From Haloarcula pelagica (GTDB lineage: Archaea > Halobacteriota > Halobacteria > Halobacteriales > Haloarculaceae): a stretch of DNA of 64,000 nt. The stretch is taken from contig NZ_CP126162.1 of the NCBI RefSeq assembly GCF_030127105.1, positions 62,001 to 126,000 on the forward strand, written 5' to 3'. The notes below the pieces were generated by a model. The model searched no databases and was not told where the DNA came from. It saw only the letters and a program-made list of their open reading frames with translations. A program made the translations under genes and the position numbers. Positions within the stretch are counted from its first letter, which is position 1; every line of letters begins with the position of its first letter. This document shows, piece after piece, positions 1 through 64,000 of the stretch.

Positions 1-381
1 GGTCTTGAACGCGTAGTAGGCGACGATGGCTTCGCTCGCGTTGACGAGCGTGTTCGCACCGAGCAGGCCGACGGCACCGTGACCGAGTGCGGCCGAGAAG
101 ATGTTGACGACCAGTGCGATGAGCGCCCCGAGCAGCGGCCCTGCGAGAATCCCCACGAGGCCGGTGAGGTTCATATGGATACCGCCCCACACGGGGATGT
201 TCAACTGGAAGATCGCGAAGCTCGCGGCTGCGCCGATACCTGCGAGCGCTATCTGGTGTGTCTCGATACCGCCTTTCCGGATTCTGTAGACCACGGCACT
301 GATCAGTCCGGTACCAAGTAGCGTCCAGAGCACCAGTGCCCATAGTGGGAACGAGCCTTCGCCGAGGTGAATGTGTGCCAT
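1..381 (-). CDS. cbiM: CbiM-type cobalt/nickel ECF transporter S component (partial)
   Basis: The reading frame starts at the ATG complementary to 379-381 and runs off the left edge, so only the first 127 residues are visible. It begins MAHIHLGEGSFPLW, the usual CbiM/NikM start in which the N-terminal Met and the His residues (MAHI.) help bind Co2+ or Ni2+. Hydrophobic segments with GGIHMNLTG and a small-residue NIFSAALGHG helix follow, as in the family. The protein would be the substrate-specific membrane subunit of an energy-coupling-factor importer; CbiN/Q/O would be expected further left. It lies downstream of a NikR gene on the same strand, which supports nickel or cobalt. An AT-rich box at 408-416 suggests a leaderless transcript. 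Confidence 0.88.
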   Translation of the reverse strand, partial: MAHIHLGEGSFPLWALVLWTLLGTGLISAVVYRIRKGGIETHQIALAGIGAAASFAIFQLNIPVWGGIHMNLTGLVGILAGPLLGALIALVVNIFSAALGHGAVGLLGANTLVNASEAIVAYYAFKT

Positions 382-407
382 CTCTGTTTTACCAATTTCT
401 TCGGCAG

Positions 408-416
408 TTATAATAA
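408..416 (-). promoter_or_regulatory. TATA-like box of cbiM
   Basis: On the minus strand this reads TTATTATAA. Its centre is about 30 nt from the cbiM start codon, the spacing of a leaderless haloarchaeal promoter. Confidence 0.5.
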
Positions 417-417
417 T

Positions 418-445
418 GTTACTGTACTAGATCGAAGTAGATAAC
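418..445. promoter_or_regulatory. imperfect inverted repeat upstream of cbiM, possible NikR operator
   Basis: GTTACT at 418-423 and GATAAC at 440-445 form an imperfect inverted repeat 28 bp long, and the inner bases GTACT and AGTAG extend it. NikR operators in other prokaryotes are inverted repeats of about 28 bp. The repeat abuts the cbiM TATA box, where a repressor could act. The match is weak, so this is inference. Confidence 0.3.
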
Positions 446-521
446 AACTATAGTGTAGGATTGGGGCATGTCTTGATAGCAGGGATGGAGTCAACTCCCG
501 TCGATGCAAGTAATTTCGAAC

Positions 522-953
522 CTATTGCTCGCTGATCTCCGCGCTCATGATCTCGACAGGGACGACCGTGTATTCGACCGAAACTGACTCGTCTGCTCCA
601 CGAACAGTCCCGATAAATCGTAGAGCGTCGTCATACGTGGCTTCGATGACGAACGTCTCGACACAGCCGGCGTTGCCTTCGAGACAGTTGTGGGAGTTCG
701 ACCGGATCGACGCTTCGAATTCGTGGCGGATGTCCATCATCCGGCGTTCGATCTCCGGTTCGTCGTATCCGAAAACCGCAGTTACTGTCGCCAGTACCCG
801 CCGATCCTCGTCCTCTGTCCCCTGGTACTCTTCGAGTAGTGACTGGCACGCTTCCCGGATGACTTCACTCCGTCCGCTGTAGCCGTGTTCTTCCGCAAAC
901 GTATCGAGATCGTCCCGGAGTCGCTCCGTCATCGAAGAGCTCACGATGGGCAT
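522..953 (-). CDS. nikR: NikR-family metal-responsive regulator, variant ligand set
   Basis: A 143-residue protein with an N-terminal ribbon-helix-helix (residues 1-45, including GYSGRSEVIREA) and a C-terminal ACT-like metal-binding domain, the NikR layout and length. Aligned with its paralogue at 3805-4233, metal-ligand positions read H77, H88, C90 and C97. In classical NikR the third position is His (H-x-H), so a Cys replaces one ligand and the loop to the last Cys is one residue longer. It lies between an ABC operon and cbiM on the same strand and probably controls them and itself. A palindrome overlaps its likely transcription start. The family is clear; the metal is not. Confidence 0.85.
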   Translation of the reverse strand: MPIVSSSMTERLRDDLDTFAEEHGYSGRSEVIREACQSLLEEYQGTEDEDRRVLATVTAVFGYDEPEIERRMMDIRHEFEASIRSNSHNCLEGNAGCVETFVIEATYDDALRFIGTVRGADESVSVEYTVVPVEIMSAEISEQ

Positions 954-962
954 ATATTAAAA

Positions 963-988
963 ACTATCTCGATGATAGTAGAGATAGT
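963..988. promoter_or_regulatory. palindromic operator in the nikR promoter
   Basis: ACTATCTC at 963-970 and GAGATAGT at 981-988 are perfect 8-bp inverted arms with a 10-nt spacer, and an internal GATAGT adds a second pairing with the left arm. The site lies between a TATA-like stretch near 1001-1010 and the start codon at 953, so it would cover the transcription start. Autoregulation by the NikR protein is the simplest reading. Confidence 0.5.
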
Positions 989-1030
989 GTTTTGAAAAGA
1001 TTATATTAATAAAAACAATCGAAGGGGGTG

Positions 1031-1819
1031 TCAGATACTAGTGTCAACAGGACTCCCGAGTTCGTCCCTGATTCGCGCGACGTGGTCCACGAAGTCACGA
1101 GAGGTCCGTTCACGGGGGCGCTCTAAGTCGATGGAGAACGTCGACTGTACGGTTCCGGGGTCGGCGTCCATGACGATTACGCGATCAGCGAGCGTCACCG
1201 CCTCGTCAATGTCGTGCGTGACAAACACGACGGTCTGTCCGGTCTGCGTCCAGATGTCGAGCAACTCGGCGTGCAAGCGGTCGCGCGTCCGAGCGTCGAC
1301 ACTCCCGAACGGTTCGTCCATCAGGAGGATCTCCGGATCGGGGGCGAGTGCGCGAGCGATCCCGACGCGCTGTTTCATGCCGCCGGACAGCTCCTTCGGG
1401 TACGCGTCCTCGAAGCCGTCGAGCCCGACAAGGTTGATCAACTCCCGGACCCGTGCCTCGCAGTCGGGGCAGTCACACGCGGGCCGGTCGAGGCCGAACC
1501 GGATGTTCCCGCGGACGGTTCGCCAGGGGAACAGTGCATACTCCTGAAAGACCATTCCACGGTCCAGCCCCGGGCCACTAACCGGCTCCCGGTCGATCAG
1601 AACCGAACCACTGTCCGGGTCGTCGAGTCCCGCGATCGCCCGCAACAGCGTCGTCTTCCCACACCCCGAGGGACCGACGACACAGCAGAACTCGCCCGCC
1701 GACACCGAGAACGAGACGTCCGCGAGCGCTTGTGTCGACTCGTAGGACCTGCTGACGTTCTGGATCGTGATCTTCTCGTTCGACTCTCGCCCGGTCGACG
1801 AGTTTGAGCTCAGCGCCAC
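1031..1819 (-). CDS. NitT/TauT-type ABC transporter ATP-binding protein
   Basis: A 262-residue ABC ATPase with Walker A (GPSGCGKTT, 49-57), signature LSGGMKQ (144-150), Walker B (LLMDEP, 165-170) and an H-loop VTHD. Its closest type is the SsuB/TauB/NrtD group that energises uptake of small anions or nutrients. Between the Q-loop and signature it carries CDCPDC (115-120; bases 1460-1477), a three-cysteine run that I do not expect in this family and that could bind metal. The start is a GTG at 1817-1819 overlapping the permease stop, so the genes are translationally coupled. The NikR and CbiM neighbours suggest a metal or metal-complex substrate; this is inference. Confidence 0.88.
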
Positions 1820-2652
1820 GCGAGAACCCTCTGTTCGAGTAGGCGGAACCCGACGTCCATACAGAGGAACGCCAGGCTAATCAGGAACATGTAGGCGACG
1901 CTGGTCGCCATCGCGAGGTTGTTCGAGGCGTTGATAATCTCGTAGCCGACGCCGGGCGCACCGAACAGTTCGGCACCGACGACGATCATCCAGCAGCGAC
2001 CGATACTCGTCCGGAACCCAGTCAGCACCTGGGGAGCCGCACTCGGAAGCGCGACGAGTTTCAGCATCGAGAGATCGCGCTCCACGCCGAGCGTCGACGC
2101 CGCATCTGTCAGGTCACTGGAAACGCCTTCGACGCCGCCGTAGGCCCCGTAGAAGTTGATCCAGAACGCCCCGACGAAGACGATGAACGCCGCACCGGTG
2201 TGGTGGATGCCGAACCAGACGATGGCGAAGACGACCCACGCCAGCGGTGGGATCGGTCGGAGCACCCGGACGAGTGGCCGCAACCAGTCGTCGAGTGCAC
2301 CGTTCCAGCCCATCGCCAGCCCGAGACTGATTCCACAGGTCGCACCGAGAAGGAGACCAGGCACGTAATGGAACAACGTCTGGGCGAGGTGTGCGAGCCC
2401 AGTCGGTAGTACGAGACTCGACCCCAGGACAGGGACCACGATCGCAGTCGAGGTCGCGAACAGGTCGATAAACGCGCGCGCCGAATCGAGCGGCCCCGGC
2501 ACCAGATACGACGGCTGGGTCGTCAGGGCGCCAACCCACCAGACGAGGAGGAACACGAGAAGCCCACCGAGGCCGCGCAGATACCGCCGTAGGTTCCCCT
2601 CGAAAATGTCGGCGACCACCGCGTTGGAACTGGTGTCGGTACGCGTGCTCAT
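1810..2652 (-). CDS. NitT/TauT-type ABC transporter permease
   Basis: A 280-residue membrane protein with about six hydrophobic helices. It contains a BPD_transp_1 EAA-type loop (DAASTLGV...[13 protein letters not shown]), which contacts the ATPase. Length and motif fit SsuC/TauC permeases. The ATG at 2652 overlaps the binding-protein stop (TCATGA arrangement), and its own stop overlaps the ATPase start, so the three genes form one minus-strand operon. It forms the membrane channel for the substrate delivered by the lipoprotein at 2649-3674. Substrate is unknown; see the note on the nickel/cobalt context. Confidence 0.87.
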
Positions 2653-3674
2653 GACTGGATTGCGTTGTAGGGTCCGAACGCGAACAGATCTTCAGTCGCG
2701 ACCGGATCCTCGATGTTGCCGACGTTGGCGACGAACTCTCCCATCGTCGCGGCCTGATCGGTGATCGCGTGCGGGTCCGAGATGAACTCTGACGCCTTCG
2801 AATCCATGGCTGCCGTAGCAAGGTCTTCGCTCACGCCGGAGCCGATCACTGACGCGGCGTGGGCGGCGGCTACATCCGGCGAGTCTGCGGTGAACTCGGT
2901 CGCTGCCATGTGCTGTTCGACCAGTGATCGGGCGACTTCGCTATCGTCGAGTACTCGCTGGTTCGCGAACAGCACCGTGACGGCGTGGTTGTTCAGTATA
3001 TTCCCGGACCAGGCGAGTTCGCCGAAGCCGTCGTCCTGGCCGATGATCGTTGCGAACGGTTCCTGGATGATCGTCGCGTCGATATCGCCCGACTGGATCG
3101 TCTGGACCGCCTTCGCTGGCGGGACCTTCGACTTGTTGATTACGGACTCCATCTCACCGACGTCGAGATCCTCCTGGATCCAGTATCGGAGGACGATATC
3201 TGGGACGCTCCCGTCCGGTGGGGCACCGAACCGAACCTTGCGGCCGCGCTCTTCCTCGAAGCGCTCAAACATGGCTGGCCCTTCCTGTTCGTAGAGATCG
3301 GCGAGTTCGGTTGTCCCCATGACCTTGAAGCCATTTCTCGAGTTTGCCGCGAGGATACCGGCGTCGGTCCCTTTGTCGACGAGAACCATCGCGGGGGTAA
3401 TCCCGAAGAGCGCAACGTCGACATCCCCGCTGGCAAACGCCTTAACAACGCTAGGGCCGGAGCTGAACCGCTCAATTGTGACGTCCGCTGAGACATCCTC
3501 GTAGTAGCCCTCCTGTTCCATCACGTAATGTTGCATGTTCGGATAGATCGGGACGTACGCGACCGTGACGGAATCGAGTGAGCCGCCTCCTTGGCCGAGG
3601 CAGCCAGCGATTCCCGCCGTCGCAATCGTGGTTGTCCCCGTCTGGAGCAGTCTTCGGCGCGAGATTTGAGCCAT
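2649..3674 (-). CDS. NMT1/SsuA-like substrate-binding lipoprotein
   Basis: A 341-residue secreted lipoprotein. The N terminus has a Tat signal (SRRRLLQ, 5-11) and a lipobox IAGC with Cys25, so it is anchored outside the membrane. The mature part fits NitT/TauT binding proteins (VTVAYVPIYPNMQHYV; GDVDVALFGITPAMVL), with residues around the GDVDVALFG strand lining the usual ligand cleft. I prefer the ATG at 3672-3674 over the GTG one codon upstream. It is the first gene of the ABC operon. A NikR gene lies upstream and a second one downstream, which is why nickel, cobalt or a metallophore is considered as ligand. Direct metal-ligand residues are not evident. Confidence 0.86.
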   Translation of the reverse strand: MAQISRRRLLQTGTTTIATAGIAGCLGQGGGSLDSVTVAYVPIYPNMQHYVMEQEGYYEDVSADVTIERFSSGPSVVKAFASGDVDVALFGITPAMVLVDKGTDAGILAANSRNGFKVMGTTELADLYEQEGPAMFERFEEERGRKVRFGAPPDGSVPDIVLRYWIQEDLDVGEMESVINKSKVPPAKAVQTIQSGDIDATIIQEPFATIIGQDDGFGELAWSGNILNNHAVTVLFANQRVLDDSEVARSLVEQHMAATEFTADSPDVAAAHAASVIGSGVSEDLATAAMDSKASEFISDPHAITDQAATMGEFVANVGNIEDPVATEDLFAFGPYNAIQS

Positions 3675-3804
3675 CACTGTTACTAACTTGAAGAACGTTT
3701 CTAATAATTCCTGTGATTTCTGACCTGTGGATTAATACGAAGGGAGATTCAGGGCGCAGATATTGCTAGAGGTGGTGAGAATGCAGCGAGAAGGGAAACC
3801 AGAA

Positions 3805-4233
3805 TCAGTTCAGGTCAGAGAGTGGACCAAAGTCGTCGACCGGCAACACGGAGTAGTCGATAGTGAGTGTGTCTTTCGTCGCTCGGATCTTCCCGACGAA
3901 CGTCGAGATCTCTTCGAGCGACCCTTCCAGCACGAACAGTTCCATACAATGATGACCGCCGACGTGGCTATGGAAGTTCGATGCGACGATGTCTTCGTGT
4001 TCGTGGCGGAGGTGCATCATCTTCTCTTCGACACTCGTCGTTTCGTAATCGAAGACCACCGTGACGACGCCCATCAAGTCACGGTCTTCGAGTTTCTTAT
4101 CCTCGAACTCACCGAGAAGGTTCCGGCTCGCCTCACGAAGCACTTCACTGCGACCAGTATAGCCGTGATCCTCCGAGAACTGGTCGATTCGTTCGAGAAG
4201 CTCTTCCGGCATCGAGACGCTGACAACGCTCAT
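3805..4233 (-). CDS. nikR: NikR nickel-responsive regulator
   Basis: A 142-residue RHH plus ACT-like regulator. I start it at the ATG at 4231-4233, which aligns with the paralogue ([12 protein letters not shown]) and has an AT-rich box 25 nt upstream. The nickel-site positions H77, H88, H90 and C96 (RHEHE, FHSH, HHCME) match the four canonical NikR ligands, and the extra histidines at 79, 94 and 95 fit the His-rich loop. It should bind Ni2+ and repress nickel uptake genes. It sits just upstream of the NitT-type operon on the same strand, 130 nt from that operon's start. Confidence 0.92.
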
Positions 4234-4251
4234 ATAGCAACATAAGGCGAC

Positions 4252-4260
4252 TAAAATATT
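4252..4260 (-). promoter_or_regulatory. TATA-like box of nikR at 4233
   Basis: Reads AATATTTTA on the minus strand, centred about 23 nt from the start codon, consistent with a leaderless transcript. Confidence 0.4.
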
Positions 4261-4520
4261 AAAGGTTATTACTTTCTGCGCAGTGAATACAGCGATTACG
4301 GGTAAGCCGCCGATACACCTGTGAGTGTCCGGCACCTCCAGAAACCCACGACGGGGCACAGACAGTAGATCGCCTGCCGATAGACGGATTTTCTAGTAGG
4401 CCGATTTCTCCCTGCGTATTCAGCTGGAGCGAAGAAAACAGAAGACACGCATCAATACCACCCTCCGAAGTTGTGAAGTTGAGACTACAGTGGGTTTACC
4501 GGACCTCTAATGCGTGAATT

Positions 4521-4588
4521 TGACTGATGCAGTCAGCGTGGATCGCTCCAGATCGCACTCCGAACGCCTATACTTGTTACACTAACAA
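4521..4588. other. two short perfect palindromes in a gene-free stretch
   Basis: The 600-nt interval 4234-4837 has no intact gene. It contains TGACTG-ATG-CAGTCA (4521-4535) and TTGTTA-CAC-TAACAA (4574-4588), both perfect 6-3-6 inverted repeats, followed by a TATA-like TTTTTAAGG near 4600. They could be operators of a promoter whose gene is now decayed (see 4656-4775). Confidence 0.3.
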
Positions 4589-4655
4589 TCAGGGCGGGTT
4601 TTTAAGGCTTCCAGCAGTGTAGCCGCTCAGACGGCGCGCTAACCCAAAGAGCATC

Positions 4656-4775
4656 TCACAATTCGATTCCGGTTTCCTCCTTCAGCAGCGTGTTGTCCGC
4701 TGTGATCAGCGGCGAATGAGCATACTCATCGATCAACTCAACCTGCACCAGCAGATCGACTGCTCGCCGGATAAA
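4656..4775 (-). pseudogene. C-terminal fragment of a PIN-domain (VapC-like) protein
   Basis: An open minus-strand stretch of 39 codons ends in a stop at 4656-4658 and is preceded by an in-frame stop at 4776-4778. It reads LLVQVELIDEYAHSPLITAD followed by NTLLKEETGIEL. LITAD...LL....GIEL resembles the last strand and helix of PIN-domain nucleases, where an acidic residue in xTAD belongs to the active site. No start codon or N-terminal part is present, so it looks like a decayed toxin gene. The assignment rests on a short motif. Confidence 0.4.
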
Positions 4776-4837
4776 CTACACACGGCCCTGCGGTTCCCCG
4801 AGGTTTCATAGCCCGCCCGAACGGAATTATAGAGATA

Positions 4838-5500
4838 ATGACCGGTGTGTACGCAGCGAAACTCGGTGACGAGACCAATCACCTCCATCAGCGCGTGCGC
4901 GATCGGTACGCGCTCGCGTCGACCGACGATCACGTCTGTGTCGGTCGCGGCGAGATGGATATTACTCGTAGCACGCTCCTTCTCCCCGGACTATACGCGA
5001 TGCCCCACTGGAATCTGCTGTTTCCCGAACGGGGCGAGGCGGTCCCGTTCACGGTGACGACGGCCGGCGTCGAGGTGGCTGGCCGCGAGGCGCTCATCAC
5101 CCAGCGCGCGTTCACCTTCGAATCGACGACCCGACGATTCGACTCGCTGACCGTCTATGACGACGACCGGGATCGACTGTTCGATTTCCTCGGGCGCGGC
5201 GGCCACATCGTGAGCGAACTCCACCCACGTGTCGAGTCCGGCGAACTCGTCATCGAGGGCGGCAAACAGTGGGCACGGGTCGCCGGCCGGTATCTCCCCC
5301 TCGCCGGGCCGATGGCCGCCACCGTCGAGGTGCGGGACAACTTTCTCGACGGCGAAGATCGCTTTCGCGTACGGGCGGAGGTGACGAACCCGCTCGTCGG
5401 TGAGATCCTCGGCTACAGCGGGACGTTCACCCAGAAGACCGAATCTCGGGATACGGAGTCGCTTCGTCCGGGTGCGACACCGACGACGCTCCCGCCATGA
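4838..5500 (+). CDS. DUF4166 domain protein
   Basis: A 220-residue soluble protein. It has the family hallmarks: a start with YAAKLGDETNHLHQRVRDRY, a LLFPERGEAVPFTV segment, a FESTTRRFDSLTVYD strand and a terminal LVGEILGYSGTF. DUF4166 proteins have no known reaction; in bacilli and actinobacteria the domain is found alone or joined to YndJ-like membrane proteins. Here the next gene is YndJ-like and overlaps it by 4 nt (ATGA), so the two are probably translated together and work together. The ATG at 4838 follows an AT-rich stretch (ATTATAGAGAT) and gives a family-like N terminus. Confidence 0.75.
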   Translation: MTGVYAAKLGDETNHLHQRVRDRYALASTDDHVCVGRGEMDITRSTLLLPGLYAMPHWNLLFPERGEAVPFTVTTAGVEVAGREALITQRAFTFESTTRRFDSLTVYDDDRDRLFDFLGRGGHIVSELHPRVESGELVIEGGKQWARVAGRYLPLAGPMAATVEVRDNFLDGEDRFRVRAEVTNPLVGEILGYSGTFTQKTESRDTESLRPGATPTTLPP

Positions 5501-6414
5501 ATACCGACGCGAGTGCGGTCGCCGGCGCGGTCGTCTGGGGTGCCGCGCTCGCGGCCGGCCTGCTCGGCCCAATTGAGCGTGCGGTCGCGCTCGCACCGCT
5601 CGTCATCGTCCCGCTCGGACTCTCCGTAGTTGGGGGCTTCGACGGGCGTGGCGAGCGGTTTCGTCGGGTGGGTATCACCCTCCAGCCGATCGGCGCACTC
5701 GCGGTGCTTGCGTCGGTCACCCTCCTCGACGGGCCGGCGGCGGCGGTCGCGGCGGCCTGTTGGCTTCCGGTGACACTCTCACTCGGGGTTGCGGGCGCGA
5801 CTCGGACGATCGATGCGCGCACTCGCGGCTTCGCGCCGCTCGCCGAGCGGGTCGTCGATGCCGGGCTCGCGTATCTGAGCGTCGCGGCTGTCGCACTCGT
5901 CATGTTCCATCTCGATCGTACGCTCTGGTTCGCGCCGGTCATCATCCTGCTCACGTTCGTTCACTTCAACTTCGCGGGCTTTGCGCTGGCTGTCGTGACG
6001 GGGCTGTCCGGCCGGGTCGCGCCCGGCGGCTGGTATCGCCCGCTCGCGTTCGTCGTGTTCGGTGGGCCCGCACTCATCGGAATCGGCATCTCGTTTTCGC
6101 CGCTGGTGGAGGTGCTCGCGGTCGGGCTGTTCACCCTCGGTGTGACGCTGCTCGCGGGTTATCTGCTCGTCCGAGTGGTGCACACGCGGCCACGCCGGCA
6201 GGCGGCGATGCTCGCGGTGTCGGCGCTCGGGCTCCCGGGGTCGATGGTGTTGGCCCTCGGCTACGGGCTGGCCGCCTACACCGGGTCCAGCCCGCTCGGA
6301 CTGCCAATCGGGCAGATGGTTGCGGTTCATGGCTCGCTCAACGCTTTCGGATTCGCCGTCTGCGGGCTCGTGGGCTGGCGACTCGCTCGTCCCGCGGCGA
6401 GCGAAACACGATAG
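5497..6414 (+). CDS. YndJ-like integral membrane protein
   Basis: A 305-residue protein with about eight to nine hydrophobic helices, resembling the YndJ family (LTFVHFNFAGFALAVVTG and the C-terminal VHGSLNAFGFAVCGLVGW). The two His residues in helices (LTFVHFN and VHGSLNA) are conserved-looking and could bind a cofactor or metal, but no reaction is known. It overlaps the DUF4166 gene by 4 nt, indicating a two-gene operon. The TM-rich sequence has very high G+C at third positions like its neighbours, so there is no sign of recent transfer. Confidence 0.7.
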   Translation: MNTDASAVAGAVVWGAALAAGLLGPIERAVALAPLVIVPLGLSVVGGFDGRGERFRRVGITLQPIGALAVLASVTLLDGPAAAVAAACWLPVTLSLGVAGATRTIDARTRGFAPLAERVVDAGLAYLSVAAVALVMFHLDRTLWFAPVIILLTFVHFNFAGFALAVVTGLSGRVAPGGWYRPLAFVVFGGPALIGIGISFSPLVEVLAVGLFTLGVTLLAGYLLVRVVHTRPRRQAAMLAVSALGLPGSMVLALGYGLAAYTGSSPLGLPIGQMVAVHGSLNAFGFAVCGLVGWRLARPAASETR

Positions 6415-6964
6415 GCGTGTTCTTGCGAGTCTCGAGACACAGCAGAACAACCTGACGCGGGAGTGGATAGCGGTGTGTAGAGAACTTCAAAGGGTATCGA
6501 GAGACAGGTCGGCGTGCCAGATGTATCGCCTTCTCGGTAAAGCGAAGGATCTGCGACTTCAGGAGGGCTTTCGTCTCGTGGAATAGCGGAGCGAATATGT
6601 ATATATTTGAGTAGTTCAACAAAGCCGTTTCAGCGGAAGTGCTGCATACATATTCTGGGTATCGCATCGAATTAGCAGTCCGTGTCGGTGAGTTCAGTCC
6701 GTCTCCAGTGAGCAGGGTAATCTCAAACAGGGAGTGCTGTAATCCTCCGAGGAAGGCTTCGCGAGAAATCTCTCTTGACGTTTTGTATTCGTTCTCGATC
6801 TGTCCACGGTGACTGTACCGCCGGCAGAACCGAGGTGACCGCGACCTCTACCCGTCCCAACACTGTTCGACGATTGCGACAGTCTGCAGAGGTTTGCAGG
6901 CCGGCGCCAAATCACCGGATTGAAGCAACTGGTTGTGAAAATCAGTCACAATCCAACCGGTCCG
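6415..6964. other. 550-nt stretch without an intact gene
   Basis: Apart from the transposase relic at 6694-6835, this interval holds an AT-rich patch near 6595-6625 and no open frame that I recognise. It may be scar tissue of an insertion between two unrelated genes. Confidence 0.4.
6694..6835 (-). mobile_element. degenerate IS4-type (ISH8-like) transposase remnant
   Basis: On the minus strand one frame reads RRYSHRGQIENEYKTSRE near 6822-6770, matching the Y-(2)-R-(3)-E-(6)-K signature of IS4 transposases with the final Lys changed to Arg. A second frame continues with RFLAKPSSEDYSTPCLRL, which matches the next conserved stretch of haloarchaeal ISH8-type transposases. The two pieces need a frameshift to join, and neither has a start codon or the earlier DD residues. 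It is a decayed relic; no terminal repeats were identified. Confidence 0.6.
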
Positions 6965-7975
6965 ATGAGTGACTCAGACCAGCCGCCACCGGCAGACGAT
7001 CTACCCGAACTCCTCCGGGAAGGCACACACGAGGAGACCATGGCGTGTCTCGACCAGCTCGGCGGGGCCGATGCCGAGACGTGCAAGCGTGCGATTCGGG
7101 GCGTTCGGGACATCGCTGCAGAGCAGCCGGGCTCCGTCGAGGAGCTCATCCATCCGCTTTCGACGTTCCTGACCGACGAGGATCGGGCTGTCAGGCTGAC
7201 GACTGCCAAACTGTTCGTCACGCTGGCGCAGTCAGACTCCACTGTCGCCCGTCCCGCCGTCGAGGCCCTTGCTGGCCGACTGGCGGACGACGATGAGTTC
7301 TACTACGTCCGGGCGCGATGCGCCGAAGCGCTCGGGTACGTCGCCGTCGAAGCGCCGGAGCGGGTTACCGATCCGGAGACGCTGGCCGACCTCCGAATCG
7401 GACTGGCGTTCGACGAACCCGAGGTCAAGGAGAAACTCGCGAAGGCGCTAGCGCATGTCGCCCTCGGCGATCCAGGTCGACTTCGTCACCAAGTGTCGTC
7501 GTTGGCCGAACACCTCGACGACGAGAACGAGCTCGTCCGGTATCACCTCGGTACGGCACTGGTAGTCGTTGGGTGTGCGTATCCAGGGAAGCTGGCCGAG
7601 GTAACAGGTCCGCTTCAGGGGTGCCTGACTGATGAGAACCCGTACGTGCAGGGGCGAGCGGCCGAGGCGCTTGGACTCCTCGCAGCGTGCGAAACCGGAA
7701 TCGAGGGAGCGCCTGCCCTCGGTGATGTTGCGGGCGAGTGCGAGGAGCTACCGACGTTCCTGACCGACCGGCTGGCGTTCTGCCGACGAAAGATAGCCGC
7801 CGAACAGTCCGGCGAACCCCCGGACGGGGTCGGGACGATCGAGTCGATCCGAGAGGCCACGGAGGAGGTGGTCGAGGAGATGACCACACCAGACGGCAGC
7901 GAGTGTCCGCACTGCGGGCTCGATCTGCCCGAGGGCGGCCCGCCGATGTGTCCACGCTGCGGTGCGCCTCGCTGA
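6965..7975 (+). CDS. HEAT-repeat protein with C-terminal zinc ribbon
   Basis: A 336-residue protein, starting at the ATG at 6965 (MSDSDQPPP) rather than an in-frame ATG 15 codons upstream, because the upstream residues are not acidic and look non-coding. Residues about 15-260 form alpha-helical HEAT repeats (for example DEDRAVRLTTAKLFVTLA, DDEFYYVRARCAEALGYVA, DENPYVQGRAAEALGLLA). The C terminus is a rubredoxin-like zinc ribbon, CPHCGLDLPEGGPPMCPRCG. Such proteins act as scaffolds or adaptors; the partner is unknown. It is followed after 59 nt by an iron-type binding-protein gene with its own operator, so they may be separately expressed. Confidence 0.7.
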   Translation: MSDSDQPPPADDLPELLREGTHEETMACLDQLGGADAETCKRAIRGVRDIAAEQPGSVEELIHPLSTFLTDEDRAVRLTTAKLFVTLAQSDSTVARPAVEALAGRLADDDEFYYVRARCAEALGYVAVEAPERVTDPETLADLRIGLAFDEPEVKEKLAKALAHVALGDPGRLRHQVSSLAEHLDDENELVRYHLGTALVVVGCAYPGKLAEVTGPLQGCLTDENPYVQGRAAEALGLLAACETGIEGAPALGDVAGECEELPTFLTDRLAFCRRKIAAEQSGEPPDGVGTIESIREATEEVVEEMTTPDGSECPHCGLDLPEGGPPMCPRCGAPR

Positions 7976-8003
7976 TACTTTCGGCTTGCCTAAAGTTCGG
8001 AAC

Positions 8004-8013
8004 GCTTTTTAGT
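8004..8013 (+). promoter_or_regulatory. TATA-like box of the iron-type SBP gene
   Basis: CTTTTTAGTA centred about 27 nt before the ATG at 8035, consistent with a leaderless start. Confidence 0.45.
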
Positions 8014-8031
8014 ATTTAGGTGGGCCTAAAT
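8014..8031. promoter_or_regulatory. DtxR/IdeR/SirR-type operator
   Basis: ATTTAGG-TGGG-CCTAAAT is a perfect inverted repeat with 7-bp arms. It matches the TTAGG...CCTAA architecture of DtxR-family iron-regulator boxes. It lies between the TATA box and the ATG at 8035, covering the transcription start, so metal-bound regulator would block transcription. A further half site, GCCTAAA, lies at 7988-7994. Confidence 0.65.
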
Positions 8032-8034
8032 CGT

Positions 8035-9213
8035 ATGACGGACGATTCCAGCGGTCACGAAGCACCGACGCGACGCGACTATCTGACGTACGGCGGCGCA
8101 GTCATCGGCGGTGGACTGCTCGCTGGGTGTGTAGGGCAGTCCGGTTCGGGAGACCAGGGGGAACCGACAGACACCGAAACGGCCACACCGGCCACAAAGG
8201 AGTCTCCGACAGAAACGGATTCCTCGTATTCAGTTTCGATGGAGCCCGTCGGAACGGTCGATTTCGACGACGTACCGGAGACGTGGTTCCCGTATACGGG
8301 TGACTATGCGGATATGGGTGTCGCCCTCGGTCACGGTGACGGGCTCGCGGCGATCGGCGTCCGACGACGGTTCGGGGCGCACCACTACGAGGAACTCCCC
8401 GGAGTCTCCGTGGACAAGAGCGAACTCACCCAACTCTGGCAGGACGGGACCGACAAGGAAATCTTCTACGAGATCGACGCCGACGTTCACGTCATCGACC
8501 CCAACTTCATGAGCAACCGACTCCAGTTGAAACAGCGGGATGTCGACGAGATCAGCGAGAACGCCGCGCCCTTCTTCGGCAACACGACGTTTACGAAGGT
8601 CTACGACTGGCACGACTACAGCTACTACTCGATGTACGAGGCCTTCGAGAAGCTCGCAGCGCTGTTCCAGGAGCGCGACCGCTACGAGGCGTTCAAGCGC
8701 CTCCACGACGAGATTGTCGCGAACGTCGGAGAGCGCCTTCCCGAGGAGACGCCGGACGTTGCGACACTCGTTCCCGCGGACGTTCCCCCCGAGGCGTTCT
8801 GGCCGTACCGTATCGGCTCCGGGACGCAGTCCAAACACTGGAACGACCTGCGCGTCGGTGACGCACTGGCGAAAAACGACGTGACGGACGCCCAGGCGGG
8901 TGGCGGGAGGGTCGACTACGAGACGCTGCTGGAGATCGACCCCGATGTCATCGCCATCAGGCTCTCCGGCGAGATCACCCAACAGTGGGTCGACGAGAAC
9001 ATCGTCCCGCACATGGAGAGTCACGACGTGGCGAGTGAACTCTCGGCCGTCCAGAACGACCGCGTCGTCTACGGCGGCATGACCTACCAGGGACCGATCA
9101 TTCATCTCTTCCAGCTCGAAGGAGTAGCTCAGGGGCTCTACCCCGAGGAGTTTGGCGAGGAACAGCTGTTCGACCGCGAGCGCGTTGCGGACATCGTGAA
9201 CGGGAACATCTGA
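8035..9213 (+). CDS. Fe(III)-siderophore/cobalamin-type substrate-binding lipoprotein
   Basis: A 392-residue Tat lipoprotein: RR at 13-14 and lipobox LAGC with Cys32, followed by a Thr/Glu-rich linker and a class III (BtuF/FhuD/FepB-like) binding fold. Motifs include DADVHVIDPNFM, the long helix YEAFEKLAALFQERDRYEAF and the C-terminal LEIDPDVIAI and GVAQGLYPE of this family. It would capture an iron chelate outside the cell. The start is the ATG at 8035, directly after the DtxR-like operator, so it is expected to be induced by iron limitation. No matching permease or ATPase gene is adjacent; the next gene is an FAD oxidoreductase 1 nt downstream. Confidence 0.85.
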   Translation: MTDDSSGHEAPTRRDYLTYGGAVIGGGLLAGCVGQSGSGDQGEPTDTETATPATKESPTETDSSYSVSMEPVGTVDFDDVPETWFPYTGDYADMGVALGHGDGLAAIGVRRRFGAHHYEELPGVSVDKSELTQLWQDGTDKEIFYEIDADVHVIDPNFMSNRLQLKQRDVDEISENAAPFFGNTTFTKVYDWHDYSYYSMYEAFEKLAALFQERDRYEAFKRLHDEIVANVGERLPEETPDVATLVPADVPPEAFWPYRIGSGTQSKHWNDLRVGDALAKNDVTDAQAGGGRVDYETLLEIDPDVIAIRLSGEITQQWVDENIVPHMESHDVASELSAVQNDRVVYGGMTYQGPIIHLFQLEGVAQGLYPEEFGEEQLFDRERVADIVNGNI

Positions 9214-9214
9214 G

Positions 9215-10147
9215 ATGCGCCATTCGGGCCAGCAGGAACGTGATGTCGACCACGACGTGGTCATGGTCGGCGGAGGGCCAGCAGGCTGCGCTGCCGCGCT
9301 GTTTACCGCCCGGTACGGACTCGACACGATCGTCTTCGACAAGGGGAGTGCCGCCCTCCGACGCTGTGCCTATCTGGAAAACTATCTCGGGTTCCCCGGC
9401 GGCATCGAGGTCGGCGTCTTCCACGACCTGATGCACGCGCACGTCCAGAAAGTGGGCGGTGAGATCGTCCCGGAGACGGTCGTCTCGGTCGAACGTGAGG
9501 ACGCGGACGACCCCTTCGTGGTGGAGACGCAGGCGGGACGCAGGTGTACAGCTTCGAACGTCGTCGCTGCGGCGTGGTACGACGGCTCCTATCTCCGCTC
9601 GCTCGACGAGGACGAGATGGTTGCCGAAGACGAACACCACGGTGAAGTGGAAGAACGATTCGACCCGGAGTACGCTGACGCGGACGGACGAACCCCGATC
9701 AAGGGGCTGTACGTCGCGTCGCCTGCTGGCGGCCGGAGCGCACAGGCCATCGTCGTGGCCGGACACGGCGCACACGTCGCTCGATGCCTGCTCGAAGACC
9801 GGCGTCGCCAACGCGGGTACTCGGGCGGCGTCGCCCCACATTACGATTGGCTCCGGTCCGACGCCGAGTTCTCAGGTGAATGGGCCGACAGGGGCCGCTG
9901 GCGCGAGTGGTTCCACAACGAGATCGATGCCAGCGGACTCTCCTCCGAACGGCTCGAAGACCTCCGGGAACGTTACATCGACCGCGCGTTCGAGACACGC
10001 CGCACCGACGAGGAAATCGACAAGGAGGCCGAGCGAGGACTCCGGCGTCTCGTCGACACGATCGGGACCGACCGGGTGCTCGACGCTGTCGACGATGCGG
10101 AGATCAAACGGTACGCACGTGACGGAGGCGACCCAGCTAGTGAGTGA
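9215..10147 (+). CDS. thioredoxin-reductase-like FAD oxidoreductase
   Basis: A 310-residue protein with an N-terminal FAD-binding Rossmann motif (GGGPAG, 19-24, followed by the helix FTARYGLDTIVFDKG) and a second FAD motif near TPIKGLYVASPAGGRSAQ. It lacks the CxxC redox pair of thioredoxin reductase and has a non-standard C-terminal helical extension of about 100 residues rich in Arg/Glu. Following an iron-type binding protein by one nucleotide, it may reduce or process an imported ferric chelate; this is inference. Siderophore reductases of the TrxR-like fold and ferredoxin-NADP reductases are alternatives. Confidence 0.72.
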   Translation: MRHSGQQERDVDHDVVMVGGGPAGCAAALFTARYGLDTIVFDKGSAALRRCAYLENYLGFPGGIEVGVFHDLMHAHVQKVGGEIVPETVVSVEREDADDPFVVETQAGRRCTASNVVAAAWYDGSYLRSLDEDEMVAEDEHHGEVEERFDPEYADADGRTPIKGLYVASPAGGRSAQAIVVAGHGAHVARCLLEDRRRQRGYSGGVAPHYDWLRSDAEFSGEWADRGRWREWFHNEIDASGLSSERLEDLRERYIDRAFETRRTDEEIDKEAERGLRRLVDTIGTDRVLDAVDDAEIKRYARDGGDPASE

Positions 10148-11093
10148 CTTACAACTCGACTGTGAAGGGGTCGAGGGGGCCGAACGACTCCAGTCCCTAT
10201 CAGCCGTCGTCGAGGACTACCTCCTCGTGTGGGTTCTCCTTTCAGTCGGTCTCGGTCTCACCGTCACTGACATAGCCGCCATTACTGACTTCTCGACGGG
10301 TATTCTTGCGGTGATGATCGGGAGTATCTCGCTGACGCTCTCGACCAGGCAATTCAGGCAAATCGATGGTCGCTCGGTCGGGCTCGTGCTACTCGGTCAC
10401 GCGACAATGCCTGTGCTCGCATTTGGCATTGCGCGTCGCCTCGGACTGTCCCCGGAGTTGGTTGTCGGGTTCGTCGTACTGGGGGCCGTGACGCCGGAAC
10501 TCGTCACGCCGGTGATGACTGAACTCGCAGGTGGCGACACGGCGCTGTCGACGACGGCCTTGGTGGTCGTCGGTGTCGGTAGTCTCGGGTTCGTTCCCGC
10601 GGTTGTCACCGTGCTTGCCGGGGGTGTTACCGTTCCAACGCGGCCGATAGTCGAGCAACTCGTCGTGGCCATGGTTGTGCCCATGTTGCTCGCGGTCGGC
10701 CTGCGAGCACGGTGGCCCGAGCGCGTCGGCGCGTACGACGCTCATTACCCGGCTGTCTCTGCCACGATGGTGGTCCTGATTATCGGCGGTGTGACTGCCG
10801 CGAACGCCGCCGCCATCCGTTCTAACATCGGTCTGTTGCCGGGTGTCGTGGCCGGCGTCGTGGCACTGAACGGCCTCGGCTACGGCACCGGCTATCTGGT
10901 GAGTTACCGTGCGGAGAGAGCCACCCGCATCGCGTCAGTGCTCTCGGTAGGGATGCGCGATTTCGCAGTTGCGGCCGCACTCGTGATTGCGGCCGGCCTG
11001 CCGACGATCGCGTCGCTTCCTGCAGTCGTCTTCGGTGTCGTGGAGATGACAACGAGTGCTGGACTGGCGAAGTGGTTCGACCGGGCGGGGTGA
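10119..11093 (+). CDS. BASS/ACR3-fold membrane transporter
   Basis: A 324-residue protein with nine to ten hydrophobic helices and the duplicated fold of bile acid:Na+ symporters (for example GFVVLGAVTPELVTPVMTELAGGD and IASVLSVGMRDFAVAAALV). The family moves organic anions or exports arsenite. I place the start at the GTG at 10119, inside the end of the preceding gene; a GTG at 10140 is an alternative. The overlap suggests co-expression with the FAD oxidoreductase and the iron-type binding protein. It converges with the CC-motif gene one nucleotide away. Substrate is unknown; metal-chelate or metalloid export are possible. Confidence 0.75.
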   Translation: MTEATQLVSDLQLDCEGVEGAERLQSLSAVVEDYLLVWVLLSVGLGLTVTDIAAITDFSTGILAVMIGSISLTLSTRQFRQIDGRSVGLVLLGHATMPVLAFGIARRLGLSPELVVGFVVLGAVTPELVTPVMTELAGGDTALSTTALVVVGVGSLGFVPAVVTVLAGGVTVPTRPIVEQLVVAMVVPMLLAVGLRARWPERVGAYDAHYPAVSATMVVLIIGGVTAANAAAIRSNIGLLPGVVAGVVALNGLGYGTGYLVSYRAERATRIASVLSVGMRDFAVAAALVIAAGLPTIASLPAVVFGVVEMTTSAGLAKWFDRAG

Positions 11094-11094
11094 G

Positions 11095-11433
11095 CTACGC
11101 TGAGGCGACCTCCAGGCGGTCAACTAACCCGTTCCGGAACAGCTCTGTCGTCCCGTCGGGGCCAGAGACGGTCAAGCGAGTTTCCTCGAAGGGGGGTGAA
11201 ACCGTGATTTCGTACGCGGCGAACGAACAGCACTGCAATTCACTCGCCGTGAACTCAGCCAGTGCTTCGAGCGACGTATCCGTGCCATCGAAGCGGACGA
11301 CGACACCGCTCTCGTGGTCCTCGGACCCGAGGTAGTGCTCGACGAGACGGGCTCGGATCTCTTCTCGCCCTTTTGCTTCCTGTTCCTCGGTGAGTGTACA
11401 CGTGACCTCGCTCTCGGAGTCATGCTGACTCAT
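11095..11433 (-). CDS. small CC-motif protein of a probable heavy-metal locus
   Basis: A 112-residue acidic protein of unknown function. The central SELQCCSFAAYEI segment carries vicinal cysteines C68-C69, and the C-terminal half has a GPDGT turn. It resembles small proteins with an ECCPF-type motif found beside mercury and arsenic resistance genes in bacteria, recalled from family knowledge and not tested here. Vicinal cysteines would bind soft metals. Its promoter contains the operator at 11463-11487, whose AT end forms a TATA box 29 nt before the ATG, and the same arrangement precedes the MerB-like gene, so the two are probably co-regulated by the divergent HxlR gene. Confidence 0.6.
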   Translation of the reverse strand: MSQHDSESEVTCTLTEEQEAKGREEIRARLVEHYLGSEDHESGVVVRFDGTDTSLEALAEFTASELQCCSFAAYEITVSPPFEETRLTVSGPDGTTELFRNGLVDRLEVASA

Positions 11434-11462
11434 CGCACACGCTACTTTGGATACTGAACTAT

Positions 11463-11487
11463 TTATACTGTCAACTCCGAAGTATCG
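11463..11487. promoter_or_regulatory. operator of the HxlR/CC-protein divergent promoter
   Basis: A 25-bp element (TTATACTGTCA...CCGAAGTATCG) with ATACT/AGTAT inverted ends. It recurs at 12663-12687 with only two differences. It lies between the two divergent genes and overlaps a TATA-like sequence (11460-11467) usable in both directions. Confidence 0.65.
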
Positions 11488-11511
11488 AACACGGTGTGGT
11501 GAGCAAAAGCG

Positions 11512-11895
11512 ATGCCAGACACTCCCGATTCAGCGACTGAAACGGCTGATTCGTCGCGTCCCGACCACGAGTGTCTCTGCCCGGTCGGCGGCGTGATGGA
11601 CCTCCTCAGCCGACGATACGCGATGCAACTCGTTTGCGTGGTCGATGCGATCGGCCCGGCCCGGTACGGTGATATCGAGGAGACATTCGAGCAGGTGAGT
11701 AGTTCGACACTCTCGACGAGACTCGACGAGCTCGTAGAGGCCGGGATTCTTTCCCGCGAGCAGTACGCCGAAATCCCACCACGCGTGGAGTACGAACTCA
11801 CCGAGACCGGCGAAGAACTGGGGGAGCGCCTCGAACCACTGCTCGAGTGGGCCGAAAAAGCCGACGCGCCGGAACTCCAAGTGGACCAGAAGTAG
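11512..11895 (+). CDS. HxlR-family winged-helix transcriptional regulator
   Basis: A 127-residue regulator with the HxlR layout: CPVGGVMDLLSRRYAMQLV at the start of the wHTH, a recognition region SSSTLSTRLDELVEAGILSRE and a wing followed by VEYELTETGEEL. Besides the usual Cys near the N terminus it has C21, C23 and C42, which could sense thiol-reactive metals. It diverges from the CC-motif gene, with a 25-bp operator between them that is repeated before the MerB-like gene. It is the best candidate for the local repressor. HxlR regulators are usually linked to electrophile or redox stress. Confidence 0.88.
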   Translation: MPDTPDSATETADSSRPDHECLCPVGGVMDLLSRRYAMQLVCVVDAIGPARYGDIEETFEQVSSSTLSTRLDELVEAGILSREQYAEIPPRVEYELTETGEELGERLEPLLEWAEKADAPELQVDQK

Positions 11896-11975
11896 AGCGG
11901 TGCGCTACACGGGTACCGACACGTAGCGAACCCCGAGCACGGCCCGAGAACCGGAGAGAGCAATGCTCTCCAGGC

Positions 11976-12635
11976 TCATTCGGCACTCTCTGCCGGAGCG
12001 GTCGCGGTCAACGCGGCGGCGATTGGTACACCGTCGTCGAGCGGGATGCCGACTGTGGTGGCCGCCACGTCCGTCGTCCAGCGTTCGTAGTCCTCGCGGG
12101 TGTGGAACGCCTTCACGTACGGACAAACGGCTCCGTACACGTCCGACGCCGAGGGCGTCTCGTCGGTAGGTAGGTCACTTTCAGGAGTCACACCGAACGA
12201 CATGACCGCATCTGGTGGCGTGACTTCGGCACCGTTCTTGGGTGACATCTCGATCGCAACGGGCTCTGCCGAGGGAGTTTCAGTCCGGATCCGGACTGGC
12301 TCGTCGACGAGACGTGCGAGCGCGATACCGTCGTAGAAACACCGGAAATAGTAGGTTTCCTTCGGTGTCTTCGCGTAGTGTGGAGTCTCACCGTCGACGT
12401 GGCAGAGTTCCTCGAGAGCGATGCCGTCGCCCTCGACCACAGTGCGAATTGCTGTGATCATATCCTCGAGCGTGTCGATCGAGTGGCTGAAGAACCGACT
12501 CACGTTGTCTCCCACGGCCGCCGGGAGCGCTGCGGTCCTCACTGGCCGCTCTTCGATCCAACTGTCCGTCTCCGTGAGTTGACGCTCCTTCTTATCGACC
12601 GTTAGAGCAGTGCAATCGCAGTCTTGGTCCGACAT
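11976..12635 (-). CDS. merB: MerB-like organomercurial (alkylmercury) lyase
   Basis: A 219-residue protein with an N-terminal winged-helix part and the MerB catalytic fold. The catalytic residues are visible: C99 and D102 in RCFYDGIALARL (equivalent to Cys96 and Asp99 of the plasmid enzyme) and C171 in VCPYVKAFHTREDYERW (equivalent to Cys159). MerB cleaves the carbon-mercury bond and hands Hg2+ to MerA; no merA is in the window. The N terminus has an extra CDC (C6, C8). Its promoter has the same operator and TATA spacing as the CC-motif gene. Family members lacking mercury activity exist, so the substrate is unproven. Confidence 0.78.
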   Translation of the reverse strand: MSDQDCDCTALTVDKKERQLTETDSWIEERPVRTAALPAAVGDNVSRFFSHSIDTLEDMITAIRTVVEGDGIALEELCHVDGETPHYAKTPKETYYFRCFYDGIALARLVDEPVRIRTETPSAEPVAIEMSPKNGAEVTPPDAVMSFGVTPESDLPTDETPSASDVYGAVCPYVKAFHTREDYERWTTDVAATTVGIPLDDGVPIAAALTATAPAESAE

Positions 12636-12662
12636 ACGACATCACATTTATTTTCGAAGTTA

Positions 12663-12687
12663 TTATACTGTCAAGTCCGAAGTATTG
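12663..12687. promoter_or_regulatory. operator of the merB-like gene
   Basis: A 25-bp element matching 11463-11487 at 23 positions. Its AT-rich end (TTATACT, TATA-like on the minus strand) is 27 nt before the merB-like ATG at 12635, so a bound repressor would exclude TBP. Confidence 0.65.
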
Positions 12688-13097
12688 CACTCTCTTCGAA
12701 CAGCCGAAGTTAGTGACCTGAGTGAAACTACGATGTGCCAGCGGAACTCTGCTGCGAGTCGCGAACGCACCACCCTGGTTCACCACGTAGGAGGGTGTTC
12801 GACACCGCTGACGAGCGGTGGGGCGCTTCAGAGGGTTGGATAGGACTACTGAATGCGTCGTGACCTCAGCGATCTCAACTGGCCCGACACCGGTCTCACA
12901 GTCGGGGCCCGTGATCACGGTCCTCTCGAAACCGACAGCCCCGGTTGAGAAGACGACGTACTGACACACAGCCACGGCTGTGGGCACTCTCCTTGGGGGT
13001 CCCGATAGCTGGATGTGCTGGGCCGGCTCGGTCGAGACTCATCGTGACATCCAGGCCGGCGAGAAGCCGACCGTCGCAACGGTGAGCACAGCGTTGG
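12688..13097. other. 410-nt stretch without an intact gene
   Basis: No intact gene is seen. On the minus strand, about 12850-12975, a short open segment reads CQYVVFSTGAVGFERTVITG with G/C-biased third positions, as if it were part of a decayed gene, but I do not recognise it. Confidence 0.35.
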
Positions 13098-13934
13098 TCA
13101 GGTAGCTGTTTCGATGGTATTGATGACGAGCGTCGGCCGGTCTCGCTCTCCGTCGCAGTTGGCGTCTCGCTCGATGGCGTAGGTGATCGGCTCGGTCTGG
13201 TTGACATCGACCAGCAGATCGGCTGTCACCCCGAACTGCAGCGTCGAGTCCCCGCGAACGACGTTGGGTTGCTCGAAGCGGGCCGGATCGTACCCGACCC
13301 AGACCTCCTCGCGCGTGCGGAAGTCGGTTCCGAGGAGACAGCCCCGAAGCGGTGGGAGAGCCAGCGCTCGTGTGAACACGAACTCGTTCGTGGCGCTCAT
13401 CGTCCCGACTCGCTCCGTCATCGAGACGACACCACGATCTTGCCCGGTACGCGGCGGGTCGACGGTGACCGATTCGTTCGTCTCTAGGTCGTAGGTCACG
13501 CCGCCACCGGCCGCGTCGACGCCGATCAACACCGTACTCACGAGGACGAGTCCCAGGACGATCCCGGTCGCCGTCCGCCGTGAGAGCGTTAGGTTCCACT
13601 CGCGAAGTGCGTAGCCCAGCGTGACGAACAGGCCGGCAGAGACCGCCAGTAACAGGAAGGTCCCGGTCTCGCTCGGTTCGTATCGGAGCACCACGTAGCC
13701 GACGAAGACGATGTAGGCGATGCCAGCCAGTGCGAACCCGACCACGTCGAGGATGTCCCGCTGTAGCGCGACGCCGGCGACGAAGAAGACGACGAACGCG
13801 GCGAACAACAGGGCGGCTTTGACCGTGATCGAGAGACCGAACACCACGTCCCGGATGAAGTAGAGAAATGCCGCCGTGGCAAACACCACGCCGAGCGCAT
13901 AGAGCAGTTTCCCGCTGTCGATGTCGTAGTTCAT
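13098..13934 (-). CDS. haloarchaeal membrane protein of unknown function
   Basis: A 278-residue protein. Residues about 10-142 contain five hydrophobic helices (for example VKAALLFAAFVVFFVAGVAL and ATGIVLGLVLVSTVLIGV). The remaining 135 residues form a polar, probably extracellular domain containing two Cys (C near 191 and in DANC), which could pair. I choose the ATG at 13934 (MNYDIDSGKLL) over one 7 codons upstream. It is monocistronic. No family could be named; the arrangement suggests an envelope protein. Confidence 0.6.
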   Translation of the reverse strand: MNYDIDSGKLLYALGVVFATAAFLYFIRDVVFGLSITVKAALLFAAFVVFFVAGVALQRDILDVVGFALAGIAYIVFVGYVVLRYEPSETGTFLLLAVSAGLFVTLGYALREWNLTLSRRTATGIVLGLVLVSTVLIGVDAAGGGVTYDLETNESVTVDPPRTGQDRGVVSMTERVGTMSATNEFVFTRALALPPLRGCLLGTDFRTREEVWVGYDPARFEQPNVVRGDSTLQFGVTADLLVDVNQTEPITYAIERDANCDGERDRPTLVINTIETAT

Positions 13935-14277
13935 TGGGACCAACAAAACTGACACCGGCCTCTCGAATCAATGTTCCGACGGGATCGAGTGGCTCGCTGT
14001 CGAGTGGTGAGCCGTCCCCCGTCGAGGGGCGGTTCTGGAACTCGGATGTGGGACGGGCGACATCTACCTCGGCCTCCTTGCCGAGAATAACCAATATCGC
14101 ACGTCTGCCGGCCCGCATTTTAAACCAGGCTATGATAAATTGTTGACCGTAAATGTTAGAATGGATGGTCGGTGGTGATCACGGGCTTTTCAGGGGCGGA
14201 CCCGTTCGTTGGGGATACCGCTCTTGGAACCTTGCGCCGTTTAGGGCTTGGACTGACGATACCCGTCGGGGGATTCG

Positions 14278-14391
14278 ATGACGGGGACGACGGAAAAACT
14301 TCGCACGATCTATCGCGGGGAGAACCTCTCTGGCCACGGGGAACTCTCGGCTGCCGATGTCACGAAGATCATCGCAGCGACCAACGAGTAG
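14278..14391 (+). CDS. possible 37-residue small protein
   Basis: An ATG-initiated frame of 37 codons ending in TAG, mostly G/C at third positions and acidic (LRTIYRGENLSGHGELSAAD), as expected of a haloarchaeal protein. It could be a genuine microprotein or the C-terminal end of a decayed gene; an in-frame stop lies eight codons upstream of the ATG. No family is recognised. Confidence 0.3.
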   Translation: MTGTTEKLRTIYRGENLSGHGELSAADVTKIIAATNE

Positions 14392-14395
14392 CGGG

Positions 14396-14638
14396 CTAGA
14401 CGCACTCCGAGACCTCCGCGAGACAGGGTTCCCCACGGTGGCCGACGTAGAGCGATCCGACTTGTTCACCGACATTTTCCACGAACCTGATCCCGATGTA
14501 GACGGACCCGTCGGGGTCGGTTACCTTCGATCGAGCACACGTCTGATACGGCGTCCCGGACTGGACGCTGGAAGTGATACTCTGTCCCACGAAGCCTGGT
14601 GTGGAGTCTCCCAGCGTCGGGTAAGCGTGCAGTGTCTC
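14396..14638 (-). pseudogene. C-terminal fragment of an unknown secreted-type protein
   Basis: An open minus-strand stretch of 80 codons ends at 14396-14398 and is bounded upstream by an in-frame stop at 14639-14641. It reads like a beta-rich domain (SGTPYQTCARSKVTDPDGSV, then YIGIRFVENVGEQVGSLYV) with two cysteines that could pair. No plausible start or signal peptide is present, so it is probably the remnant of a longer gene. Family unknown. Confidence 0.35.
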
Positions 14639-15200
14639 TCACTGCTAGCCGATGGGGGCGAATCCCGGAAGGGCGGTACCCCATCGCACTGGCGCCCTGG
14701 GACTGCCGCCCAGTTCGTATCACTGGGGAGTTCCGGAATACGCTTTGTGGCAGGCGTTATCGTGGGCACGGGCCGGGCAGTCGGTCAGCACAGCGCGTCG
14801 GCGTGGTCGGTCTGGCCGGAGCCTGGTCGCGACGAACGGGTGAAGTGGATGTCGGCCTGGCCCGACCATCACCGAATTCCTGTTCGTCTGAGTAAGCATC
14901 ACCGTTTCTGTGGCCAGCACCACGAGATTGCTCGTCGGTTGGCGTAACCGGTACCCGCCTTCTCTACCCAGCACAAGTGGTAGAGCATACCAGAGGTATA
15001 ACGAGCGTTCGGTAATGTATCTTGTCCGAAAGACGCTCCCCGGGTCGACACTGAACCTTCCTGCCCCCGGACCATCTACACGAAGCGTGCACTCACGGCG
15101 TCGGCAGCGGTCGAGAGACGATCACGGGTCTCGTTCCGACTCCATCCAGTCGTCGTGGCGGGATCAGTGCCAAAACCAGTCGGTGAGATTGGTCAAAGAA
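14639..15200. other. 560-nt stretch without an intact gene
   Basis: No supported coding region. Open frames here have atypical composition for haloarchaeal proteins (rich in Ser, Arg, Pro) and are probably spurious. The stretch ends in the promoter of the pilin gene. Confidence 0.4.
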
Positions 15201-15208
15201 TTATATAT
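15201..15208 (+). promoter_or_regulatory. TATA box of the pilin-like gene
   Basis: TTATATAT lies 30 nt before the ATG at 15231, the spacing of a leaderless promoter. Confidence 0.6.
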
Positions 15209-15230
15209 TCGACTGACTAAGACGAGCGTG

Positions 15231-15770
15231 ATGAGTGATCGGGGGCGTGGTGCGTCGTCAGTAATCGGGGTACTGTTACTGGTCGGTGTAACCGTCGTCG
15301 TGGCGGGGTTGCTCTCGGTGTTGGCGCTCCAGATCGGCGATTCGGTCACGCGGTCGGCGCCGACAGCGGAGTTCGAGATCGGCACTTGCTCGAACTGTCA
15401 GAGTCTGGCACTGGCCGACGATCCGAGTCGAAGCGGGACGACGAACTTCCTGAACGTCACGTTCACCAACGGGGAGACGCTCGACGCCGAGCACGTGGCC
15501 GTCTACCTGGACGGGGAGATCCTCTTCGATCCCTCGAAAACCGGGAGCGCTGCCTACTATCAGCCCGCCAATTACGACGGCGCTGCCAGCAACGACCTTC
15601 GGTGGTCGAGCGATCAGATCACGGCCGGCGAGCGGTTGATCCTGGAAGACGATGCCGATGCCAGTGCCACAGAGCCGGTGTTCCGTGACGGACAGGTCGT
15701 CCGTGTCGTCTGGACGAACCCGGACTCCGGCGAGGCGTATACGCTGGTCGAGCGGACGCTCAGCTACTGA
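15231..15770 (+). CDS. archaeal type IV pilin-like protein
   Basis: A 179-residue protein with the class III signal of haloarchaeal pilins: a short charged leader (MSDRGRGA), a likely PibD cleavage before SSVIGVLLLVGVTVVVAGLL, and that hydrophobic helix as the assembly core. The C-terminal domain is beta-rich with a CSNC pair (residues about 55-58). It may be a surface adhesion pilin or pseudopilin. It stands alone; no pilB/pilC-type assembly genes are near. The ATG at 15231 is set by the TATA spacing and by the canonical leader. Confidence 0.82.
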   Translation: MSDRGRGASSVIGVLLLVGVTVVVAGLLSVLALQIGDSVTRSAPTAEFEIGTCSNCQSLALADDPSRSGTTNFLNVTFTNGETLDAEHVAVYLDGEILFDPSKTGSAAYYQPANYDGAASNDLRWSSDQITAGERLILEDDADASATEPVFRDGQVVRVVWTNPDSGEAYTLVERTLSY

Positions 15771-15871
15771 ACCCGAGAGACGACAGCGAGACCACCCACA
15801 CGAGGGTCGGGAACGAACCGGAACGGGGTCGCCGCCGACCATCGCTGTCGACGACGCGCTGTGCCGGACCG

Positions 15872-16498
15872 CTACTCGGCGACGCTCTTGACGAGCCGCG
15901 AGTTCAGGGCGCCGTTGATCGGAATCAGGAGCACCCAGGATAGCATCGCCCATCGGGGATCGACGCTCGCCACGGCGATCGAACCGGCGAACACGAGCGG
16001 AGAAGCCAGAAAGCGTGCGGCCTGGATCCCGACGGTGCGAGAGGCGAGTCCGGCTTCGAGGAGTTGCTTTCGCAACGCGTGTATCCAGAGAGCGGCGAGA
16101 GAAAAGCCGGTGAGCGCGAGGACGGCGGCGATGACGGAGACGCCGAGGCGGTTCGGATACGCGCTGAAGACGCTCGTTCCGTAGGGGACGAACGCCACGA
16201 GGAGTAAAAAGAGGAGATTCAGCCAGACGATTCCCCGGTCGTGGGCCTCGATATGGATGAAGATGCGTCGGTGGAGCGTCCAGTAGAGCCCGATGACCAG
16301 AAAGCTCAGTACGTAGCCGACGTACTCCTGGCTCTGCTCGAACACGAGGTCCGCGACGACAGAGGGCGGCGTGCCTGCCGGCACCTCCGGGACGGTGATC
16401 TCCAGGACGAGCAGCGTGATGGCGATGGCGATGACCCCGTCGGAGAGTGCGAGTAGGCGATCGGTCTCCTCGGATTCCCGCTGGAAAGGGATTGCCAT
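15872..16498 (-). CDS. TMEM175-family (DUF1211) potassium channel
   Basis: A 208-residue membrane protein with six hydrophobic helices. The first helix carries RLLALSDGVIAIAITLLVLEI, a version of the family's RxxxFSD motif with Leu in place of Phe. Prokaryotic TMEM175 proteins form tetrameric K+ channels whose gate is made by hydrophobic residues in helix 1. The length matches the bacterial and archaeal type. It is a single gene, convergent with the pilin gene. The motif change keeps the Arg and Ser-Asp that matter for folding, so I expect a working channel. Confidence 0.82.
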   Translation of the reverse strand: MAIPFQRESEETDRLLALSDGVIAIAITLLVLEITVPEVPAGTPPSVVADLVFEQSQEYVGYVLSFLVIGLYWTLHRRIFIHIEAHDRGIVWLNLLFLLLVAFVPYGTSVFSAYPNRLGVSVIAAVLALTGFSLAALWIHALRKQLLEAGLASRTVGIQAARFLASPLVFAGSIAVASVDPRWAMLSWVLLIPINGALNSRLVKSVAE

Positions 16499-16626
16499 AG
16501 ATAACCTACGATTTCCAACTATAAGGGACTACGCGAGGGGGTGAGCGGTGGCGGGAAGCGGCGCTCGTTGCGCGACAGGACCGCGGTGGCCACGGGACGA
16601 GAACTCCTGATTCGCGTCGCGACTTC

Positions 16627-17184
16627 TCAGTCGGCGTCTGCCGGCGTATCGAAGTCGTGGAAGTGCTCACCTTTCTCCTTCGAGAGGATATTGAGGGCAG
16701 CAGCAGCCCCGTCACCGGCGGAGATGATCGCCTGCCACTCCTCGGAACGGACCATCGCGCCGGTCGCGTAGGCGTTCTCGACGCTCGTCTCCATCGTCAC
16801 GTCGACATCGACGACGCCGTCCTCGGTAACCGCACAGCCCAGTTCCCCGGCGAGGTCACGATTTGCACCGGTTGCGAGGACGATGTAATCGGCAGCACAG
16901 CCCATGTCGTCGGCGACGACGTGGAACTCCGAGCCGTCCTTGATTACGTCGGTGACTTCGTGGCCCTGGTTCAGTTCGACGCCGAACTCGTCTACCTGGT
17001 CACGAGCGACATCCAGGAAGGACTCACCGCCGATCGACTCGATTCCGAGATAGTTGAACAGGTGCGCCTTGTGCAGCCACGTCGCGTCCGTGTCGAACAG
17101 CGTGGTGTCGAGCCCGTTCTTCGCGGTGAACAGCGCCGCACTCAATCCCGCTGGTCCGCCGCCGATGATAACCACGTGTGGCAT
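16627..17184 (-). CDS. short FAD-dependent oxidoreductase (thioredoxin-reductase-like)
   Basis: A 185-residue single-domain flavoprotein with the FAD motif GGGPAGLSAALFTAKNGLDTTLFD near residues 8-30 and the C-terminal FAD loop VENAYATGAMVRSEEWQAIISAGDGAAAALNI. The NADPH-binding domain and CxxC pair of thioredoxin reductase are absent, so it is about 60 percent of the usual length. I start at the ATG at 17184 because upstream residues are not part of the Rossmann strand. It might work with a separate reductase partner. It is monocistronic. Confidence 0.75.
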   Translation of the reverse strand: MPHVVIIGGGPAGLSAALFTAKNGLDTTLFDTDATWLHKAHLFNYLGIESIGGESFLDVARDQVDEFGVELNQGHEVTDVIKDGSEFHVVADDMGCAADYIVLATGANRDLAGELGCAVTEDGVVDVDVTMETSVENAYATGAMVRSEEWQAIISAGDGAAAALNILSKEKGEHFHDFDTPADAD

Positions 17185-17379
17185 AGACCCACATAGGTCG
17201 GCTGGTCTCATAATTGTTCGCGGCCGGCACCACCGGTACCGGAAGATCGTCGTGTTCGGTTCCTAAGGGCGGAAAATAAGCGGTTGCGCTGTCTGCTACG
17301 CGAGGCTTCGGTGCCGAGATCGTGCGGGAAAAGTTGGGCCGCCGACAGAATCAACTCCGAAGAGGTAGTTAGAACGACT

Positions 17380-17772
17380 ATGAGCGACCGAGACGACATC
17401 GCCTCGTTCACGGAGAAACTGATCAGCGTCTGTCGAACCATCGTCGGAGACGAACTCCGAAGTATCACCTACTTCACCGACGAGGATGTCCAGCAGGTGT
17501 ACCTCCGTTCGGATCTGGACCGCACGGCCGACCTCGTCGGCTTTGCGGAGATCGAGCGGACCGGGTTCCGGGCGGACGAGAAATATCAGGGGACACAGCT
17601 CGGAGAGTACCAGGCGACGATCCGCATGTTCGAGAACGGTTACCTCACTCGCGTCGTGACGGACCACGCCGGCGTGTGGGTGACGACTGACAGCATCTCG
17701 ATCGATCGGTTCGAGGAACTGTCTACGTCACTGAGAGCAGTCCTCCGCGAGCTGCGACGTGACGAACGCTGA
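17380..17772 (+). CDS. conserved haloarchaeal protein of unknown function
   Basis: A 130-residue soluble, acidic protein. It looks like an alpha/beta domain with regular strands (RSITYFTDEDVQQVYLRSDL; GYLTRVVTDHAGVWVTTD) and flanking helices, and no metal or nucleotide motif is visible. The frame is open upstream to 17284, but the ATG at 17380 (MSDRDDIASF) has the expected acidic start. I recall similar orphan proteins in halophiles but cannot name the family firmly. It is monocistronic and divergent from the FAD protein gene. Confidence 0.6.
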   Translation: MSDRDDIASFTEKLISVCRTIVGDELRSITYFTDEDVQQVYLRSDLDRTADLVGFAEIERTGFRADEKYQGTQLGEYQATIRMFENGYLTRVVTDHAGVWVTTDSISIDRFEELSTSLRAVLRELRRDER

Positions 17773-18182
17773 TCATTGGAACCCGGACACCGCTTCTCCG
17801 GACACAGCAACGTCCCGTCTGTGGACGTGGTAGCGTCGGTTACGCGACGCCGGGCACGAACGGTCAGATCGCCCCGATTGGCTCCAGTGGAGGATTTCGT
17901 TTCGGTCCGGGATCAGGCGGAGTTACGGGACGCCCGCGAGCACCACACACCTTGCGCGCGACCTGGGCAGGCGGCAGCCAACACGTAGAAGTTGACGGAG
18001 CGATTCGAGATGGGAAGGCTCCGACCGTCAGCGTAGCGCCCGCTGACAGACGGATAGACCACGCGAGACCGACGCGTTCGGCGAGCATCCCTCCCCCTCG
18101 GTTCGACCGAGGGATCAGCCCGCCTCGTGGCCCGTGGCGAGCCGCGAGTGACTGTCTGCGGTATGAGTACAAGGCGCAAGTA

Positions 18183-18200
18183 GTGAACAAATTTGTTCAC
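18183..18200. promoter_or_regulatory. perfect 18-bp palindrome upstream of the CUT1 operon
   Basis: GTGAACAAA/TTTGTTCAC is fully symmetric. It lies about 190 nt before the binding-protein gene, and a related GTGAAC...TTGAAC pair lies at 18311-18326, closer to the TATA box. GTTCAC/GTGAAC half sites recur in other promoters of the sugar cluster, so this is a candidate site for its IclR or DeoR regulator. Confidence 0.5.
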
Positions 18201-18340
18201 ATTTTGCTCAGATAGAAAACCTCGGAAAGAGGATGTCACAGTTTTTCCGCCTATTAGCCCCTCAAAAGACGTTTTGAATAATAGCTTAATAAATGATGAA
18301 TGATCGCCTCGTGAACGTAGTTGAACAATAATGGACATAA

Positions 18341-18348
18341 TTTATATA
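18341..18348 (+). promoter_or_regulatory. TATA box of the CUT1 operon
   Basis: TTTATATA is centred 28 nt before the ATG at 18373, which favours that ATG over the one at 18361 and predicts a leaderless mRNA. Confidence 0.6.
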
Positions 18349-18372
18349 CTAGGGCTATCCATGAGCATTTGC

Positions 18373-19737
18373 ATGCAAGACAGCAACCATCGAACCCGAA
18401 GGCGGTTCATCAAAGGAGCAGGGGCAGTCGGAACTATCGCGCTCGCGGGCTGTGGCGGCAACGGCGGCTCAGACGGCGGTTCTGGCGACGGATCGGACGA
18501 TAGTGACGGTTCCACCGCGGAGTCCTCAGACGGGTCTTCCGGCGGCGACACCGGGAGTGGGTCCGAGTCGATGGCGGACAGGATCGTGTTCTACAACGCC
18601 GGTAGTCTGCAGTACGATCCCGGCACGAAGCGCAACATCGAGCGGTTCGAAGAGGAGAGCGGCATCACGGTCGAAGTCAACGAGACCCCGTGGAACAACC
18701 TCAAGACGAGTTTGACGACGATCTGGCGCAACGAGGACGCGACCGTCGACGCGTTCAACGGGCCGACGTGGTGGCTCGCGGACTTCGTCGCGTCGGGGTG
18801 GCTGGAACCACTCGAACTGGGCAACAGCCACATGTCCAAGTTCCCGTCGAACCTCAGTGACCTCGTCACGCTCGACGGTAAAGTGTACATGGCACCCGAG
18901 TTCGGCAAGTGGGGGACCTTCCTCTACGATCAGCAGTCCTTCAGCGAGGCGGGCGTCGACGGGCCGCCGAGCACGTGGGACGAAGTCGTTTCGAAAGGAA
19001 AGCAGCTCAACTCCGGGGACACGTCGGCGTTTGCCGTCACCTGGGCCAACAAGGACGTGTTCACGTTCAAGCAATTGCTCTACCAGGCCGGCGGACAGCT
19101 GTTCAACGACAGCAACGAACCAGCGTTCGTCGATGCTGGCATGGATGTCATGGACTTCCTGACCAGGCTCCGGGAGAACGACCTGATCCCCGATGGGATC
19201 TCCAGCATGGGAGAAGGAGGTGTCGGGGACTCGTTCATCGCCGGGCAACTGGCCACCGTCGAGTCGTGGACACCCCTCGGCGCCCGGGCACTGGACGCGG
19301 ACGGCTGGGGTGCCGAACGGCTCGGTAGCGCGAAGCCACCGAAAGGCCCCAGTTCACGGGCGACGTTCCAGGACACCAACGGTATCAGTGTCTCGGCGTT
19401 CTCGGACCGCAAACAGGCGGCAAAGGAGTTCGCTCGGTTCATGACGACCACCGAGTCTTCGAAGACCAACATGCGGGTTGAGGGGAATCCGGCGGTCGTC
19501 CCCTCCGTGTACGACTCCGACGCTATCCAAGAGCAGTATCCGTCCTGGCTCCTAGAGGACATGAAATACAACCTCAACAACGCCAAGAGCGAGACGTACC
19601 TCGCCCAGCCACAGGTTGACGATTACCTGTCCGAACAGATCACACCTGCGCTGCTCGGCGACAAGGATCCACAGAAGGCCCTCGAAGCCGCGCAGAGTAA
19701 CATCACGAGCCTGTACCAGGACATCGGCCTACTCTGA
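18373..19737 (+). CDS. CUT1 sugar ABC transporter substrate-binding lipoprotein
   Basis: A 454-residue Tat lipoprotein (RRR at 9-11, lipobox LAGC with Cys27) with a Gly/Asp/Ser linker to about residue 70 and a family 1 extracellular solute-binding fold (ITVEVNETPWNNLKTSLTTI; APEFGKWGTFLYDQQSF; TFQDTNGISVSAFSD). It binds a sugar or oligosaccharide. The start is chosen by TATA spacing. Two permeases and an ATPase follow, so this is a complete MalEFGK-type system. Its location at the head of a pentose/sugar-acid cluster, and the XDH-like and IclR genes further on, suggest a pentose-type ligand as in the Haloferax Xac system, but the ligand is not shown. Confidence 0.88.
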   Translation: MQDSNHRTRRRFIKGAGAVGTIALAGCGGNGGSDGGSGDGSDDSDGSTAESSDGSSGGDTGSGSESMADRIVFYNAGSLQYDPGTKRNIERFEEESGITVEVNETPWNNLKTSLTTIWRNEDATVDAFNGPTWWLADFVASGWLEPLELGNSHMSKFPSNLSDLVTLDGKVYMAPEFGKWGTFLYDQQSFSEAGVDGPPSTWDEVVSKGKQLNSGDTSAFAVTWANKDVFTFKQLLYQAGGQLFNDSNEPAFVDAGMDVMDFLTRLRENDLIPDGISSMGEGGVGDSFIAGQLATVESWTPLGARALDADGWGAERLGSAKPPKGPSSRATFQDTNGISVSAFSDRKQAAKEFARFMTTTESSKTNMRVEGNPAVVPSVYDSDAIQEQYPSWLLEDMKYNLNNAKSETYLAQPQVDDYLSEQITPALLGDKDPQKALEAAQSNITSLYQDIGLL

Positions 19738-19784
19738 TGACACCGAGACGGCATCGGCACTCAACCACCGCGGACGCTCTATAA

Positions 19785-20714
19785 ATGTCGACTGAAAAAC
19801 AATCACTGCGACGAAAACTCGATCGGCTGTTCGTGCCGCTGACGGTCGGCCCGACGATGCTCTGGATCGCGGCGATCATCGTCTATCCGACCCTGAAATT
19901 GCTCTGGAGTAGCGTCTTCTGGACCAACCCGATCAACGGGCAACGGGAGTTCGTTGCACTCCGAAACTTCCGGCGGCTCGTCTTCGCGGAGAACGGACAG
20001 GGGGCGTTTCTGGGCCTGGCTCCCGATTTCGTGGCGATCACGACGAACACCGCCGTCTACGTCGGACTGAGTGTCAGCATCTCGTTCGCACTCGGGCTCG
20101 GGATCGCACTCCTGCTCGATAAAGACCTGAAGGGCCGTGGGTGGTTCCGGACCGCCGTCATCGTCCCGTGGATCCTCCCGTACGTCATGAGCGGGTTGAT
20201 GTGGCGCTGGATGTTCAACTCCGAATACGGAGCCATCAACGGTCTTCTCACCCAAACCGGTCTGTTGTCGAGCAAGATCGCGTTCCTCTCGGACGGGACG
20301 CTCGCGATGATGGCGCTGATCATCGCCGACATCTGGGTGTTCACACCGTTTATCATCATCATCCTGCTCGCGGGACTCCAGAACGTGCCCGAACAACTGT
20401 ACGACGCAGCGGAGGTGGACGGTGCCGGACGGATCTCGCGGTTCGTCAACGTCACCTACCCGTTCCTGAAACCGTCGATCCTGGTCGCACTCACCATCCG
20501 CATCATCTTCGACATTCGGGCACTCGACCTCGTCTGGGTCATGACGCGGGGCGGCCCGGGGAAGTCCACAGAGGTCTGGGCCTCGTGGCTCTACCGCACG
20601 GCACAGGTATTCAACCGACCGGGAGAAGGAGCAGCACTCGGTGTCGTCCTCCTCGCAGTGACGTTCGTCATCGTGGCGACACTGTACCGAATCTTCGGTG
20701 ACTCACCGTACTGA
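19785..20714 (+). CDS. CUT1 sugar ABC transporter permease (MalF-like)
   Basis: A 309-residue membrane protein with six to seven hydrophobic helices and the EAA loop DAAEVDGAGRISRFVNVTYPFLKP, the MalF/UgpA type. It pairs with the next permease to form the channel. The 47-nt gap after the binding-protein gene and short gaps downstream indicate one operon (18373-22953). The N terminus has a polar SLRRKLDRLFVPL segment before helix 1, as in the family. The start codon is the only good ATG at the alignment start. Confidence 0.88.
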   Translation: MSTEKQSLRRKLDRLFVPLTVGPTMLWIAAIIVYPTLKLLWSSVFWTNPINGQREFVALRNFRRLVFAENGQGAFLGLAPDFVAITTNTAVYVGLSVSISFALGLGIALLLDKDLKGRGWFRTAVIVPWILPYVMSGLMWRWMFNSEYGAINGLLTQTGLLSSKIAFLSDGTLAMMALIIADIWVFTPFIIIILLAGLQNVPEQLYDAAEVDGAGRISRFVNVTYPFLKPSILVALTIRIIFDIRALDLVWVMTRGGPGKSTEVWASWLYRTAQVFNRPGEGAALGVVLLAVTFVIVATLYRIFGDSPY

Positions 20715-20716
20715 CC

Positions 20717-21637
20717 ATGAGCACGCAACAATCGATCTTCGACCGATTGATCGGGGGACTCGGACTCGATACCGAGGACGAGTGGTCTCACATCGTTCGC
20801 GAGCGGGTCGTCGCGTACTCGCTGCTGGGACTATACGTCTTCGTCATCTGGTTCCCGATCTACTTCATCTTCGTTACCAGTATCAAACCGACCTCGGCGG
20901 TGTTGGACATCCCTATCTCGTTCGTTCCGACACAGCCGACGGTCAGCAACTACATCGAGATTTTCCAGAACCGACCGTTCGAACTGTACACGCTGAACAG
21001 CCTCATCGTCGCCAGTACGACGACCATCATCTGTGTGACGCTGGGGACCGTGACGGGCTACTCGTTCTCCCGCTACGAGTTCGTCGGCAACAAGACGCTG
21101 CTGCTGTCGATCGTGGGTGCGCGGATGATCCCACCGATCGCGCTTATCGTCCCGTTCTTCAGCATCATGTCGAACCCGCCACTGATCGGCGGTCTCACGG
21201 GCAGCCTCTACGATACGAGGATCGCGCTGATCCTGACGTACACGTTCTTCAATCTCCCGTTTGCAGTCTGGATCATGAAAAACTACTTCGACGGGGTCCC
21301 GGAATCGCTCGACGAACAGGCCCGCATCGACGGCTGTTCACGCTGGGAGGGGTTCGTGAAGATCATCCTGCCGATGGCGAAACCGGGCATCGCGGCGACG
21401 GCCATCCTGGCGTTCATCTTCTCGTGGAACGAGTTCGTCTTCGCGCTCGTCCTCACGTCCTCGGAGCAGGCCCAGACGCTTCCGATCGCCGTCTCGCTGT
21501 TCGTCGCAGACGACTTCGTGGACTGGGCTCACCTCGCGGCTGGTGGCATGATCGCCGCCTTACCCGGTATCCTGTTCGGATTGTTCTTCCAGCAGTACAT
21601 CGTCAGCGGACTCACCCAAGGAGCAGTCAAGGAGTAA
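20717..21637 (+). CDS. CUT1 sugar ABC transporter permease (MalG-like)
   Basis: A 306-residue membrane protein with six hydrophobic helices. The MalG-type EAA loop reads DEQARIDGCSRWEGFVKIILPMAKPGI, and the conserved FSWNEFVFALVLTSSEQAQTL segment is typical of the carbohydrate permeases. It starts 2 nt after the preceding permease stop. Its cytoplasmic loop would dock the ATPase encoded 6 nt downstream. Substrate follows that of the binding protein. Confidence 0.88.
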   Translation: MSTQQSIFDRLIGGLGLDTEDEWSHIVRERVVAYSLLGLYVFVIWFPIYFIFVTSIKPTSAVLDIPISFVPTQPTVSNYIEIFQNRPFELYTLNSLIVASTTTIICVTLGTVTGYSFSRYEFVGNKTLLLSIVGARMIPPIALIVPFFSIMSNPPLIGGLTGSLYDTRIALILTYTFFNLPFAVWIMKNYFDGVPESLDEQARIDGCSRWEGFVKIILPMAKPGIAATAILAFIFSWNEFVFALVLTSSEQAQTLPIAVSLFVADDFVDWAHLAAGGMIAALPGILFGLFFQQYIVSGLTQGAVKE

Positions 21638-21643
21638 TCACAC

Positions 21644-22777
21644 ATGGCACACGTAGAACTCGAAAATCTGGTCAAGGAATTCGACGACGTTACGGCAGTC
21701 GACGGTATCTCACTGGACATCCCCGACGAGAGCTTCACCGTTCTCGTGGGGCCGTCCGGGTGTGGCAAGACGACCACACTCCGGCTCATCGCTGGCCTCG
21801 AACGGGCCTCCGACGGCGAGATCCGTATCGGCGACGAAGTCGTCAACGACAGGCGCGCCTACGAGCGGGACATCGCGATGGTGTTCCAGAACTACGCGCT
21901 GTACCCCCACAAGACCGTCGAGGAGAACATGCGCTTCGGCCTCGAACAGCACGGTGTCGAGGACGAGACAATCACCGAACGCGTCAACGAAGCCGCGACC
22001 CTCCTACAGATCGGCGACTTGCGGGACCGAAAGCCCGCTGAACTCTCTGGCGGGCAACAACAGCGGGTCGCGCTGGGGCGGGCGATCGTCCGTGACCCCG
22101 CGGTCTTCCTCATGGACGAGCCCTTGTCGAACCTCGACGCCAAACTCAGGGTCCAGATGCGCGCGGAACTCAACAAACTCCACGAGGAACTGTCGACCAC
22201 GACGGTGTACGTCACGCACGATCAGGTCGAGGCGATGACGCTGGCCGACCAGATCGCGGTCATGGACGACGGACAGATACAGCAGGTCGGAGAGCCGACA
22301 CACGTCTACTCGAACCCGCTGAACACGTTCGTGGCCGGCTTCCTGGGTTCTCCGAGTATGAACTTCCTCGAAGGCGTCCTAGAACGGACTGGGTCCGGAA
22401 AGCTCCAGCTCGACCTCGGAAGCGACACACACAGCGTCCCCGACGAGTACGACGATGCCGCGCTCGCGGACTACCTGGGGGAACGAGTGACACTCGGTAT
22501 CAGGCCCGAGAACATCGCCCTCAATCAGGACGGCGTACCGGCGAACGTCCACCCGGCGACGGTCCAGGTCGTCGAGCCACAGGGCGAGAAGACCGTCCTC
22601 GAACTCGAACTCGACTCGGGCGAGAGTATCAAGGCTGCCGTGAATCCGGATACGGAAGTCACGATCGGAGACGATGTGAACCTCCGGTTCGACCGAGACT
22701 CACTGCACTACTTCGACCCCCAGACCGGTGAGTCACTCACCTATAACTCTAAGGCCGAACAGAGAGCAACCATCTGA
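21644..22777 (+). CDS. CUT1 sugar ABC transporter ATPase (MsmK/UgpC-like)
   Basis: A 377-residue ABC ATPase. It has Walker [10 protein letters not shown] (36-44), Q-loop FQNYALYPHKTV, signature LSGGQQQR (134-141), Walker B VFLMDEP and H-loop VTHDQVEAMTLAD, then a C-terminal OB/TOBE domain (about 240-370) as in MalK, MsmK and UgpC. Such proteins form homodimers and may serve several transporters. It is the last canonical gene of the CUT1 operon and is followed 2 nt later by a small membrane-protein gene. Confidence 0.9.
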   Translation: MAHVELENLVKEFDDVTAVDGISLDIPDESFTVLVGPSGCGKTTTLRLIAGLERASDGEIRIGDEVVNDRRAYERDIAMVFQNYALYPHKTVEENMRFGLEQHGVEDETITERVNEAATLLQIGDLRDRKPAELSGGQQQRVALGRAIVRDPAVFLMDEPLSNLDAKLRVQMRAELNKLHEELSTTTVYVTHDQVEAMTLADQIAVMDDGQIQQVGEPTHVYSNPLNTFVAGFLGSPSMNFLEGVLERTGSGKLQLDLGSDTHSVPDEYDDAALADYLGERVTLGIRPENIALNQDGVPANVHPATVQVVEPQGEKTVLELELDSGESIKAAVNPDTEVTIGDDVNLRFDRDSLHYFDPQTGESLTYNSKAEQRATI

Positions 22778-22779
22778 CC

Positions 22780-22953
22780 ATGCACGCGAGCACTACGTAC
22801 AGGCTGTCACAGGCCCCCGTTGTAGCGTTCTGTATCGCGTCGGTCCTGGCACTGCTAGCGATATATAATTACGTGACCGGTGTCCACGGCGGGGCGATCG
22901 TGAGCGGTCTCGGTGCTATCGTCGCGTCGCTGTTCGGCGTGCTCGTCGACTGA
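22780..22953 (+). CDS. 57-residue two-helix membrane protein at the end of the CUT1 operon
   Basis: A short gene starting 2 nt after the ATPase stop. It encodes two hydrophobic segments, VVAFCIASVLALLAIYNYV and IVSGLGAIVASLFGVLV, joined by a short GVHGG loop, with a polar N terminus (MHASTTYRLSQ). Spacing, codon use and topology argue that it is real. It may be an accessory subunit that tunes or stabilises the transporter, as small membrane proteins do for some bacterial transporters; no family is recognised, so the role is inference. Confidence 0.6.
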   Translation: MHASTTYRLSQAPVVAFCIASVLALLAIYNYVTGVHGGAIVSGLGAIVASLFGVLVD

Positions 22954-23155
22954 GTTCGGAGACAATTTAACAAACTGTAGAAGACAGATGCAGATAGCTA
23001 TTGAGTGGAACCGACCGAACACGGGTACCGGCCGAGACGGTCGTCACCCACTGCGGGAGCGGCCCCCAGGACACGACGACGAACAAGTATATCTAACCGA
23101 TAACCGTAGGACGAGCGAGGTCCCCACCCCATGGGTACCACGATGATGGGTGACT

Positions 23156-23929
23156 ATGCTACCTGAGGAACGGAGAGAGGCGATCGTGGAGAAGGTCAAC
23201 CGCTCCGACCGAGTGACTGTTGACGAACTGATAGAGGAATTTGGCGTCTCTGGAGCGACCATCCGCCGTGATCTGGCGTCGCTCGCTGAAGAGGGCCACA
23301 TCGAACGGTTCCATGGTGGTGCACTCCCCAGCTCTACGGGTTCGGACTCGTCGAGCGACTCACACGGCGAGGTACAGAACCCCAGTGGGAAACGCGCTAT
23401 CGCGGAACAAGCCATCCAAGAGTTAGACGAGGGCGACGCCGTCTTCTTCGACACCGGGACCACGGCCATGGCGGTTGCCCGTGCAATCCCCGAGGCGCTG
23501 TCACTGCTCGTCGCTACCAACTCTCCCGAGACAGCCTTCGAACTGCGGGAAGCCTGCGGCGAGGTGAAAGTCGTCGGTGACTCGCTTCGACAGACTTCGG
23601 ACGCGCTTGTCGGGCGGGGTGCCGAATCGTACCTCCGGAAGACGAACTTCGATGTCGTGTTTCTGGAGTCGGACGCGGTACAAGCCGACGGGAGCCTTTC
23701 AGTCTCCAACGAGGACGAGGCTCGCATCAAGTCGTTACTCTGCGAGGGCGGTCGGCAAGTCATCCTCGTCGCTGACGGCGGGAAACTAGACGGACAGAGT
23801 TTCAGGGAGTTCGCCACACTGGAAGACATCGACGTGTTCATCACTGACGTAACAGTCGAACAGGACCTTCGAGAAGTGCTTGACCGGGCGGATGTCCGTG
23901 TGGTCGATGGCCTGCTAGCCGTGAACTGA
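23156..23929 (+). CDS. glpR: DeoR/GlpR-family sugar-responsive regulator
   Basis: A 257-residue regulator with an N-terminal DeoR helix-turn-helix (LIEEFGVSGATIRRDLASL, about 22-40) and a C-terminal DeoRC sensor domain (DAVFFDTGTTAMAVARAIP; VFLESDAVQADGSLSVSNEDEA), which binds a phosphorylated sugar. The start is the ATG at 23156. It follows the CUT1 operon on the same strand, about 200 nt away, with a TATA-like AAGTATATC near 23084. In haloarchaea GlpR represses fructose and glucose kinase genes; here the PfkB and aldolase genes at 36702-38381 are possible targets. The symbol indicates family only. Confidence 0.82.
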   Translation: MLPEERREAIVEKVNRSDRVTVDELIEEFGVSGATIRRDLASLAEEGHIERFHGGALPSSTGSDSSSDSHGEVQNPSGKRAIAEQAIQELDEGDAVFFDTGTTAMAVARAIPEALSLLVATNSPETAFELREACGEVKVVGDSLRQTSDALVGRGAESYLRKTNFDVVFLESDAVQADGSLSVSNEDEARIKSLLCEGGRQVILVADGGKLDGQSFREFATLEDIDVFITDVTVEQDLREVLDRADVRVVDGLLAVN

Positions 23930-24481
23930 GGATAGAGGGGAATCTTCGTCCACGTCTCGGACAACAGGAGAACCTCACGGTTGAAACTTTGATGTTCGGG
24001 GCCGGCCAGTCGTTCCTGGACACAGTCGGAGCCGACCCACAGCCGTTTGGAGTTCTTCTCCCGTCGAAGATCGGTGTCTTCACCCGTCGCGACGAGAAGA
24101 GCAGTATCGAGCGGTGGTAACACGAAGATATTACCATCACGTGCGTTCTATGCTACGCTTTTCGATGATAGATATAGAAATCCATTTAGAAGATTGCAAG
24201 TCGACCGAAATATGTGTATTATGGCCATTTTAATCTTGAAATCTTCTAATTTGGAAGTGTATATGGGTATATAGAAATATATCTCCCGAAAAGAGCGCAC
24301 TCTCCGAACGGCGGGTGCCACAGACCGACTCGGTAGTCCAGATACACCATCTCCGAGATAGTGTGGCAGTCGAGTCAGGCATCGGCGGGCCACCTCGGCA
24401 GTCGTATCGCCACGACCGACACCCGGACGTGTCGATACAGTTACCAGAACCGACAAGTCCCTGCCAGTCGCAGTGTACGAT
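23930..24481. other. 550-nt intergenic region with an AT-rich inverted repeat
   Basis: No gene is supported. The region 24140-24290 is much more AT-rich than its surroundings and contains the inverted repeat at 24186-24249 and TATA-like runs near 24258-24285. The 230 nt before the next gene are GC-rich and would be a long leader if transcription starts there. Confidence 0.45.
24186..24249. repeat. 15-bp near-perfect inverted repeat in an AT-rich island
   Basis: TTAGAAGATTGCAAG (24186-24200) and CTTGAAATCTTCTAA (24235-24249) pair at 14 of 15 positions across a 34-nt spacer. The size suggests a strong hairpin, a cooperative operator, or ends of a small mobile remnant. Confidence 0.55.
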
Positions 24482-25348
24482 ATGAGATACTATCGCACAG
24501 CCGGAGCCGACGGTCCCCGCCTCCTCGCCCGGACGGGTTCGGACGCCTACGATCTGACGGCAGCCCGGCCGAACGTGACGGCGTTCGAGGACCTCGCCTA
24601 CGTCGCGGACGTGACCGACCGGACCATCGACGAGGTCGCCGACGACCTCCTCGACGGGGCCGACCCGGTCTCGGTCCCCGCGGGGAGGGCGGTCGGCGTT
24701 CCCACGCTGGTCGACGAGGTGTGGGCCGCCGGGGTGACCTACGAGATCAGCGAGCAGGCCCGCGAGGCCGAGAGCGGGATGCCCGAGATGTACCTCGATG
24801 TCTACGAGGCCGAGCGCCCGGAGGTGTTCTTCAAGGCGACCTGGGACCGCGTGGTCGGCCCCGGCGACGCGGTGGGCGTCCGCGGCGACTCCGAGTGGAA
24901 CGTCCCCGAACCCGAACTGGGGATCGTCCTCTACGAGGGCGAGATCGTCGGCTACACCGTCGGCAACGACGTGAGCAGTCGCTCCATCGAGGGCCAGAAC
25001 CCGCTGTACCTCCCGCAGGCGAAGGTGTACGATCGCTGCTGTTCGTTGGGTCCCTGCATCGCGACACCGGATACCGTCGGCGACCCGCACGACCTCGCGA
25101 TGACGATGACGGTCGAGCGCGACGGCGAGACGGTCTACGAAGGGGAGACATCGACGAGCGAGATGGTCCGGACGTGTGAGGAACTGGTCTCGTTCCTCCG
25201 GCGACACAACACCGTCCCGGAGTCGGCGGTTCTCCTGACCGGGACCTCACTGGTCCCCGAAGAGGGGTTCTCGTTGGCACCGTCTGACGAGGTCCACATC
25301 GACATCGAGAACATCGGACGCCTCGCCAACGACGTGACGACCGTCTGA
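24482..25348 (+). CDS. FAH-family 2-keto-3-deoxy sugar acid dehydratase (KdaD/AraD1-like)
   Basis: A 288-residue member of the fumarylacetoacetate hydrolase fold. The metal ligands E-x-E (VPEPELGIVLYEG) and D (GYTVGNDVSSRS) are present. The segment AAGVTYEISEQAREAES...VYEAERPEVFFKAT is typical of the archaeal branch that dehydrates 2-keto-3-deoxypentonates to 2-oxoglutarate semialdehyde. With the XDH-like gene at 34514-35593 this fits an oxidative pentose pathway. A diketo-acid hydrolase is the alternative. The ATG at 24482 is three codons inside a GTG-started frame. It converges with the next gene with no spacer at all. Confidence 0.75.
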   Translation: MRYYRTAGADGPRLLARTGSDAYDLTAARPNVTAFEDLAYVADVTDRTIDEVADDLLDGADPVSVPAGRAVGVPTLVDEVWAAGVTYEISEQAREAESGMPEMYLDVYEAERPEVFFKATWDRVVGPGDAVGVRGDSEWNVPEPELGIVLYEGEIVGYTVGNDVSSRSIEGQNPLYLPQAKVYDRCCSLGPCIATPDTVGDPHDLAMTMTVERDGETVYEGETSTSEMVRTCEELVSFLRRHNTVPESAVLLTGTSLVPEEGFSLAPSDEVHIDIENIGRLANDVTTV

Positions 25349-25609
25349 TCACTCCCGGTCGCCGGCCGCCTCGTAGTCCAGCGCCGTCTCCGGGCCGATC
25401 CGCCGGGGACCGTCTATCGCCCGGACCCGGAGCGTGACCCGCGTCGTCTCGCCACAGCCGTCCGACACGACCTCTGTCCACTCGTCGCCGACCGCGACCG
25501 GGCCGGCCTTCGACCGGCGGAGGTAACGCACGTAGCTCCGTTTCCGCAGTTCGTCGGCGACGGTACCGTCGCCGGTGTGAGCGAGCACGACGCGATCGGC
25601 AACGGCCAT
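25349..25609 (-). CDS. 86-residue haloarchaeal protein of unknown function
   Basis: A small, charged beta-rich protein (VADRVVLAHTGDG at the start, ETTRVTLRVRAIDGPRR later). It is encoded directly against the end of the FAH-family gene; their stop codons are adjacent at 25346-25351. It has one Cys and no recognised motif. It is upstream of nothing on its own strand, and the Gfo/Idh gene lies 57 nt upstream of its start on the same strand, so the minus-strand genes 27941 to 25349 may form one operon. Small proteins of this kind accompany sugar-acid genes in halophiles, from general impression only. Confidence 0.5.
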   Translation of the reverse strand: MAVADRVVLAHTGDGTVADELRKRSYVRYLRRSKAGPVAVGDEWTEVVSDGCGETTRVTLRVRAIDGPRRIGPETALDYEAAGDRE

Positions 25610-25666
25610 ATCGGTGCTGCGGGCCGCACGGAAAAGTCCTTTTCGCCGGTCCGTGTGGCCGTCGCC

Positions 25667-26764
25667 TCACCAGGAGGTGATCGTCACGTCCCGGAGCGGG
25701 CGGTCCAGCGGGACCGACACCTGACCGCCGGTGTAGTGAGAGATGTAGAAGCCGACGATGATCTCCAGCGAGCGAGTCGCCTCGTCACCCGTCGAGGGGT
25801 TCTCCATCGTCCCGTCGACGACTGCAACGGCGTCGGCGGCGGCGTTGGCGAAGGCGTCCCGGTAGTCCTCGTCCCACGTCCAGGCGCCGTCGATCCCCGG
25901 CAGGTCGGCCTCGACGTGACTCCCGTCGTCGAGTCCCCAGTATCGCCACTCGCCGTCGTCGTTGTTGAGGTAGAGTTTCCCCTCACTGCCGACGAACTGG
26001 AGCGTCATCGACGAGGCCTCCCGGGGAATGGTGCAGTCGATGGTGACGAAGCTCCCGTCGTCCATCACGACGAACCCGCCGCCGCCGGCGTCGTCGACAC
26101 GCTCGGCCGCTTCCAGCGAGTCGACGGCCTCGTTCTCGCCGGTGATGTAGCCCGACACCTGCTCCGCCCGGGCGTCGAGCAGGTACACGAGCGTATCCAG
26201 CAGGTGCGTGGAGTTGCGCAGCAGTTCCATCCGGAACTGCGTGGCGACGGCGTGGACATCGCCCAGCAGGCCCTCCTCCTGGATGAGGTCCCTGATCCGC
26301 TGGAGTTTCGTCGTGAACCGGAACGAGTGATTGATCAGCAGTTCCGTGTCGGTCTCGTCACAGACGGTGACCATCTCCTCGGCGTCGCTGACCGACGAGG
26401 CGATCGGCTTCTCACACCAGATCAGCGCGGGATCGGCGGCCGACTCGGCGGCGTCGACGACGTGATCGGCGTGGAGATACGAGGGCGTACAGACCGAGAC
26501 GAGGTCGAGGTCCTCTGCCGCCAGCATCGACTCGTGGCCGACGTACCGCCGGTCGGGCGGGATCTCCCAGGCCTCGCCGAACTGTTCGAGTTTCGTCTCG
26601 TCGACATCGGCGACGGCCACCAGCTCGACGCCCTCGGTGGCCTTGTAGCCTCCGGCGTGGCTGGCCCTGACCTTCTTCTCGCCGATGTCCTCCTCGTCGT
26701 GCATCCCGAGGATACCCATTCCGGCGATGCCTCCAGTTCCGATGATACCGGCTCTGTAGGTCAT
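25667..26764 (-). CDS. Gfo/Idh/MocA-family oxidoreductase
   Basis: A 365-residue NAD(P)-dependent dehydrogenase. It has an N-terminal Rossmann GTGGIAG (residues about 9-15), the family EKP motif (LIWCEKPIASSVSDAEEMV) with the catalytic Lys, and a C-terminal beta-sheet domain with STHLLDTLVYLLD, where the H and D are typical catalytic positions. It likely oxidises a sugar or sugar derivative at one hydroxyl. The ATG at 26764 is one nucleotide past the stop of the enolase-superfamily gene, so they are cotranscribed. A short insertion after the Rossmann motif (GILGMHDEEDIGEKKVRASH) is unusual. Confidence 0.83.
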   Translation of the reverse strand: MTYRAGIIGTGGIAGMGILGMHDEEDIGEKKVRASHAGGYKATEGVELVAVADVDETKLEQFGEAWEIPPDRRYVGHESMLAAEDLDLVSVCTPSYLHADHVVDAAESAADPALIWCEKPIASSVSDAEEMVTVCDETDTELLINHSFRFTTKLQRIRDLIQEEGLLGDVHAVATQFRMELLRNSTHLLDTLVYLLDARAEQVSGYITGENEAVDSLEAAERVDDAGGGGFVVMDDGSFVTIDCTIPREASSMTLQFVGSEGKLYLNNDDGEWRYWGLDDGSHVEADLPGIDGAWTWDEDYRDAFANAAADAVAVVDGTMENPSTGDEATRSLEIIVGFYISHYTGGQVSVPLDRPLRDVTITSW

Positions 26765-26765
26765 G

Positions 26766-27941
26766 TCAGTCGTAGATGTGGAGGCTCCCGGTGGCGTTGT
26801 CCTCGATGTACTCCCAGTCGTAGTCGACGCCCAGGCCAGGGCCGTCGGGCACCGTGACCATCCCCTCGTCGTCGACGGTGTCGAGCATGTCCGAGTAGTC
26901 GCCCTCGTACACCGGCGGCTGGGTGTTCGGACAGTCGGGGTGGACGAGCGCGAGTTCGTAGTAGTTCGTGTTCCGGATCGCGGCGATACAGTGACGCTGG
27001 GCGGGTCCCGGGGCGTGGAACTCCACGTCCATACCGAACCCTTCGGCCACCTTCGCCCGTTTCATCGCGCCGGTGATCCCGCCGTCGTACTCGGGGTCGG
27101 CGCGCAGGAAGTCCGTCGACTCGTTGGCCGCGAAGTCCGTCGCCGGCTCCAGCCCGCGAACGTGCTCGGTCTGGAGGATCGGGGTGTCGAGGGCCTGCCG
27201 GAGTTTGCGGTGGGCGTGCTGTGAGATGCCGCCGTCCCGGTACGGGTCCTCGTACCAGAAGAAGCCCTCCTCGTCGAGCGCGCGGCCGAGTTTCAGCGCG
27301 TCCGCGTAGGTCTCCAGTTCGCAGGCCGGGTCGTGCATCAGGTCCATCTCGTCGCCGACACGCTGGCCGACGGCGTGGACCGCGTCGATCTCCCGGCGGA
27401 GGTCGCGAGAGCCCTCGCTGCCGCCCCAGCCGTGGATCTTGAAGCCGCTGTACCCCATCGAGCGACACTCCTCGGCGAAGTCGGCGAAGGCCTCGGGCGT
27501 GTCCAGCCCGCCGTTCTCGTCCCCGTGGTAGGTGGAGGCGTACGCGGGGAACCGCGTCCGGTAGGTGCCCAGCATCTCGTGGATGGGGGCGCCGTACTTC
27601 TTGCCGGCGTAGTCCCAGAGGGCGATGTCGATGGGGCCGATGCCCATGCGATCGTACTTCCGGAGCGCCCGCTTCATCTCGCTCCAGTGGTGTTCCCGTT
27701 CGAGGGGGTTCTTGCCGACGAGGTAGTCGGCGAAGGTGTTGATCTGTGCGGCACCCGGTGAGTTCCCGCCGACGTACTCACCGGTGATGCCCTCGTCAGT
27801 GTGGATCTTGAGGCCGAACAGTTTCCGCTCGGTCACCGAGCCCGGTTCGTACACGAGGTTGAACCCGTGGTGATCTGTCCCGACATCCTCGATCGGATAG
27901 GCGAACTCGACGGACTCGACGCTGGTAATCTCTGGCGCCAT
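26766..27941 (-). CDS. enolase-superfamily sugar acid dehydratase (MR subgroup), paralogue A
   Basis: A 391-residue mandelate racemase/muconate lactonising-type enzyme. Metal ligands are seen in MHDPACEL, WYEDPYRD and LQTEHVRG. At the usual K-x-K position it has K-x-H (SGFKIHGWGG), and a late FHAPGPAQRH supplies another His. It should dehydrate an aldonate to a 2-keto-3-deoxy acid. It is closely related to the enzyme at 29708-30871, by eye over half identical along the length. It diverges from an SDR/amidohydrolase/paralogue-B operon. The exact acid (fuconate, rhamnonate, galactonate or other) cannot be told from sequence. Confidence 0.85.
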   Translation of the reverse strand: MAPEITSVESVEFAYPIEDVGTDHHGFNLVYEPGSVTERKLFGLKIHTDEGITGEYVGGNSPGAAQINTFADYLVGKNPLEREHHWSEMKRALRKYDRMGIGPIDIALWDYAGKKYGAPIHEMLGTYRTRFPAYASTYHGDENGGLDTPEAFADFAEECRSMGYSGFKIHGWGGSEGSRDLRREIDAVHAVGQRVGDEMDLMHDPACELETYADALKLGRALDEEGFFWYEDPYRDGGISQHAHRKLRQALDTPILQTEHVRGLEPATDFAANESTDFLRADPEYDGGITGAMKRAKVAEGFGMDVEFHAPGPAQRHCIAAIRNTNYYELALVHPDCPNTQPPVYEGDYSDMLDTVDDEGMVTVPDGPGLGVDYDWEYIEDNATGSLHIYD

Positions 27942-28026
27942 AGCCTACTATGTGACACCCCGGGAGATAAACGTAGGGCCTTCCATCGGTGGTTTCATTT
28001 CACTGTGGCGAGTAGACGAGCGTGGT

Positions 28027-28833
28027 ATGGTCGGACACACGCAGTACGACTTCAGCGGCGAGACCGCCATCGTCACCGGTTCCACGAAGGGGATCGGTCG
28101 GGGGATCGCTGCGGGACTGGCAGACGCCGACGCGAACGTCGTCGTCAACGCCCGATCGGCGTCGGATGTCGAATCCGTCGCCGCACAACTGGACCAGCGG
28201 GGCGCGGGCCGAGCCGTGGGCATCTCGGCGGATGTCGGCTCTATCGACGACATCGACGCGCTCGTCGACGGAGCGATCGACGAGTTCGGCCGGATCGACC
28301 TGCTTGTCAACAACGCGGCTGTCTGGCCCGAGGAAGACTCGCTGGTCGACTCCGATGTCGAGCAGTGGGACCACACGATGAATGTCAACGTCCGCGCACA
28401 GTATTACGCCGCAAAGCGGGTCGCTCGGCACATGATCGACGAGGGCATCGAGGGCTGTATCGTCAACCACACGAGCCAGGCCGGCGACCGCCGGACGGGG
28501 CCGTTCGGGCTGTACGGCATCTCGAAGACATCGATCAACGGGCTGACCTGGCGGATGGCACAGGAACTGGCCGAACACGGGATCCGGATGAACGCCGTCT
28601 CGACGGACGTGACCGAGACGGCCCAGCTCCGCCACGAGGCCGAACAGACGGCGGCGAACGACCCCGATCGGACTCCCGAGGAGGTCCTGCGCGCCCGGGG
28701 CGAGCAGCGGCCGCTGGGCCGGCTTGGACAGCCCGAGGACCTCGCCGACGCGGTGCTGTGGCTCGCCAGCGACCGCGCGGACTACGTGGTCGGCGACACC
28801 GTCCGGGTCAGCGGCGGCGGTAACCTGGAGTGA
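28027..28833 (+). CDS. SDR-family sugar dehydrogenase or keto-deoxy-acid dehydrogenase
   Basis: A 268-residue short-chain dehydrogenase. It has the cofactor motif TGSTKGIGRG (about 17-26), NNAAVW (NNAG-type), catalytic Ser in HTSQAGDRRTG, Y-x-x-x-K in YGISKTS, and the C-terminal VVGDTVRVSGGG. It starts at the ATG at 28027, with only 85 nt between it and the divergent paralogue-A gene. It is first in an operon with an amidohydrolase lactonase (3 nt apart) and dehydratase paralogue B (2 nt further), so it likely oxidises the sugar at C1 or the 2-keto-3-deoxy acid at C4. Confidence 0.85.
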   Translation: MVGHTQYDFSGETAIVTGSTKGIGRGIAAGLADADANVVVNARSASDVESVAAQLDQRGAGRAVGISADVGSIDDIDALVDGAIDEFGRIDLLVNNAAVWPEEDSLVDSDVEQWDHTMNVNVRAQYYAAKRVARHMIDEGIEGCIVNHTSQAGDRRTGPFGLYGISKTSINGLTWRMAQELAEHGIRMNAVSTDVTETAQLRHEAEQTAANDPDRTPEEVLRARGEQRPLGRLGQPEDLADAVLWLASDRADYVVGDTVRVSGGGNLE

Positions 28834-28835
28834 GC

Positions 28836-29705
28836 ATGCGGCTCGTCGACACCCACACCCACACCTGGGGACCGAACACCGCGGAACTGCCCTGGCCCGA
28901 GACGGTCCTGCCGCCGGGGTGGGACGGACCGTACACCGCCCACGATCTGATCGCGGACATGGACGCCGCCGGTGTCGAGGAGTCCGTGATGGTGACGACG
29001 CCGATGTACGGCCGCGGTATCCGGGCCAACGAGTACACGATGCGGGCCATCGAGGCTTACCCGGACCGCCTGTGGGGCGTCGGCCTGATGGACTTCTACG
29101 GCGACCCCGACGACGTGCGGTCGTCGCTGCGCCGGGTCGTCGGCCACGACCGGATGCTCGGGGTCCGCATGCACGCCTGTCTCGACTACGAGTGGCACTC
29201 GACGGAACTGAACCGGACTGCCGACTGGGTCCTCGACGACGAACTGGCGCCGGTCTGGGAGGAAGCCGCCGAGCAGGGGACGGCCGTGTTCGTCTTCCCG
29301 AAGGCCCAACAGCTCCCGATGGTCGCGACCCTCGCCGAACGGCACCCTGACGTGCAGTTGGTCGTCGATCACATGGCGTTCCCCGACGAGACGACCGACC
29401 CCGACGAGGCCCCCTGGACGGAGTTCGAGGCACTGGCCGACCACGACAACGTCGCGGTCAAGGTGAGTTCCCTCCCCCGTTCGAGCGAGCAGTCCTGGCC
29501 CTACGAGGACCTGTGGGGCTACGTCCGCAACCTCGCGGACTGGTTCGGCACCGACCGCCTCATGCTCGGCTCGGACTACCCGTGGATGGACGACTGGGCC
29601 GACTACGAGGCGTGTCTCTCGTGGGTCGAGGAAACCCCGTTCCTCTCGGCCCGGGACCACTCCGATCTGGCCCACCGGACGTTCGAACGAGTCCACGGGG
29701 AGTGA
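28836..29705 (+). CDS. amidohydrolase_2-family sugar lactonase
   Basis: A 289-residue TIM-barrel hydrolase with the HxH metal motif (DTHTHTWG, 5-12), a metal or catalytic His in LVVDHMAFPD, and the C-terminal Asp in LMLGSDYPWMDD. This is the L-fucono-/L-rhamnono-lactonase group of the amidohydrolase superfamily, which opens sugar-1,4- or 1,5-lactones. It lies between an SDR and a sugar-acid dehydratase with almost no spacing, giving dehydrogenase, lactonase and dehydratase in order. The ATG at 28836 follows the SDR stop by 2 nt. Confidence 0.82.
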   Translation: MRLVDTHTHTWGPNTAELPWPETVLPPGWDGPYTAHDLIADMDAAGVEESVMVTTPMYGRGIRANEYTMRAIEAYPDRLWGVGLMDFYGDPDDVRSSLRRVVGHDRMLGVRMHACLDYEWHSTELNRTADWVLDDELAPVWEEAAEQGTAVFVFPKAQQLPMVATLAERHPDVQLVVDHMAFPDETTDPDEAPWTEFEALADHDNVAVKVSSLPRSSEQSWPYEDLWGYVRNLADWFGTDRLMLGSDYPWMDDWADYEACLSWVEETPFLSARDHSDLAHRTFERVHGE

Positions 29706-29707
29706 CC

Positions 29708-30871
29708 GTGGCCACCATCGAACGTATCGAGACGGTGGAGTTCGCCTACCCGCTCCCGGACGTGGGCACCCCACCGGGCGGGTTCGACATCGTGTACGAT
29801 CCCGGGTCGACGATGGAGCGACGGCTGTTCGCCGTTCGGGTATCGTGTTCAGACGGCCTCGTCGGCGAGTACGTCGGCGGGAACTCGCCGGGCGCCGCCC
29901 AGATCAACACCTTCGCCGACTACCTCGTCGGCCGAGATCCGACCCGGCGCGAACACCACTGGGGCGAGGTGAAGCGGGCGCTCCGGAAGTACGATCGCAT
30001 GGGCATCGGCCCCATCGACATCGCCCTCTGGGACTACGCCGGCAAGAAGTACGGCGCCCCCATCCACGAACTGCTCGGAACGTATCGGGAACGATTCCCC
30101 GCGTACGCCTCCACCTACCAGGGCGACCGTAGCGGTGGCCTCGATTCGCCGGCGGCGTACGCCGACTTCGCCGAGACCTGTCTCGACCGCGGCTATCCGG
30201 GGTTCAAGCTCCACGGCTGGGACGGCGACTGGCGCGATCCCGATTTGCTGGAACAGGCGGTCCGCGCGGTCGGCGAGCGTGTCGGCGACCGGATGGAGCT
30301 GATGGTCGACCCGGCCTGTGACCTCGACACCTTCGCCGAGGCGGTGCAGGTGGGTCGTGCCTGTGACGAGTACGGCTACCGCTGGTACGAGGACCCGTAC
30401 CGGGACGGCGGTATCTCACAGCACGGTCACCGCAAACTCCGGCAGACGCTCTCGACGCCGCTACTCCAGACCGAACACGTCCGGGGGCTGGAACCACACA
30501 CCAACTTCGCGGCCTCGGAGGCGACGGATCTCCTCCGTGCGGACCCCGAATACGACGGCGGGATCACCGGCGCGATGAAGATCGTCGCCGCGGCGGAGGG
30601 ACTGGGGCTGGACGTGGAGTTCCACGCGCCGGGGCCGGCACAGCGCCACTGTATCGCCGCGACCCGGAACACCCCGTTCTACGAACTGGCACTCGTTCAC
30701 CCGGACGCACCGAACACGACCCCGCCTGTGTACGAGGGCGACTACTCCGACGATCTGGACGCCATCGACGCCGACGGCATGGTCACGGTGCCCGGCGGCC
30801 CTGGCCTGGGTGTCGACTACGACTGGGCGTACATCGAGGACAACGCCGTCGGCCGACGGACCTACGAGTAG
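29708..30871 (+). CDS. enolase-superfamily sugar acid dehydratase (MR subgroup), paralogue B
   Basis: A 387-residue paralogue of the enzyme at 26766-27941, with the same active-site pattern: K-x-H in GFKLHGWDG, metal ligands in MVDPACDL, WYEDPYRD and LQTEHVRG, and FHAPGPAQRH. The start is a GTG at 29708, two nucleotides after the lactonase stop, aligning with the paralogue N terminus; a GTG at 29702 is possible. It should dehydrate the aldonate made by its two operon partners. Two such copies within 2 kb on opposite strands suggest duplication and specialisation for different acids or for epimers. Confidence 0.85.
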   Translation: MATIERIETVEFAYPLPDVGTPPGGFDIVYDPGSTMERRLFAVRVSCSDGLVGEYVGGNSPGAAQINTFADYLVGRDPTRREHHWGEVKRALRKYDRMGIGPIDIALWDYAGKKYGAPIHELLGTYRERFPAYASTYQGDRSGGLDSPAAYADFAETCLDRGYPGFKLHGWDGDWRDPDLLEQAVRAVGERVGDRMELMVDPACDLDTFAEAVQVGRACDEYGYRWYEDPYRDGGISQHGHRKLRQTLSTPLLQTEHVRGLEPHTNFAASEATDLLRADPEYDGGITGAMKIVAAAEGLGLDVEFHAPGPAQRHCIAATRNTPFYELALVHPDAPNTTPPVYEGDYSDDLDAIDADGMVTVPGGPGLGVDYDWAYIEDNAVGRRTYE

Positions 30872-30912
30872 GATCCCAAACAGCTAATTAACAGTCCGAC
30901 TATCTCCCGTGT

Positions 30913-31368
30913 ATGGCACACGATCGCGTGTTGCTCGCAATCGGTCCGGAGGATCGGGACAGCCTGGACACCCTCGTGGAGGCCGCTATCGACATGGCGG
31001 AACCCGCGGGCGCGACCGTCTACCTGCTGTACGTCTTCCCGCGGGACGACTACGAGACGGTGATGGAACAGATGGACATCGACACGGCGACCAGCGGTCT
31101 CACGCCCGACGAGGTCGCACAGCGTCACGAGAGCGTCCGCGAACCGGCCGACCGCCTGGCCTCGCTGGACATCGACTACGAGATCCGGGGCGTCTCCGGC
31201 GGGAACCCGGCCGACCAGATCGTGCGGACGGTCGAACAGGTCGGCGCCGACGTAGCGATCGTCGGCGGTACGAAGCGGTCGCCGGCCGGGAAGGCGATGT
31301 TCGGCGACCACGCGCAGCGGGTCCTCCTGAACTCGCCCGTGCCGGTGTTGTACGTCAAGCGGGAGTAG
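30913..31368 (+). CDS. universal stress protein (UspA family)
   Basis: A 151-residue UspA-domain protein: N-terminal DRVLLAIGPEDRDS, central DIDYEIRGVSGGNPADQIV and C-terminal VGGTKRSPAGKAMFGDHAQRVLLNSPVPVLYV, including the G-x2-R/K-x-G-type ATP-loop followed by G..A..V. It probably binds ATP or AMP and dimerises. It follows the catabolic operon by 41 nt with a TATA-like CTAATTAA near 30884, giving a leaderless start at 30913. Its stop codon abuts that of the convergent ATPase gene. Link to sugar metabolism is only positional. Confidence 0.85.
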   Translation: MAHDRVLLAIGPEDRDSLDTLVEAAIDMAEPAGATVYLLYVFPRDDYETVMEQMDIDTATSGLTPDEVAQRHESVREPADRLASLDIDYEIRGVSGGNPADQIVRTVEQVGADVAIVGGTKRSPAGKAMFGDHAQRVLLNSPVPVLYVKRE

Positions 31369-32184
31369 CTATCCGTCCGCCGCTTGCTCGCTTCGCTCGC
31401 TGTCGGGCATCCCGGCGACCATCCGCTTGACGATGTCGTCCTGTGTCGCCGTCTCGCCGTCGAGGACCCCGGCGTCGGTCCCCTGATGGAGAATGTGGAT
31501 GCGGTCGGCGGCCCGCCGGACGTAGTCGAGGTTGTGCGAGATGAGGAGAATGGAGATCCCCTGACGCTGCATCCGGTCGATGAGTTCGAGCACCCGTTCT
31601 GCACCCTCGACCGAGAGGGCGCTGGTCGGTTCGTCCATGATGATGATCTCGGGGTCCGAGAGCATCGTCCGGGAGATACTGACCAGTTGGCGCTCGCCGC
31701 CCGAGAGGTTCGACACCGTCTCGTCGACATCGACCCCGATCTCCAGTTCGTCGAGTAGCTCCTGGGCGCGCTTGCGCATCTTGCCCTTGCTGAGGACGCC
31801 GAGGAGGCCACCGGACCCACCGACCTCCTCCCGGCCGAGGAAGATGTTCTGCGTGACGGTGAGGTTGTCGGCGATTGCCAGGTCCTGAAACGTCGTCTCG
31901 ATCCCGAGGTCCTTCGCTCGCCGTGGCGAGTCGATATCGACGGTCTCGCCGTCGATACGGATGGTGCCGCTGTCCGGCCGGTGTGCTCCCGCCAGACACT
32001 TGATGAGCGTCGACTTGCCCGCTCCGTTGTCGCCCGCGAGCGCCAGCACTTCGCCCCGCCGCAACCGGAGTGTCACCCCGTCGAGGGCAACTACCTCGCC
32101 GAACCGCTTCGTGATACCTTCCATCTCGACGATGTAGTCGTCTCCGGACTCGCTCATGCGTGGTCTGTTGTCATCTTTCGACAT
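31369..32184 (-). CDS. CUT2-type sugar ABC ATPase, single-domain
   Basis: A 271-residue ABC ATPase of the carbohydrate uptake 2 family: Walker A GDNGAGKST, signature NLSGGERQLV, Walker B IIIMDEPTSAL and the family's SHNLDYVRRAADRI. Bacterial RbsA/XylG proteins have two such domains in tandem (about 500 residues); this one has one and would act as a homodimer. The start is the ATG at 32184. It is encoded divergently from its likely permease (32265) and binding protein (33341), with a 13-bp palindrome between them. It converges with the UspA gene. Confidence 0.85.
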   Translation of the reverse strand: MSKDDNRPRMSESGDDYIVEMEGITKRFGEVVALDGVTLRLRRGEVLALAGDNGAGKSTLIKCLAGAHRPDSGTIRIDGETVDIDSPRRAKDLGIETTFQDLAIADNLTVTQNIFLGREEVGGSGGLLGVLSKGKMRKRAQELLDELEIGVDVDETVSNLSGGERQLVSISRTMLSDPEIIIMDEPTSALSVEGAERVLELIDRMQRQGISILLISHNLDYVRRAADRIHILHQGTDAGVLDGETATQDDIVKRMVAGMPDSERSEQAADG

Positions 32185-32196
32185 AAGCGTTCGCAC

Positions 32197-32209
32197 GTGA
32201 CACTGTCAC
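32197..32209. promoter_or_regulatory. palindrome in the divergent CUT2 promoter
   Basis: GTGACA-C-TGTCAC is perfectly symmetric and lies between the ATPase start (32184, minus) and the permease start (32265, plus). It is placed to control either gene. A TATA-like AAGTATAAC at 32231-32239 serves the plus-strand gene. Confidence 0.5.
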
Positions 32210-32264
32210 AACTGTGTGTGCCGTTACCAAAAGTATAACATCACTCGGCGGATATGTTCCGCGT

Positions 32265-33251
32265 ATGCTGCAATCGGTCGTCGGGGAGAGCGGCGTCGGG
32301 AGCCGGGTGACACTCCGGGATCTGAGTCGGTACGGCCCGATGCTCGGCCTCGTCGGGCTGTACGTCGCGTTCTCGCTCCTGAACGAACGGTTCCTCACGG
32401 TACAGAACCAGGTCAACGTCCTCCAGCAGGTGTCTATCATCGGCATCATGGCTATCGGGGTGACCTTCCCGATCCTCTGTGCGGAGATCGATCTGAGCAT
32501 CGCACAGGTGATGGAGATCGCGGGGCTGACGATGGCGACACTCGCCGTCGGTGCGCGGCTCTTCGAGGGGTTCGCCGTCCCGGTCGTCGTCGCGATCCTC
32601 GCCGGGATCGCCCTCGCGTCGGCGTTCGGTGGGCTCTCGGGGTACGTCACTGCCCGGTTCGGAGTCCCGTCGTTTATGACCACACTGGCCGTCCTGTTCC
32701 TCGCTGACGGACTCGGGCTCATCGTCTCCGGTAACCGTCCGATAATCGGCCTTCCGGCCTCGTTGACCGCCATCGGTGGCGCGCGTGTGTTCGGCTTCCC
32801 GAGCATCGTCCTCGTGTTCCTGCTGTTGTTGGTCCTCTCACAGCTGTTGCTCTCGTACACCCGGTTTGGCCTCTACATCTACGCTATCGGCGGTGACCGG
32901 ACGGCCGCCGAGCGGATGGGGATCAACGTCACGGCCGTCCGGATGGGGACGCTCGTGATCTCGGCCGCCTTCGCGGCCATCGCCGGTCTGGTGACTCTCG
33001 GACGACTCGGGAGCGCGGTGCCGACGATGGGAGCCGGACTGCTCTTGCCCCCCATCGCCGCGGTCATCCTCGGCGGCGCGGACCTCTTCGGTGGCTCCGG
33101 GAACATGGTCGGGACCCTCATCGGCGTGCTCATCCTCGGGGTTCTCGGAAACGGGTTGAACCTTCTCGGCGTCGATCCGGCCGGACAACTCGTCGCACAG
33201 GGTATCGTCCTGATGCTCGCGGTCCTCGCGAACGTCCTGGGCCGGGACTGA
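32265..33251 (+). CDS. CUT2-type sugar ABC permease (RbsC/XylH-like)
   Basis: A 328-residue membrane protein with eight to ten helices and family motifs EIDLSIAQVMEIAG, YAIGGDRTAAERMGINV and LPPIAAVILGGADLFGGSG. These match the ribose/xylose-type BPD_transp_2 permeases. The ATG at 32265 is set by the TATA-like sequence about 30 nt upstream and by the alignment. The binding-protein gene follows after 89 nt. With the divergent ATPase it makes a full CUT2 importer, probably for a monosaccharide used by the neighbouring oxidative enzymes. Confidence 0.87.
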   Translation: MLQSVVGESGVGSRVTLRDLSRYGPMLGLVGLYVAFSLLNERFLTVQNQVNVLQQVSIIGIMAIGVTFPILCAEIDLSIAQVMEIAGLTMATLAVGARLFEGFAVPVVVAILAGIALASAFGGLSGYVTARFGVPSFMTTLAVLFLADGLGLIVSGNRPIIGLPASLTAIGGARVFGFPSIVLVFLLLLVLSQLLLSYTRFGLYIYAIGGDRTAAERMGINVTAVRMGTLVISAAFAAIAGLVTLGRLGSAVPTMGAGLLLPPIAAVILGGADLFGGSGNMVGTLIGVLILGVLGNGLNLLGVDPAGQLVAQGIVLMLAVLANVLGRD

Positions 33252-33325
33252 TAGACACCGGGGCCCCACACTGGTTGGCCGATACGACGTTCTCACTCAC
33301 CGATAGTTCTTTCACTCGGGCAATA

Positions 33326-33338
33326 GTCACTAGTGAAC
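33326..33338. promoter_or_regulatory. GTCACTAGTGAAC operator-like palindrome before the CUT2 SBP gene
   Basis: TCACTAGTGA (33327-33336) is a perfect palindrome, extended to GTCACTAGTGAAC. It shares GTTCACTAG (read on the minus strand) with the promoter of the IclR gene at 36668-36676. It lies only 2 nt before the ATG at 33341, a repressor-like position. Confidence 0.5.
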
Positions 33339-33340
33339 GT

Positions 33341-34417
33341 ATGACACGACCGATCCGCAGACGCCGGTTCATCAGAAGCAGTGCACTCGCTGGAACAGCG
33401 CTCCTCGCTGGCTGTGGCGGCAACGGCGGGGACGGCGGAGACGGTGGCAGTGGCGACGGTGGCGATGGCGGTAGTGGCGACGGCGGCAACGGCGGAGACG
33501 GCGGCGACGGAGAGACGACCGAGATGGAGACGACGAGCAGTGGCCCGCCGTCGGCAGCGCTTTCGGTCCCGTCGCTTGAGTTCACGTTCTTCGCCCGGAT
33601 GCAGAACGCGTTCACCCAGGCGCGGAGTGAGGGCCTGATCGCGAGCGACTCCTCGTTCTACGACGCCGGCAACAACCAGGGCCAGCAGGTCTCCGACGTT
33701 GAGACGGCGATCTCGAACGAAGTCGACTTCCTCATGATCTCGGCGATCACAGCCGAGGGCGTCATCAACGCGATCCGACAGGCCAACGAGGCCGGCATCC
33801 CGGTCGTCGCTATCGACCGGAACGTCGCCGAGGGCGACACGGTCACCTACGTCGCGTCCGACAACGTCCAGCTCGGCCGCCGCTCGACGGAACTGTGCCT
33901 CGGGTTCATGGAGAGCACCGGCGACCAGGAGACCTACAACATCCTCCAGTTGGAGGGGACCCCAGGTGCCAGCGTGACCAACGACCGCGGACAGGGGTTC
34001 AGCAACGCCGTCGAGAACAACGACAGTCTCAGCCGGCTCGCCAGCCAGACGGGAGAGTTCTCGACCCAGACCGCGCTGGGCGTGATGGAGGACTTCATCA
34101 CGCAGTACGGCGACGACATCGACGGCGTGTTCTGTCAGAACGACCTGATGGCCCTCGGCGTCCACCAGGCGCTCCAGAACGCCGATATGTCTGTCCCGGT
34201 CACCGGGATCGACGGGACGGAGGCGTGGGTCGAACTGTTCGCCGACAACGACACGTACGGCACGCTCGCCCAACTGCCGGAGGAGATGGTCACCACGGCC
34301 ATCGACCGGGCCACGGCGCACCTCGCCGGCGAAACCGTCGAGGACACCATCGTCATCGAGGGACTGGAGGTAACGCAGGACAACGCCAGCGACTACCTCG
34401 ATCAGTACTTCGGCTGA
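33341..34417 (+). CDS. CUT2-type sugar-binding lipoprotein
   Basis: A 358-residue Tat lipoprotein (RRRR in RPIRRRRFIRS, lipobox LAGC) with a Gly/Asp-rich linker of about 40 residues coded by short GGCGGYGAC repeats, then a periplasmic-binding-protein type 1 fold (Peripla_BP_4): DAGNNQGQQVSDVETAISNEV, GIPVVAIDRNV and VFCQNDLMALGVHQAL are diagnostic of the ribose-binding group. It binds a monosaccharide or similar ligand outside the cell. The ATG at 33341 is preferred because it gives the canonical Tat signal. It is followed by a convergent XDH-like gene. Confidence 0.87.
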   Translation: MTRPIRRRRFIRSSALAGTALLAGCGGNGGDGGDGGSGDGGDGGSGDGGNGGDGGDGETTEMETTSSGPPSAALSVPSLEFTFFARMQNAFTQARSEGLIASDSSFYDAGNNQGQQVSDVETAISNEVDFLMISAITAEGVINAIRQANEAGIPVVAIDRNVAEGDTVTYVASDNVQLGRRSTELCLGFMESTGDQETYNILQLEGTPGASVTNDRGQGFSNAVENNDSLSRLASQTGEFSTQTALGVMEDFITQYGDDIDGVFCQNDLMALGVHQALQNADMSVPVTGIDGTEAWVELFADNDTYGTLAQLPEEMVTTAIDRATAHLAGETVEDTIVIEGLEVTQDNASDYLDQYFG

Positions 34418-34513
34418 GTCGCGACCCGACGGGCCATGGTCGGCACCGACGTACTGTCGACAGCCCCGAAGGTTCCGGGAGCCGCGGGCCGTGTGGTTGT
34501 CGACCGTGCCGAC

Positions 34514-35593
34514 TCAGAGTTCGATCGCCCGGCCGGCTTCGCTGGCCTCGTAGACGGCCTTCAGCGTCTCGATGTCGACCAGCCCGTGTTCGCCGTTCGC
34601 GTTCGGTTCGGTGTCGGTCAGCAGGCAGTGCGCGAAGTACTCGAACTCCTCTTCCATCTGGTCGATCCCCTCGAAGTCGATCGTCAGGTCGCTGTCACCG
34701 TGCGAGACGTGGAGGCGACGCTCGTCCCACGGGTAAAAGGCCGGTTCGACTCTGATCTCGCCGGCCGTACCCGTGACACGGATGTGACTCGCCAGGTGTG
34801 CGTTCTGGCTCGCGGTACACATCCCGGTGACGTGGTCCGGGAAGGCGACCTGGAAGGCGGCGTGTTCGTCCGGAACGTCCGAAAACTCCGGCGCGACCGA
34901 GTGGGCGGTGCCGTACACCGCTGTCGGGTCCGCGTCGAGCAGGAATCGTGCGGTGTTCAGCGGGTAGATCCCGATGTCCATGGCCGCACAGCCACCGGAG
35001 AGCTCCCAGTCCAGTCGCCACTGGTCGGGGTCCGGGACGAGTTCGAGGATCGGTTCGGTCATGTTCCCGTGGACGAACACCGGCTCGCCGACGTACCCTT
35101 CTCGGACGAGGTCTCTCGCCCGGCGGACAGCCGGTTCGGTGTGCATTCGATAGGCGATCATCAGCGGAACGTCGTGGGTATCGCAGGTCTCGACCAGCCG
35201 CCGGGCTCGGTCGACGGTCGCCTCCATCGGCTTCTCACAGAGGACCGCCTTTCCGAGTTCCGCGGCCGTCTCGACGAAGGGGAGGTGTTCGGCGTTGGGC
35301 GTGACGACGTAGACAGCGTCGTAGGCGTCGCTCGCGACCCCGTCGTGGAACTCATCGTAGGTGATCCCGCGTTCGACGGTCGCCGAGTCCGCGCCGACCG
35401 CCCTTGCTTTCTCGGCGTCGCCGCTCACGAGGACCGTCGTCTCACAGAGTTCGGCGGCCGCTACGGCTGGCATCGCCTGTTCCCGTGTCCACCACCCGAC
35501 ACCGACCATCGCGATCCGGACCGGATCGTCCGTCTCGGTGACTGTCTGCCAGTCCCGACGAGTGAAGTCGGTCGTGAGTGCATCGAGTTCCAT
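34514..35593 (-). CDS. D-xylose 1-dehydrogenase-like Gfo/Idh/MocA protein
   Basis: A 359-residue enzyme. It has a Rossmann VGVGWW, the EKPMEAT motif with the catalytic Lys, [31 protein letters not shown] with the conserved catalytic D and Y region, and a long C-terminal [14 protein letters not shown]. As I remember it, this combination is very close to the NADP-dependent D-xylose 1-dehydrogenases (Gfo6/XacA type) of Haloarcula and Haloferax. It would make D-xylono-lactone. The gene points towards the CUT2 binding-protein gene and is followed upstream by the IclR gene on the same strand. Related glucose or arabinose dehydrogenases are alternatives. Confidence 0.78.
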
Positions 35594-35600
35594 ACCGGTT

Positions 35601-35618
35601 GTTCACCGCGGGTGACAA
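35601..35618. promoter_or_regulatory. GTTCACC...GGTGAC inverted repeat before the XDH-like gene
   Basis: GTTCACC-GC-GGGTGACAA lies just before the ATG at 35593 and shares the GTTCAC half site with other promoters of the cluster. Arms are imperfect (one-base insertion). Confidence 0.35.
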
Positions 35619-35820
35619 AAGGATTGTCGCCGCTGCTGGGCGGACGGTCCCGACGGGGCGTCTACGGCCGCGAGCATCGCGTGAGACTGGCAAGCGAACT
35701 CGTGTCCAGCATAGCTGAACACCCTACCGGTCAGAGAGAACGCCGGACGGCGGTATCGTAACTGGTGTACTCTTGTTATGTCTCCCGTGTATTCGGGTCG
35801 TGAGAGGTGTTACCAGGGCT

Positions 35821-35832
35821 GTTCAGTAGAAC
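35821..35832. promoter_or_regulatory. GTTC-AGTA-GAAC short palindrome
   Basis: A 12-bp inverted repeat between the XDH-like gene and the end of the IclR gene. The interval 35594-35872 has no gene; this site may belong to the XDH promoter. Confidence 0.35.
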
Positions 35833-35872
35833 TGACCGTAGTTACACTCAGAGCGAACACACTTCCGAGTGG

Positions 35873-36634
35873 TCAGGAATACACCAGATTGATCTCGACG
35901 ACGTTGGCAGCCGACCGGAGCAACTCGGGGATCTCCTCGTGGAAGAGGTCCCCCTCGATACGAGTCGTCGGCCCGGAGACGCTGAGCGCCGCGACGATGT
36001 CCCCGCCCTCGGGGACGACTGGCGCAGCCACGCAGCGCAGACCCGGGAGCCGCTCCTCACGGTCGTAGGCGTAGCCGCGCTCCCGGACATCGTCGAGTTC
36101 CGCTTTCAGCTCCGCCCGGTCCGTGATGGTGTTTTCCGTCCGGGCCGGCAGGCCGTGCGTGTCGAGGATCTCGTCGACGCGTTCCTCGGGCAGTTCTGCG
36201 AGGATCGTCTTCCCGAGCGCGGTGCAGTGGAGTTTCACCCGCTTGCCCGCGTACGTGTCGACCGTGACGGCTTCGGTCCCTTCGGCGCGAGTGATGTAGA
36301 CACCCTGACCGTGTTCCTCGACGGCCGCGTTGGCCATCTCGCCCGTCTTCTCGGCCAGCGAGGCGACTTCGGGCCGGGCCGTCTCGTAGATGTCCATCCG
36401 GTTGCGCTTGTACTCCCCCAGTTCGAGGAACCGCAGCCCGACGCGGTAGACGCCCCCCTCGTTCGTGATGTACCCCTCGTCCACGAGCGTCTGTAGGTGG
36501 TTGTGGACCGTGCTCTTCGCGATGCCGAGGTCGTTGGCCACCGTCGTCAGCCCCGCCCCGTCCAACCGCTTCAGGGCCTCGACGATCCGCAACGAGGTCC
36601 GGGTCGCGGTGATGGTGTTTTCTTCCGGTGCCAT
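35873..36634 (-). CDS. IclR-family regulator, possible XacR-type
   Basis: A 253-residue IclR regulator with an N-terminal wHTH (TTVANDLGIAKSTVHNHLQTLVDEGYI) and a C-terminal effector domain (VKLHCTALGKTILAELPEERV; GLRCVAAPVVPEGGDIVAALSVSGP). In Haloferax the IclR-type protein XacR activates xylose and arabinose catabolic genes; this gene next to an XDH-like gene and pentose-type transporters could be its counterpart. The ATG at 36634 is preferred over one 13 codons upstream. Its promoter has an inverted repeat CTGTTC...GAACAG (36666-36686), suggesting autoregulation. Confidence 0.85.
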   Translation of the reverse strand: MAPEENTITATRTSLRIVEALKRLDGAGLTTVANDLGIAKSTVHNHLQTLVDEGYITNEGGVYRVGLRFLELGEYKRNRMDIYETARPEVASLAEKTGEMANAAVEEHGQGVYITRAEGTEAVTVDTYAGKRVKLHCTALGKTILAELPEERVDEILDTHGLPARTENTITDRAELKAELDDVRERGYAYDREERLPGLRCVAAPVVPEGGDIVAALSVSGPTTRIEGDLFHEEIPELLRSAANVVEINLVYS

Positions 36635-36665
36635 ACTGTGGAGAGTGGCCGCCAGCCACATAGCT

Positions 36666-36686
36666 CTGTTCACTAGAGCGGAACAG
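36666..36686. promoter_or_regulatory. CTGTTC-N9-GAACAG operator of the IclR gene
   Basis: Perfect 6-bp inverted arms, 32 nt before the IclR start. The left part GTTCACTAG is shared with the palindrome before the CUT2 SBP gene (33326-33338). Confidence 0.5.
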
Positions 36687-36701
36687 CTGTCCGGGCAGGC
36701 G

Positions 36702-37673
36702 CTACGCCGACCAGGGGATGTCGTCGTGGAACCGCTGGAGCGCGTCGGAGCCGGTCAGTGCCGTCACAGCTCCGGCCTGTGTCGTCGCGACGGCGCCGGC
36801 AGCGTTCGCGAGCGCCAGCGCACGGTTCGGGTCCCGGACGCCGTGTGTCAGCGAGGCGATGAGCGCCGCGAGGAAGGCGTCACCGGCTCCCGTCGTGTCG
36901 ACGGGGTCCACGTCGTACCCTGTGTGCCGGGCCTCTCCGGTCACCGGGCTCTCGTCGGTCCCGTAACAGAACGCGCCCGCGCCTCCGAGGGTCAGGACCA
37001 CAGTGTGTGGTCCCTCGTCGGCCACGGCACGGGCCAGCTCCGCCGGCTCGTCCGCCTCGAACCCCGCGACCGAGAGTTCCTCCGGCGTCGCCGTGACGAC
37101 ATCGACATCTGAAAGGGCGCCGCGGACGACGGCACGGAACTCGTGGTGGCTGTGCCACATCTCGGGGCGCCAGTTGGGGTCGAGCGACACCGTACAGTGG
37201 TCGCTGGCCCGGGACTGGAGGTCGAGCGTCGCGGAGCGGCTCGGTTCGACGCTCATCGTCACCCCGGTGGTGTGAACCCAGGACACCGCCTCCAGCGTCT
37301 CGTCGGGAACCGTCCCCTGTTGCAGTCTGGTGTCCGCACCGCGCTCCCGATAGAAGGCGAACGCCGGCCCCCGTTCGGCGTCGTGCGTGACCAGCGCGAT
37401 CGTCGTTCGCGCACCCTCGTCCGTCACGAGCAGATCGGCTGGGATGTCGGAGTCCTCCAAGTGCGCCTGGAGGAACACACCGAGGTCGTCGGTCGCCAGC
37501 CGCGTCCAGAACAGCGGCGGGACGCCGAATCGGGCGAGCGCCATCGCGGCGTTCGCACCGGACCCCCCGAAGGTCGGTTCGTACCCGCCGGCGTCGCCCG
37601 GTGGCCCGGGGTTGCGCGGGACGAAATCCACGAGCGCGTCGCCGGCGACAAGGACTGTCGGATCCGTCGGCAT
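36702..37673 (-). CDS. PfkB-family sugar kinase
   Basis: A 323-residue ribokinase-fold kinase. It begins with a GDALVDFVP strand, has the N-terminal signature region GGSGANAAMALARFGVPPLFWTRL and the C-terminal DTTGAGDAFLAAL motif with the catalytic Asp and anion hole. Substrates of this family include fructose, 2-keto-3-deoxygluconate and fructose-1-phosphate. The ATG at 37673 gives the expected N terminus. It lies between the IclR gene and an FSA/TalC aldolase gene, all on the minus strand, so a kinase-aldolase step is plausible. A TagatoseK or KDG kinase role cannot be separated by sequence. Confidence 0.83.
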   Translation of the reverse strand: MPTDPTVLVAGDALVDFVPRNPGPPGDAGGYEPTFGGSGANAAMALARFGVPPLFWTRLATDDLGVFLQAHLEDSDIPADLLVTDEGARTTIALVTHDAERGPAFAFYRERGADTRLQQGTVPDETLEAVSWVHTTGVTMSVEPSRSATLDLQSRASDHCTVSLDPNWRPEMWHSHHEFRAVVRGALSDVDVVTATPEELSVAGFEADEPAELARAVADEGPHTVVLTLGGAGAFCYGTDESPVTGEARHTGYDVDPVDTTGAGDAFLAALIASLTHGVRDPNRALALANAAGAVATTQAGAVTALTGSDALQRFHDDIPWSA

Positions 37674-37724
37674 ACGGCTCGATAGCACCCACCGGTATTT
37701 AGAGATTCGTCCGGCCCGCGGGGG

Positions 37725-38381
37725 TCACTCCGACAGCGGGGGGTCCCGGTCGCCCCAGGCGGCCGCGAACCCGGCGACGCTCTCGTCGGTCTCCGGACAG
37801 TCGACGTGTGCATCGAGGACTGACGGCGACATCGTGATCGCGTCGACCCCGGCCTCGTACAGCGCGGTCGCCTGGGTGGTGTTTCGGATACTCGCCGCCA
37901 GTACCTCGGTTTCGAACCCCTGCGCGTCGAAGGCCGACTGGATGCGACGGGTCGTCGCGAGTCCGTCGGCGCCCGAGTCGTCGATCCGGCCGACGTACGG
38001 CGCGACGAAGGTCGCGTCGTTCTTCGCGGCCAGCACTGCCTGTTCGACGGTGAACACCACCGTCGTCCCGGCTGGTACTCCGTCCGCACGAAGTCGTCCC
38101 AGCGCCTCGAACCCCGAACGTGTGGCCGGGATCTTCGCGACGACGTGGTCCGCCCACTCCTGGTAGCCCCGCGCCTCGCGGACCATCCCGTCGGCGTCCT
38201 CGGCGAGCACCTGCGCGAACACCGGTCCGTCGGTGATCCCGGCGGCGGTTTCGACGACTTCCCTGTACTGGCGGTCCGTTCCGGCGACGAGAGAGGGGTT
38301 CGTCGTCACGCCGTCTATCCCGCAGAGTCGGTCGGCGGCCCGGATCTGCTCCGGCGACGCCGTGTCGATGTAGAGATTCAC
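37725..38381 (-). CDS. transaldolase-like aldolase (FSA/TalC family)
   Basis: A 218-residue class I aldolase of the transaldolase superfamily. The first strand NLYIDTASPEQIRAAD has the family Asp, VTTNPSLV follows, the Schiff-base Lys lies in VVAKIPATRSGFEALGRL, and AGTTVVFTVEQAVLAAKNDATFVAPYVGRIDDSG supplies the phosphate-site Arg. Length (about 215-220) and the lack of transaldolase extensions point to the fructose-6-phosphate aldolase branch. It is 51 nt upstream of the PfkB start on the same strand. It could cleave or make ketose phosphates. Such a gene in a halophile sugar cluster is uncommon in my experience. Confidence 0.83.
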   Translation of the reverse strand: MNLYIDTASPEQIRAADRLCGIDGVTTNPSLVAGTDRQYREVVETAAGITDGPVFAQVLAEDADGMVREARGYQEWADHVVAKIPATRSGFEALGRLRADGVPAGTTVVFTVEQAVLAAKNDATFVAPYVGRIDDSGADGLATTRRIQSAFDAQGFETEVLAASIRNTTQATALYEAGVDAITMSPSVLDAHVDCPETDESVAGFAAAWGDRDPPLSE

Positions 38382-38726
38382 GCGACAGTGTTCGCCCCCG
38401 AAGCCGATGAAACTACTGCCTGGACGCCCGTCTGGCCCTCGTCTGTCCGGTTGCCGATCCGTTCACGAGTCCGGCGAGAATACACACAGGGCGTGACAAC
38501 CGTGGTCCGAGGCGCCACACCGAACGTCCGTCGCTGCATCCTATCGCGGCGGTATCGCGGCGGCAGCGGCCGAGATAGCCTCGATGCCGCGCATTGATTT
38601 TCGATCAGGGCCGTTCACAACAAACCCGATATCGGACAGATAGCGCCGAACGCCCGGCTGTGACACCTGTATTGCACCTTTTATTATCGACAACCTTTAT
38701 ATACCAACGGGCAATATTAGTGTTCT
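38382..38726. other. 345-nt divergent promoter region
   Basis: No gene. A GTTCAC half site lies at 38613-38618, and the TATA box of the second CUT2 operon lies at 38696-38703. Confidence 0.45.
38696..38703 (+). promoter_or_regulatory. TATA box of the second CUT2 operon
   Basis: TTTATATA, centred 27 nt before the ATG at 38727; leaderless transcript predicted. Confidence 0.6.
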
Positions 38727-39956
38727 ATGCGAGGTAGTGACAGGCGAAAGTTCCTGAAAGCGACCGGGGCAGCAATCACAACCATCTCACTCGCGGGGTG
38801 TGGGGGCAACGGCGGAGACGGCGGCAGCGGTGGAGGCGGTGACGGCGGCGACGGTGGCAGCGGTGACGGCGGAAGCGGTGGCGATGGCGGGTCCACCGGT
38901 GACGGCGGCGGTGGTAGCGGAAACTCGCTCGACAAGGTCGGGATGACCGCGTACGTCCGTGGCGGCTCCTGGATCACAGCCTACATCGAGGCGGCCCGGT
39001 TCTACGCGGAGGACCAGGGGATCGAACTCGATGTTCGGCCGAACCAGCAAAGCGCCCAGAAGCAGGTTTCGGATATCCGCGAGTTCGCCAACAGCGACCA
39101 CGACGCGATCCTCGTCGGTGTCTGGCAGACCGGCGCGGCCGAGGGGGCGATCAACCAGGCAATCCAGGGCGGGACGCCGGTGTTCGCGACGAACGCCGAC
39201 ACCTCCAGTTCGGAGATTCCGCTGTACGTCGGGTTCAGCAACTACGACGGCGGCGCGAGTTCGGGCGAGGAGATGGTCTCGGCACTGGAAGAACAGTACC
39301 CCGACAAGGACACCTACCGCGTCCTGAACGTCCGGGGTCCACAGGGGAACCAGTCGGCCAACCAGCGCTCACAGGGCTTCATCGACGTGATGAACGAACA
39401 GGACAACGTCGAAGTCGCACAGACGCTCAACGGCGAGTTCGCCCGCGACGTTGCCCAGTCGACCGTCCAGGAGTTCATCCAGGCCAACGGCCGGGTCGAC
39501 GGGATCTACTCCGGGAACCTCTCGATGGGACTAGGTGTTGTTGGGGCGCTTCGCAACCTCGACATGCTGGTCCCGCAGGGTGAGGACGGCCACGTCTGCC
39601 TGACCCAGATGGACGGCAGCCCCGAGGTGAACCCACTGGTCGGCGAAGGGATGATCGACGCGGCGGTCGACCAGCCCAACTACTTCTACAACCCCATCGC
39701 GATGTACTACATGCGCGAGTACGTCGAGAGCGGGATGGACGAGAGCGTCATCCCGGAGGTTGGGTCGGAAGTCAGCTCCGACCAGTTGAACATCGAACCC
39801 GGCCAGCACAAAGGTGTGGAGATGTGGTCGGAACCGATCTGGGAACCCGGGGTCATGCGTGAACAGAACGGTCACCCGTGGTTCCGGACAAACAGCGTCG
39901 TCATCACCCAAGAGAACTACGACCAGCCGTTCCTCTGGGGTAACGTCTGGGGCTAA
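38727..39956 (+). CDS. CUT2-type sugar-binding lipoprotein (second system)
   Basis: A 409-residue Tat-type lipoprotein (SDRRKFLKATG, lipobox LAGC) with a Gly/Asp/Ser repeat linker of about 45 residues and a type 1 periplasmic-binding fold: EDQGIELDVRPNQQSAQKQVSDIREF, ANSDHDAILVGVW, YRVLNVRGPQGNQSANQRSQGF and GRVDGIYSGNLSMGLGVV. These parallel RbsB/XylF-type proteins. TATA spacing supports the ATG at 38727. A permease and single-domain ATPase follow on the same strand, so this is a complete and conventionally ordered CUT2 operon, unlike the split one at 31369-34417. Confidence 0.87.
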   Translation: MRGSDRRKFLKATGAAITTISLAGCGGNGGDGGSGGGGDGGDGGSGDGGSGGDGGSTGDGGGGSGNSLDKVGMTAYVRGGSWITAYIEAARFYAEDQGIELDVRPNQQSAQKQVSDIREFANSDHDAILVGVWQTGAAEGAINQAIQGGTPVFATNADTSSSEIPLYVGFSNYDGGASSGEEMVSALEEQYPDKDTYRVLNVRGPQGNQSANQRSQGFIDVMNEQDNVEVAQTLNGEFARDVAQSTVQEFIQANGRVDGIYSGNLSMGLGVVGALRNLDMLVPQGEDGHVCLTQMDGSPEVNPLVGEGMIDAAVDQPNYFYNPIAMYYMREYVESGMDESVIPEVGSEVSSDQLNIEPGQHKGVEMWSEPIWEPGVMREQNGHPWFRTNSVVITQENYDQPFLWGNVWG

Positions 39957-39964
39957 CGCTACCG

Positions 39965-40972
39965 ATGGCAACGGAACAAGGATTCATCGGCCGGACCTTC
40001 GGGGACCGGGACGACGTGCTGCTGACACTGTTAGACAACATGATCTGGCCGATCCTGGCCATCGTCCTACTGGGGGTCCTGGTGTTCGTCCCCCAGACGT
40101 TCAGGTCGGCCCAGCTGATCCTGTGGGGAGCAGTCCCGATCGGACTGCTCGTCCTGGCGGAGAGCCTCTGTCTCCTGTCGGGACACTTCGACCTCTCGAT
40201 CGGTTCTATCGCCGGGTTCTCGGCGATGTTCACGGGGATGCTCCTCGGGACCTGCCCGAGTTGCTGGTCGGTGACGACCAGCCCGTGGATCGGCTTCGCC
40301 GTGATCCTGCTGGTCGGGTCGCTCATCGGCCTGGTCAACGGTGTGATGATCGCGAAGGTCGGGCTGAATCCGTTCCTGCAGACGCTGGCGTTCCTCATCA
40401 TCTTCGAGGGCGCCAAGACGGCCATGCAGACTCAGCCCGTGACTGGCCTTCCGGCGCTGTACACGCGGGTCGGCGCGACGCCCCGGTTCGCTATCGGCTT
40501 GATGCTGGTCGCGTTCCTGATCGCCGGACTGGTGTTGCGGTACACCTCCTTCGGACAGGCGGTGTACGCGCTCGGGAGTTCGGAACACTCCGCCCGCGAA
40601 GTGGGGATCGACACCGAACGACTCATCATCCTCATTTACACCATCAGCGGCGTGCTGTCGGCCATCGCGGGACTGATGCTCACCGGATTCGTCGGTGTCG
40701 TCCCGCCGCTGATCGGTGAGGGACTCGTGTTCCAGGCGTTCGCCGGTGCGGTTATCGGCGGCATCAGCCTCTTTGGCGGCCGGGGGAAGATCACCGGCGC
40801 GCTCGGTGGCGTCATCCTCATCCAGGTCATCCAGTCGGCACTGAACAACAGTCCGGTCGTCGGTGCGACACAGATTCAGATGATAAACGGTATCGTCCTG
40901 TTGGCGGCGATCCTGCTGTACAGTACTCAGACCAAACTCCGCGCTCGCATCCTCGCGAGTGGTGCGGTATGA
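39965..40972 (+). CDS. CUT2-type sugar ABC permease (second system)
   Basis: A 335-residue membrane protein with eight or more helices. Family motifs are GHFDLSIGSIAGFSAMFTG, YALGSSEHSAREVGIDTERL and FQAFAGAVIGGISLFGGRGKITG. It starts 8 nt after the binding-protein stop. Its end overlaps the ATPase start by 4 nt (ATGA), so translation is coupled. An unusual CPSC pair sits in the periplasmic-side loop LLGTCPSCWSV after helix 2 or 3 and might form a disulphide; function otherwise as for RbsC. Confidence 0.87.
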   Translation: MATEQGFIGRTFGDRDDVLLTLLDNMIWPILAIVLLGVLVFVPQTFRSAQLILWGAVPIGLLVLAESLCLLSGHFDLSIGSIAGFSAMFTGMLLGTCPSCWSVTTSPWIGFAVILLVGSLIGLVNGVMIAKVGLNPFLQTLAFLIIFEGAKTAMQTQPVTGLPALYTRVGATPRFAIGLMLVAFLIAGLVLRYTSFGQAVYALGSSEHSAREVGIDTERLIILIYTISGVLSAIAGLMLTGFVGVVPPLIGEGLVFQAFAGAVIGGISLFGGRGKITGALGGVILIQVIQSALNNSPVVGATQIQMINGIVLLAAILLYSTQTKLRARILASGAV

Positions 40973-41796
40973 GCGTCGACGACGGGACCGCGACCGAACA
41001 GCGCCACGCCGAAAGCGGCGACACTGAGTCGGCCGGAACCCCGAAGCTCCACGCGGAGAACCTCACCAAGCAGTTCGGTCGGATCGTCGCCGTCGAGGAT
41101 GTCTCGCTGGAGATCCAGCCGTCGGAGGTGTTCGCACTCGTCGGCGACAACGGCGCCGGCAAGTCGACACTGATGAACATGCTCAGCGGCGTCCACGAGC
41201 CCACGAAAGGGCAGATCTACAAGGACGGCCAGCCGGTGAACTTCGACAACCCATCCGACGCGCGGGCCACCGGCATCGAGACGGTGTATCAGGACCTCGC
41301 GCTGATGGACGACCTCGACATCGCGACGAACATCTTCATCGGCCAGTTCCCGCGCAACGGCTTTGGCCCTTTCCGGATCATCGACTGGGACGAGACCTAC
41401 GAACGGGCCGAAGAGATCATGATGGACCAACTGGGCCGGGACGTGGACATCAGGACGGAGGTGGAGTTCCTCTCGGGCGGCCAGCGGCAACTGGTCGCTA
41501 TCGGCCGCGCGCTCGCGTTCGACCCGGATGTCATCATCCTCGACGAGCCCACGAGCGCGCTGTCGGTCGACGCGACCCGGCTCGTTCAGGACACCATCGA
41601 CACGCTGGCCGATCAGGGAATCACTATCGTGATCGTCAGCCACAACATCGAGTCGGTGTTGAAACACGCCGACCGCATCGGCGTCCTCTTCCAGGGACAG
41701 CTCGTCGACATCAAACAGCCCGCCGAGACGGACTTGGAGGAGCTGAACGAACTGATGACGACCGGGACGTTGGCGAGCGGGCGGCTGGACGACTAG
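40969..41796 (+). CDS. CUT2-type sugar ABC ATPase (second system), single-domain
   Basis: A 275-residue ABC ATPase. Walker A reads GDNGAGKST, the signature region is FLSGGQRQLVAIGRAL, Walker B is VIILDEPTSAL and SHNIESVLKHADRI follows. As in the other CUT2 system, it has one nucleotide-binding domain, not the tandem pair of bacterial RbsA. It overlaps the permease gene by 4 nt. The N-terminal 20 residues are a polar tail rich in Glu, Asp and Thr, typical of halophiles. Substrate as for the binding protein. Confidence 0.86.
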   Translation: MSVDDGTATEQRHAESGDTESAGTPKLHAENLTKQFGRIVAVEDVSLEIQPSEVFALVGDNGAGKSTLMNMLSGVHEPTKGQIYKDGQPVNFDNPSDARATGIETVYQDLALMDDLDIATNIFIGQFPRNGFGPFRIIDWDETYERAEEIMMDQLGRDVDIRTEVEFLSGGQRQLVAIGRALAFDPDVIILDEPTSALSVDATRLVQDTIDTLADQGITIVIVSHNIESVLKHADRIGVLFQGQLVDIKQPAETDLEELNELMTTGTLASGRLDD

Positions 41797-41944
41797 CGAG
41801 GAGCCGACCGCAGGGAGGCTCCTCGTTGTTGCGAACGGGGCGGGACAGCCGTTAGTTCGGTGGGAGAGACCGCGCCGAGCGCGACCCCCGAACCCCATCG
41901 CGCTGACCCCCCGGTTTTTCACTCTCGGGGATCGATAGAGCGGT

Positions 41945-42841
41945 ATGGACACGCCCAAACGAGTCGTCGACATCGAATGTGAGACCGGCGAGGGGCCGCT
42001 GTGGCACCCGGCGGACGAACAGCTCTACTGGTGTGACATCCCGAGGGGTCACCTCTATCGGTACGACCCGGTGGCCGACGACTACGAACGCGTCTACAGC
42101 GACGACGACGAGCGTATCGGCGGGTTCACGATCCAGCAGGACGGCTCACTCTTGCTGTTCCAGGAGGCCGGGGCCGTCCGGCGGCTCTCGCGTGCGGACT
42201 GGACCACCGAGACCGTCGTCGCGCCGGACCCCGACCGCTTCCACGAGCGGTTCAACGACGTGATCGCCGACCCGGAGGGACGGGTGTTCGCTGGCGTGAT
42301 GCCCGACACCGACCGGAACCTACCGGGACAGCTCTACCGGCTCGACACCGACGGGACGTTTACGCTCGTCCGGGAGTCCTGTGTGCTGCCGAACGGGATG
42401 GGGTTCACTCCCGATCTCGATCGGCTGTACTTCACCGACACCTGCGAGGTCGACCCGGCCGAACCGGGCTACATCTACCGCTACGACTACGACCGCGCGA
42501 GCGGGGAGCTCACCGACCCCGAAGTGTTCGTCGACGCGAGCGACATCGATGGCTACCCCGACGGGCTGACCGTCGACAGCGAGGGCCACGTCTGGTCGGC
42601 GTTCTGGGACGGGGGCGCGCTCCACCGGTTCGGGCCCGACGGGAGCCACGAGCGCAGTGTCGAATTCGATCCGCGAAAAGTGTCGTCAGTGACGTTCGCC
42701 GGCGACGAGTACGACACGGCATACGTGACGACGGCCTGCGTCGAGACCCGCGAAACCGAAGGCGCGGACGCGGGCAGCCTCTACCGGGTCGGTCTCGGCG
42801 TGACCGGTCGGCCGGAGTTCCGGTCGGCGATCGGACGCTGA
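41945..42841 (+). CDS. SMP-30/gluconolactonase-family lactonase
   Basis: A 298-residue six-bladed beta-propeller lactonase. The metal-binding residues of the family are visible: E in CETGEGPLWHP, N in SCVLPNGMGFTPD and D in GYPDGLTVDSEG. Such enzymes open aldono-lactones (xylono-, glucono- or galactono-lactone) after sugar dehydrogenases. An AT-rich GGTTTTTCAC near 41911 suggests a leaderless start at 41945. It converges with the mannonate dehydratase gene 6 nt away. It could act after the XDH-like enzyme, giving the cluster two lactonase types. Confidence 0.83.
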   Translation: MDTPKRVVDIECETGEGPLWHPADEQLYWCDIPRGHLYRYDPVADDYERVYSDDDERIGGFTIQQDGSLLLFQEAGAVRRLSRADWTTETVVAPDPDRFHERFNDVIADPEGRVFAGVMPDTDRNLPGQLYRLDTDGTFTLVRESCVLPNGMGFTPDLDRLYFTDTCEVDPAEPGYIYRYDYDRASGELTDPEVFVDASDIDGYPDGLTVDSEGHVWSAFWDGGALHRFGPDGSHERSVEFDPRKVSSVTFAGDEYDTAYVTTACVETRETEGADAGSLYRVGLGVTGRPEFRSAIGR

Positions 42842-42847
42842 GGACGG

Positions 42848-43813
42848 TCAGTCGTCGGCCTGGACCTGCTCGCGCAGGCCGCGCATGTAGCCGATGGCGA
42901 ACAGGCGCCCCTTCGTGTGGTAGCCGGGGTTGGAGTTGTCCTCGCCGGCCATCGTGGGGACGTGGTCGGGTCGCATCGGGACATCGTCGTCGACGTGGCG
43001 CTCGTAGGCCCGCATCGCGGCGAGCATGTCGGTCGGGCCGTCGTCGTGCCAGGTTTCGACGAACGCGTCTTCGTCCCCCTCGATGTCGCGGAAGTGGACG
43101 AAGTTGATCTTCTCGCCGAACTGTTCGATGGCCGCGGGGATGTCCGCGCCCATCGCGGCGAAGTTCCCCTGGCAGAACGTCACGCCGTTGTACTCGCTGT
43201 CGTACGCCGCCAGCACGCGGTCGTAGTTCTCCACGCTGGTCGCGATGCGGGGGATATCACGAAGTGACTCGCGGGGCGGATCGTCGGGGTGGAGACCGAG
43301 TTTCACGCCGGCTTCCTCCGCGACAGGTGTGACCTCCTGCAGGAAGTACTCGATGCCGTCCCAGAGGTCCTCGTGGGTCGCGTCCGGGAGCGTCTCGGGC
43401 CCGCCTCGGGTCTTCTCGATATCGAACTCGGTGACGTAGGAGCCACCGCGGGCCTCCACGTGGGCGGCGGTTCGTGCCCAGCGGACGCCCGCCATCCAGT
43501 CGTAACAGACGACGGGGATACCGACCTCCCCACAATTCCGGAGGAACTCCTTGAACACCTCGATGTCCTCGTCACGGCCCTCACGACCGAGGCGGATCCG
43601 GTCCGAGATGGGGACTGCACCCTCCAGGACCGAGAAGTTCAGGCCGACCTCGGCCAGCCAGTTCGAGAGCCCCTGCAGGTCGTCGTAGCTCCACTGCGTG
43701 CGACCGTCGCCGATCTCAAGCGGGTGGATCACGGCGTCGTCGACGCCCATCTGTCGAGCGAGGTGCCAGCGGTCGTCCGGTTCGTGCGGCAGTACCAGTG
43801 CGGGCGAAACCAT
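42848..43813 (-). CDS. uxuA: D-mannonate dehydratase (UxuA family)
   Basis: A 321-residue TIM-barrel dehydratase. The metal ligands of UxuA are present: Cys in VTFCQGNFAAMG, His in NFVHFRDI and Asp in PMRPDHVPTM. The usual motif is RPDHGHQ; here the second His is replaced (VPT), which may change activity or specificity. UxuA converts D-mannonate to 2-keto-3-deoxygluconate in glucuronate degradation. It is somewhat shorter than enterobacterial UxuA (about 390) but fits the shorter branch. It is divergent from a rhamnose-mutarotase-like gene, with 82 nt between. Confidence 0.82.
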   Translation of the reverse strand: MVSPALVLPHEPDDRWHLARQMGVDDAVIHPLEIGDGRTQWSYDDLQGLSNWLAEVGLNFSVLEGAVPISDRIRLGREGRDEDIEVFKEFLRNCGEVGIPVVCYDWMAGVRWARTAAHVEARGGSYVTEFDIEKTRGGPETLPDATHEDLWDGIEYFLQEVTPVAEEAGVKLGLHPDDPPRESLRDIPRIATSVENYDRVLAAYDSEYNGVTFCQGNFAAMGADIPAAIEQFGEKINFVHFRDIEGDEDAFVETWHDDGPTDMLAAMRAYERHVDDDVPMRPDHVPTMAGEDNSNPGYHTKGRLFAIGYMRGLREQVQADD

Positions 43814-43895
43814 ACCAGTCGAGTCGGGAGGGGACCACTAATACCCACCGCCACCAGCCCCAACGCTGATTTGCTCGCCCCGAGTGAGTACTGGT

Positions 43896-44240
43896 ATGGC
43901 AGACACAGAGCGTGCCGTCTACGTCCAGCGACTCGACCCCGACCAGCGCGAGGAGTACGTCGCGGCCCACGACGACGTGCCCGAGGGCGTGACCGACGCG
44001 ATGGAGCGGGGCGGCGTCGAGGAGTTCGAGTTGTACGTCCGCGACGACGTGGCGGTCTGCATCCTGGAGTGTGATGACCTGGACGCCTACCTCGACGCCG
44101 TCGACGGCGACGAGACCGTCGCCGAGTGGGAGCGCTACACGGGGCAGTTCAAGGAGTCCGGCGTCGACGCCGACGCCGATCCGGAGGCGGGCATCCCGTT
44201 CATGGAGCGGGTCTGGCGGTTCGACCCCGAGGGCGAGTGA
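43896..44240 (+). CDS. L-rhamnose mutarotase-like protein (RhaM family)
   Basis: A 114-residue alpha/beta ferredoxin-like dimer typical of the RhaM/DUF718 family. It has REEYVAAHDDVPEGV (the Y-x3-H active-site pair), FELYVRDDVAVCILECDD and a C-terminal MERVWRFDP. RhaM interconverts alpha and beta anomers of L-rhamnose and related sugars, feeding dehydrogenases that accept one anomer. The ATG at 43896 gives the expected start. Together with AKR, LLM and SDR genes to its right it suggests deoxyhexose use. Convergent with the AKR gene. Confidence 0.83.
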   Translation: MADTERAVYVQRLDPDQREEYVAAHDDVPEGVTDAMERGGVEEFELYVRDDVAVCILECDDLDAYLDAVDGDETVAEWERYTGQFKESGVDADADPEAGIPFMERVWRFDPEGE

Positions 44241-44264
44241 GCTCCGGCGGTTGCGACCTCGGCC

Positions 44265-45290
44265 TCAGTGCCCCCAGAGGTTCCCGTCGGGGTCGTAGCG
44301 GGCGTCCATGATGCGGTCCCACTGTGCGTCCGAGATGGAGACCTCGGTCGCGGCGACGTTCTCGTCGAGCTGGTCGACCGTGCGGGCGCCGACGATGGGG
44401 ACACAGGTGAACTCGTCCCACTCCATCAGCCAGCGCAGCGACACCTGTGCGGGTGTCGCGTCGACCTCGTCGGCGACGGTCCGAATCTCGTCGAGGACGT
44501 GCCAGCCCCGCTCGGAGAGGTAGTAGTCGTCGAAGAAGTCGTCGAAGCTCCCGCGGGCGCCGTCGGGTGCCTCGACGGCTTCGGGATCGTCGGGGTCGGC
44601 CCGCTCGTACTTCCCGGTGAGGAACCCGCCGGCCAGCGGCGAGTACGGACAGACAGCGATGTCCTGGTCGGCGCACACGTCGAGGTACTCGCGCACGTCC
44701 TCGTAGTAGCCGGCGTGGTGGAGCGGCTGTGTCACGTCGAACCGTTCGAGCCCTTCGACATCTGACTTCCAGAGGGCCTTCGTGAGCTGCCAGGCGGCCA
44801 TCGTCGAGGCTCCGAGGTAGTTGACTTTCCCCTCGCGCACGAGGTCGTTCAGCGTCCGCAGCGTCTCCTCGATGTCGCTCTCCTCGTCCCAGCGGTGGAT
44901 GTAGTACAGATCCAGGTAGTCGGTCCCGAGGCGGTCCAGGGTCCCTTCGACCTGTGCGCGGATGTGCTTGCGACCCAGCCCGGAGTCGTTCGGACCCGGC
45001 TCGCCCCAGCCGTCGAACGGGAAGTACACTTTCGAGGCGATGACGAAGTCCGTCCGGTCGTGGTCGTCGAGCCACTCCCCGATGTACTCCTCGCTGGTGC
45101 CGTGTGGCGAGCCGTAGACGTTCGCGGTGTCGATGAAGTTGATCCCGCGATCCCAGGCCGCGTCCAGCAGTTCGTGGGCCTCCTCGCGGCCCGTCTCGAC
45201 CACGCCGTTTGTCTCCTTGCCGAAGCGCCACGTCCCGAGACAGAGGTCCGAGACACGGGTTCCCGTACTGCCGAGCCGTCGATAGTTCAT
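44265..45290 (-). CDS. aldo/keto reductase
   Basis: A 341-residue AKR with the catalytic tetrad placed in DTANVYGS (Asp, Tyr), FVIASKVYF (Lys) and LDLYYIHRWD (His), and the NADPH site near PIVGARTVDQLDENV. It belongs to the AKR group that includes L-glyceraldehyde-3-phosphate reductase and L-fucose/pyridoxal dehydrogenases. In this cluster it may oxidise a sugar or reduce a lactaldehyde product. It precedes an LLM gene by 66 nt on the same strand. Its direction of catalysis is not deducible. Confidence 0.85.
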   Translation of the reverse strand: MNYRRLGSTGTRVSDLCLGTWRFGKETNGVVETGREEAHELLDAAWDRGINFIDTANVYGSPHGTSEEYIGEWLDDHDRTDFVIASKVYFPFDGWGEPGPNDSGLGRKHIRAQVEGTLDRLGTDYLDLYYIHRWDEESDIEETLRTLNDLVREGKVNYLGASTMAAWQLTKALWKSDVEGLERFDVTQPLHHAGYYEDVREYLDVCADQDIAVCPYSPLAGGFLTGKYERADPDDPEAVEAPDGARGSFDDFFDDYYLSERGWHVLDEIRTVADEVDATPAQVSLRWLMEWDEFTCVPIVGARTVDQLDENVAATEVSISDAQWDRIMDARYDPDGNLWGH

Positions 45291-45356
45291 TGCACCCGTG
45301 CTTCGAACGGCAGCGTCAAACTGTTTTCCCTCCCGGCGACTCGTTCGTCCGGCCCC

Positions 45357-46358
45357 TCACCGGAACTCCGGCGCGACCTCGTCGCCGAACAGCTCCATCC
45401 CGCGGTGGTCGGGGAAGTCCAGAAACAGCAGTTGGAGCTTCTCGAAGCCGAGCTCGCGGATCCCCTCGATCTGCTCGGCGACCTGTGCGGGCGTCCCGAT
45501 GAGCATGTCGCCTTTCTCGCGGGCCTCCGCGGCGGTGGTGAGCTGGTCGTCCATGTCCGACTCCTCGCCCCACGGGAGCGGGAAGATGTCCTCGACGGCT
45601 TCCTCGACAGCGGCCTCGTCCTCGCGAACGAGCACGTGGGCCAGCCACGACCGCTCGACATCGTCGGGGTCCCGTCCCTCGTCTTCGAGGTACTCGTCGA
45701 ACTTCCGGGCCTTGAACTCGATCGAGCGGCCGCGGGCCCGGCCGCTGATCTCGACGTTCCACTCGTCGGCGTGGCGGGCGGCGAGCCGGAGCATCTTCGG
45801 CCCCGCGCCGCCGACGACGATCGGGGGGTGGGGCTGGCTTACCGGTTTCGGCTCGTTCAGCGCGCCGTCGATGGTGTAGTGGTCCCCCTTGAACGTCGGC
45901 TCCGCCTCGGTGAACATCGCCTTCACGACCTGGAGTCCCTCGTCGAGCATCTCGATGCGGGTCCCGACATCGGGGAAGTCGAAGCCGTAGGCGCGGTGTT
46001 CCTCTTCGTGCCAGCCGGCCCCGAGCCCGAGTCGGAGCCGCCCCGCCGAGAGCACGTCGACCGTCGTCGCCATCTTCGCCAGCAGAGCCGGGTTCCGGTA
46101 CGTGATCGACCCCACCAGCGGCCCGAGGTCGACAGCCTCGGTCCGCTCGGCGAGCGCACTCAGGAGCGTCCAGACCTCGAACTCCTCGGCCTTCGGGCCG
46201 AGCATGAAGTGGTCGGGCACCCACAGTCCCTCCAGGCCGGTGTCGACGGCCGCGTCCGCGCCCCGGAGGACCGTCTCTCGGTCGAGGCTATCGAGCATCG
46301 GTGTGTCACGGTGAACCCCAGCGCCCGCGTAGCACTGGACCATCCAGTCGAACTGCAT
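45357..46358 (-). CDS. LLM-class flavin/F420-dependent oxidoreductase
   Basis: A 333-residue luciferase-like monooxygenase fold protein. It has ERTEAVDLGPLVGSITYRNP, RLRLGLGAGWHEEEHRAYGFDFP and a C-terminal IGTPAQVAEQIEGIRELGFEKLQLLFLDF, which match the FMN/F420 group. Haloarchaea make F420, so either cofactor is possible. It might oxidise a sugar or an organic acid, or act in an unrelated process. It lies between AKR and SDR genes, all on the minus strand with gaps of 66 and 38 nt, so one operon (47185 to 44265) is likely. Confidence 0.83.
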   Translation of the reverse strand: MQFDWMVQCYAGAGVHRDTPMLDSLDRETVLRGADAAVDTGLEGLWVPDHFMLGPKAEEFEVWTLLSALAERTEAVDLGPLVGSITYRNPALLAKMATTVDVLSAGRLRLGLGAGWHEEEHRAYGFDFPDVGTRIEMLDEGLQVVKAMFTEAEPTFKGDHYTIDGALNEPKPVSQPHPPIVVGGAGPKMLRLAARHADEWNVEISGRARGRSIEFKARKFDEYLEDEGRDPDDVERSWLAHVLVREDEAAVEEAVEDIFPLPWGEESDMDDQLTTAAEAREKGDMLIGTPAQVAEQIEGIRELGFEKLQLLFLDFPDHRGMELFGDEVAPEFR

Positions 46359-46396
46359 AGACCTACTGGCGTCGGACGGAGAATAACTGTTTGGGG

Positions 46397-47185
46397 CTAC
46401 AGGCCGCTGTGTGCGAGCCAGCCGCCGTCGACCGCGAGGTTCGCGCCGGTGATGAACGACGCCTCGTCGCTGGCGAGGAACACGGCCGCGTCGCCGATGT
46501 CCTCGGGGGTCCCGAACCGGGGTAGGAGGGTGTGTTCCTCGGCCTTGGCGACATCCTCGTCGGTGTTGATGTCCTGGAGCGGCGTCTCGATGTATCCGGG
46601 GTTGATGCAGTTGACCCGGACGCCGTCCTCACCCAGTTCGATCGCGAGGTCACGCGTCATGTTGACGACGCCGCCTTTCGCCGCCGCGTACGGCGGGCCG
46701 CCGCCGCCTTCGAAGCCCCGCACGGAGCCGATGTTGATGATCTGGCCCTGACGCTCGACGAGGTGTGGCACCGCGAACTTAGCGCAGTAGAAGGCTCCGC
46801 TCAGGTCGATGTCGATAGAGCGCTGCCACTCCTCGATCGTCGTCGACTGAGAATCACCGACGATCTGGATGCCGGCGTTGTTGACGAGGACATCGATCCC
46901 GCCGTACGTCTCGACCGCCGTCTCGACCATCGCGGCGACGCTGTCGGGGTCGCCGACATCCGTCTCGACGTATGTGGCACTGCCGGGGGTCTCCTCGGCG
47001 ATGGCGGTGTCCGTCGGCGTTGTCACGTCGCTGTCGTACCGGGCGCCCTGTTTTGGCTCCCGCTGGACATCCGCCACCACCACGTTCGCGCCTTCGGTAC
47101 CGAACCGCCGTGCGATGCCGCGTCCGATACCACTCGCCGCGCCGGTGACGAGGACCGTCCGGTCCGTGTGTCGCTCTGCGAGCAT
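46397..47185 (-). CDS. SDR-family dehydrogenase (sugar or ketoacyl type)
   Basis: A 262-residue short-chain dehydrogenase. Motifs are TGAASGIGRG (cofactor), NNAGIQ, GSVRGFEGG (catalytic Ser region), the catalytic Y-x3-K as YAAAKGG, and FITGANLAVDGGW at the end. Close relatives oxidise L-fucose, L-rhamnose or 2-keto-3-deoxy-rhamnonate. It is first of the minus-strand group with LLM and AKR genes, and lies near FAH-family gene 47987-48832. Thus SDR plus FAH could perform the last two steps of a diketo-hydrolase pathway. An insertion after the Rossmann fold (EPKQGARYDSDV) is noted. Confidence 0.85.
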   Translation of the reverse strand: MLAERHTDRTVLVTGAASGIGRGIARRFGTEGANVVVADVQREPKQGARYDSDVTTPTDTAIAEETPGSATYVETDVGDPDSVAAMVETAVETYGGIDVLVNNAGIQIVGDSQSTTIEEWQRSIDIDLSGAFYCAKFAVPHLVERQGQIINIGSVRGFEGGGGPPYAAAKGGVVNMTRDLAIELGEDGVRVNCINPGYIETPLQDINTDEDVAKAEEHTLLPRFGTPEDIGDAAVFLASDEASFITGANLAVDGGWLAHSGL

Positions 47186-47257
47186 AGCTAGCAGTTTACA
47201 GCCAGCGACTTAACGGTATCCGAGCCGCCGGAACCGACAGCGTTCCAGCCCCGGAAG

Positions 47258-47890
47258 TCACTCGTCCACGGCCGGTAGTTCGGTGATCCCCGTCGTCAGC
47301 CAGCACCGCCCCTCGGACGGCGTCAGTCGGCGTTCGAGACGCCAGCGGTACGTCGTCGTCGATCCGTCGCCGTGGGCCCGGATCGACTGGACGGCGACGC
47401 TCCCGTTTCGCTGTACGGGCTTGCGTGTCACCGACTCCGCGGCGACCAGCGGTCGGTACCGCGTACGGAACGTCTCGGCGTAGGTCTCGACGGAGCCGAA
47501 CCGGCGATGAGCGGCGGGCGCGAGGAACCGCCACGTCGTCTCGATCCCGCGGTCGGTGTCCGTGAGAAGCGCCCCGATCTGCAGTCGAACGACCAGCGCC
47601 GGCGGGCGTTCACAGGTCGGCCCCAGGTCCCGGTACGCGGCCGCCGACCGCTCGGGCTCGACCTCGCTCCACTGTCCCCGCCACACACCGCCGAGTGCGC
47701 GGCCGTTCGGCTGCGGGGTCGGAGTCCCGGTCGGGGGCACAGGTGTCGGCGTCGCCGTCGCGGGGACGGGTGCTGGCGTCACGGTCCGTTCCCCCGGTGG
47801 CCCGCTCGCACCGAACACGCCGAGACACCCGCCGAGAGCCAGACAGCAGATGGCGACCGCCAGCGCAACCCAGGCACGGTCTCGGGCCAT
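47258..47890 (-). CDS. lipoprotein with DUF4864-like domain
   Basis: A 210-residue secreted protein. It has a hydrophobic signal (VALAVAICCLALGGC) with lipobox LGGC, a Pro/Thr linker (PTPVPPTGTPTPQP) and a C-terminal domain with QIGALLTDTDRGIETTWRFL...RRFGSVETYAETFRTRYRPLV, which resembles DUF4864. The family function is unknown; it looks like an NTF2-like ligand-binding domain. Unlike other lipoproteins here it has no twin-Arg motif, so it probably uses Sec. It sits between two catabolic units and may be unrelated to them. Confidence 0.65.
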   Translation of the reverse strand: MARDRAWVALAVAICCLALGGCLGVFGASGPPGERTVTPAPVPATATPTPVPPTGTPTPQPNGRALGGVWRGQWSEVEPERSAAAYRDLGPTCERPPALVVRLQIGALLTDTDRGIETTWRFLAPAAHRRFGSVETYAETFRTRYRPLVAAESVTRKPVQRNGSVAVQSIRAHGDGSTTTYRWRLERRLTPSEGRCWLTTGITELPAVDE

Positions 47891-47986
47891 ACGGACGACA
47901 CGGTCCCGCGCTGTTTGGCTCTTCCCCTCGGGTGGCCGGCGTCGCCGAACGGGACGGTCTGACGGACGACCTGCAGAACGCAGTGG

Positions 47987-48832
47987 TCAGTCTCTGGCGA
48001 CGACGGGGTTGGTCAGCGTCCCGATGCCGTCGATCTCTACGTCGACGGTGTCGCCGGGTTCGAGCAGTTCCGGGGGGTCACGGAAGATGCCGACTCCACC
48101 GGGTGTGCCCGTCGAGATGACATCCCCGGGCCGCAGCGTCGTGATACCGCTGATGTAGGAGACGACCTCTTCGACGCCGAAGATGAACTCCTCGGTGTTC
48201 GAAGCCTGCATCGTCTCCCCGTTGACGCGGCAGGCCACGTCCAGATTCCCCGGGTCGAGTCGGTCGTCCGGGACAAGCGTCGGTCCCATCGGCGCAAACG
48301 TGTCGTAGCTCTTGCCCCGGAAGAACTGCCCGTCGTCGAACTGCGCGTCACGCCCGCTCACGTCGTTGACCGCCGTGTACCCCGCGACGTACTCGCGCGC
48401 CTCCTCGGTCGAGACATCCTTCGCGGTGCGACCGATAACCACGCCGAGTTCGACCTCGAAGTCCACTTCGTCGAGTTCTTCGGGGTGGACGATCGGATCG
48501 CCGGGATTGGTGACCGCAGTGCTGGACTTGCCGAACAATAGCGGCCGCTCTGGGATCTCTTCGTCCTGTTCTTCGGCGTGGTCGTGGTAGTTCAGCCCGA
48601 CACAGATGATCTTGCCCGGCCGGGGAACCGGCGCGAGCAGTTTCGCGTCCGCGACGGGGACGGCGTGGTCGGCCATCGCGTCGACAGCGTCCTCGACGAC
48701 CCGGAGGAATCCAGGATCGGTGAGCTGTTGGTACGTCACGTCCTCTCTGAGCCCCGACAGCGGGACGATCTCCTCGTCACGGCGGACGCCCCACTCCGGG
48801 GTACCACCAGTGGTATACCTGACGAACTGCAT
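47987..48832 (-). CDS. FAH-family hydrolase, probable 2,4-diketo-3-deoxy sugar acid hydrolase
   Basis: A 281-residue fumarylacetoacetase-fold enzyme with CVGLNYHDHAEE, metal ligands E-x-E in VDFEVELGVVIG and D in YTAVNDVSGRD, and the C-terminal STGTPGGVGIFRDPP loop. This is the branch of 2,4-diketo-3-deoxy-L-fuconate/rhamnonate hydrolases and acylpyruvases, which cleave a C-C bond to pyruvate plus an acid (lactate for deoxyhexoses). The ATG at 48832 (MQFVRYTTGG) is preferred; the frame is open 54 codons further but not family-like. Fits with the lactate-type dehydrogenase encoded at 49849. Confidence 0.82.
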   Translation of the reverse strand: MQFVRYTTGGTPEWGVRRDEEIVPLSGLREDVTYQQLTDPGFLRVVEDAVDAMADHAVPVADAKLLAPVPRPGKIICVGLNYHDHAEEQDEEIPERPLLFGKSSTAVTNPGDPIVHPEELDEVDFEVELGVVIGRTAKDVSTEEAREYVAGYTAVNDVSGRDAQFDDGQFFRGKSYDTFAPMGPTLVPDDRLDPGNLDVACRVNGETMQASNTEEFIFGVEEVVSYISGITTLRPGDVISTGTPGGVGIFRDPPELLEPGDTVDVEIDGIGTLTNPVVARD

Positions 48833-49848
48833 CACCGAGGTATCCGGCGCGTCCGAACCTAACTGTTGTGATTGCTGGCAGGGACGACCGCGCCGAACTC
48901 GTCCTGTGGAAGGTGGGAGATGATCGCTTCTGAGCGGTCCCGACAGCGGAGCCGAACCACCGCTGGCGTTCCAGTAGTATTGTTTAACTTGCACAATAAA
49001 AACGGCACGGAAGTTTGTCGCTGCGGACAGTTTTGCAGTGGGCGTCGAACCGTTCCGACGGCGGTGTTCCGGCGTGAGTCGGCTGTGAAACGCAAGCGCT
49101 CTGACGCCGCCGCTGTCCGATAATCCCAGACAATCGGCGTTTCCACCCGTTCTCGGCCGATCTCTCGATGAGTGGGATCGACTAGACGCTCGTCGGAGAC
49201 CGTTCCAAACTGACGAGAAGTTTGACGGTTTCCCTCAGCTCGTTGGCTGGTAGCCGAGCGATCACAGCGCGTAGTATTGAATATTTTGTGCACCGCTACG
49301 ATCCAGTTGGCTCCCGTAAGAGCACCACGAGATCCGCTTCCGTCACCCGCTGTGCAGTCCACTGGGAGGCAGTCGGTACGAGCCGAACCGACGCTGGCTC
49401 GCGGCAGGAGACGCTCGGGACGGATGCGTCTCGAAACCGGCGACCACGCTCAGCCTGCGAGCCACAGCCAATCCCTCAGGCCGTCGCGACCACCTCAACG
49501 GGGTGGGTCGGCGGGCTTCGAGCACCGCGACGGTGGACCGTGTCACCGCGGCGTCGAACGCGCGCCGCCGCCGTGACCTCGTCCACGTGTGTGGTTCTCA
49601 TACGCTAGGTACACACGAGTGTACACCAGTAAATGTATCGGTGGTGTGGATTCACTGGCAGCGCCATCGGAAATGACTTTTTTAGGACCCGAGAGTTGGT
49701 TTCATAGTATCTCGTGTCTATCCGAACCGAATCAACGTGGATTCGGCGCAACAGTTTTGATTCTCGTCTAATTACACGGAACCACGAACGGTGCCGGTAC
49801 CCCGGCCAGCGGGCCGCGGTCCCACCGGGCACACGGAGAACACACACG
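48833..49848. other. 1-kb intergenic region with inverted repeats
   Basis: No convincing gene. It contains TATTGT-N9-ACAATA at 48978-48998, a second TAGTATTG at 49271, and the GTACAC-ACGA-GTGTAC palindrome at 49609-49624. A T-rich run near 49678 (TTTTTTAGG) could be the promoter of the dehydrogenase gene with a leader of about 140 nt. Confidence 0.45.
49609..49624. promoter_or_regulatory. GTACAC-ACGA-GTGTAC palindrome upstream of the dehydrogenase gene
   Basis: Perfect 6-bp arms. The ACTCGTGTGTA sequence read on the minus strand recurs at 56141-56151, upstream of the wHTH regulator gene, with a close copy at 56122-56130. Confidence 0.45.
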
Positions 49849-52800
49849 ATGGCAACTGGACCCGGAGACGGACGCGATCCATCGGCCGACGACGCATCGA
49901 ACTACGACTACCGCGGCGACACCGTCGAGCGGCCCGGGCTGGTCGCCGACCTCGAATCGCTCGTCGAGGGCGACGTTCGCTTCGACGAGTACACCAGGCA
50001 ACTGTACGCGACGGACGCGAGCATCTACGAGGTGACGCCGGTCGGCGTGGTGTTCCCGCGGTCGACCGCCGACGTGGCCGCGGTGATGGAGTACTGCGCC
50101 GACCGGGGCGTGCCGGTCCTCCCGCGGGGCGGCGGGACGAGCCTGGCCGGTCAGGCGGTCAACGAGGCCGTCGTCCTCGACACCACACGGCACATGGACG
50201 GCCTCGTCGGCGTCGACCCCGAGGGCCGCGAGGCCCGCGCCCAGCCGGGCATCGCGTTGGGCGACCTGAACGCCGAGCTAGCACCCCACGGCCTGAAGTT
50301 CGCGCCCGATCCCGCCTGGGGAGACAAGAGCGTCCTAGGGGGCGCCATCGGCAACAACTCGACTGGCGCACACTCACTGCAGTACGGCAAGACCGACGCC
50401 TACATCGAGGCCTGTGAGGTGGTCCTCGCCGACGGCACCGTCACCACGTTCGGCGAGGTCGACCGCGAGACACTCGCCGAACGGGGCGATCCGGACGGCG
50501 ACCTCGAAGCACGCATCTACGCCGAACTCGATCGGATTCTCAGGGAAGAAGCCGACGAGATCGACGCCCGCTATCCGGATCTCAAGCGCAACGTCTCGGG
50601 CTACAACCTGGACTGGGTCGTCGAAGACGCCGCCGACGGGACGGTGAACCTGGCGGCGCTGCTGGCCGGCAGCGAGGGAACGCTGGCGATCGTCACCGAG
50701 GCGACCGTCTCGCTCGAACCGGTCCCCGAGACGAAGGCGATGGCGCTGCTGGCCTACGACGAACTCGTCGCGGCGATGGCCGATGTCGACGACATCCTCG
50801 CCCACGACCCGGCGGCCGTCGAGGTGCTGGACGACACGCTCGTCGGTCTGGCGCGGGAGACCGCCGAGTTCGAAGACGTGGTCGAGGTGCTGCCGGAGGG
50901 GACCCGCGCGGTCCTACTCGTGGAGTTCTACGCCGACAGCGACGCGGCCGGGGAGCGGAAGGTCGCCGACCTGCTGGCCGACCGCACCGCGGGCGTCGAC
51001 GCCCGGCGCGACCCCACCGATGACGGCGTCACCGTCGACGCGCCGGTCCGTGCGTTCGACGCGCTCGAGGCCCACGACGACGCCGAGCGCGAGCGGTTCT
51101 GGAAGCTCCGCAAGTCCGGGCTGCCGATCCTGCTCTCGCGGACCAGCGACGACAAACACGTCGCGTTCATCGAGGACACGGCGATCCCGCCCGAGCACCT
51201 CCCCGAGTACGTCAGCGACTTCCAGGCCATCCTCGACGACCACGACACGTTCGCCTCCTTCTACGCTCACGCCGGGCCGGGCGTCCTGCACATCCGCCCG
51301 CTCGTGAACACGAAGACCGTCGAGGGCGTCGCACAGATGGAGTCCATCGCCGACGCCGTGACTGATCTGGTCGTCGAGTACGGCGGGTCGGTCTCGGGAG
51401 AGCACGGCGACGGGCGCGCCCGAACCCAGTGGAACCGCAAGCTGTACGGTGAAGACCTCTGGCAGACGTTCCGGGATCTCAAGACCGCGTTCGACCCCGA
51501 CTGGCTCCTGAACCCGGGCCAGGTCTGTGGCGATGTCGACATGACCGAGCATCTCCGGTTCGATCCCGACTACGAGTTCGACGCCGGCTTCGACGCCGCA
51601 CTGGAGTGGGACAACGAGAACGGGATGCAGGGGATGGTCGAACTGTGTCACGGCTGCGGTGGCTGTCGCGGCCCGCAGGAGACCACCGGCGGCGTGATGT
51701 GTCCGACCTACCGCGCCGCCGACGAGGAGATCACCGCCACTCGCGGCCGGGCGAACATGCTCAGACAGGCGATGAGCGGCGATTTGCCCGACGACCCCAC
51801 CGGCGACGAGTTCGTCGCCGAGGTGATGGACCTCTGTATCGGCTGTAAGGGGTGTGCGAAAGACTGCCCGAGCGAGGTAGACATGGCGAAGCTGAAAGCC
51901 GAAGTCGAGCACGCCCACCACCAGAAACACGGTGTCGGTCTCCGGGACCGGCTCTTTGCCAACGTCGACACGCTGGCCCGCGTCGGCAGCGCGCTGGCGC
52001 CGCTGTCGTCGCTCCCCCAGCGCCTGCCCGGCGCCAGGACCCTACTGGAGAAGACGGTCGGCATCGCGAGCGACCGGAGCCTGCCGACGTTCAGACGGCG
52101 GACGCTGACGGACTGGTTCGCCAGCCGCGGGCCACAGGTCCCCGAGGGAGAGGCCGAGCGCCGCGCGTTGCTGTTCCCGGACACGTACACAAACTACAGC
52201 CACCCGGAGGTCGGGAAAGCCGCCGTCAGAGTACTCGAAGCGGCCGGCGTCCACGTCCGCCTGGCCGACCGGACCGACAGCGGTCGCCCGGCCCACTCGA
52301 AGGGGCTCCTCGACGAGTCCCGGGCGACGGCCGCCGCGAACGTCGACGCCCTGGCCCCCCGGGTCCGGAACGGCTGGGACGTAGTCGTCGTCGAGCCCTC
52401 CGACGCGGTGATGTTCCAGTCGGACTACCTGGACCTGCTGGGCCACGACGACGCGGACGCGGTCGCGCTCGCCGAGAACGCCTACGGCGTCTGTGAGTAT
52501 CTCGACCAGTTCGGCCTCGACTCGGGAGTCGACTGGTCGGCGCCGGCGGAGTCGCTGACCTACCACGGTCACTGCCACCAGAAGGCCACCCGGAAGGACC
52601 ACCACGCCGTCGGCGTCCTCCGGCGGGCCGACTTCGATGTCGACCCGCTGGACTCGGGCTGTTGTGGCATGGCCGGCAGTTTCGGCTACGAGGCCGAACA
52701 CTACTCCATGAGCCGGGCGATCGCGGACATCCTCTTCGATCAGGTCGAACGGAGCCGCGGCGAGACCGTCGTCGCACCCGGCGCGTCCTGCCGGACGCAA

Positions 52801-52872
52801 CTGGGCGATCGAGCGGAGGCCGACGGGGAGCCGCCCCACCCGATCGAGAAGCTCGCGGACGCGCTGCCCTGA
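49849..52872 (+). CDS. FAD/Fe-S D-lactate-type (2-hydroxyacid) dehydrogenase, fused GlcD-GlpC form
   Basis: A 1007-residue fusion. Residues about 40-260 are a PCMH-type FAD-binding domain (RGGGTSLAGQAV; GGAIGNNSTGAHSLQYG), about 270-540 the FAD-oxidase C domain (SVSGEHGDGRARTQW), then Fe-S sites (CHGCGGC and CIGCKGCAKDCP) and a C-terminal CCG-type region (HGHCHQKAT; DSGCCGMAGSFGY) that may bind a noncubane Fe-S cluster. It should oxidise D-lactate or a similar hydroxyacid and pass electrons to the respiratory chain. The ATG at 49849 is set by the acidic, family-like start. Lactate from a deoxyhexose pathway is a plausible substrate, but stereochemistry is unknown. Confidence 0.86.
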   Translation: MATGPGDGRDPSADDASNYDYRGDTVERPGLVADLESLVEGDVRFDEYTRQLYATDASIYEVTPVGVVFPRSTADVAAVMEYCADRGVPVLPRGGGTSLAGQAVNEAVVLDTTRHMDGLVGVDPEGREARAQPGIALGDLNAELAPHGLKFAPDPAWGDKSVLGGAIGNNSTGAHSLQYGKTDAYIEACEVVLADGTVTTFGEVDRETLAERGDPDGDLEARIYAELDRILREEADEIDARYPDLKRNVSGYNLDWVVEDAADGTVNLAALLAGSEGTLAIVTEATVSLEPVPETKAMALLAYDELVAAMADVDDILAHDPAAVEVLDDTLVGLARETAEFEDVVEVLPEGTRAVLLVEFYADSDAAGERKVADLLADRTAGVDARRDPTDDGVTVDAPVRAFDALEAHDDAERERFWKLRKSGLPILLSRTSDDKHVAFIEDTAIPPEHLPEYVSDFQAILDDHDTFASFYAHAGPGVLHIRPLVNTKTVEGVAQMESIADAVTDLVVEYGGSVSGEHGDGRARTQWNRKLYGEDLWQTFRDLKTAFDPDWLLNPGQVCGDVDMTEHLRFDPDYEFDAGFDAALEWDNENGMQGMVELCHGCGGCRGPQETTGGVMCPTYRAADEEITATRGRANMLRQAMSGDLPDDPTGDEFVAEVMDLCIGCKGCAKDCPSEVDMAKLKAEVEHAHHQKHGVGLRDRLFANVDTLARVGSALAPLSSLPQRLPGARTLLEKTVGIASDRSLPTFRRRTLTDWFASRGPQVPEGEAERRALLFPDTYTNYSHPEVGKAAVRVLEAAGVHVRLADRTDSGRPAHSKGLLDESRATAAANVDALAPRVRNGWDVVVVEPSDAVMFQSDYLDLLGHDDADAVALAENAYGVCEYLDQFGLDSGVDWSAPAESLTYHGHCHQKATRKDHHAVGVLRRADFDVDPLDSGCCGMAGSFGYEAEHYSMSRAIADILFDQVERSRGETVVAPGASCRTQLGDRAEADGEPPHPIEKLADALP

Positions 52873-53352
52873 TCAGCGGTCGGCCAGGAACCGACGGAGG
52901 CTGGCCCGCGGCCGGAACCCGAGGCCGTCGCTGTGTTCGACCGCGAATCCCCGACGGTCACCCAGCGCCGCGAGCGCCTGGCCGAGGGCGTCCATGTCGA
53001 CGGGCGCGTGGACGCGATAGGCGTAGGGCGGTCCCGCGGCGACATCGACAGCGACCTTCGGGCGCCCGACGTGGCGCCCGTCGTAGAGCCGGACCCGCTC
53101 CAGCCGGTCGTAGGGAACCCGGTGGGTCCGTTCGGCCATGTCGAGCAGGCCCGCCAGCCCCGTCCGGCGGTACCGCTCGGTCGCCTCCTCGGCGACTTCG
53201 TGGGTCTTGCCGCGAGCGATACCGAACAGCGGCGTGAGGTAGTGGTACTCCGGGACGACAAGTTCTGTATCCGTAAACGCCAGATCGGCCAGCCGCAGGG
53301 GGAAGGTTCCGCCCATCACCGAGTGGAGGTGGACGTGGACGGCGTCGGTCAC
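52873..53352 (-). CDS. PH-like domain protein of unknown function
   Basis: A 159-residue soluble protein with a GTG start at 53352 overlapping the stop of the small membrane-protein gene by 4 nt. The pattern of strands (FPLRLADLAFTDTELVVPEYH; YDRLERVRLYDGRHVGRPKV; RGFAVEHSDGLGF) resembles the PH-like domains seen in haloarchaeal membrane-associated proteins. It ends back-to-back with the dehydrogenase gene (stops adjacent at 52872/52873). It is third in the Nramp-like operon and may be a peripheral partner. Assignment is weak. Confidence 0.55.
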   Translation of the reverse strand: MTDAVHVHLHSVMGGTFPLRLADLAFTDTELVVPEYHYLTPLFGIARGKTHEVAEEATERYRRTGLAGLLDMAERTHRVPYDRLERVRLYDGRHVGRPKVAVDVAAGPPYAYRVHAPVDMDALGQALAALGDRRGFAVEHSDGLGFRPRASLRRFLADR

Positions 53353-53681
53353 GACACGCCACCACCACGGACACCGCGGTCCAGGAACAGGAGCCCGCCC
53401 GCGAGAAAGACCAGTCCGGGCGTCCGACCGGTCAGCGCGAGCCAGAGGCCGGCGACGACGCCGACGGCGGCCACTGCGAGTAACGGCGGGCGAACGGGCG
53501 GCCGGTCGGCGTCGACCCACCGCTCGCCCGCGTAGGTCAGTACCATCACGCCGACGACGAGACTCACGCCCAGCGCCCGGCCGGCCGAGGGCGCGACGAG
53601 TGTTCGGGCCGCCAGGACGAGCGCGAGTCCGCCGGCGTAGCTCCACCACCGGCGTGCGACGAGTGTGTTCACCGGGTGCAT
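53349..53681 (-). CDS. small membrane protein (about four helices)
   Basis: A 110-residue protein starting at the ATG at 53681, 2 nt after the Nramp-like gene's stop. Hydrophobic segments include YAGGLALVLAARTLVAP, ALGVSLVVGVMVLTYAG, LLAVAAVGVVAGLWLAL and LVFLAGGLLFL, so three to four helices. It overlaps the following gene by 4 nt, so the three genes are a tight operon. No family is recognised; a DUF-type accessory subunit is plausible. Confidence 0.6.
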   Translation of the reverse strand: MHPVNTLVARRWWSYAGGLALVLAARTLVAPSAGRALGVSLVVGVMVLTYAGERWVDADRPPVRPPLLAVAAVGVVAGLWLALTGRTPGLVFLAGGLLFLDRGVRGGGVS

Positions 53682-53683
53682 GG

Positions 53684-55408
53684 TCAGGGGAAGTACCACG
53701 CGGCTTCGTCGGCCGCGTCGACCGTCCGGTCTGTCGTGCGTTTCCCGCGGATCGAGGCGACGACGACGACGATCTGGACGAGAACGAACACCCCGAACAG
53801 CGCATAGCCGCCGACCCCGCTGTCGACCACGTTGGCGGCAGTGTCGAACACTGGTGCACCGAGTTGCGTCAGCGTGTTCCCGATGAGCAAGACGCTGAAG
53901 TAGCCGAAGAAGCCGGTCGCCCACCACAGGGTGGCGACACGGAACCAGCCGGGCTGGGTGTGCTCCGGGAGCCGCGTCGTATTGACCACCAGCAACAGCG
54001 CGGTGTAGGGCCACATCATCACGCCCGACATCGCGGCGGCCACCACGAGCAGGCCGAACGGCTGCTCGATGGGGATGGGCGAGCCCAGGATGGCGATTCC
54101 CCAGAGGATGAACACCGTCAGCAGTATCCAGAAGATGCGTGGCAGGCTCCACCCCGCTGCCCGGCCGTACACCTCGTAGACGATGTCGGCGCTGTTGCGG
54201 ACGAACGACTCGACGATGGCGTACTCGGTGGTCAGCAGCGCGAAAAACAGCGTCGTGAAGATGAGTCCACCGCCGATGGGGCCGACCTGGGGGACGATGA
54301 CCTCCGCCCACATGACGACCCCGTCGTCGGAGGTCCCGTGGGCGTACTCGGACGCCAGCGCCATCATCATCGTCGCGACGACGAGCAGTCCCACGACGAA
54401 CGTCAGCAGATGCTCCAGTTGGGCCAGGCGCCACCAGCCCCGCCACCGGCGGAGGTTCGTCACCGTCGGCGGGAAGGTGAAGCCGTCGCGCTGGACGGGT
54501 TCGGGGTCGTCCCCGACGACTGGGTTCTTGATGCGGCCCTGGTACCGCCCCATCGCGTACCCCTTCTCGCGGACCCAGAGGCTCTGTGAGAGGTTCAGGT
54601 AGCCGCCGGCGCCCGCGTAGGCGAGACCGCCCAGGAACACCGCGATATCACTGCCGGGCGGGATAGTGCCGACGCTGGCGATCCCGCCGGGGACGTTCGC
54701 GAGTTCGTTGACCGACCCGAGCGCGACGAACAGCGCGACGGCGAACAGCGAGGCGATCGAGACCAGCACGATCTGGATGCGCTCGACGACGTTGTACATC
54801 AGCGGTGTCAGCTGGTAAGTGAGCCAGATGAGCACCATCAGCACGATGCCGAACAGCCGCCAGGCGGCCAGATCGACGGCGCCGACAGACAGTGTGAGCT
54901 CTTCGCTCCCCAGCCCGATCGCGCCCACCTTCGCGGCGCTTGCAGCCCACCCGGGCCATCCCAGGCTGACGAAGCCAAGCAGCAGGAAGAACAGCGGCCA
55001 GAACCGGTGGACGCGCTCGAACGCCCGGAAGATCGACTCCCCGGTGGCAAGCGTCCAGCGCTGGATCTCCGTGTTCATGAAAAACTGCGTGATGACGCCG
55101 AAGAAGAACGCCCAGTACAGCGCCCAGCCGTGCTGGGCGATGAGGACCGGCCAGAACAGCGTCTCGCCGCTGCCCAGCGACGCCCCGAGCATGATTGCGC
55201 TCGGACCGACGACGTGTGAGAGCTTCGGGACCCTCGGGAGGTCGAGGAGGCGGAACTCGCCGTCACGACCCCGCTGTGGATACCCCTCGCTGTCGGGTGC
55301 GATGTCGAGGTTGTCGTAGGCCGTCGGCATGTAGGAGCTACTGCGGTACTCGCGGCCCTCGACGCCCGTCGCGTACACCTCTCGCTCACGGGGGTCGTCG
55401 TCGCTCAT
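53684..55408 (-). CDS. divergent Nramp-family (APC-fold) transporter
   Basis: A 574-residue membrane protein with eleven or more helices and a 60-residue N-terminal cytoplasmic tail. Helix 1 reads VVGPSAIMLGASLGSGETLFWPVLIAQHG, which matches the Nramp superfamily branch where the DPGN metal motif of true Nramp is replaced. Thus it may not carry Mn2+/Fe2+. The long insertion between helices (GRYQGRIKNPVVGDDPEP...WRGWWRLAQ) also differs from classic Nramp. It leads a three-gene operon next to a 2-hydroxyacid dehydrogenase gene and may carry an organic acid or metal. The ATG at 55408 is preferred; one four codons upstream is possible. Confidence 0.75.
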   Translation of the reverse strand: MSDDDPREREVYATGVEGREYRSSSYMPTAYDNLDIAPDSEGYPQRGRDGEFRLLDLPRVPKLSHVVGPSAIMLGASLGSGETLFWPVLIAQHGWALYWAFFFGVITQFFMNTEIQRWTLATGESIFRAFERVHRFWPLFFLLLGFVSLGWPGWAASAAKVGAIGLGSEELTLSVGAVDLAAWRLFGIVLMVLIWLTYQLTPLMYNVVERIQIVLVSIASLFAVALFVALGSVNELANVPGGIASVGTIPPGSDIAVFLGGLAYAGAGGYLNLSQSLWVREKGYAMGRYQGRIKNPVVGDDPEPVQRDGFTFPPTVTNLRRWRGWWRLAQLEHLLTFVVGLLVVATMMMALASEYAHGTSDDGVVMWAEVIVPQVGPIGGGLIFTTLFFALLTTEYAIVESFVRNSADIVYEVYGRAAGWSLPRIFWILLTVFILWGIAILGSPIPIEQPFGLLVVAAAMSGVMMWPYTALLLVVNTTRLPEHTQPGWFRVATLWWATGFFGYFSVLLIGNTLTQLGAPVFDTAANVVDSGVGGYALFGVFVLVQIVVVVASIRGKRTTDRTVDAADEAAWYFP

Positions 55409-55481
55409 CCACACCCCCATCGTCGGCGCTGGTCGGGTCCGCTCACCGTACCTCTATCACAGGACACCGGGGGAGAAATAA

Positions 55482-56033
55482 TTACCCGCCGAGGAAGTGC
55501 CAGATGTGGCCGCGTTCCTCGGGTGGGTCGACGCCCGGCAGTTCGGCCAGCGCGGGCTGGATCGCGTTCCACCACCCCTCGGCGGTCTCGTACTCCGCCG
55601 GGTGTTCGGGGAACACGTCCTGGAGGAAGTCGGACTTCTTGGCTTCCGGGTGTTCCTGGAGATAGTTGTACGACGCCAACAGCGCGGTTTTGCGGGCGTT
55701 CAGGGTCTTGCCGGTCCCCGGCAGGTCCACGTCGTCGATCAGCGACTGGACCGACGGGTCGGCGTCCCCGGTCGCGGGCTGGGACTCCTCGATCGGGACC
55801 CACCAGACGCGGCTCCGGGAACCGACCTTCCGGGTCTTCAACTCGCCGCGATCGACGAGGTCGTTGAGCTTGTTGTGGGCGGTTCGCCGGGAACAGCCCA
55901 CGGCGTCGATGATGTCGCTCGCTGTGAGCGGGCGGGCGCGGTCCTCGCGCTCCTCGAAGACCCCGAGGACCGCGGCCAGCGGGACGCGGTCCGAGTGCTC
56001 GCCACTCTGGTCGCGCTCCCGCCCTGGAGTCAT
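55482..56033 (-). CDS. winged-helix regulator with unique C-terminal domain
   Basis: A 183-residue protein. Residues about 12-75 form a wHTH (LTASDIIDAVGCSRRTAHNKLNDLVDRGELKTRKVG), and the C-terminal 70 residues (LNARKTALLASYNYLQEHPE...WWNAIQPALAEL...GHIWHFLGG) look like a second helical DNA-binding or oligomerisation domain. The ATG at 56033 has an AT-rich box 28 nt upstream (on the minus strand GCTTATCCC), so a leaderless start is likely. It precedes the Nramp-like operon by 73 nt on the same strand. A GTGTGTA repeat upstream links it with the dehydrogenase promoter. Confidence 0.7.
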   Translation of the reverse strand: MTPGRERDQSGEHSDRVPLAAVLGVFEEREDRARPLTASDIIDAVGCSRRTAHNKLNDLVDRGELKTRKVGSRSRVWWVPIEESQPATGDADPSVQSLIDDVDLPGTGKTLNARKTALLASYNYLQEHPEAKKSDFLQDVFPEHPAEYETAEGWWNAIQPALAELPGVDPPEERGHIWHFLGG

Positions 56034-56121
56034 ATCGATGTGTAACAAAAGGAGAGGGATAAGCGTTGTCGTGAGCGCAATGCCGGCGCTGTCCACCCGA
56101 CTGGCAAGACCGTTTGTTCAT

Positions 56122-56151
56122 TCGTGTGTACCAAAAACTCACTCGTGTGTA
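56122..56151. promoter_or_regulatory. direct repeats TCGTGTGTA, 21 bp apart
   Basis: Copies at 56122-56130 and 56143-56151 are on the same face of the helix (two turns). The same core lies in the palindrome at 49609-49624 upstream of the dehydrogenase gene. Confidence 0.45.
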
Positions 56152-56440
56152 TTCAGCCATGCCAGCCGAAGCATGGAACGAAGCCAGACGCCGTAATCGG
56201 CCGTCTCCAGGCGTCGAAAGTTCCGTTGTCGGTCTCACTGTGATCGAGTGTCCGGTCATTCTGTCGGTTTCCCCACCAAATACGGGGTCAGAGCGCGACC
56301 CTGGTACATTCGACTGTATTCATCCGGAATCATATAACTATGGGCGATGTATCGCCACAAACCGTTTCAACCGTCCTTCAACGCATATTTACAGCCGTAT
56401 CGAACCTACCTGTCCGAGATAGTAATGAACGTCACCCATA

Positions 56441-56448
56441 GATATAAG
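56441..56448 (+). promoter_or_regulatory. TATA box of the HAAT operon
   Basis: GATATAAG centred about 28 nt before the ATG at 56473, a leaderless arrangement. Confidence 0.55.
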
Positions 56449-56472
56449 TGATTCCAGTATTGTCCTAGATTC

Positions 56473-57840
56473 ATGCCAGGTCGTGACAGTAACGGCAGGC
56501 AGGGACGTATCGGGCGGCGAACGTACCTCAAAGGTGCCGGCACGGCAGTGTTGTTCGGGCTCGCGGGGTGTAGCGGCGACGGTGGCAGCGGCGGCGGAGA
56601 CGGCGGAAGCTCCGGCGGTGGTGGTGGAGACGGCGGTGACGGGGGCAGTGGTGACGGCAGCAGCGGTGACGGCGGCTCGACGGGCGACAGCGGAGGCTCG
56701 GGGCCGATCCAGGTCGGGAACCTCTCGCCGTTCAGCGGCGGACTCGGCTGGATCGGGCCGAACTCCCGGCGCGCGGTCAGGACGGCCCTCGAATCCGACG
56801 GCGGCGTGAACACGACGGGCGTACTCGGCCGGACCGTCGAGATCACCGAACAGGACACCGAGACGAAACCCCAGCCCGCCATCAGCGGGTTCAAGACGCT
56901 CGACAGCCAGGGCGTCGTGACGATGGTCGGGCCGTCGAGTACGGTGACACCCAGCCTCGTCGAGCCCGCACAGAGCAGCGGGCTGTCGTTCGTCTCGCCG
57001 ATGACAGGGACGATTCAGCTCGACGACATCGGCGGTGAGTACGTCTGGCGAACGGTGCCGTCCGACAGTATCGGTGCCCGGGCCCAGGCACAGTACGGCT
57101 ACCAGGAGCTCGACTACAGCAAGATGGCGCTGGCCTACAAGAACGACAAGGGCTCTCAGAGCTTCTCGAAGGCCTCCGGGGAGTACTTCAAGTACCTCGG
57201 CGGAGAGGTGCTGACCGAGGCCGCGCTCGATCCGGGCGCGAGTTCCTACCGGAGCGAGGTCCAGAAGCTCCAGGACTCCGACGCCGAGGTCGTCTCGATG
57301 ACGGCCGCGACCGAGGTGACCGGCCTGTTCATCAAGAACTACGTCGAGGCTGGTGCCAGCGAGGACTTCCAGTTGCTCCTGGGCAACGACGTGCTGACGC
57401 CGGACTTCATCGAAGAGATGGGTGCGGATGTCATGGAAGGGATGGTCGGGCAGGCGCCGGCCCCCGGCCCGGCATACGATGCCTTCCAGGAGAAGCACAA
57501 CAGCATGCACGACAAGGAGCCGGGCGCCTTCGCGGCGGCGGCCTACGACGCGATGAACCTCATCGCGCTCTCGTTCGTCGCCGAGGGCGAGGCCTCGCGC
57601 GAGGCCGTTCCGAACAACCTCGGTGCCCTCGGGAACCCGCCGGGAACCAAGGTCCAGAGCTTCGCCGAGGGCAAGGAGGCCCTGGAGAACGGCGAGGAGA
57701 TCGACTACGTCGGCGCGTCGAACCCGCAGAACTTCGACGACACCGGCGACCCACTGGGGCCGTTCTCGGCGCTGCAGGCACAGGAGGGGTCGTGGGAGAC
57801 GGTCAAGACCTACTCGGCGGACGAACTGGCACAGAACTGA
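56473..57840 (+). CDS. HAAT-family (LivK/amide-type) substrate-binding lipoprotein
   Basis: A 455-residue Tat lipoprotein (GRRTYLKGAG, lipobox LAGC) with a Gly/Asp/Ser linker of about 45 residues and a Peripla_BP_6 fold: QVGNLSPFSGGLGWIGPNSR, VTMVGPSSTVTPSLVEPAQSS, MALAYKNDKGSQSFSKASGEYF and FAAAAYDAMNLIALSFV. Ligands in the family are branched-chain amino acids, amides or aromatic acids. The operon ends with an MCP-type transducer, so this protein might also feed a chemotaxis signal, as amino-acid binding proteins do in Halobacterium. Ligand not deducible. Confidence 0.87.
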   Translation: MPGRDSNGRQGRIGRRTYLKGAGTAVLFGLAGCSGDGGSGGGDGGSSGGGGGDGGDGGSGDGSSGDGGSTGDSGGSGPIQVGNLSPFSGGLGWIGPNSRRAVRTALESDGGVNTTGVLGRTVEITEQDTETKPQPAISGFKTLDSQGVVTMVGPSSTVTPSLVEPAQSSGLSFVSPMTGTIQLDDIGGEYVWRTVPSDSIGARAQAQYGYQELDYSKMALAYKNDKGSQSFSKASGEYFKYLGGEVLTEAALDPGASSYRSEVQKLQDSDAEVVSMTAATEVTGLFIKNYVEAGASEDFQLLLGNDVLTPDFIEEMGADVMEGMVGQAPAPGPAYDAFQEKHNSMHDKEPGAFAAAAYDAMNLIALSFVAEGEASREAVPNNLGALGNPPGTKVQSFAEGKEALENGEEIDYVGASNPQNFDDTGDPLGPFSALQAQEGSWETVKTYSADELAQN

Positions 57841-57959
57841 CCCCCGACCGGAGGCGACTCGGGAGCGACAGCAACCACACATCTTCGATTCACGCTATGC
57901 TCTACATGGATACCGGACACAGGAGGCGCACGGAGCCACGAACACCACACCAGCCCACG

Positions 57960-57967
57960 GGAGGTGA
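57960..57967 (+). promoter_or_regulatory. strong ribosome binding site of livM-type gene
   Basis: GGAGGTGA lies 3 nt before the GTG at 57971 and matches the 16S 3' end fully. It decides the GTG start. Confidence 0.65.
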
Positions 57968-57970
57968 CCC

Positions 57971-58942
57971 GTGAGCTACGCCACACTGCTGGTCACCGTC
58001 GGGATCATCGTGGGCATCTACGCGCTGCTGGCTGTCGGGATGAACATGCACTGGGGCGACACCGGCCTGCTCAACTTCGCCCACGCCGGCTTCTTCGCCG
58101 TCGGTGCCTACGCCTCGACGATCCTGACGACGCCCGGCGGTGAGGGGCTCCTGGCCGCGCGTCTGGTCGGCTTCGACCTGCCGATCGTGTTCGGACTGCT
58201 CGCTGGGACGGTACTGGCCGCCGCCGTCGGCGTCGTCATCGCGCTGACGAGCGTGCGCCTGGAGGGGGACTACCTCGCGATGGTCACGCTCAGCGCGGCC
58301 GAGATTATCCGGCTCGTCATCACCAACGAGTCCTGGCTCACAAGCGGTGCACAGGGGATCAGTGACATCCCGCGGCCGGCGGCCGGTGCGTTCCCGGTCG
58401 ATGTCGGCGGCGTCGCGCTGGGGTACGACCTGTTCTATCTCGTGCTCGTCCTGGGGATACTCGGGGCGAGCTACGCCGTCTTCGAACGGCTCTCGGGGAG
58501 TCCCTTCGGACGCGTCCTCCACGCGATTCGCGAGGACGAGGATGTCCCGCGGGCGCTTGGCAAGCACACGTCGCTGTTCAAACTGAAGTCCTTCGGCCTG
58601 GGTGCGGGTATCGCGGGACTGGCCGGCGGGCTCTGGGCGCACTTTTTCTTCGCCATCAACCCGACGATGTTCCTGCCGTCGCTGACGTTCAGCGTCTGGG
58701 CGGCGGTCATCATCGGCGGCGCCGGCAGCTACGGCGGCGCCATCGCCGGGACCGTGTTCATCGTCGGTATCCGCCAGGTGACTCGGTTCCTCCCGAACAA
58801 CATCCCGTTCAGCAGCGACCTGCCGTTCATCCGGCTCATCATCATCGGAATCGCCCTCATCGCGGTGCTGTACTACCGTCCGCAGGGACTGCTCGGTGAC
58901 AGGGAGCGACTGGCCGCGGGCCAGTCGATGGAGGGCGAGTGA
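57971..58942 (+). CDS. HAAT-family ABC permease (LivM-like)
   Basis: A 323-residue membrane protein with eight to ten helices and the LivM motifs GDTGLLNFAHAGFFAVGAYAS, RLEGDYLAMVTLSAAEIIRL, RVLHAIREDEDVPRALGK and AAVIIGGAGSYGGAIAGTV. It starts at a GTG with a strong ribosome binding site, 130 nt after the binding-protein stop. Its stop overlaps the LivH-like ATG by one nucleotide. The order M before H is the reverse of the classical liv operon. With LivH it forms the channel. Confidence 0.87.
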   Translation: MSYATLLVTVGIIVGIYALLAVGMNMHWGDTGLLNFAHAGFFAVGAYASTILTTPGGEGLLAARLVGFDLPIVFGLLAGTVLAAAVGVVIALTSVRLEGDYLAMVTLSAAEIIRLVITNESWLTSGAQGISDIPRPAAGAFPVDVGGVALGYDLFYLVLVLGILGASYAVFERLSGSPFGRVLHAIREDEDVPRALGKHTSLFKLKSFGLGAGIAGLAGGLWAHFFFAINPTMFLPSLTFSVWAAVIIGGAGSYGGAIAGTVFIVGIRQVTRFLPNNIPFSSDLPFIRLIIIGIALIAVLYYRPQGLLGDRERLAAGQSMEGE

Positions 58943-59808
58943 TGGCGGGGTTCGATCCGCAGTTCATCTGGTTCGGCCTCGTCTCGGGGAGCCTCATCGC
59001 GCTCGGCGCGCTGGGGCTGACGCTGATCTTCGGGATCCTCGATTTCATCAACATCGCCTACGGCGAGTACATGGCGCTTGGCGCGTTCATGGCCTTCGGG
59101 CTGAACACCACGCTCGGCCTGCCGGTGATCGCCGCCGCCGTCATCGCCGTCCCGGCGATGGGCGTGCTGGCGATCGCGCTGGACAAGGCCGTCTTCCAGC
59201 ACTTCCGGGACCGCTCTGCTATCGTGTTGCTGGTCGTCTCGATCGGGTTGTCGTTCATCCTGCGCAACCTCATCCGGATCGTCTGGGGAAGCGGAGCAAA
59301 GCGGTTCGAGGTCCCCATCCAGCAGGCCCCGACCTACTTCGGCATCCAGATTCTCGCCGATCAGGTCGCGATCGTCGTCCTGAGTCTCGCCGTGCTGGGC
59401 GGGACCTTCCTGCTCTTGCGCAGGACCGACATCGGCATCGCGATGCGTGCTGCCTCGGACGACACCGACCTCGCGCGCATCCGCGGCGTCGACACCGAGC
59501 GCCTCGTGCTGTACGTCTGGCTCGTCGGCGGCCTCATCGCGGCCGTCGCCGGCGTGATGCTGGGTCTGGACGGCCAGCTCCGACCGACGATGGGCTTCCT
59601 CTCGCTGATCCCCATCTTCGCCGCGGTCATCCTCGGCGGCATCGGTGACCCCGTCGGCGCGGTCGCCGGCGGCTACGCTATCGGGCTGCTCCAGGAGCTG
59701 TCGGTGATCGTCATCCCGGCGGAGTACAAACCGCTCGTCGGCCTCGTGTTGCTCGTGGCCGGCCTGCTGACCCGTCCGGACGGACTGTTCGGGGAGGCCA
59801 CACGATGA
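58942..59808 (+). CDS. HAAT-family ABC permease (LivH-like)
   Basis: A 288-residue membrane protein with LivH features: GALGLTLIFGILDFINIAYGEYMALGAF, RTDIGIAMRAASDDTDLARIRGVD and PIFAAVILGGIGDPVGAVAGG. The ATG at 58942 shares one base with the LivM-like stop (TGATG). The end overlaps the LivG-like start by 4 nt (ATGA), so the whole set is translationally coupled. It pairs with the preceding permease. Confidence 0.87.
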   Translation: MAGFDPQFIWFGLVSGSLIALGALGLTLIFGILDFINIAYGEYMALGAFMAFGLNTTLGLPVIAAAVIAVPAMGVLAIALDKAVFQHFRDRSAIVLLVVSIGLSFILRNLIRIVWGSGAKRFEVPIQQAPTYFGIQILADQVAIVVLSLAVLGGTFLLLRRTDIGIAMRAASDDTDLARIRGVDTERLVLYVWLVGGLIAAVAGVMLGLDGQLRPTMGFLSLIPIFAAVILGGIGDPVGAVAGGYAIGLLQELSVIVIPAEYKPLVGLVLLVAGLLTRPDGLFGEATR

Positions 59809-60566
59809 GCGAGCCAGTGCTTCGCGTCGAGAACCTCAGGAAGTCCTTCGGCGGACTCGTCGCCGTCGACGGCGCGAGCTTCGAGATCGAGGAAGGCAGT
59901 ATCGTCGGCCTCATCGGGCCCAACGGGGCCGGGAAGTCGACGACGTTCAACCTCATCACCGGCTTCTACGAGGCCGACGGCGGGACCGTCGAGTTCCGCG
60001 GCGAGGATATCGTCGACAACTCGCCGGAGGAGCGCGCCCAGCGAGGGATGGTGCGGACGTTCCAGATCACCCGGGAACTGACCGGCATGAAGGTCGCACA
60101 GAACATGCGCCTGGGCGGCCAGGACCACGACGGCGAGAAGGTGGTCCACGCGCTGGCCGGGACCGCGGCCGACCGGGAGCGAGAGATCGGCTCGAAGGCC
60201 AAGACCGTCCTCAAACAGCTTGAGCTGTGGGAGCTACGCGACGAGTACGCCGGGAACCTCTCCGGCGGCCAGCGCAAACTGCTGGAACTGGGGCGGGCGC
60301 TGATGGCCAACCCGGACGTACTGCTGCTCGACGAGCCGATGGCGGGGGTCAACCCCAGCCTCACCGACGAGATCATCGAGATGATCGACGAACTCTGCGA
60401 GCAGGGGATCACCTTCCTGATCGTCGAACACGACGTTGACATGATAATGGACATCAGCGACAAGGTCATCGGGATGCACCAGGGCCAGGTGCTCGTCAGC
60501 GGCCCGCCCTCGTGGGTCCAGAAGGACGAGGACCTGCTGGAAGCGTACTTCGGAGGTGAGGTCTGA
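59805..60566 (+). CDS. HAAT-family ABC ATPase (LivG-like)
   Basis: A 253-residue ATPase: Walker A GPNGAGKST, the LivG-specific VRTFQITRELTGMKVAQNM region, signature LSGGQRKLLELGRAL and Walker B VLLLDEPMAGVNPSLTDEI, then VEHDVDMIMDISD. These match the amino-acid/amide group. It overlaps LivH-like by 4 nt and the next ATPase gene by 1 nt. It would pair as a heterodimer with the LivF-like ATPase. Confidence 0.88.
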   Translation: MSEPVLRVENLRKSFGGLVAVDGASFEIEEGSIVGLIGPNGAGKSTTFNLITGFYEADGGTVEFRGEDIVDNSPEERAQRGMVRTFQITRELTGMKVAQNMRLGGQDHDGEKVVHALAGTAADREREIGSKAKTVLKQLELWELRDEYAGNLSGGQRKLLELGRALMANPDVLLLDEPMAGVNPSLTDEIIEMIDELCEQGITFLIVEHDVDMIMDISDKVIGMHQGQVLVSGPPSWVQKDEDLLEAYFGGEV

Positions 60567-61273
60567 TGCTGCTGGAAGCCCACGAGTTGAAGAGTGGCTA
60601 CGGCGACGCCATCATCGTCGACGGCGCCAGCCTGGAGATGGAGCACGGCGAGATGGTGACGATCATCGGCCCCAACGGCGCCGGGAAGTCGACGTTCCTG
60701 AAGACGATCGTCGGCCTGCTTCGCGTTCGCGAGGGGAGTGTCGTCTTCCAGGGCGAGGACATCACGACCATCTCGGCCGACGAAGCCATCGATTACGGCA
60801 TGTGTTTCGTCCCCCAGGTCGACAACATCTTCCCGAACCTCACGGTCATGGAGAACCTGAAGATGGGGGCCTGGTCGCTGACCGACGACGCCGACTTCGA
60901 CCGCCGCGTCCAGGCCGTCTACGAGCGGTTTCCGGAGCTACGGGACCGCACCGGGACCCTCACCGGGAACTTGAGCGGCGGCCAACAGCAGATGGTCGCG
61001 ATGGGCGCGGGACTGATGCTCGATCCGGACCTGCTCATCCTCGACGAGCCCTCCGCGGGACTGGCCCCGGACCTCGTCGACCAGATGTTCGACAAGATCA
61101 GCGAGATCAACGACGCGGGGACCTCGGTGCTGATGGTCGAGCAGAACGCCCGCCGCGCGCTCGAAGAGTCCGACCGCGGCGTGGTCCTCGACATGGGCGA
61201 CTCGAAGCTCCAGGGGACCGGCAAGGAACTGCTCGAATCCGAGGAGGTCGCGGAGCTCTACCTGGGAACCTGA
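60566..61273 (+). CDS. HAAT-family ABC ATPase (LivF-like)
   Basis: A 235-residue ATPase. It has Walker A GPNGAGKSTFLKTIVGLL, the LivF-type FVPQVDNIFPNLTVMENLKMG, signature NLSGGQQQMVAMGAGL, Walker B LLILDEPSAGLAPDLVDQ and VEQNARRALEESDRGVVLDMGD. It starts on the last base of the LivG-like stop codon. It completes the five-gene HAAT set (SBP, M, H, G, F). A soluble MCP follows after 10 nt with a GGAG ribosome site, so transport and taxis genes are cotranscribed. Confidence 0.88.
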   Translation: MLLEAHELKSGYGDAIIVDGASLEMEHGEMVTIIGPNGAGKSTFLKTIVGLLRVREGSVVFQGEDITTISADEAIDYGMCFVPQVDNIFPNLTVMENLKMGAWSLTDDADFDRRVQAVYERFPELRDRTGTLTGNLSGGQQQMVAMGAGLMLDPDLLILDEPSAGLAPDLVDQMFDKISEINDAGTSVLMVEQNARRALEESDRGVVLDMGDSKLQGTGKELLESEEVAELYLGT

Positions 61274-61283
61274 GGAGAGACAG

Positions 61284-62651
61284 ATGAACGAGCGATCACA
61301 CACGCCGAACGGCGCACGCGGCTACCGGGACCGAGTGGAATCCGACCAGCCGGACGACGAGAAGTCCGCCGACCAGCTCCGCCGGGAGCGCGACGAGTGG
61401 CGACACCTGTTCACACAGCTCATCGAGGGGTTCCCCGAACCGATGTTCGCCGTCGACGACGACCGGGTGTTGCGCTACTTCAACGAAGCGGCGGCGACGG
61501 AGTACGGGCGTGACCGCACAGAGGCCATCGGCACCGAGGGGTACGAGTTCTTCGGCACCGAGGGCGAGTCCGAGATCCTCGCCGAGACGGTCGCGCGGAC
61601 CGGCGAGACAGTCCGCGAGGAGGAGTTCCGGTCGGTCCCGACACCGGACGGGCGCCTCTGGAACCGGTCGATGGCAGTCGCGATGACCGACCTCCACGGC
61701 GACGGCATCGGTGCCGTGGAGAGGACCCCCATCGTCACCGACATCGTCCAGCAGCGCGACCGGATGGCCGACGCCCAGGAGACCGTCACCGAGGAGGTCA
61801 CCACGTCGGTCCGGGAACTCCGGGAGACCGCCGACGAAGTCGCGGGACAGTCGGCGCAGATGAGCGACTCCGCCGCCCGTCAGGAGGAGACGATGAGCCA
61901 GGTGGCCGGCGAGGTGTCGAACCTGAGTGCGAACGTCGAGGAGGTCGCCTCGACCGCACGCGAAGTCGAGGCCACGAGCGAGCGCGCGGAGGACCTCGCC
62001 ACCGACGGCCAGGCCGCGGCGACCGACGCCATCGAGGTCATGGAGTCGGTCAGCGACGCCGCCGGCGAGATGGGCGCGGACGTGAGCGAACTCCAGGACC
62101 GACTGGCCGAGATCGACGACATCGTGGAGGTGATCGACGACATCGCCGAACAGACGAACATGCTTGCGCTGAACGCCTCCATCGAGGCGGCCCGCGCCGG
62201 CGAGGCCGGCGAGGGCTTCGGCGTCGTCGCCGACGAGATCAAGGGGCTCGCGACCGACTCACAACGGCAGGCAAAGGAGATCGAGCGGACCATCGACGAG
62301 GTCCAGGTGACCGCGGCCAGGACCGTCGAGGGAATCCAGGAGACGAACCGCGAACTCGAAGCCGGCGTCGAGCAGGCCGAATCGGTGATGGAGACGCTCG
62401 CGGACATCGTGAGGGCGGTCTCGCGGACGGCCCGCGGGATCAGGGATGTCGCGACAGCGGCCGACGACCAGGCGGCTTCGACCCAGGAGATCGCAAGCAT
62501 GGTCGACGAGGCGGCCGACCGAGCCGACGACCTGGCGACGACGGTCGACAGTATCGCCGACGCGAACCGGACACAGCGAGACCTCGTCGAGGACATCGAC
62601 GCGTCGATCGAGGACCTCCGAGAGACGATGGCCGAGATCGACACCGGGTAG
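61284..62651 (+). CDS. soluble PAS-MCP chemotaxis transducer
   Basis: A 455-residue transducer without transmembrane helices. Residues about 30-160 form a PAS-like sensor (EPMFAVDDDRVLRYFNEAAA) and 165-455 an MCP coiled-coil signalling domain whose tip is EVIDDIAEQTNMLALNASIE, the CheA/CheW binding hairpin. Adaptation-type Glu/Gln pairs flank it. Cytosolic placement means it senses an internal state, not a periplasmic ligand-bound binding protein, unless it partners another receptor. It is cotranscribed with the HAAT operon, 10 nt after the last ATPase gene, so it may report substrate uptake or downstream metabolism. Confidence 0.85.
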   Translation: MNERSHTPNGARGYRDRVESDQPDDEKSADQLRRERDEWRHLFTQLIEGFPEPMFAVDDDRVLRYFNEAAATEYGRDRTEAIGTEGYEFFGTEGESEILAETVARTGETVREEEFRSVPTPDGRLWNRSMAVAMTDLHGDGIGAVERTPIVTDIVQQRDRMADAQETVTEEVTTSVRELRETADEVAGQSAQMSDSAARQEETMSQVAGEVSNLSANVEEVASTAREVEATSERAEDLATDGQAAATDAIEVMESVSDAAGEMGADVSELQDRLAEIDDIVEVIDDIAEQTNMLALNASIEAARAGEAGEGFGVVADEIKGLATDSQRQAKEIERTIDEVQVTAARTVEGIQETNRELEAGVEQAESVMETLADIVRAVSRTARGIRDVATAADDQAASTQEIASMVDEAADRADDLATTVDSIADANRTQRDLVEDIDASIEDLRETMAEIDTG

Positions 62652-62839
62652 CCGTACGGCCCGGATTCCGGTGTCAGGAGGCGGTTTCTCCGGCTGGGGG
62701 GCGTGGGCGACGACGTGTCCGATGCACACCAGCAGGGACGGCGACGATCCCCACCGAGGGAGTGCCGGTCGGCGGCTTCGGTACCGCGGAGCGACAGAGT
62801 CGCGTCAAGAAGTATGCGTCACGCCGACGAAGAGATCCT

Positions 62840-63637
62840 ATGAGCGACCGAACCGACAGGATCGAACCACGCTCCGCCCGTCGGCGGGGAACGGTCGACT
62901 ACATGCGGGCGGCGGGTCGGCGAAGCAACGTCCACGGGCTCGTCGAGGTCGACGTGACCGAGGCGCGTCGCCGTATCGAGGCCATCGAAGCGGAGACCGG
63001 AACGGCCCCGTCGTTCACCGCGTTTCTCGTGTGCTGTCTCGCACGGGCCATCGAGGATCACCCGGGGGTCAACGCGTACAGGGACTGGCGGGGTCGCGTG
63101 CACGTGTTCCGAGCCGTCGACGTGAACGTGCTCGTCGAGACGACGGTCGACGGAGAGCGGATGGGCGTCCCACACGTCGTCAGACGCGCGAACGAGCGAT
63201 CGCTCCGATCGATCCACGACGAGATTCGGGCCGCACAGGACGCCGAGGACCCGACAGCCCTCTCACGGTGGGCCGAGCTGGGACTTCGACTCCCCGGGTT
63301 CGTCCGGCGTCTCGTCTGGCGGCTCCCGCAGTGGCTGCCCGAGCGGTGGACGGACGTGGCCGGGACGGTCGCCGTGACCTCCGTCGGGATGTTCGGAGCG
63401 GGTGGCGGGTGGGCGATCAGCCCGACGAACTACACGCTACAGTTGACGGTCGGCGGCATCGGCGAGCGACCGGCGTTCGTCGACGGGACGCTCGCCGAGC
63501 GTGAGATTCTCAATCTCACGGTGACCGTCGATCACGACATCGTCGACGGTGGGGCCGCCGCTCGCTTCGTCAACCGGCTGTGCGAACTGATCGAGGACGC
63601 GCACGGGCTGGAACCGCAGGCCGACGGCCATTCCTGA
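62840..63637 (+). CDS. stand-alone E2-type acyltransferase domain protein
   Basis: A 265-residue protein corresponding to the catalytic (CAT-like) domain of 2-oxo acid dehydrogenase E2. The active-site motif H-x3-D-G is present in VDHDIVDGGAAARFVN, and TGTAPSFTAFLVCCLARAIEDHPGVN and the TNYTLQLTVGGIGERPAFVDG stretch match the fold. There is no lipoyl or E1/E3-binding domain, so it cannot be a normal E2. It may be a CoA-dependent acyltransferase for an unknown acceptor. The ATG at 62840 is preferred; codons upstream are Arg-rich and not family-like. No operon partner is seen. Confidence 0.75.
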   Translation: MSDRTDRIEPRSARRRGTVDYMRAAGRRSNVHGLVEVDVTEARRRIEAIEAETGTAPSFTAFLVCCLARAIEDHPGVNAYRDWRGRVHVFRAVDVNVLVETTVDGERMGVPHVVRRANERSLRSIHDEIRAAQDAEDPTALSRWAELGLRLPGFVRRLVWRLPQWLPERWTDVAGTVAVTSVGMFGAGGGWAISPTNYTLQLTVGGIGERPAFVDGTLAEREILNLTVTVDHDIVDGGAAARFVNRLCELIEDAHGLEPQADGHS

Positions 63638-63697
63638 TCGCGGCGACGGGCTCGCCAGCATCGGTCGGCCGACGGCGACCATCTGTACCGGATTCGA

Positions 63698-64000
63698 TCA
63701 GAGCAGGGCGACTTGCACCAGCGAGAGCACCACCAGTGGAACGTGAAACGACGCGTGAGCCACCATCGCCGCCTCAAGACTCCGGCGCCAGTAGAGCCAG
63801 CCAAAGAGGACGCCCGCGACAGCGTTCAGGAGAACGGTGCGGGCGATCAGTGCCGGGGTGAGGCTGACCGACTGGGCGAGCGCCGGGAGGTGCCCCACGC
63901 CGAACAGCACCGCGGACACCACGATCGCGGCCCACATCACTGCCGGCCGGGGGCCACCGGTCCGCCGACCAGCGACGGACCAGCCGGTAAACGCGAGGGC
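63698..64000 (-). CDS. CPBP/CAAX-type intramembrane protease (partial)
   Basis: Only the C-terminal 100 residues are in the window; the frame is open through the right edge. It contains SAVLFGVGHLPAL, the second conserved His motif of the CPBP family (FxxxH), the GVLFGWLYWRRSLEAAMVAH segment and FHVPLVVL, the third His-bearing motif. These proteases cleave within or near membranes and often act in peptide processing or immunity. The Glu-Glu first motif would be outside the window. Convergent with the acyltransferase gene. Confidence 0.75.
   Translation of the reverse strand, partial: ALAFTGWSVAGRRTGGPRPAVMWAAIVVSAVLFGVGHLPALAQSVSLTPALIARTVLLNAVAGVLFGWLYWRRSLEAAMVAHASFHVPLVVLSLVQVALL

Follow-up and report, generated by a model that had tools for sequence, protein, structure and literature searches.

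Introduction

Archaeal merA genes have often been described as having no linked regulator. A review of mer regulation names only two regulator families, MerR and ArsR (PMC3466566). The haloarchaeal system described here resembles the bacterial MerR-controlled mer operons in that the regulator lies beside merA or merB, often in divergent orientation, and is thiol-rich and expected to bind Hg(II). It differs in that the regulator is an HxlR-type winged-helix protein whose operator covers the archaeal TATA region, from which occlusion is inferred, whereas MerR acts at a long-spacer sigma-70 promoter; moreover, haloarchaeal merA and merB usually reside in different genomes. With the mer repressors of the ArsR type, namely MerR in Sulfolobus solfataricus and its counterpart in Streptomyces lividans, the system shares a winged helix and an expected thiol-based release from DNA, but the haloarchaeal regulator belongs to another family (HxlR, PF01638), has another cysteine arrangement and is tied to both merB and merA.

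The regulator itself is most closely related to the HxlR/DUF24 proteins, comprising HxlR, HypR, YodB and CatR of Bacillus subtilis and QsrR of Staphylococcus aureus, with which profile comparison reveals a common winged-helix fold and whose sensing N-terminal cysteine (Cys11 in HxlR) is matched by C23 of the haloarchaeal protein. The haloarchaeal clade is distinguished from these regulators by a CxC motif plus a cysteine on helix 2, by an operator of its own and by its targets, merA, merB and the gene of a CC-motif protein. The lyase-like product of the locus shares the PF03243 domain, and equivalents of C96, D99 and C159, with MerB of Escherichia coli R831b (PDB 1S6L and 3F0O); it differs in a divergent N-terminal part, in the lack of merA in the genome and in the HxlR gene at the locus. 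Compared with a canonical mer operon, the locus thus has HxlR in place of a MerR or ArsR regulator, and no merA. The earlier note on this DNA took HxlR control of an organomercurial lyase with no merA close by to be apparently new, and no relevant open-access literature linking HxlR with mercury, merA or haloarchaea was found, although coverage of subscription journals was poor and an earlier description cannot be excluded. With a dedicated haloarchaeal HxlR clade, the protein families of mercury sensing would increase by one, and archaeal merA would gain a linked regulator candidate.

Organization of the locus

The window, that is, the whole stretch of 64,000 nucleotides analysed, is part of a 479-kb contig in a haloarchaeal genome of 4.46 Mb. 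The locus comprises a gene for a CC-motif protein on the minus strand (11095-11433; 112 amino acids, no known family), an HxlR-family regulator gene on the plus strand (11512-11895; 127 amino acids, PF01638) and a merB-like gene on the minus strand (11976-12635; 219 amino acids, PF03243). The regulator gene is therefore divergent from the CC gene and convergent with merB, an orientation overlooked in the earlier note, and because of this arrangement two operators are needed to serve three genes.

Adjoining the CC gene is a gene for an SBF/BASS-family transporter (10140-11093, plus strand; PF01758, 45 bits). An SBF-type gene adjoins CC/HxlR in several relatives, but its link to the locus is positional only, as the transporter gene has no operator of its own and no cysteine is common to all ten aligned relatives of the protein. 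It is directly preceded by a gene for a FAD oxidoreductase (9215-10147), which, like the binding protein gene at 8038-9213, is not conserved next to merB in relatives. Two thioredoxin-reductase-like FAD proteins, both with partial Pyr_redox_2 matches, were noted, at 9215-10147 (plus strand) and 16627-17211 (minus strand).

The MerB-like protein and the absence of merA

The MerB domain was recognized with 58.4 bits against a PF03243 cut-off of 27, and when profiles are compared with MerB structures (E 5e-8) the CxxD motif comes into alignment. C99, D102 and C171, which had been noted from the sequence as intact, align with C96, D99 and C159 of MerB, and all three are retained in 74 of 75 haloarchaeal relatives. 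Since the scores fall far below both NCBIfam equivalog cut-offs (40.2 against 193 bits and 35.6 against 200 bits), cleavage of organomercury by this protein is considered probable but unproven; the activity is inferred, without activity data.

The earlier note had also reported that no merA lies nearby, and this extends beyond the locus to the genome, where the best score to the mercuric reductase family TIGR02053 is 348 bits, below the cut-off of 454. The closest MerA-like protein encoded there (L024) was considered and rejected as MerA; it has CLNRGC, a His-rich tail and no C-terminal CC. By comparison, the full-length MerA proteins listed from relatives' loci of this HxlR clade have a CVNVGC redox site (CxxxxC) and a C-terminal SCC.

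Across 391 genomes of the class, merA occurs in 54 and merB-type genes in 58, and both are present in only five, where eight would be expected by chance; thus, 53 of the 58 merB-bearing haloarchaeal genomes lack merA. Given such limited co-occurrence, haloarchaeal merB usually works without merA, as in the window. Euryarchaeal genomes with merB reported in 2021 numbered eight, and about half of all merB genomes then had no merA, leaving their handling of Hg(II) unexplained; MerB without MerA would free Hg(II) inside the cell, with effects expected to be harmful (PMC8261052).

A haloarchaeal HxlR clade linked to merB, merA and CC genes

That the regulator belongs to the HxlR family, as first proposed from the sequence, is well supported (PF01638, 69.1 bits against a cut-off of 20.8; HxlR matched in a PDB profile search, E 1e-17). 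When 112 HxlR proteins were placed in a tree, the haloarchaeal members formed a single branch of 74 rows with an SH-aLRT support of 100, within which many forks are unresolved because few alignment columns are available. For as many as 70 of these 74 there is a link to merB, merA or a CC gene, four having no such neighbour, and the merA-linked members form one subgroup. An HxlR gene of this type was found at 44 of 75 haloarchaeal merB neighbourhoods sampled, more than half, and at every merA locus examined; these came from a separate merA search, in which the best match from each of 30 genomes was fetched (30/30 with the adjoining HxlR) and weaker matches were not all included. The CC gene adjoins this HxlR in 21 of the 26 class genomes that have it, and clade loci without merB, recovered by operator pattern or HxlR scan, mostly carry a divergent merA or CC gene.

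The merA found beside the clade encodes a mercuric reductase, as judged from a TIGR02053 score of 533 bits against 454 for one representative (L068). In the HypR-MerA pair of S. aureus a thiol-sensing regulator likewise adjoins a gene named merA: there, HypR is an Rrf2 protein and MerA a disulfide/hypothiocyanous acid reductase, whereas the haloarchaeal MerA reaches only 229 against a cut-off of 650 for the hypothiocyanous acid reductase family.

The reading preferred here is that the locus is a haloarchaeal mercury-response regulon, in which an HxlR-family repressor controls mercury genes; we assign it a probability of roughly 0.72. Mercury compounds as the physiological inducer are an inference, in which we place the same degree of confidence.

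Cysteines of the regulator

The extra cysteines that had drawn attention to this HxlR protein are C21 (11572-11574), C23 (11578-11580) and C42 (11635-11637). The conserved N-terminal sensing cysteine of the family is present, since C23 takes the alignment position of Cys11 in B. subtilis HxlR, which is the formaldehyde-reactive residue and a known electrophile sensor. In the B. subtilis HxlR structure, helix 2 of the partner subunit packs near Cys11, with Met26' occupying the space; the same alignment makes M38 the equivalent of Met26 and locates C42 one turn further along that helix. Because the pairing of C23 with Cys11 and of M38 with Met26 places C42 on the partner helix, a metal site formed between subunits by C21, C23 and C42' is proposed, which remains an inferred model and not a measurement.

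The cysteine pattern follows the neighbouring target gene. Nearly all members of the clade have C21 and C23, and this CxC motif is common in the wider archaeal HxlR family. The third position, in contrast, co-varies with the target type, so that all three cysteines occur in 43 of 44 merB-linked and 11 of 11 CC-linked members, while serine replaces C42 in all 15 merA-linked members. As the rows are related, the pattern reflects a few evolutionary changes rather than 70 independent ones. The complete CxC...C pattern is absent from the HxlR paralogues of the same genome.

A contig scan of genomes was run with the HxlR alignment, in which the lower ranks are taken by generic HxlRs from archaea and bacteria. 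The CxC-bearing members of the wider archaeal family (L083-L116) derive from methanogens, Methanoperedens, Thaumarchaeota and Bathyarchaeota, and several have an operator-like TTAAACTATCAAGTTTAAAGTT site in front. One metagenome bin labelled Mollicutes contains an HxlR of the haloarchaeal merA type (L070); the contig is probably misbinned.

The CC protein and the nature of the inducer

The CC-motif protein announced in the earlier note displays three cysteines, C12, C68 and C69, that are invariant in an alignment of 15 relatives. No sequence match to it was found in Pfam or PDB. An AlphaFold model was obtained with a mean pLDDT of 80; a fold search with it showed no more than a weak resemblance to the ArgR C-terminal domain (VIA Z 9.3, 83 residues; Foldseek best E 0.04), which was not read as kinship. 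Damage is apparent in two CC genes of other genomes, one split over two frames (L151:3607-4125) and one truncated (L177:4264-4482), and in both cases operator and HxlR are retained.

Two genomes encode a fusion of the CC domain with an arsenite methyltransferase (PRK11873, 335 bits with a cut-off of 263). Both fusion genes (L261:2786-3979 and L265:2717-3988, minus strand) are divergent from an HxlR of the same clade and share its operator, and because of them an inducing role of arsenic stays possible. They are the main support for the view that the primary role of the regulator is to sense As(III), or soft metals in general, by means of a three-cysteine site. In this view the CC protein binds As(III) as a partner of ArsM, and merB has been recruited into an arsenic or soft-metal regulon. 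The three-cysteine pattern of the CC- and merB-linked regulators agrees with this explanation, as As(III) prefers three thiols. It has to contend, however, with a clade that is linked to 44 merB loci and to 30 of 30 merA loci as against two ArsM fusions, with a merA-linked subclade that has just two of the three cysteines, and with the fact that merA is not known to contribute to arsenic resistance. A primary response to arsenic or to soft metals in general is thus judged unlikely, though it is the strongest competitor of the mercury regulon.

A second possibility is that the protein is an ordinary sensor of thiol or electrophile stress, to which mercury is merely one of several thiol poisons. 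Family members HypR, YodB, CatR and HxlR respond to HOCl, diamide, quinones, allicin and aldehydes through the equivalent N-terminal cysteine (PMC6943732, PMC7835342), so that known relatives sense oxidants, quinones and aldehydes by the very residue that C23 represents, and the CxC motif extends to the wider archaeal family. Against this, the targets are the mercury-specific merA and merB together with the CC gene, not general reductases; almost the entire clade is dedicated to these three, and the co-variation of the third cysteine with target type is a further objection. General thiol stress is accordingly given little credence as the primary signal.

The operator

Two 25-bp elements, reported in the earlier note, lie at 11463-11487 (operator 1) and 12663-12687 (operator 2). 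They are identical at 23 of 25 positions and form the sole pair in the window at up to three mismatches (none expected from shuffled sequence); genome-wide, the pair formed by their 22-bp core is likewise the only one in 4.46 Mb. Within the 64 kb, perfect TACT-N11-AGTA dyads occur in these two elements alone, at 11466-11484 and 12666-12684. Operator 1 is the predicted main site for the divergent promoters of the CC gene and hxlR, the end of its 22-bp core lying 27 nt from the hxlR start, and operator 2 is predicted to serve the merB-like gene, which it precedes. The element appears duplicated because merB, being convergent to hxlR here, has an operator copy of its own. An additional dyad, TACTTTGGATACTGAACTA, escaped the first reading; it is located on the CC side at 11443-11461, 23 bp from operator 1, and departs from the consensus at one of eight arm positions. 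A degenerate counterpart before merB (12643-12661) is off at three of eight arm positions, with the CGAAGTT half retained. The minus-strand TATA-like sequences proposed earlier do overlap the elements: TATAAATA of the CC gene occupies plus-strand positions 11460-11467, 27-34 nt from the start of that gene, and TATAATAA of merB lies at 12660-12667, 25-32 nt from its start.

Conservation of the element was evaluated at the 75 haloarchaeal merB neighbourhoods, allowing up to five mismatches in 22. It was detected in 43 of the 44 loci with HxlR and in only one of the 31 without (Fisher, 1e-18), and at this single exception it precedes another HxlR gene. In shuffled merB loci the best match never had fewer than seven mismatches. 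When searched as a pattern with up to two mismatches, the element matched 51 of the 391 class genomes, and a reversed control pattern gave no match among those listed for the same 391. The aligned sites present a TACT-N11-AGTA dyad with conserved asymmetric inner bases, CTGTCAAGTCCGAA, and at 58 of 74 main sites a second dyad is found exactly 23 bp away on the side of the target gene, compared with a mean of 0.4 per other offset. Spacing to the start codon is also constrained: of 71 hxlR genes, 52 start 27 nt from the end of the operator, and of 41 merB genes, 27 start 27-28 nt from it, which means that its AGTATA end falls at the position expected for the TATA box of a leaderless haloarchaeal transcript. 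The element is found alike at hxlR, merA and CC genes, the merA-linked operators being more diverged (4-8 mismatches). The HxlR clade and related operators recur at other haloarchaeal loci as a class-wide system, where the first reading had a single locus.

An HxlR-controlled MerB-like gene with a duplicated operator thus gains strong support from conservation, although binding and lyase activity are inferred. Even in the absence of binding data, we have hardly any doubt that this HxlR has its operator in the element. Conservation as a mere core promoter (BRE/TATA) without a regulator site, which would account for the overlap with the TATA region and the fixed distance from start codons, is rejected, because the element tracks HxlR, is missing from 30 of 31 merB loci that lack it, occurs nowhere else in the genome, is shared by hxlR, merA and CC genes and has dyad symmetry, with another dyad in phase 23 bp off.

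Proposed mechanism

In the mercury regulon as we envisage it, a winged-helix HxlR dimer would bind the TACT-N11-AGTA dyad, at most loci together with the second dyad 23 bp off. The bound dyad would cover the TATA region of promoters that are divergent and probably leaderless, and by inference the dimer would block access of TBP/TFB on both sides, thereby repressing hxlR itself, merB and the CC gene. HxlR of B. subtilis is an activator, and repression is for this reason inferred from the TATA overlap alone. C21 and C23, where helix 1 begins, would capture Hg(II) or organomercury, probably with C42 of the partner subunit, and the metal-loaded dimer is predicted to release the DNA, allowing MerB and the CC protein to be made. 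MerB would then cleave organomercury, and the CC protein, through C12, C68 and C69, probably binds the released Hg(II), replacing the MerA that is absent from the genome; this role is likewise inferred.

Taken as a whole, the scheme would represent a third solution to mercury sensing in evolution, in which HxlR carries an inter-subunit thiolate Hg site of C21/C23 and C42', with two thiols where the regulator is merA-linked, and a MerB-without-MerA pathway delivers Hg(II) to the CC protein. In this full form it is tentative, with slightly less than an even chance of being correct in every part. It bears on the handling of Hg(II) in organisms that have MerB without MerA, for which the CC protein is a concrete candidate, and the operator and cysteine patterns provide sharp predictions in a genetically tractable group.

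merB loci without the HxlR regulator

A second type of haloarchaeal merB locus lacks HxlR. At two such loci (L181 and L183), and at similar ones among L176-L208, merB lies beside a copper-type P-type ATPase gene, together with an ABC-2 transporter and a convergent gene whose product looks like a regulator of the HTH_10 (bacterio-opsin activator-like) type, these families having been named by eye. One neighbour family is common to 23 of the 31 merB loci without HxlR, as against two of the 44 with it. Loci of the L181/L183 type are likely to have separate regulation of merB.
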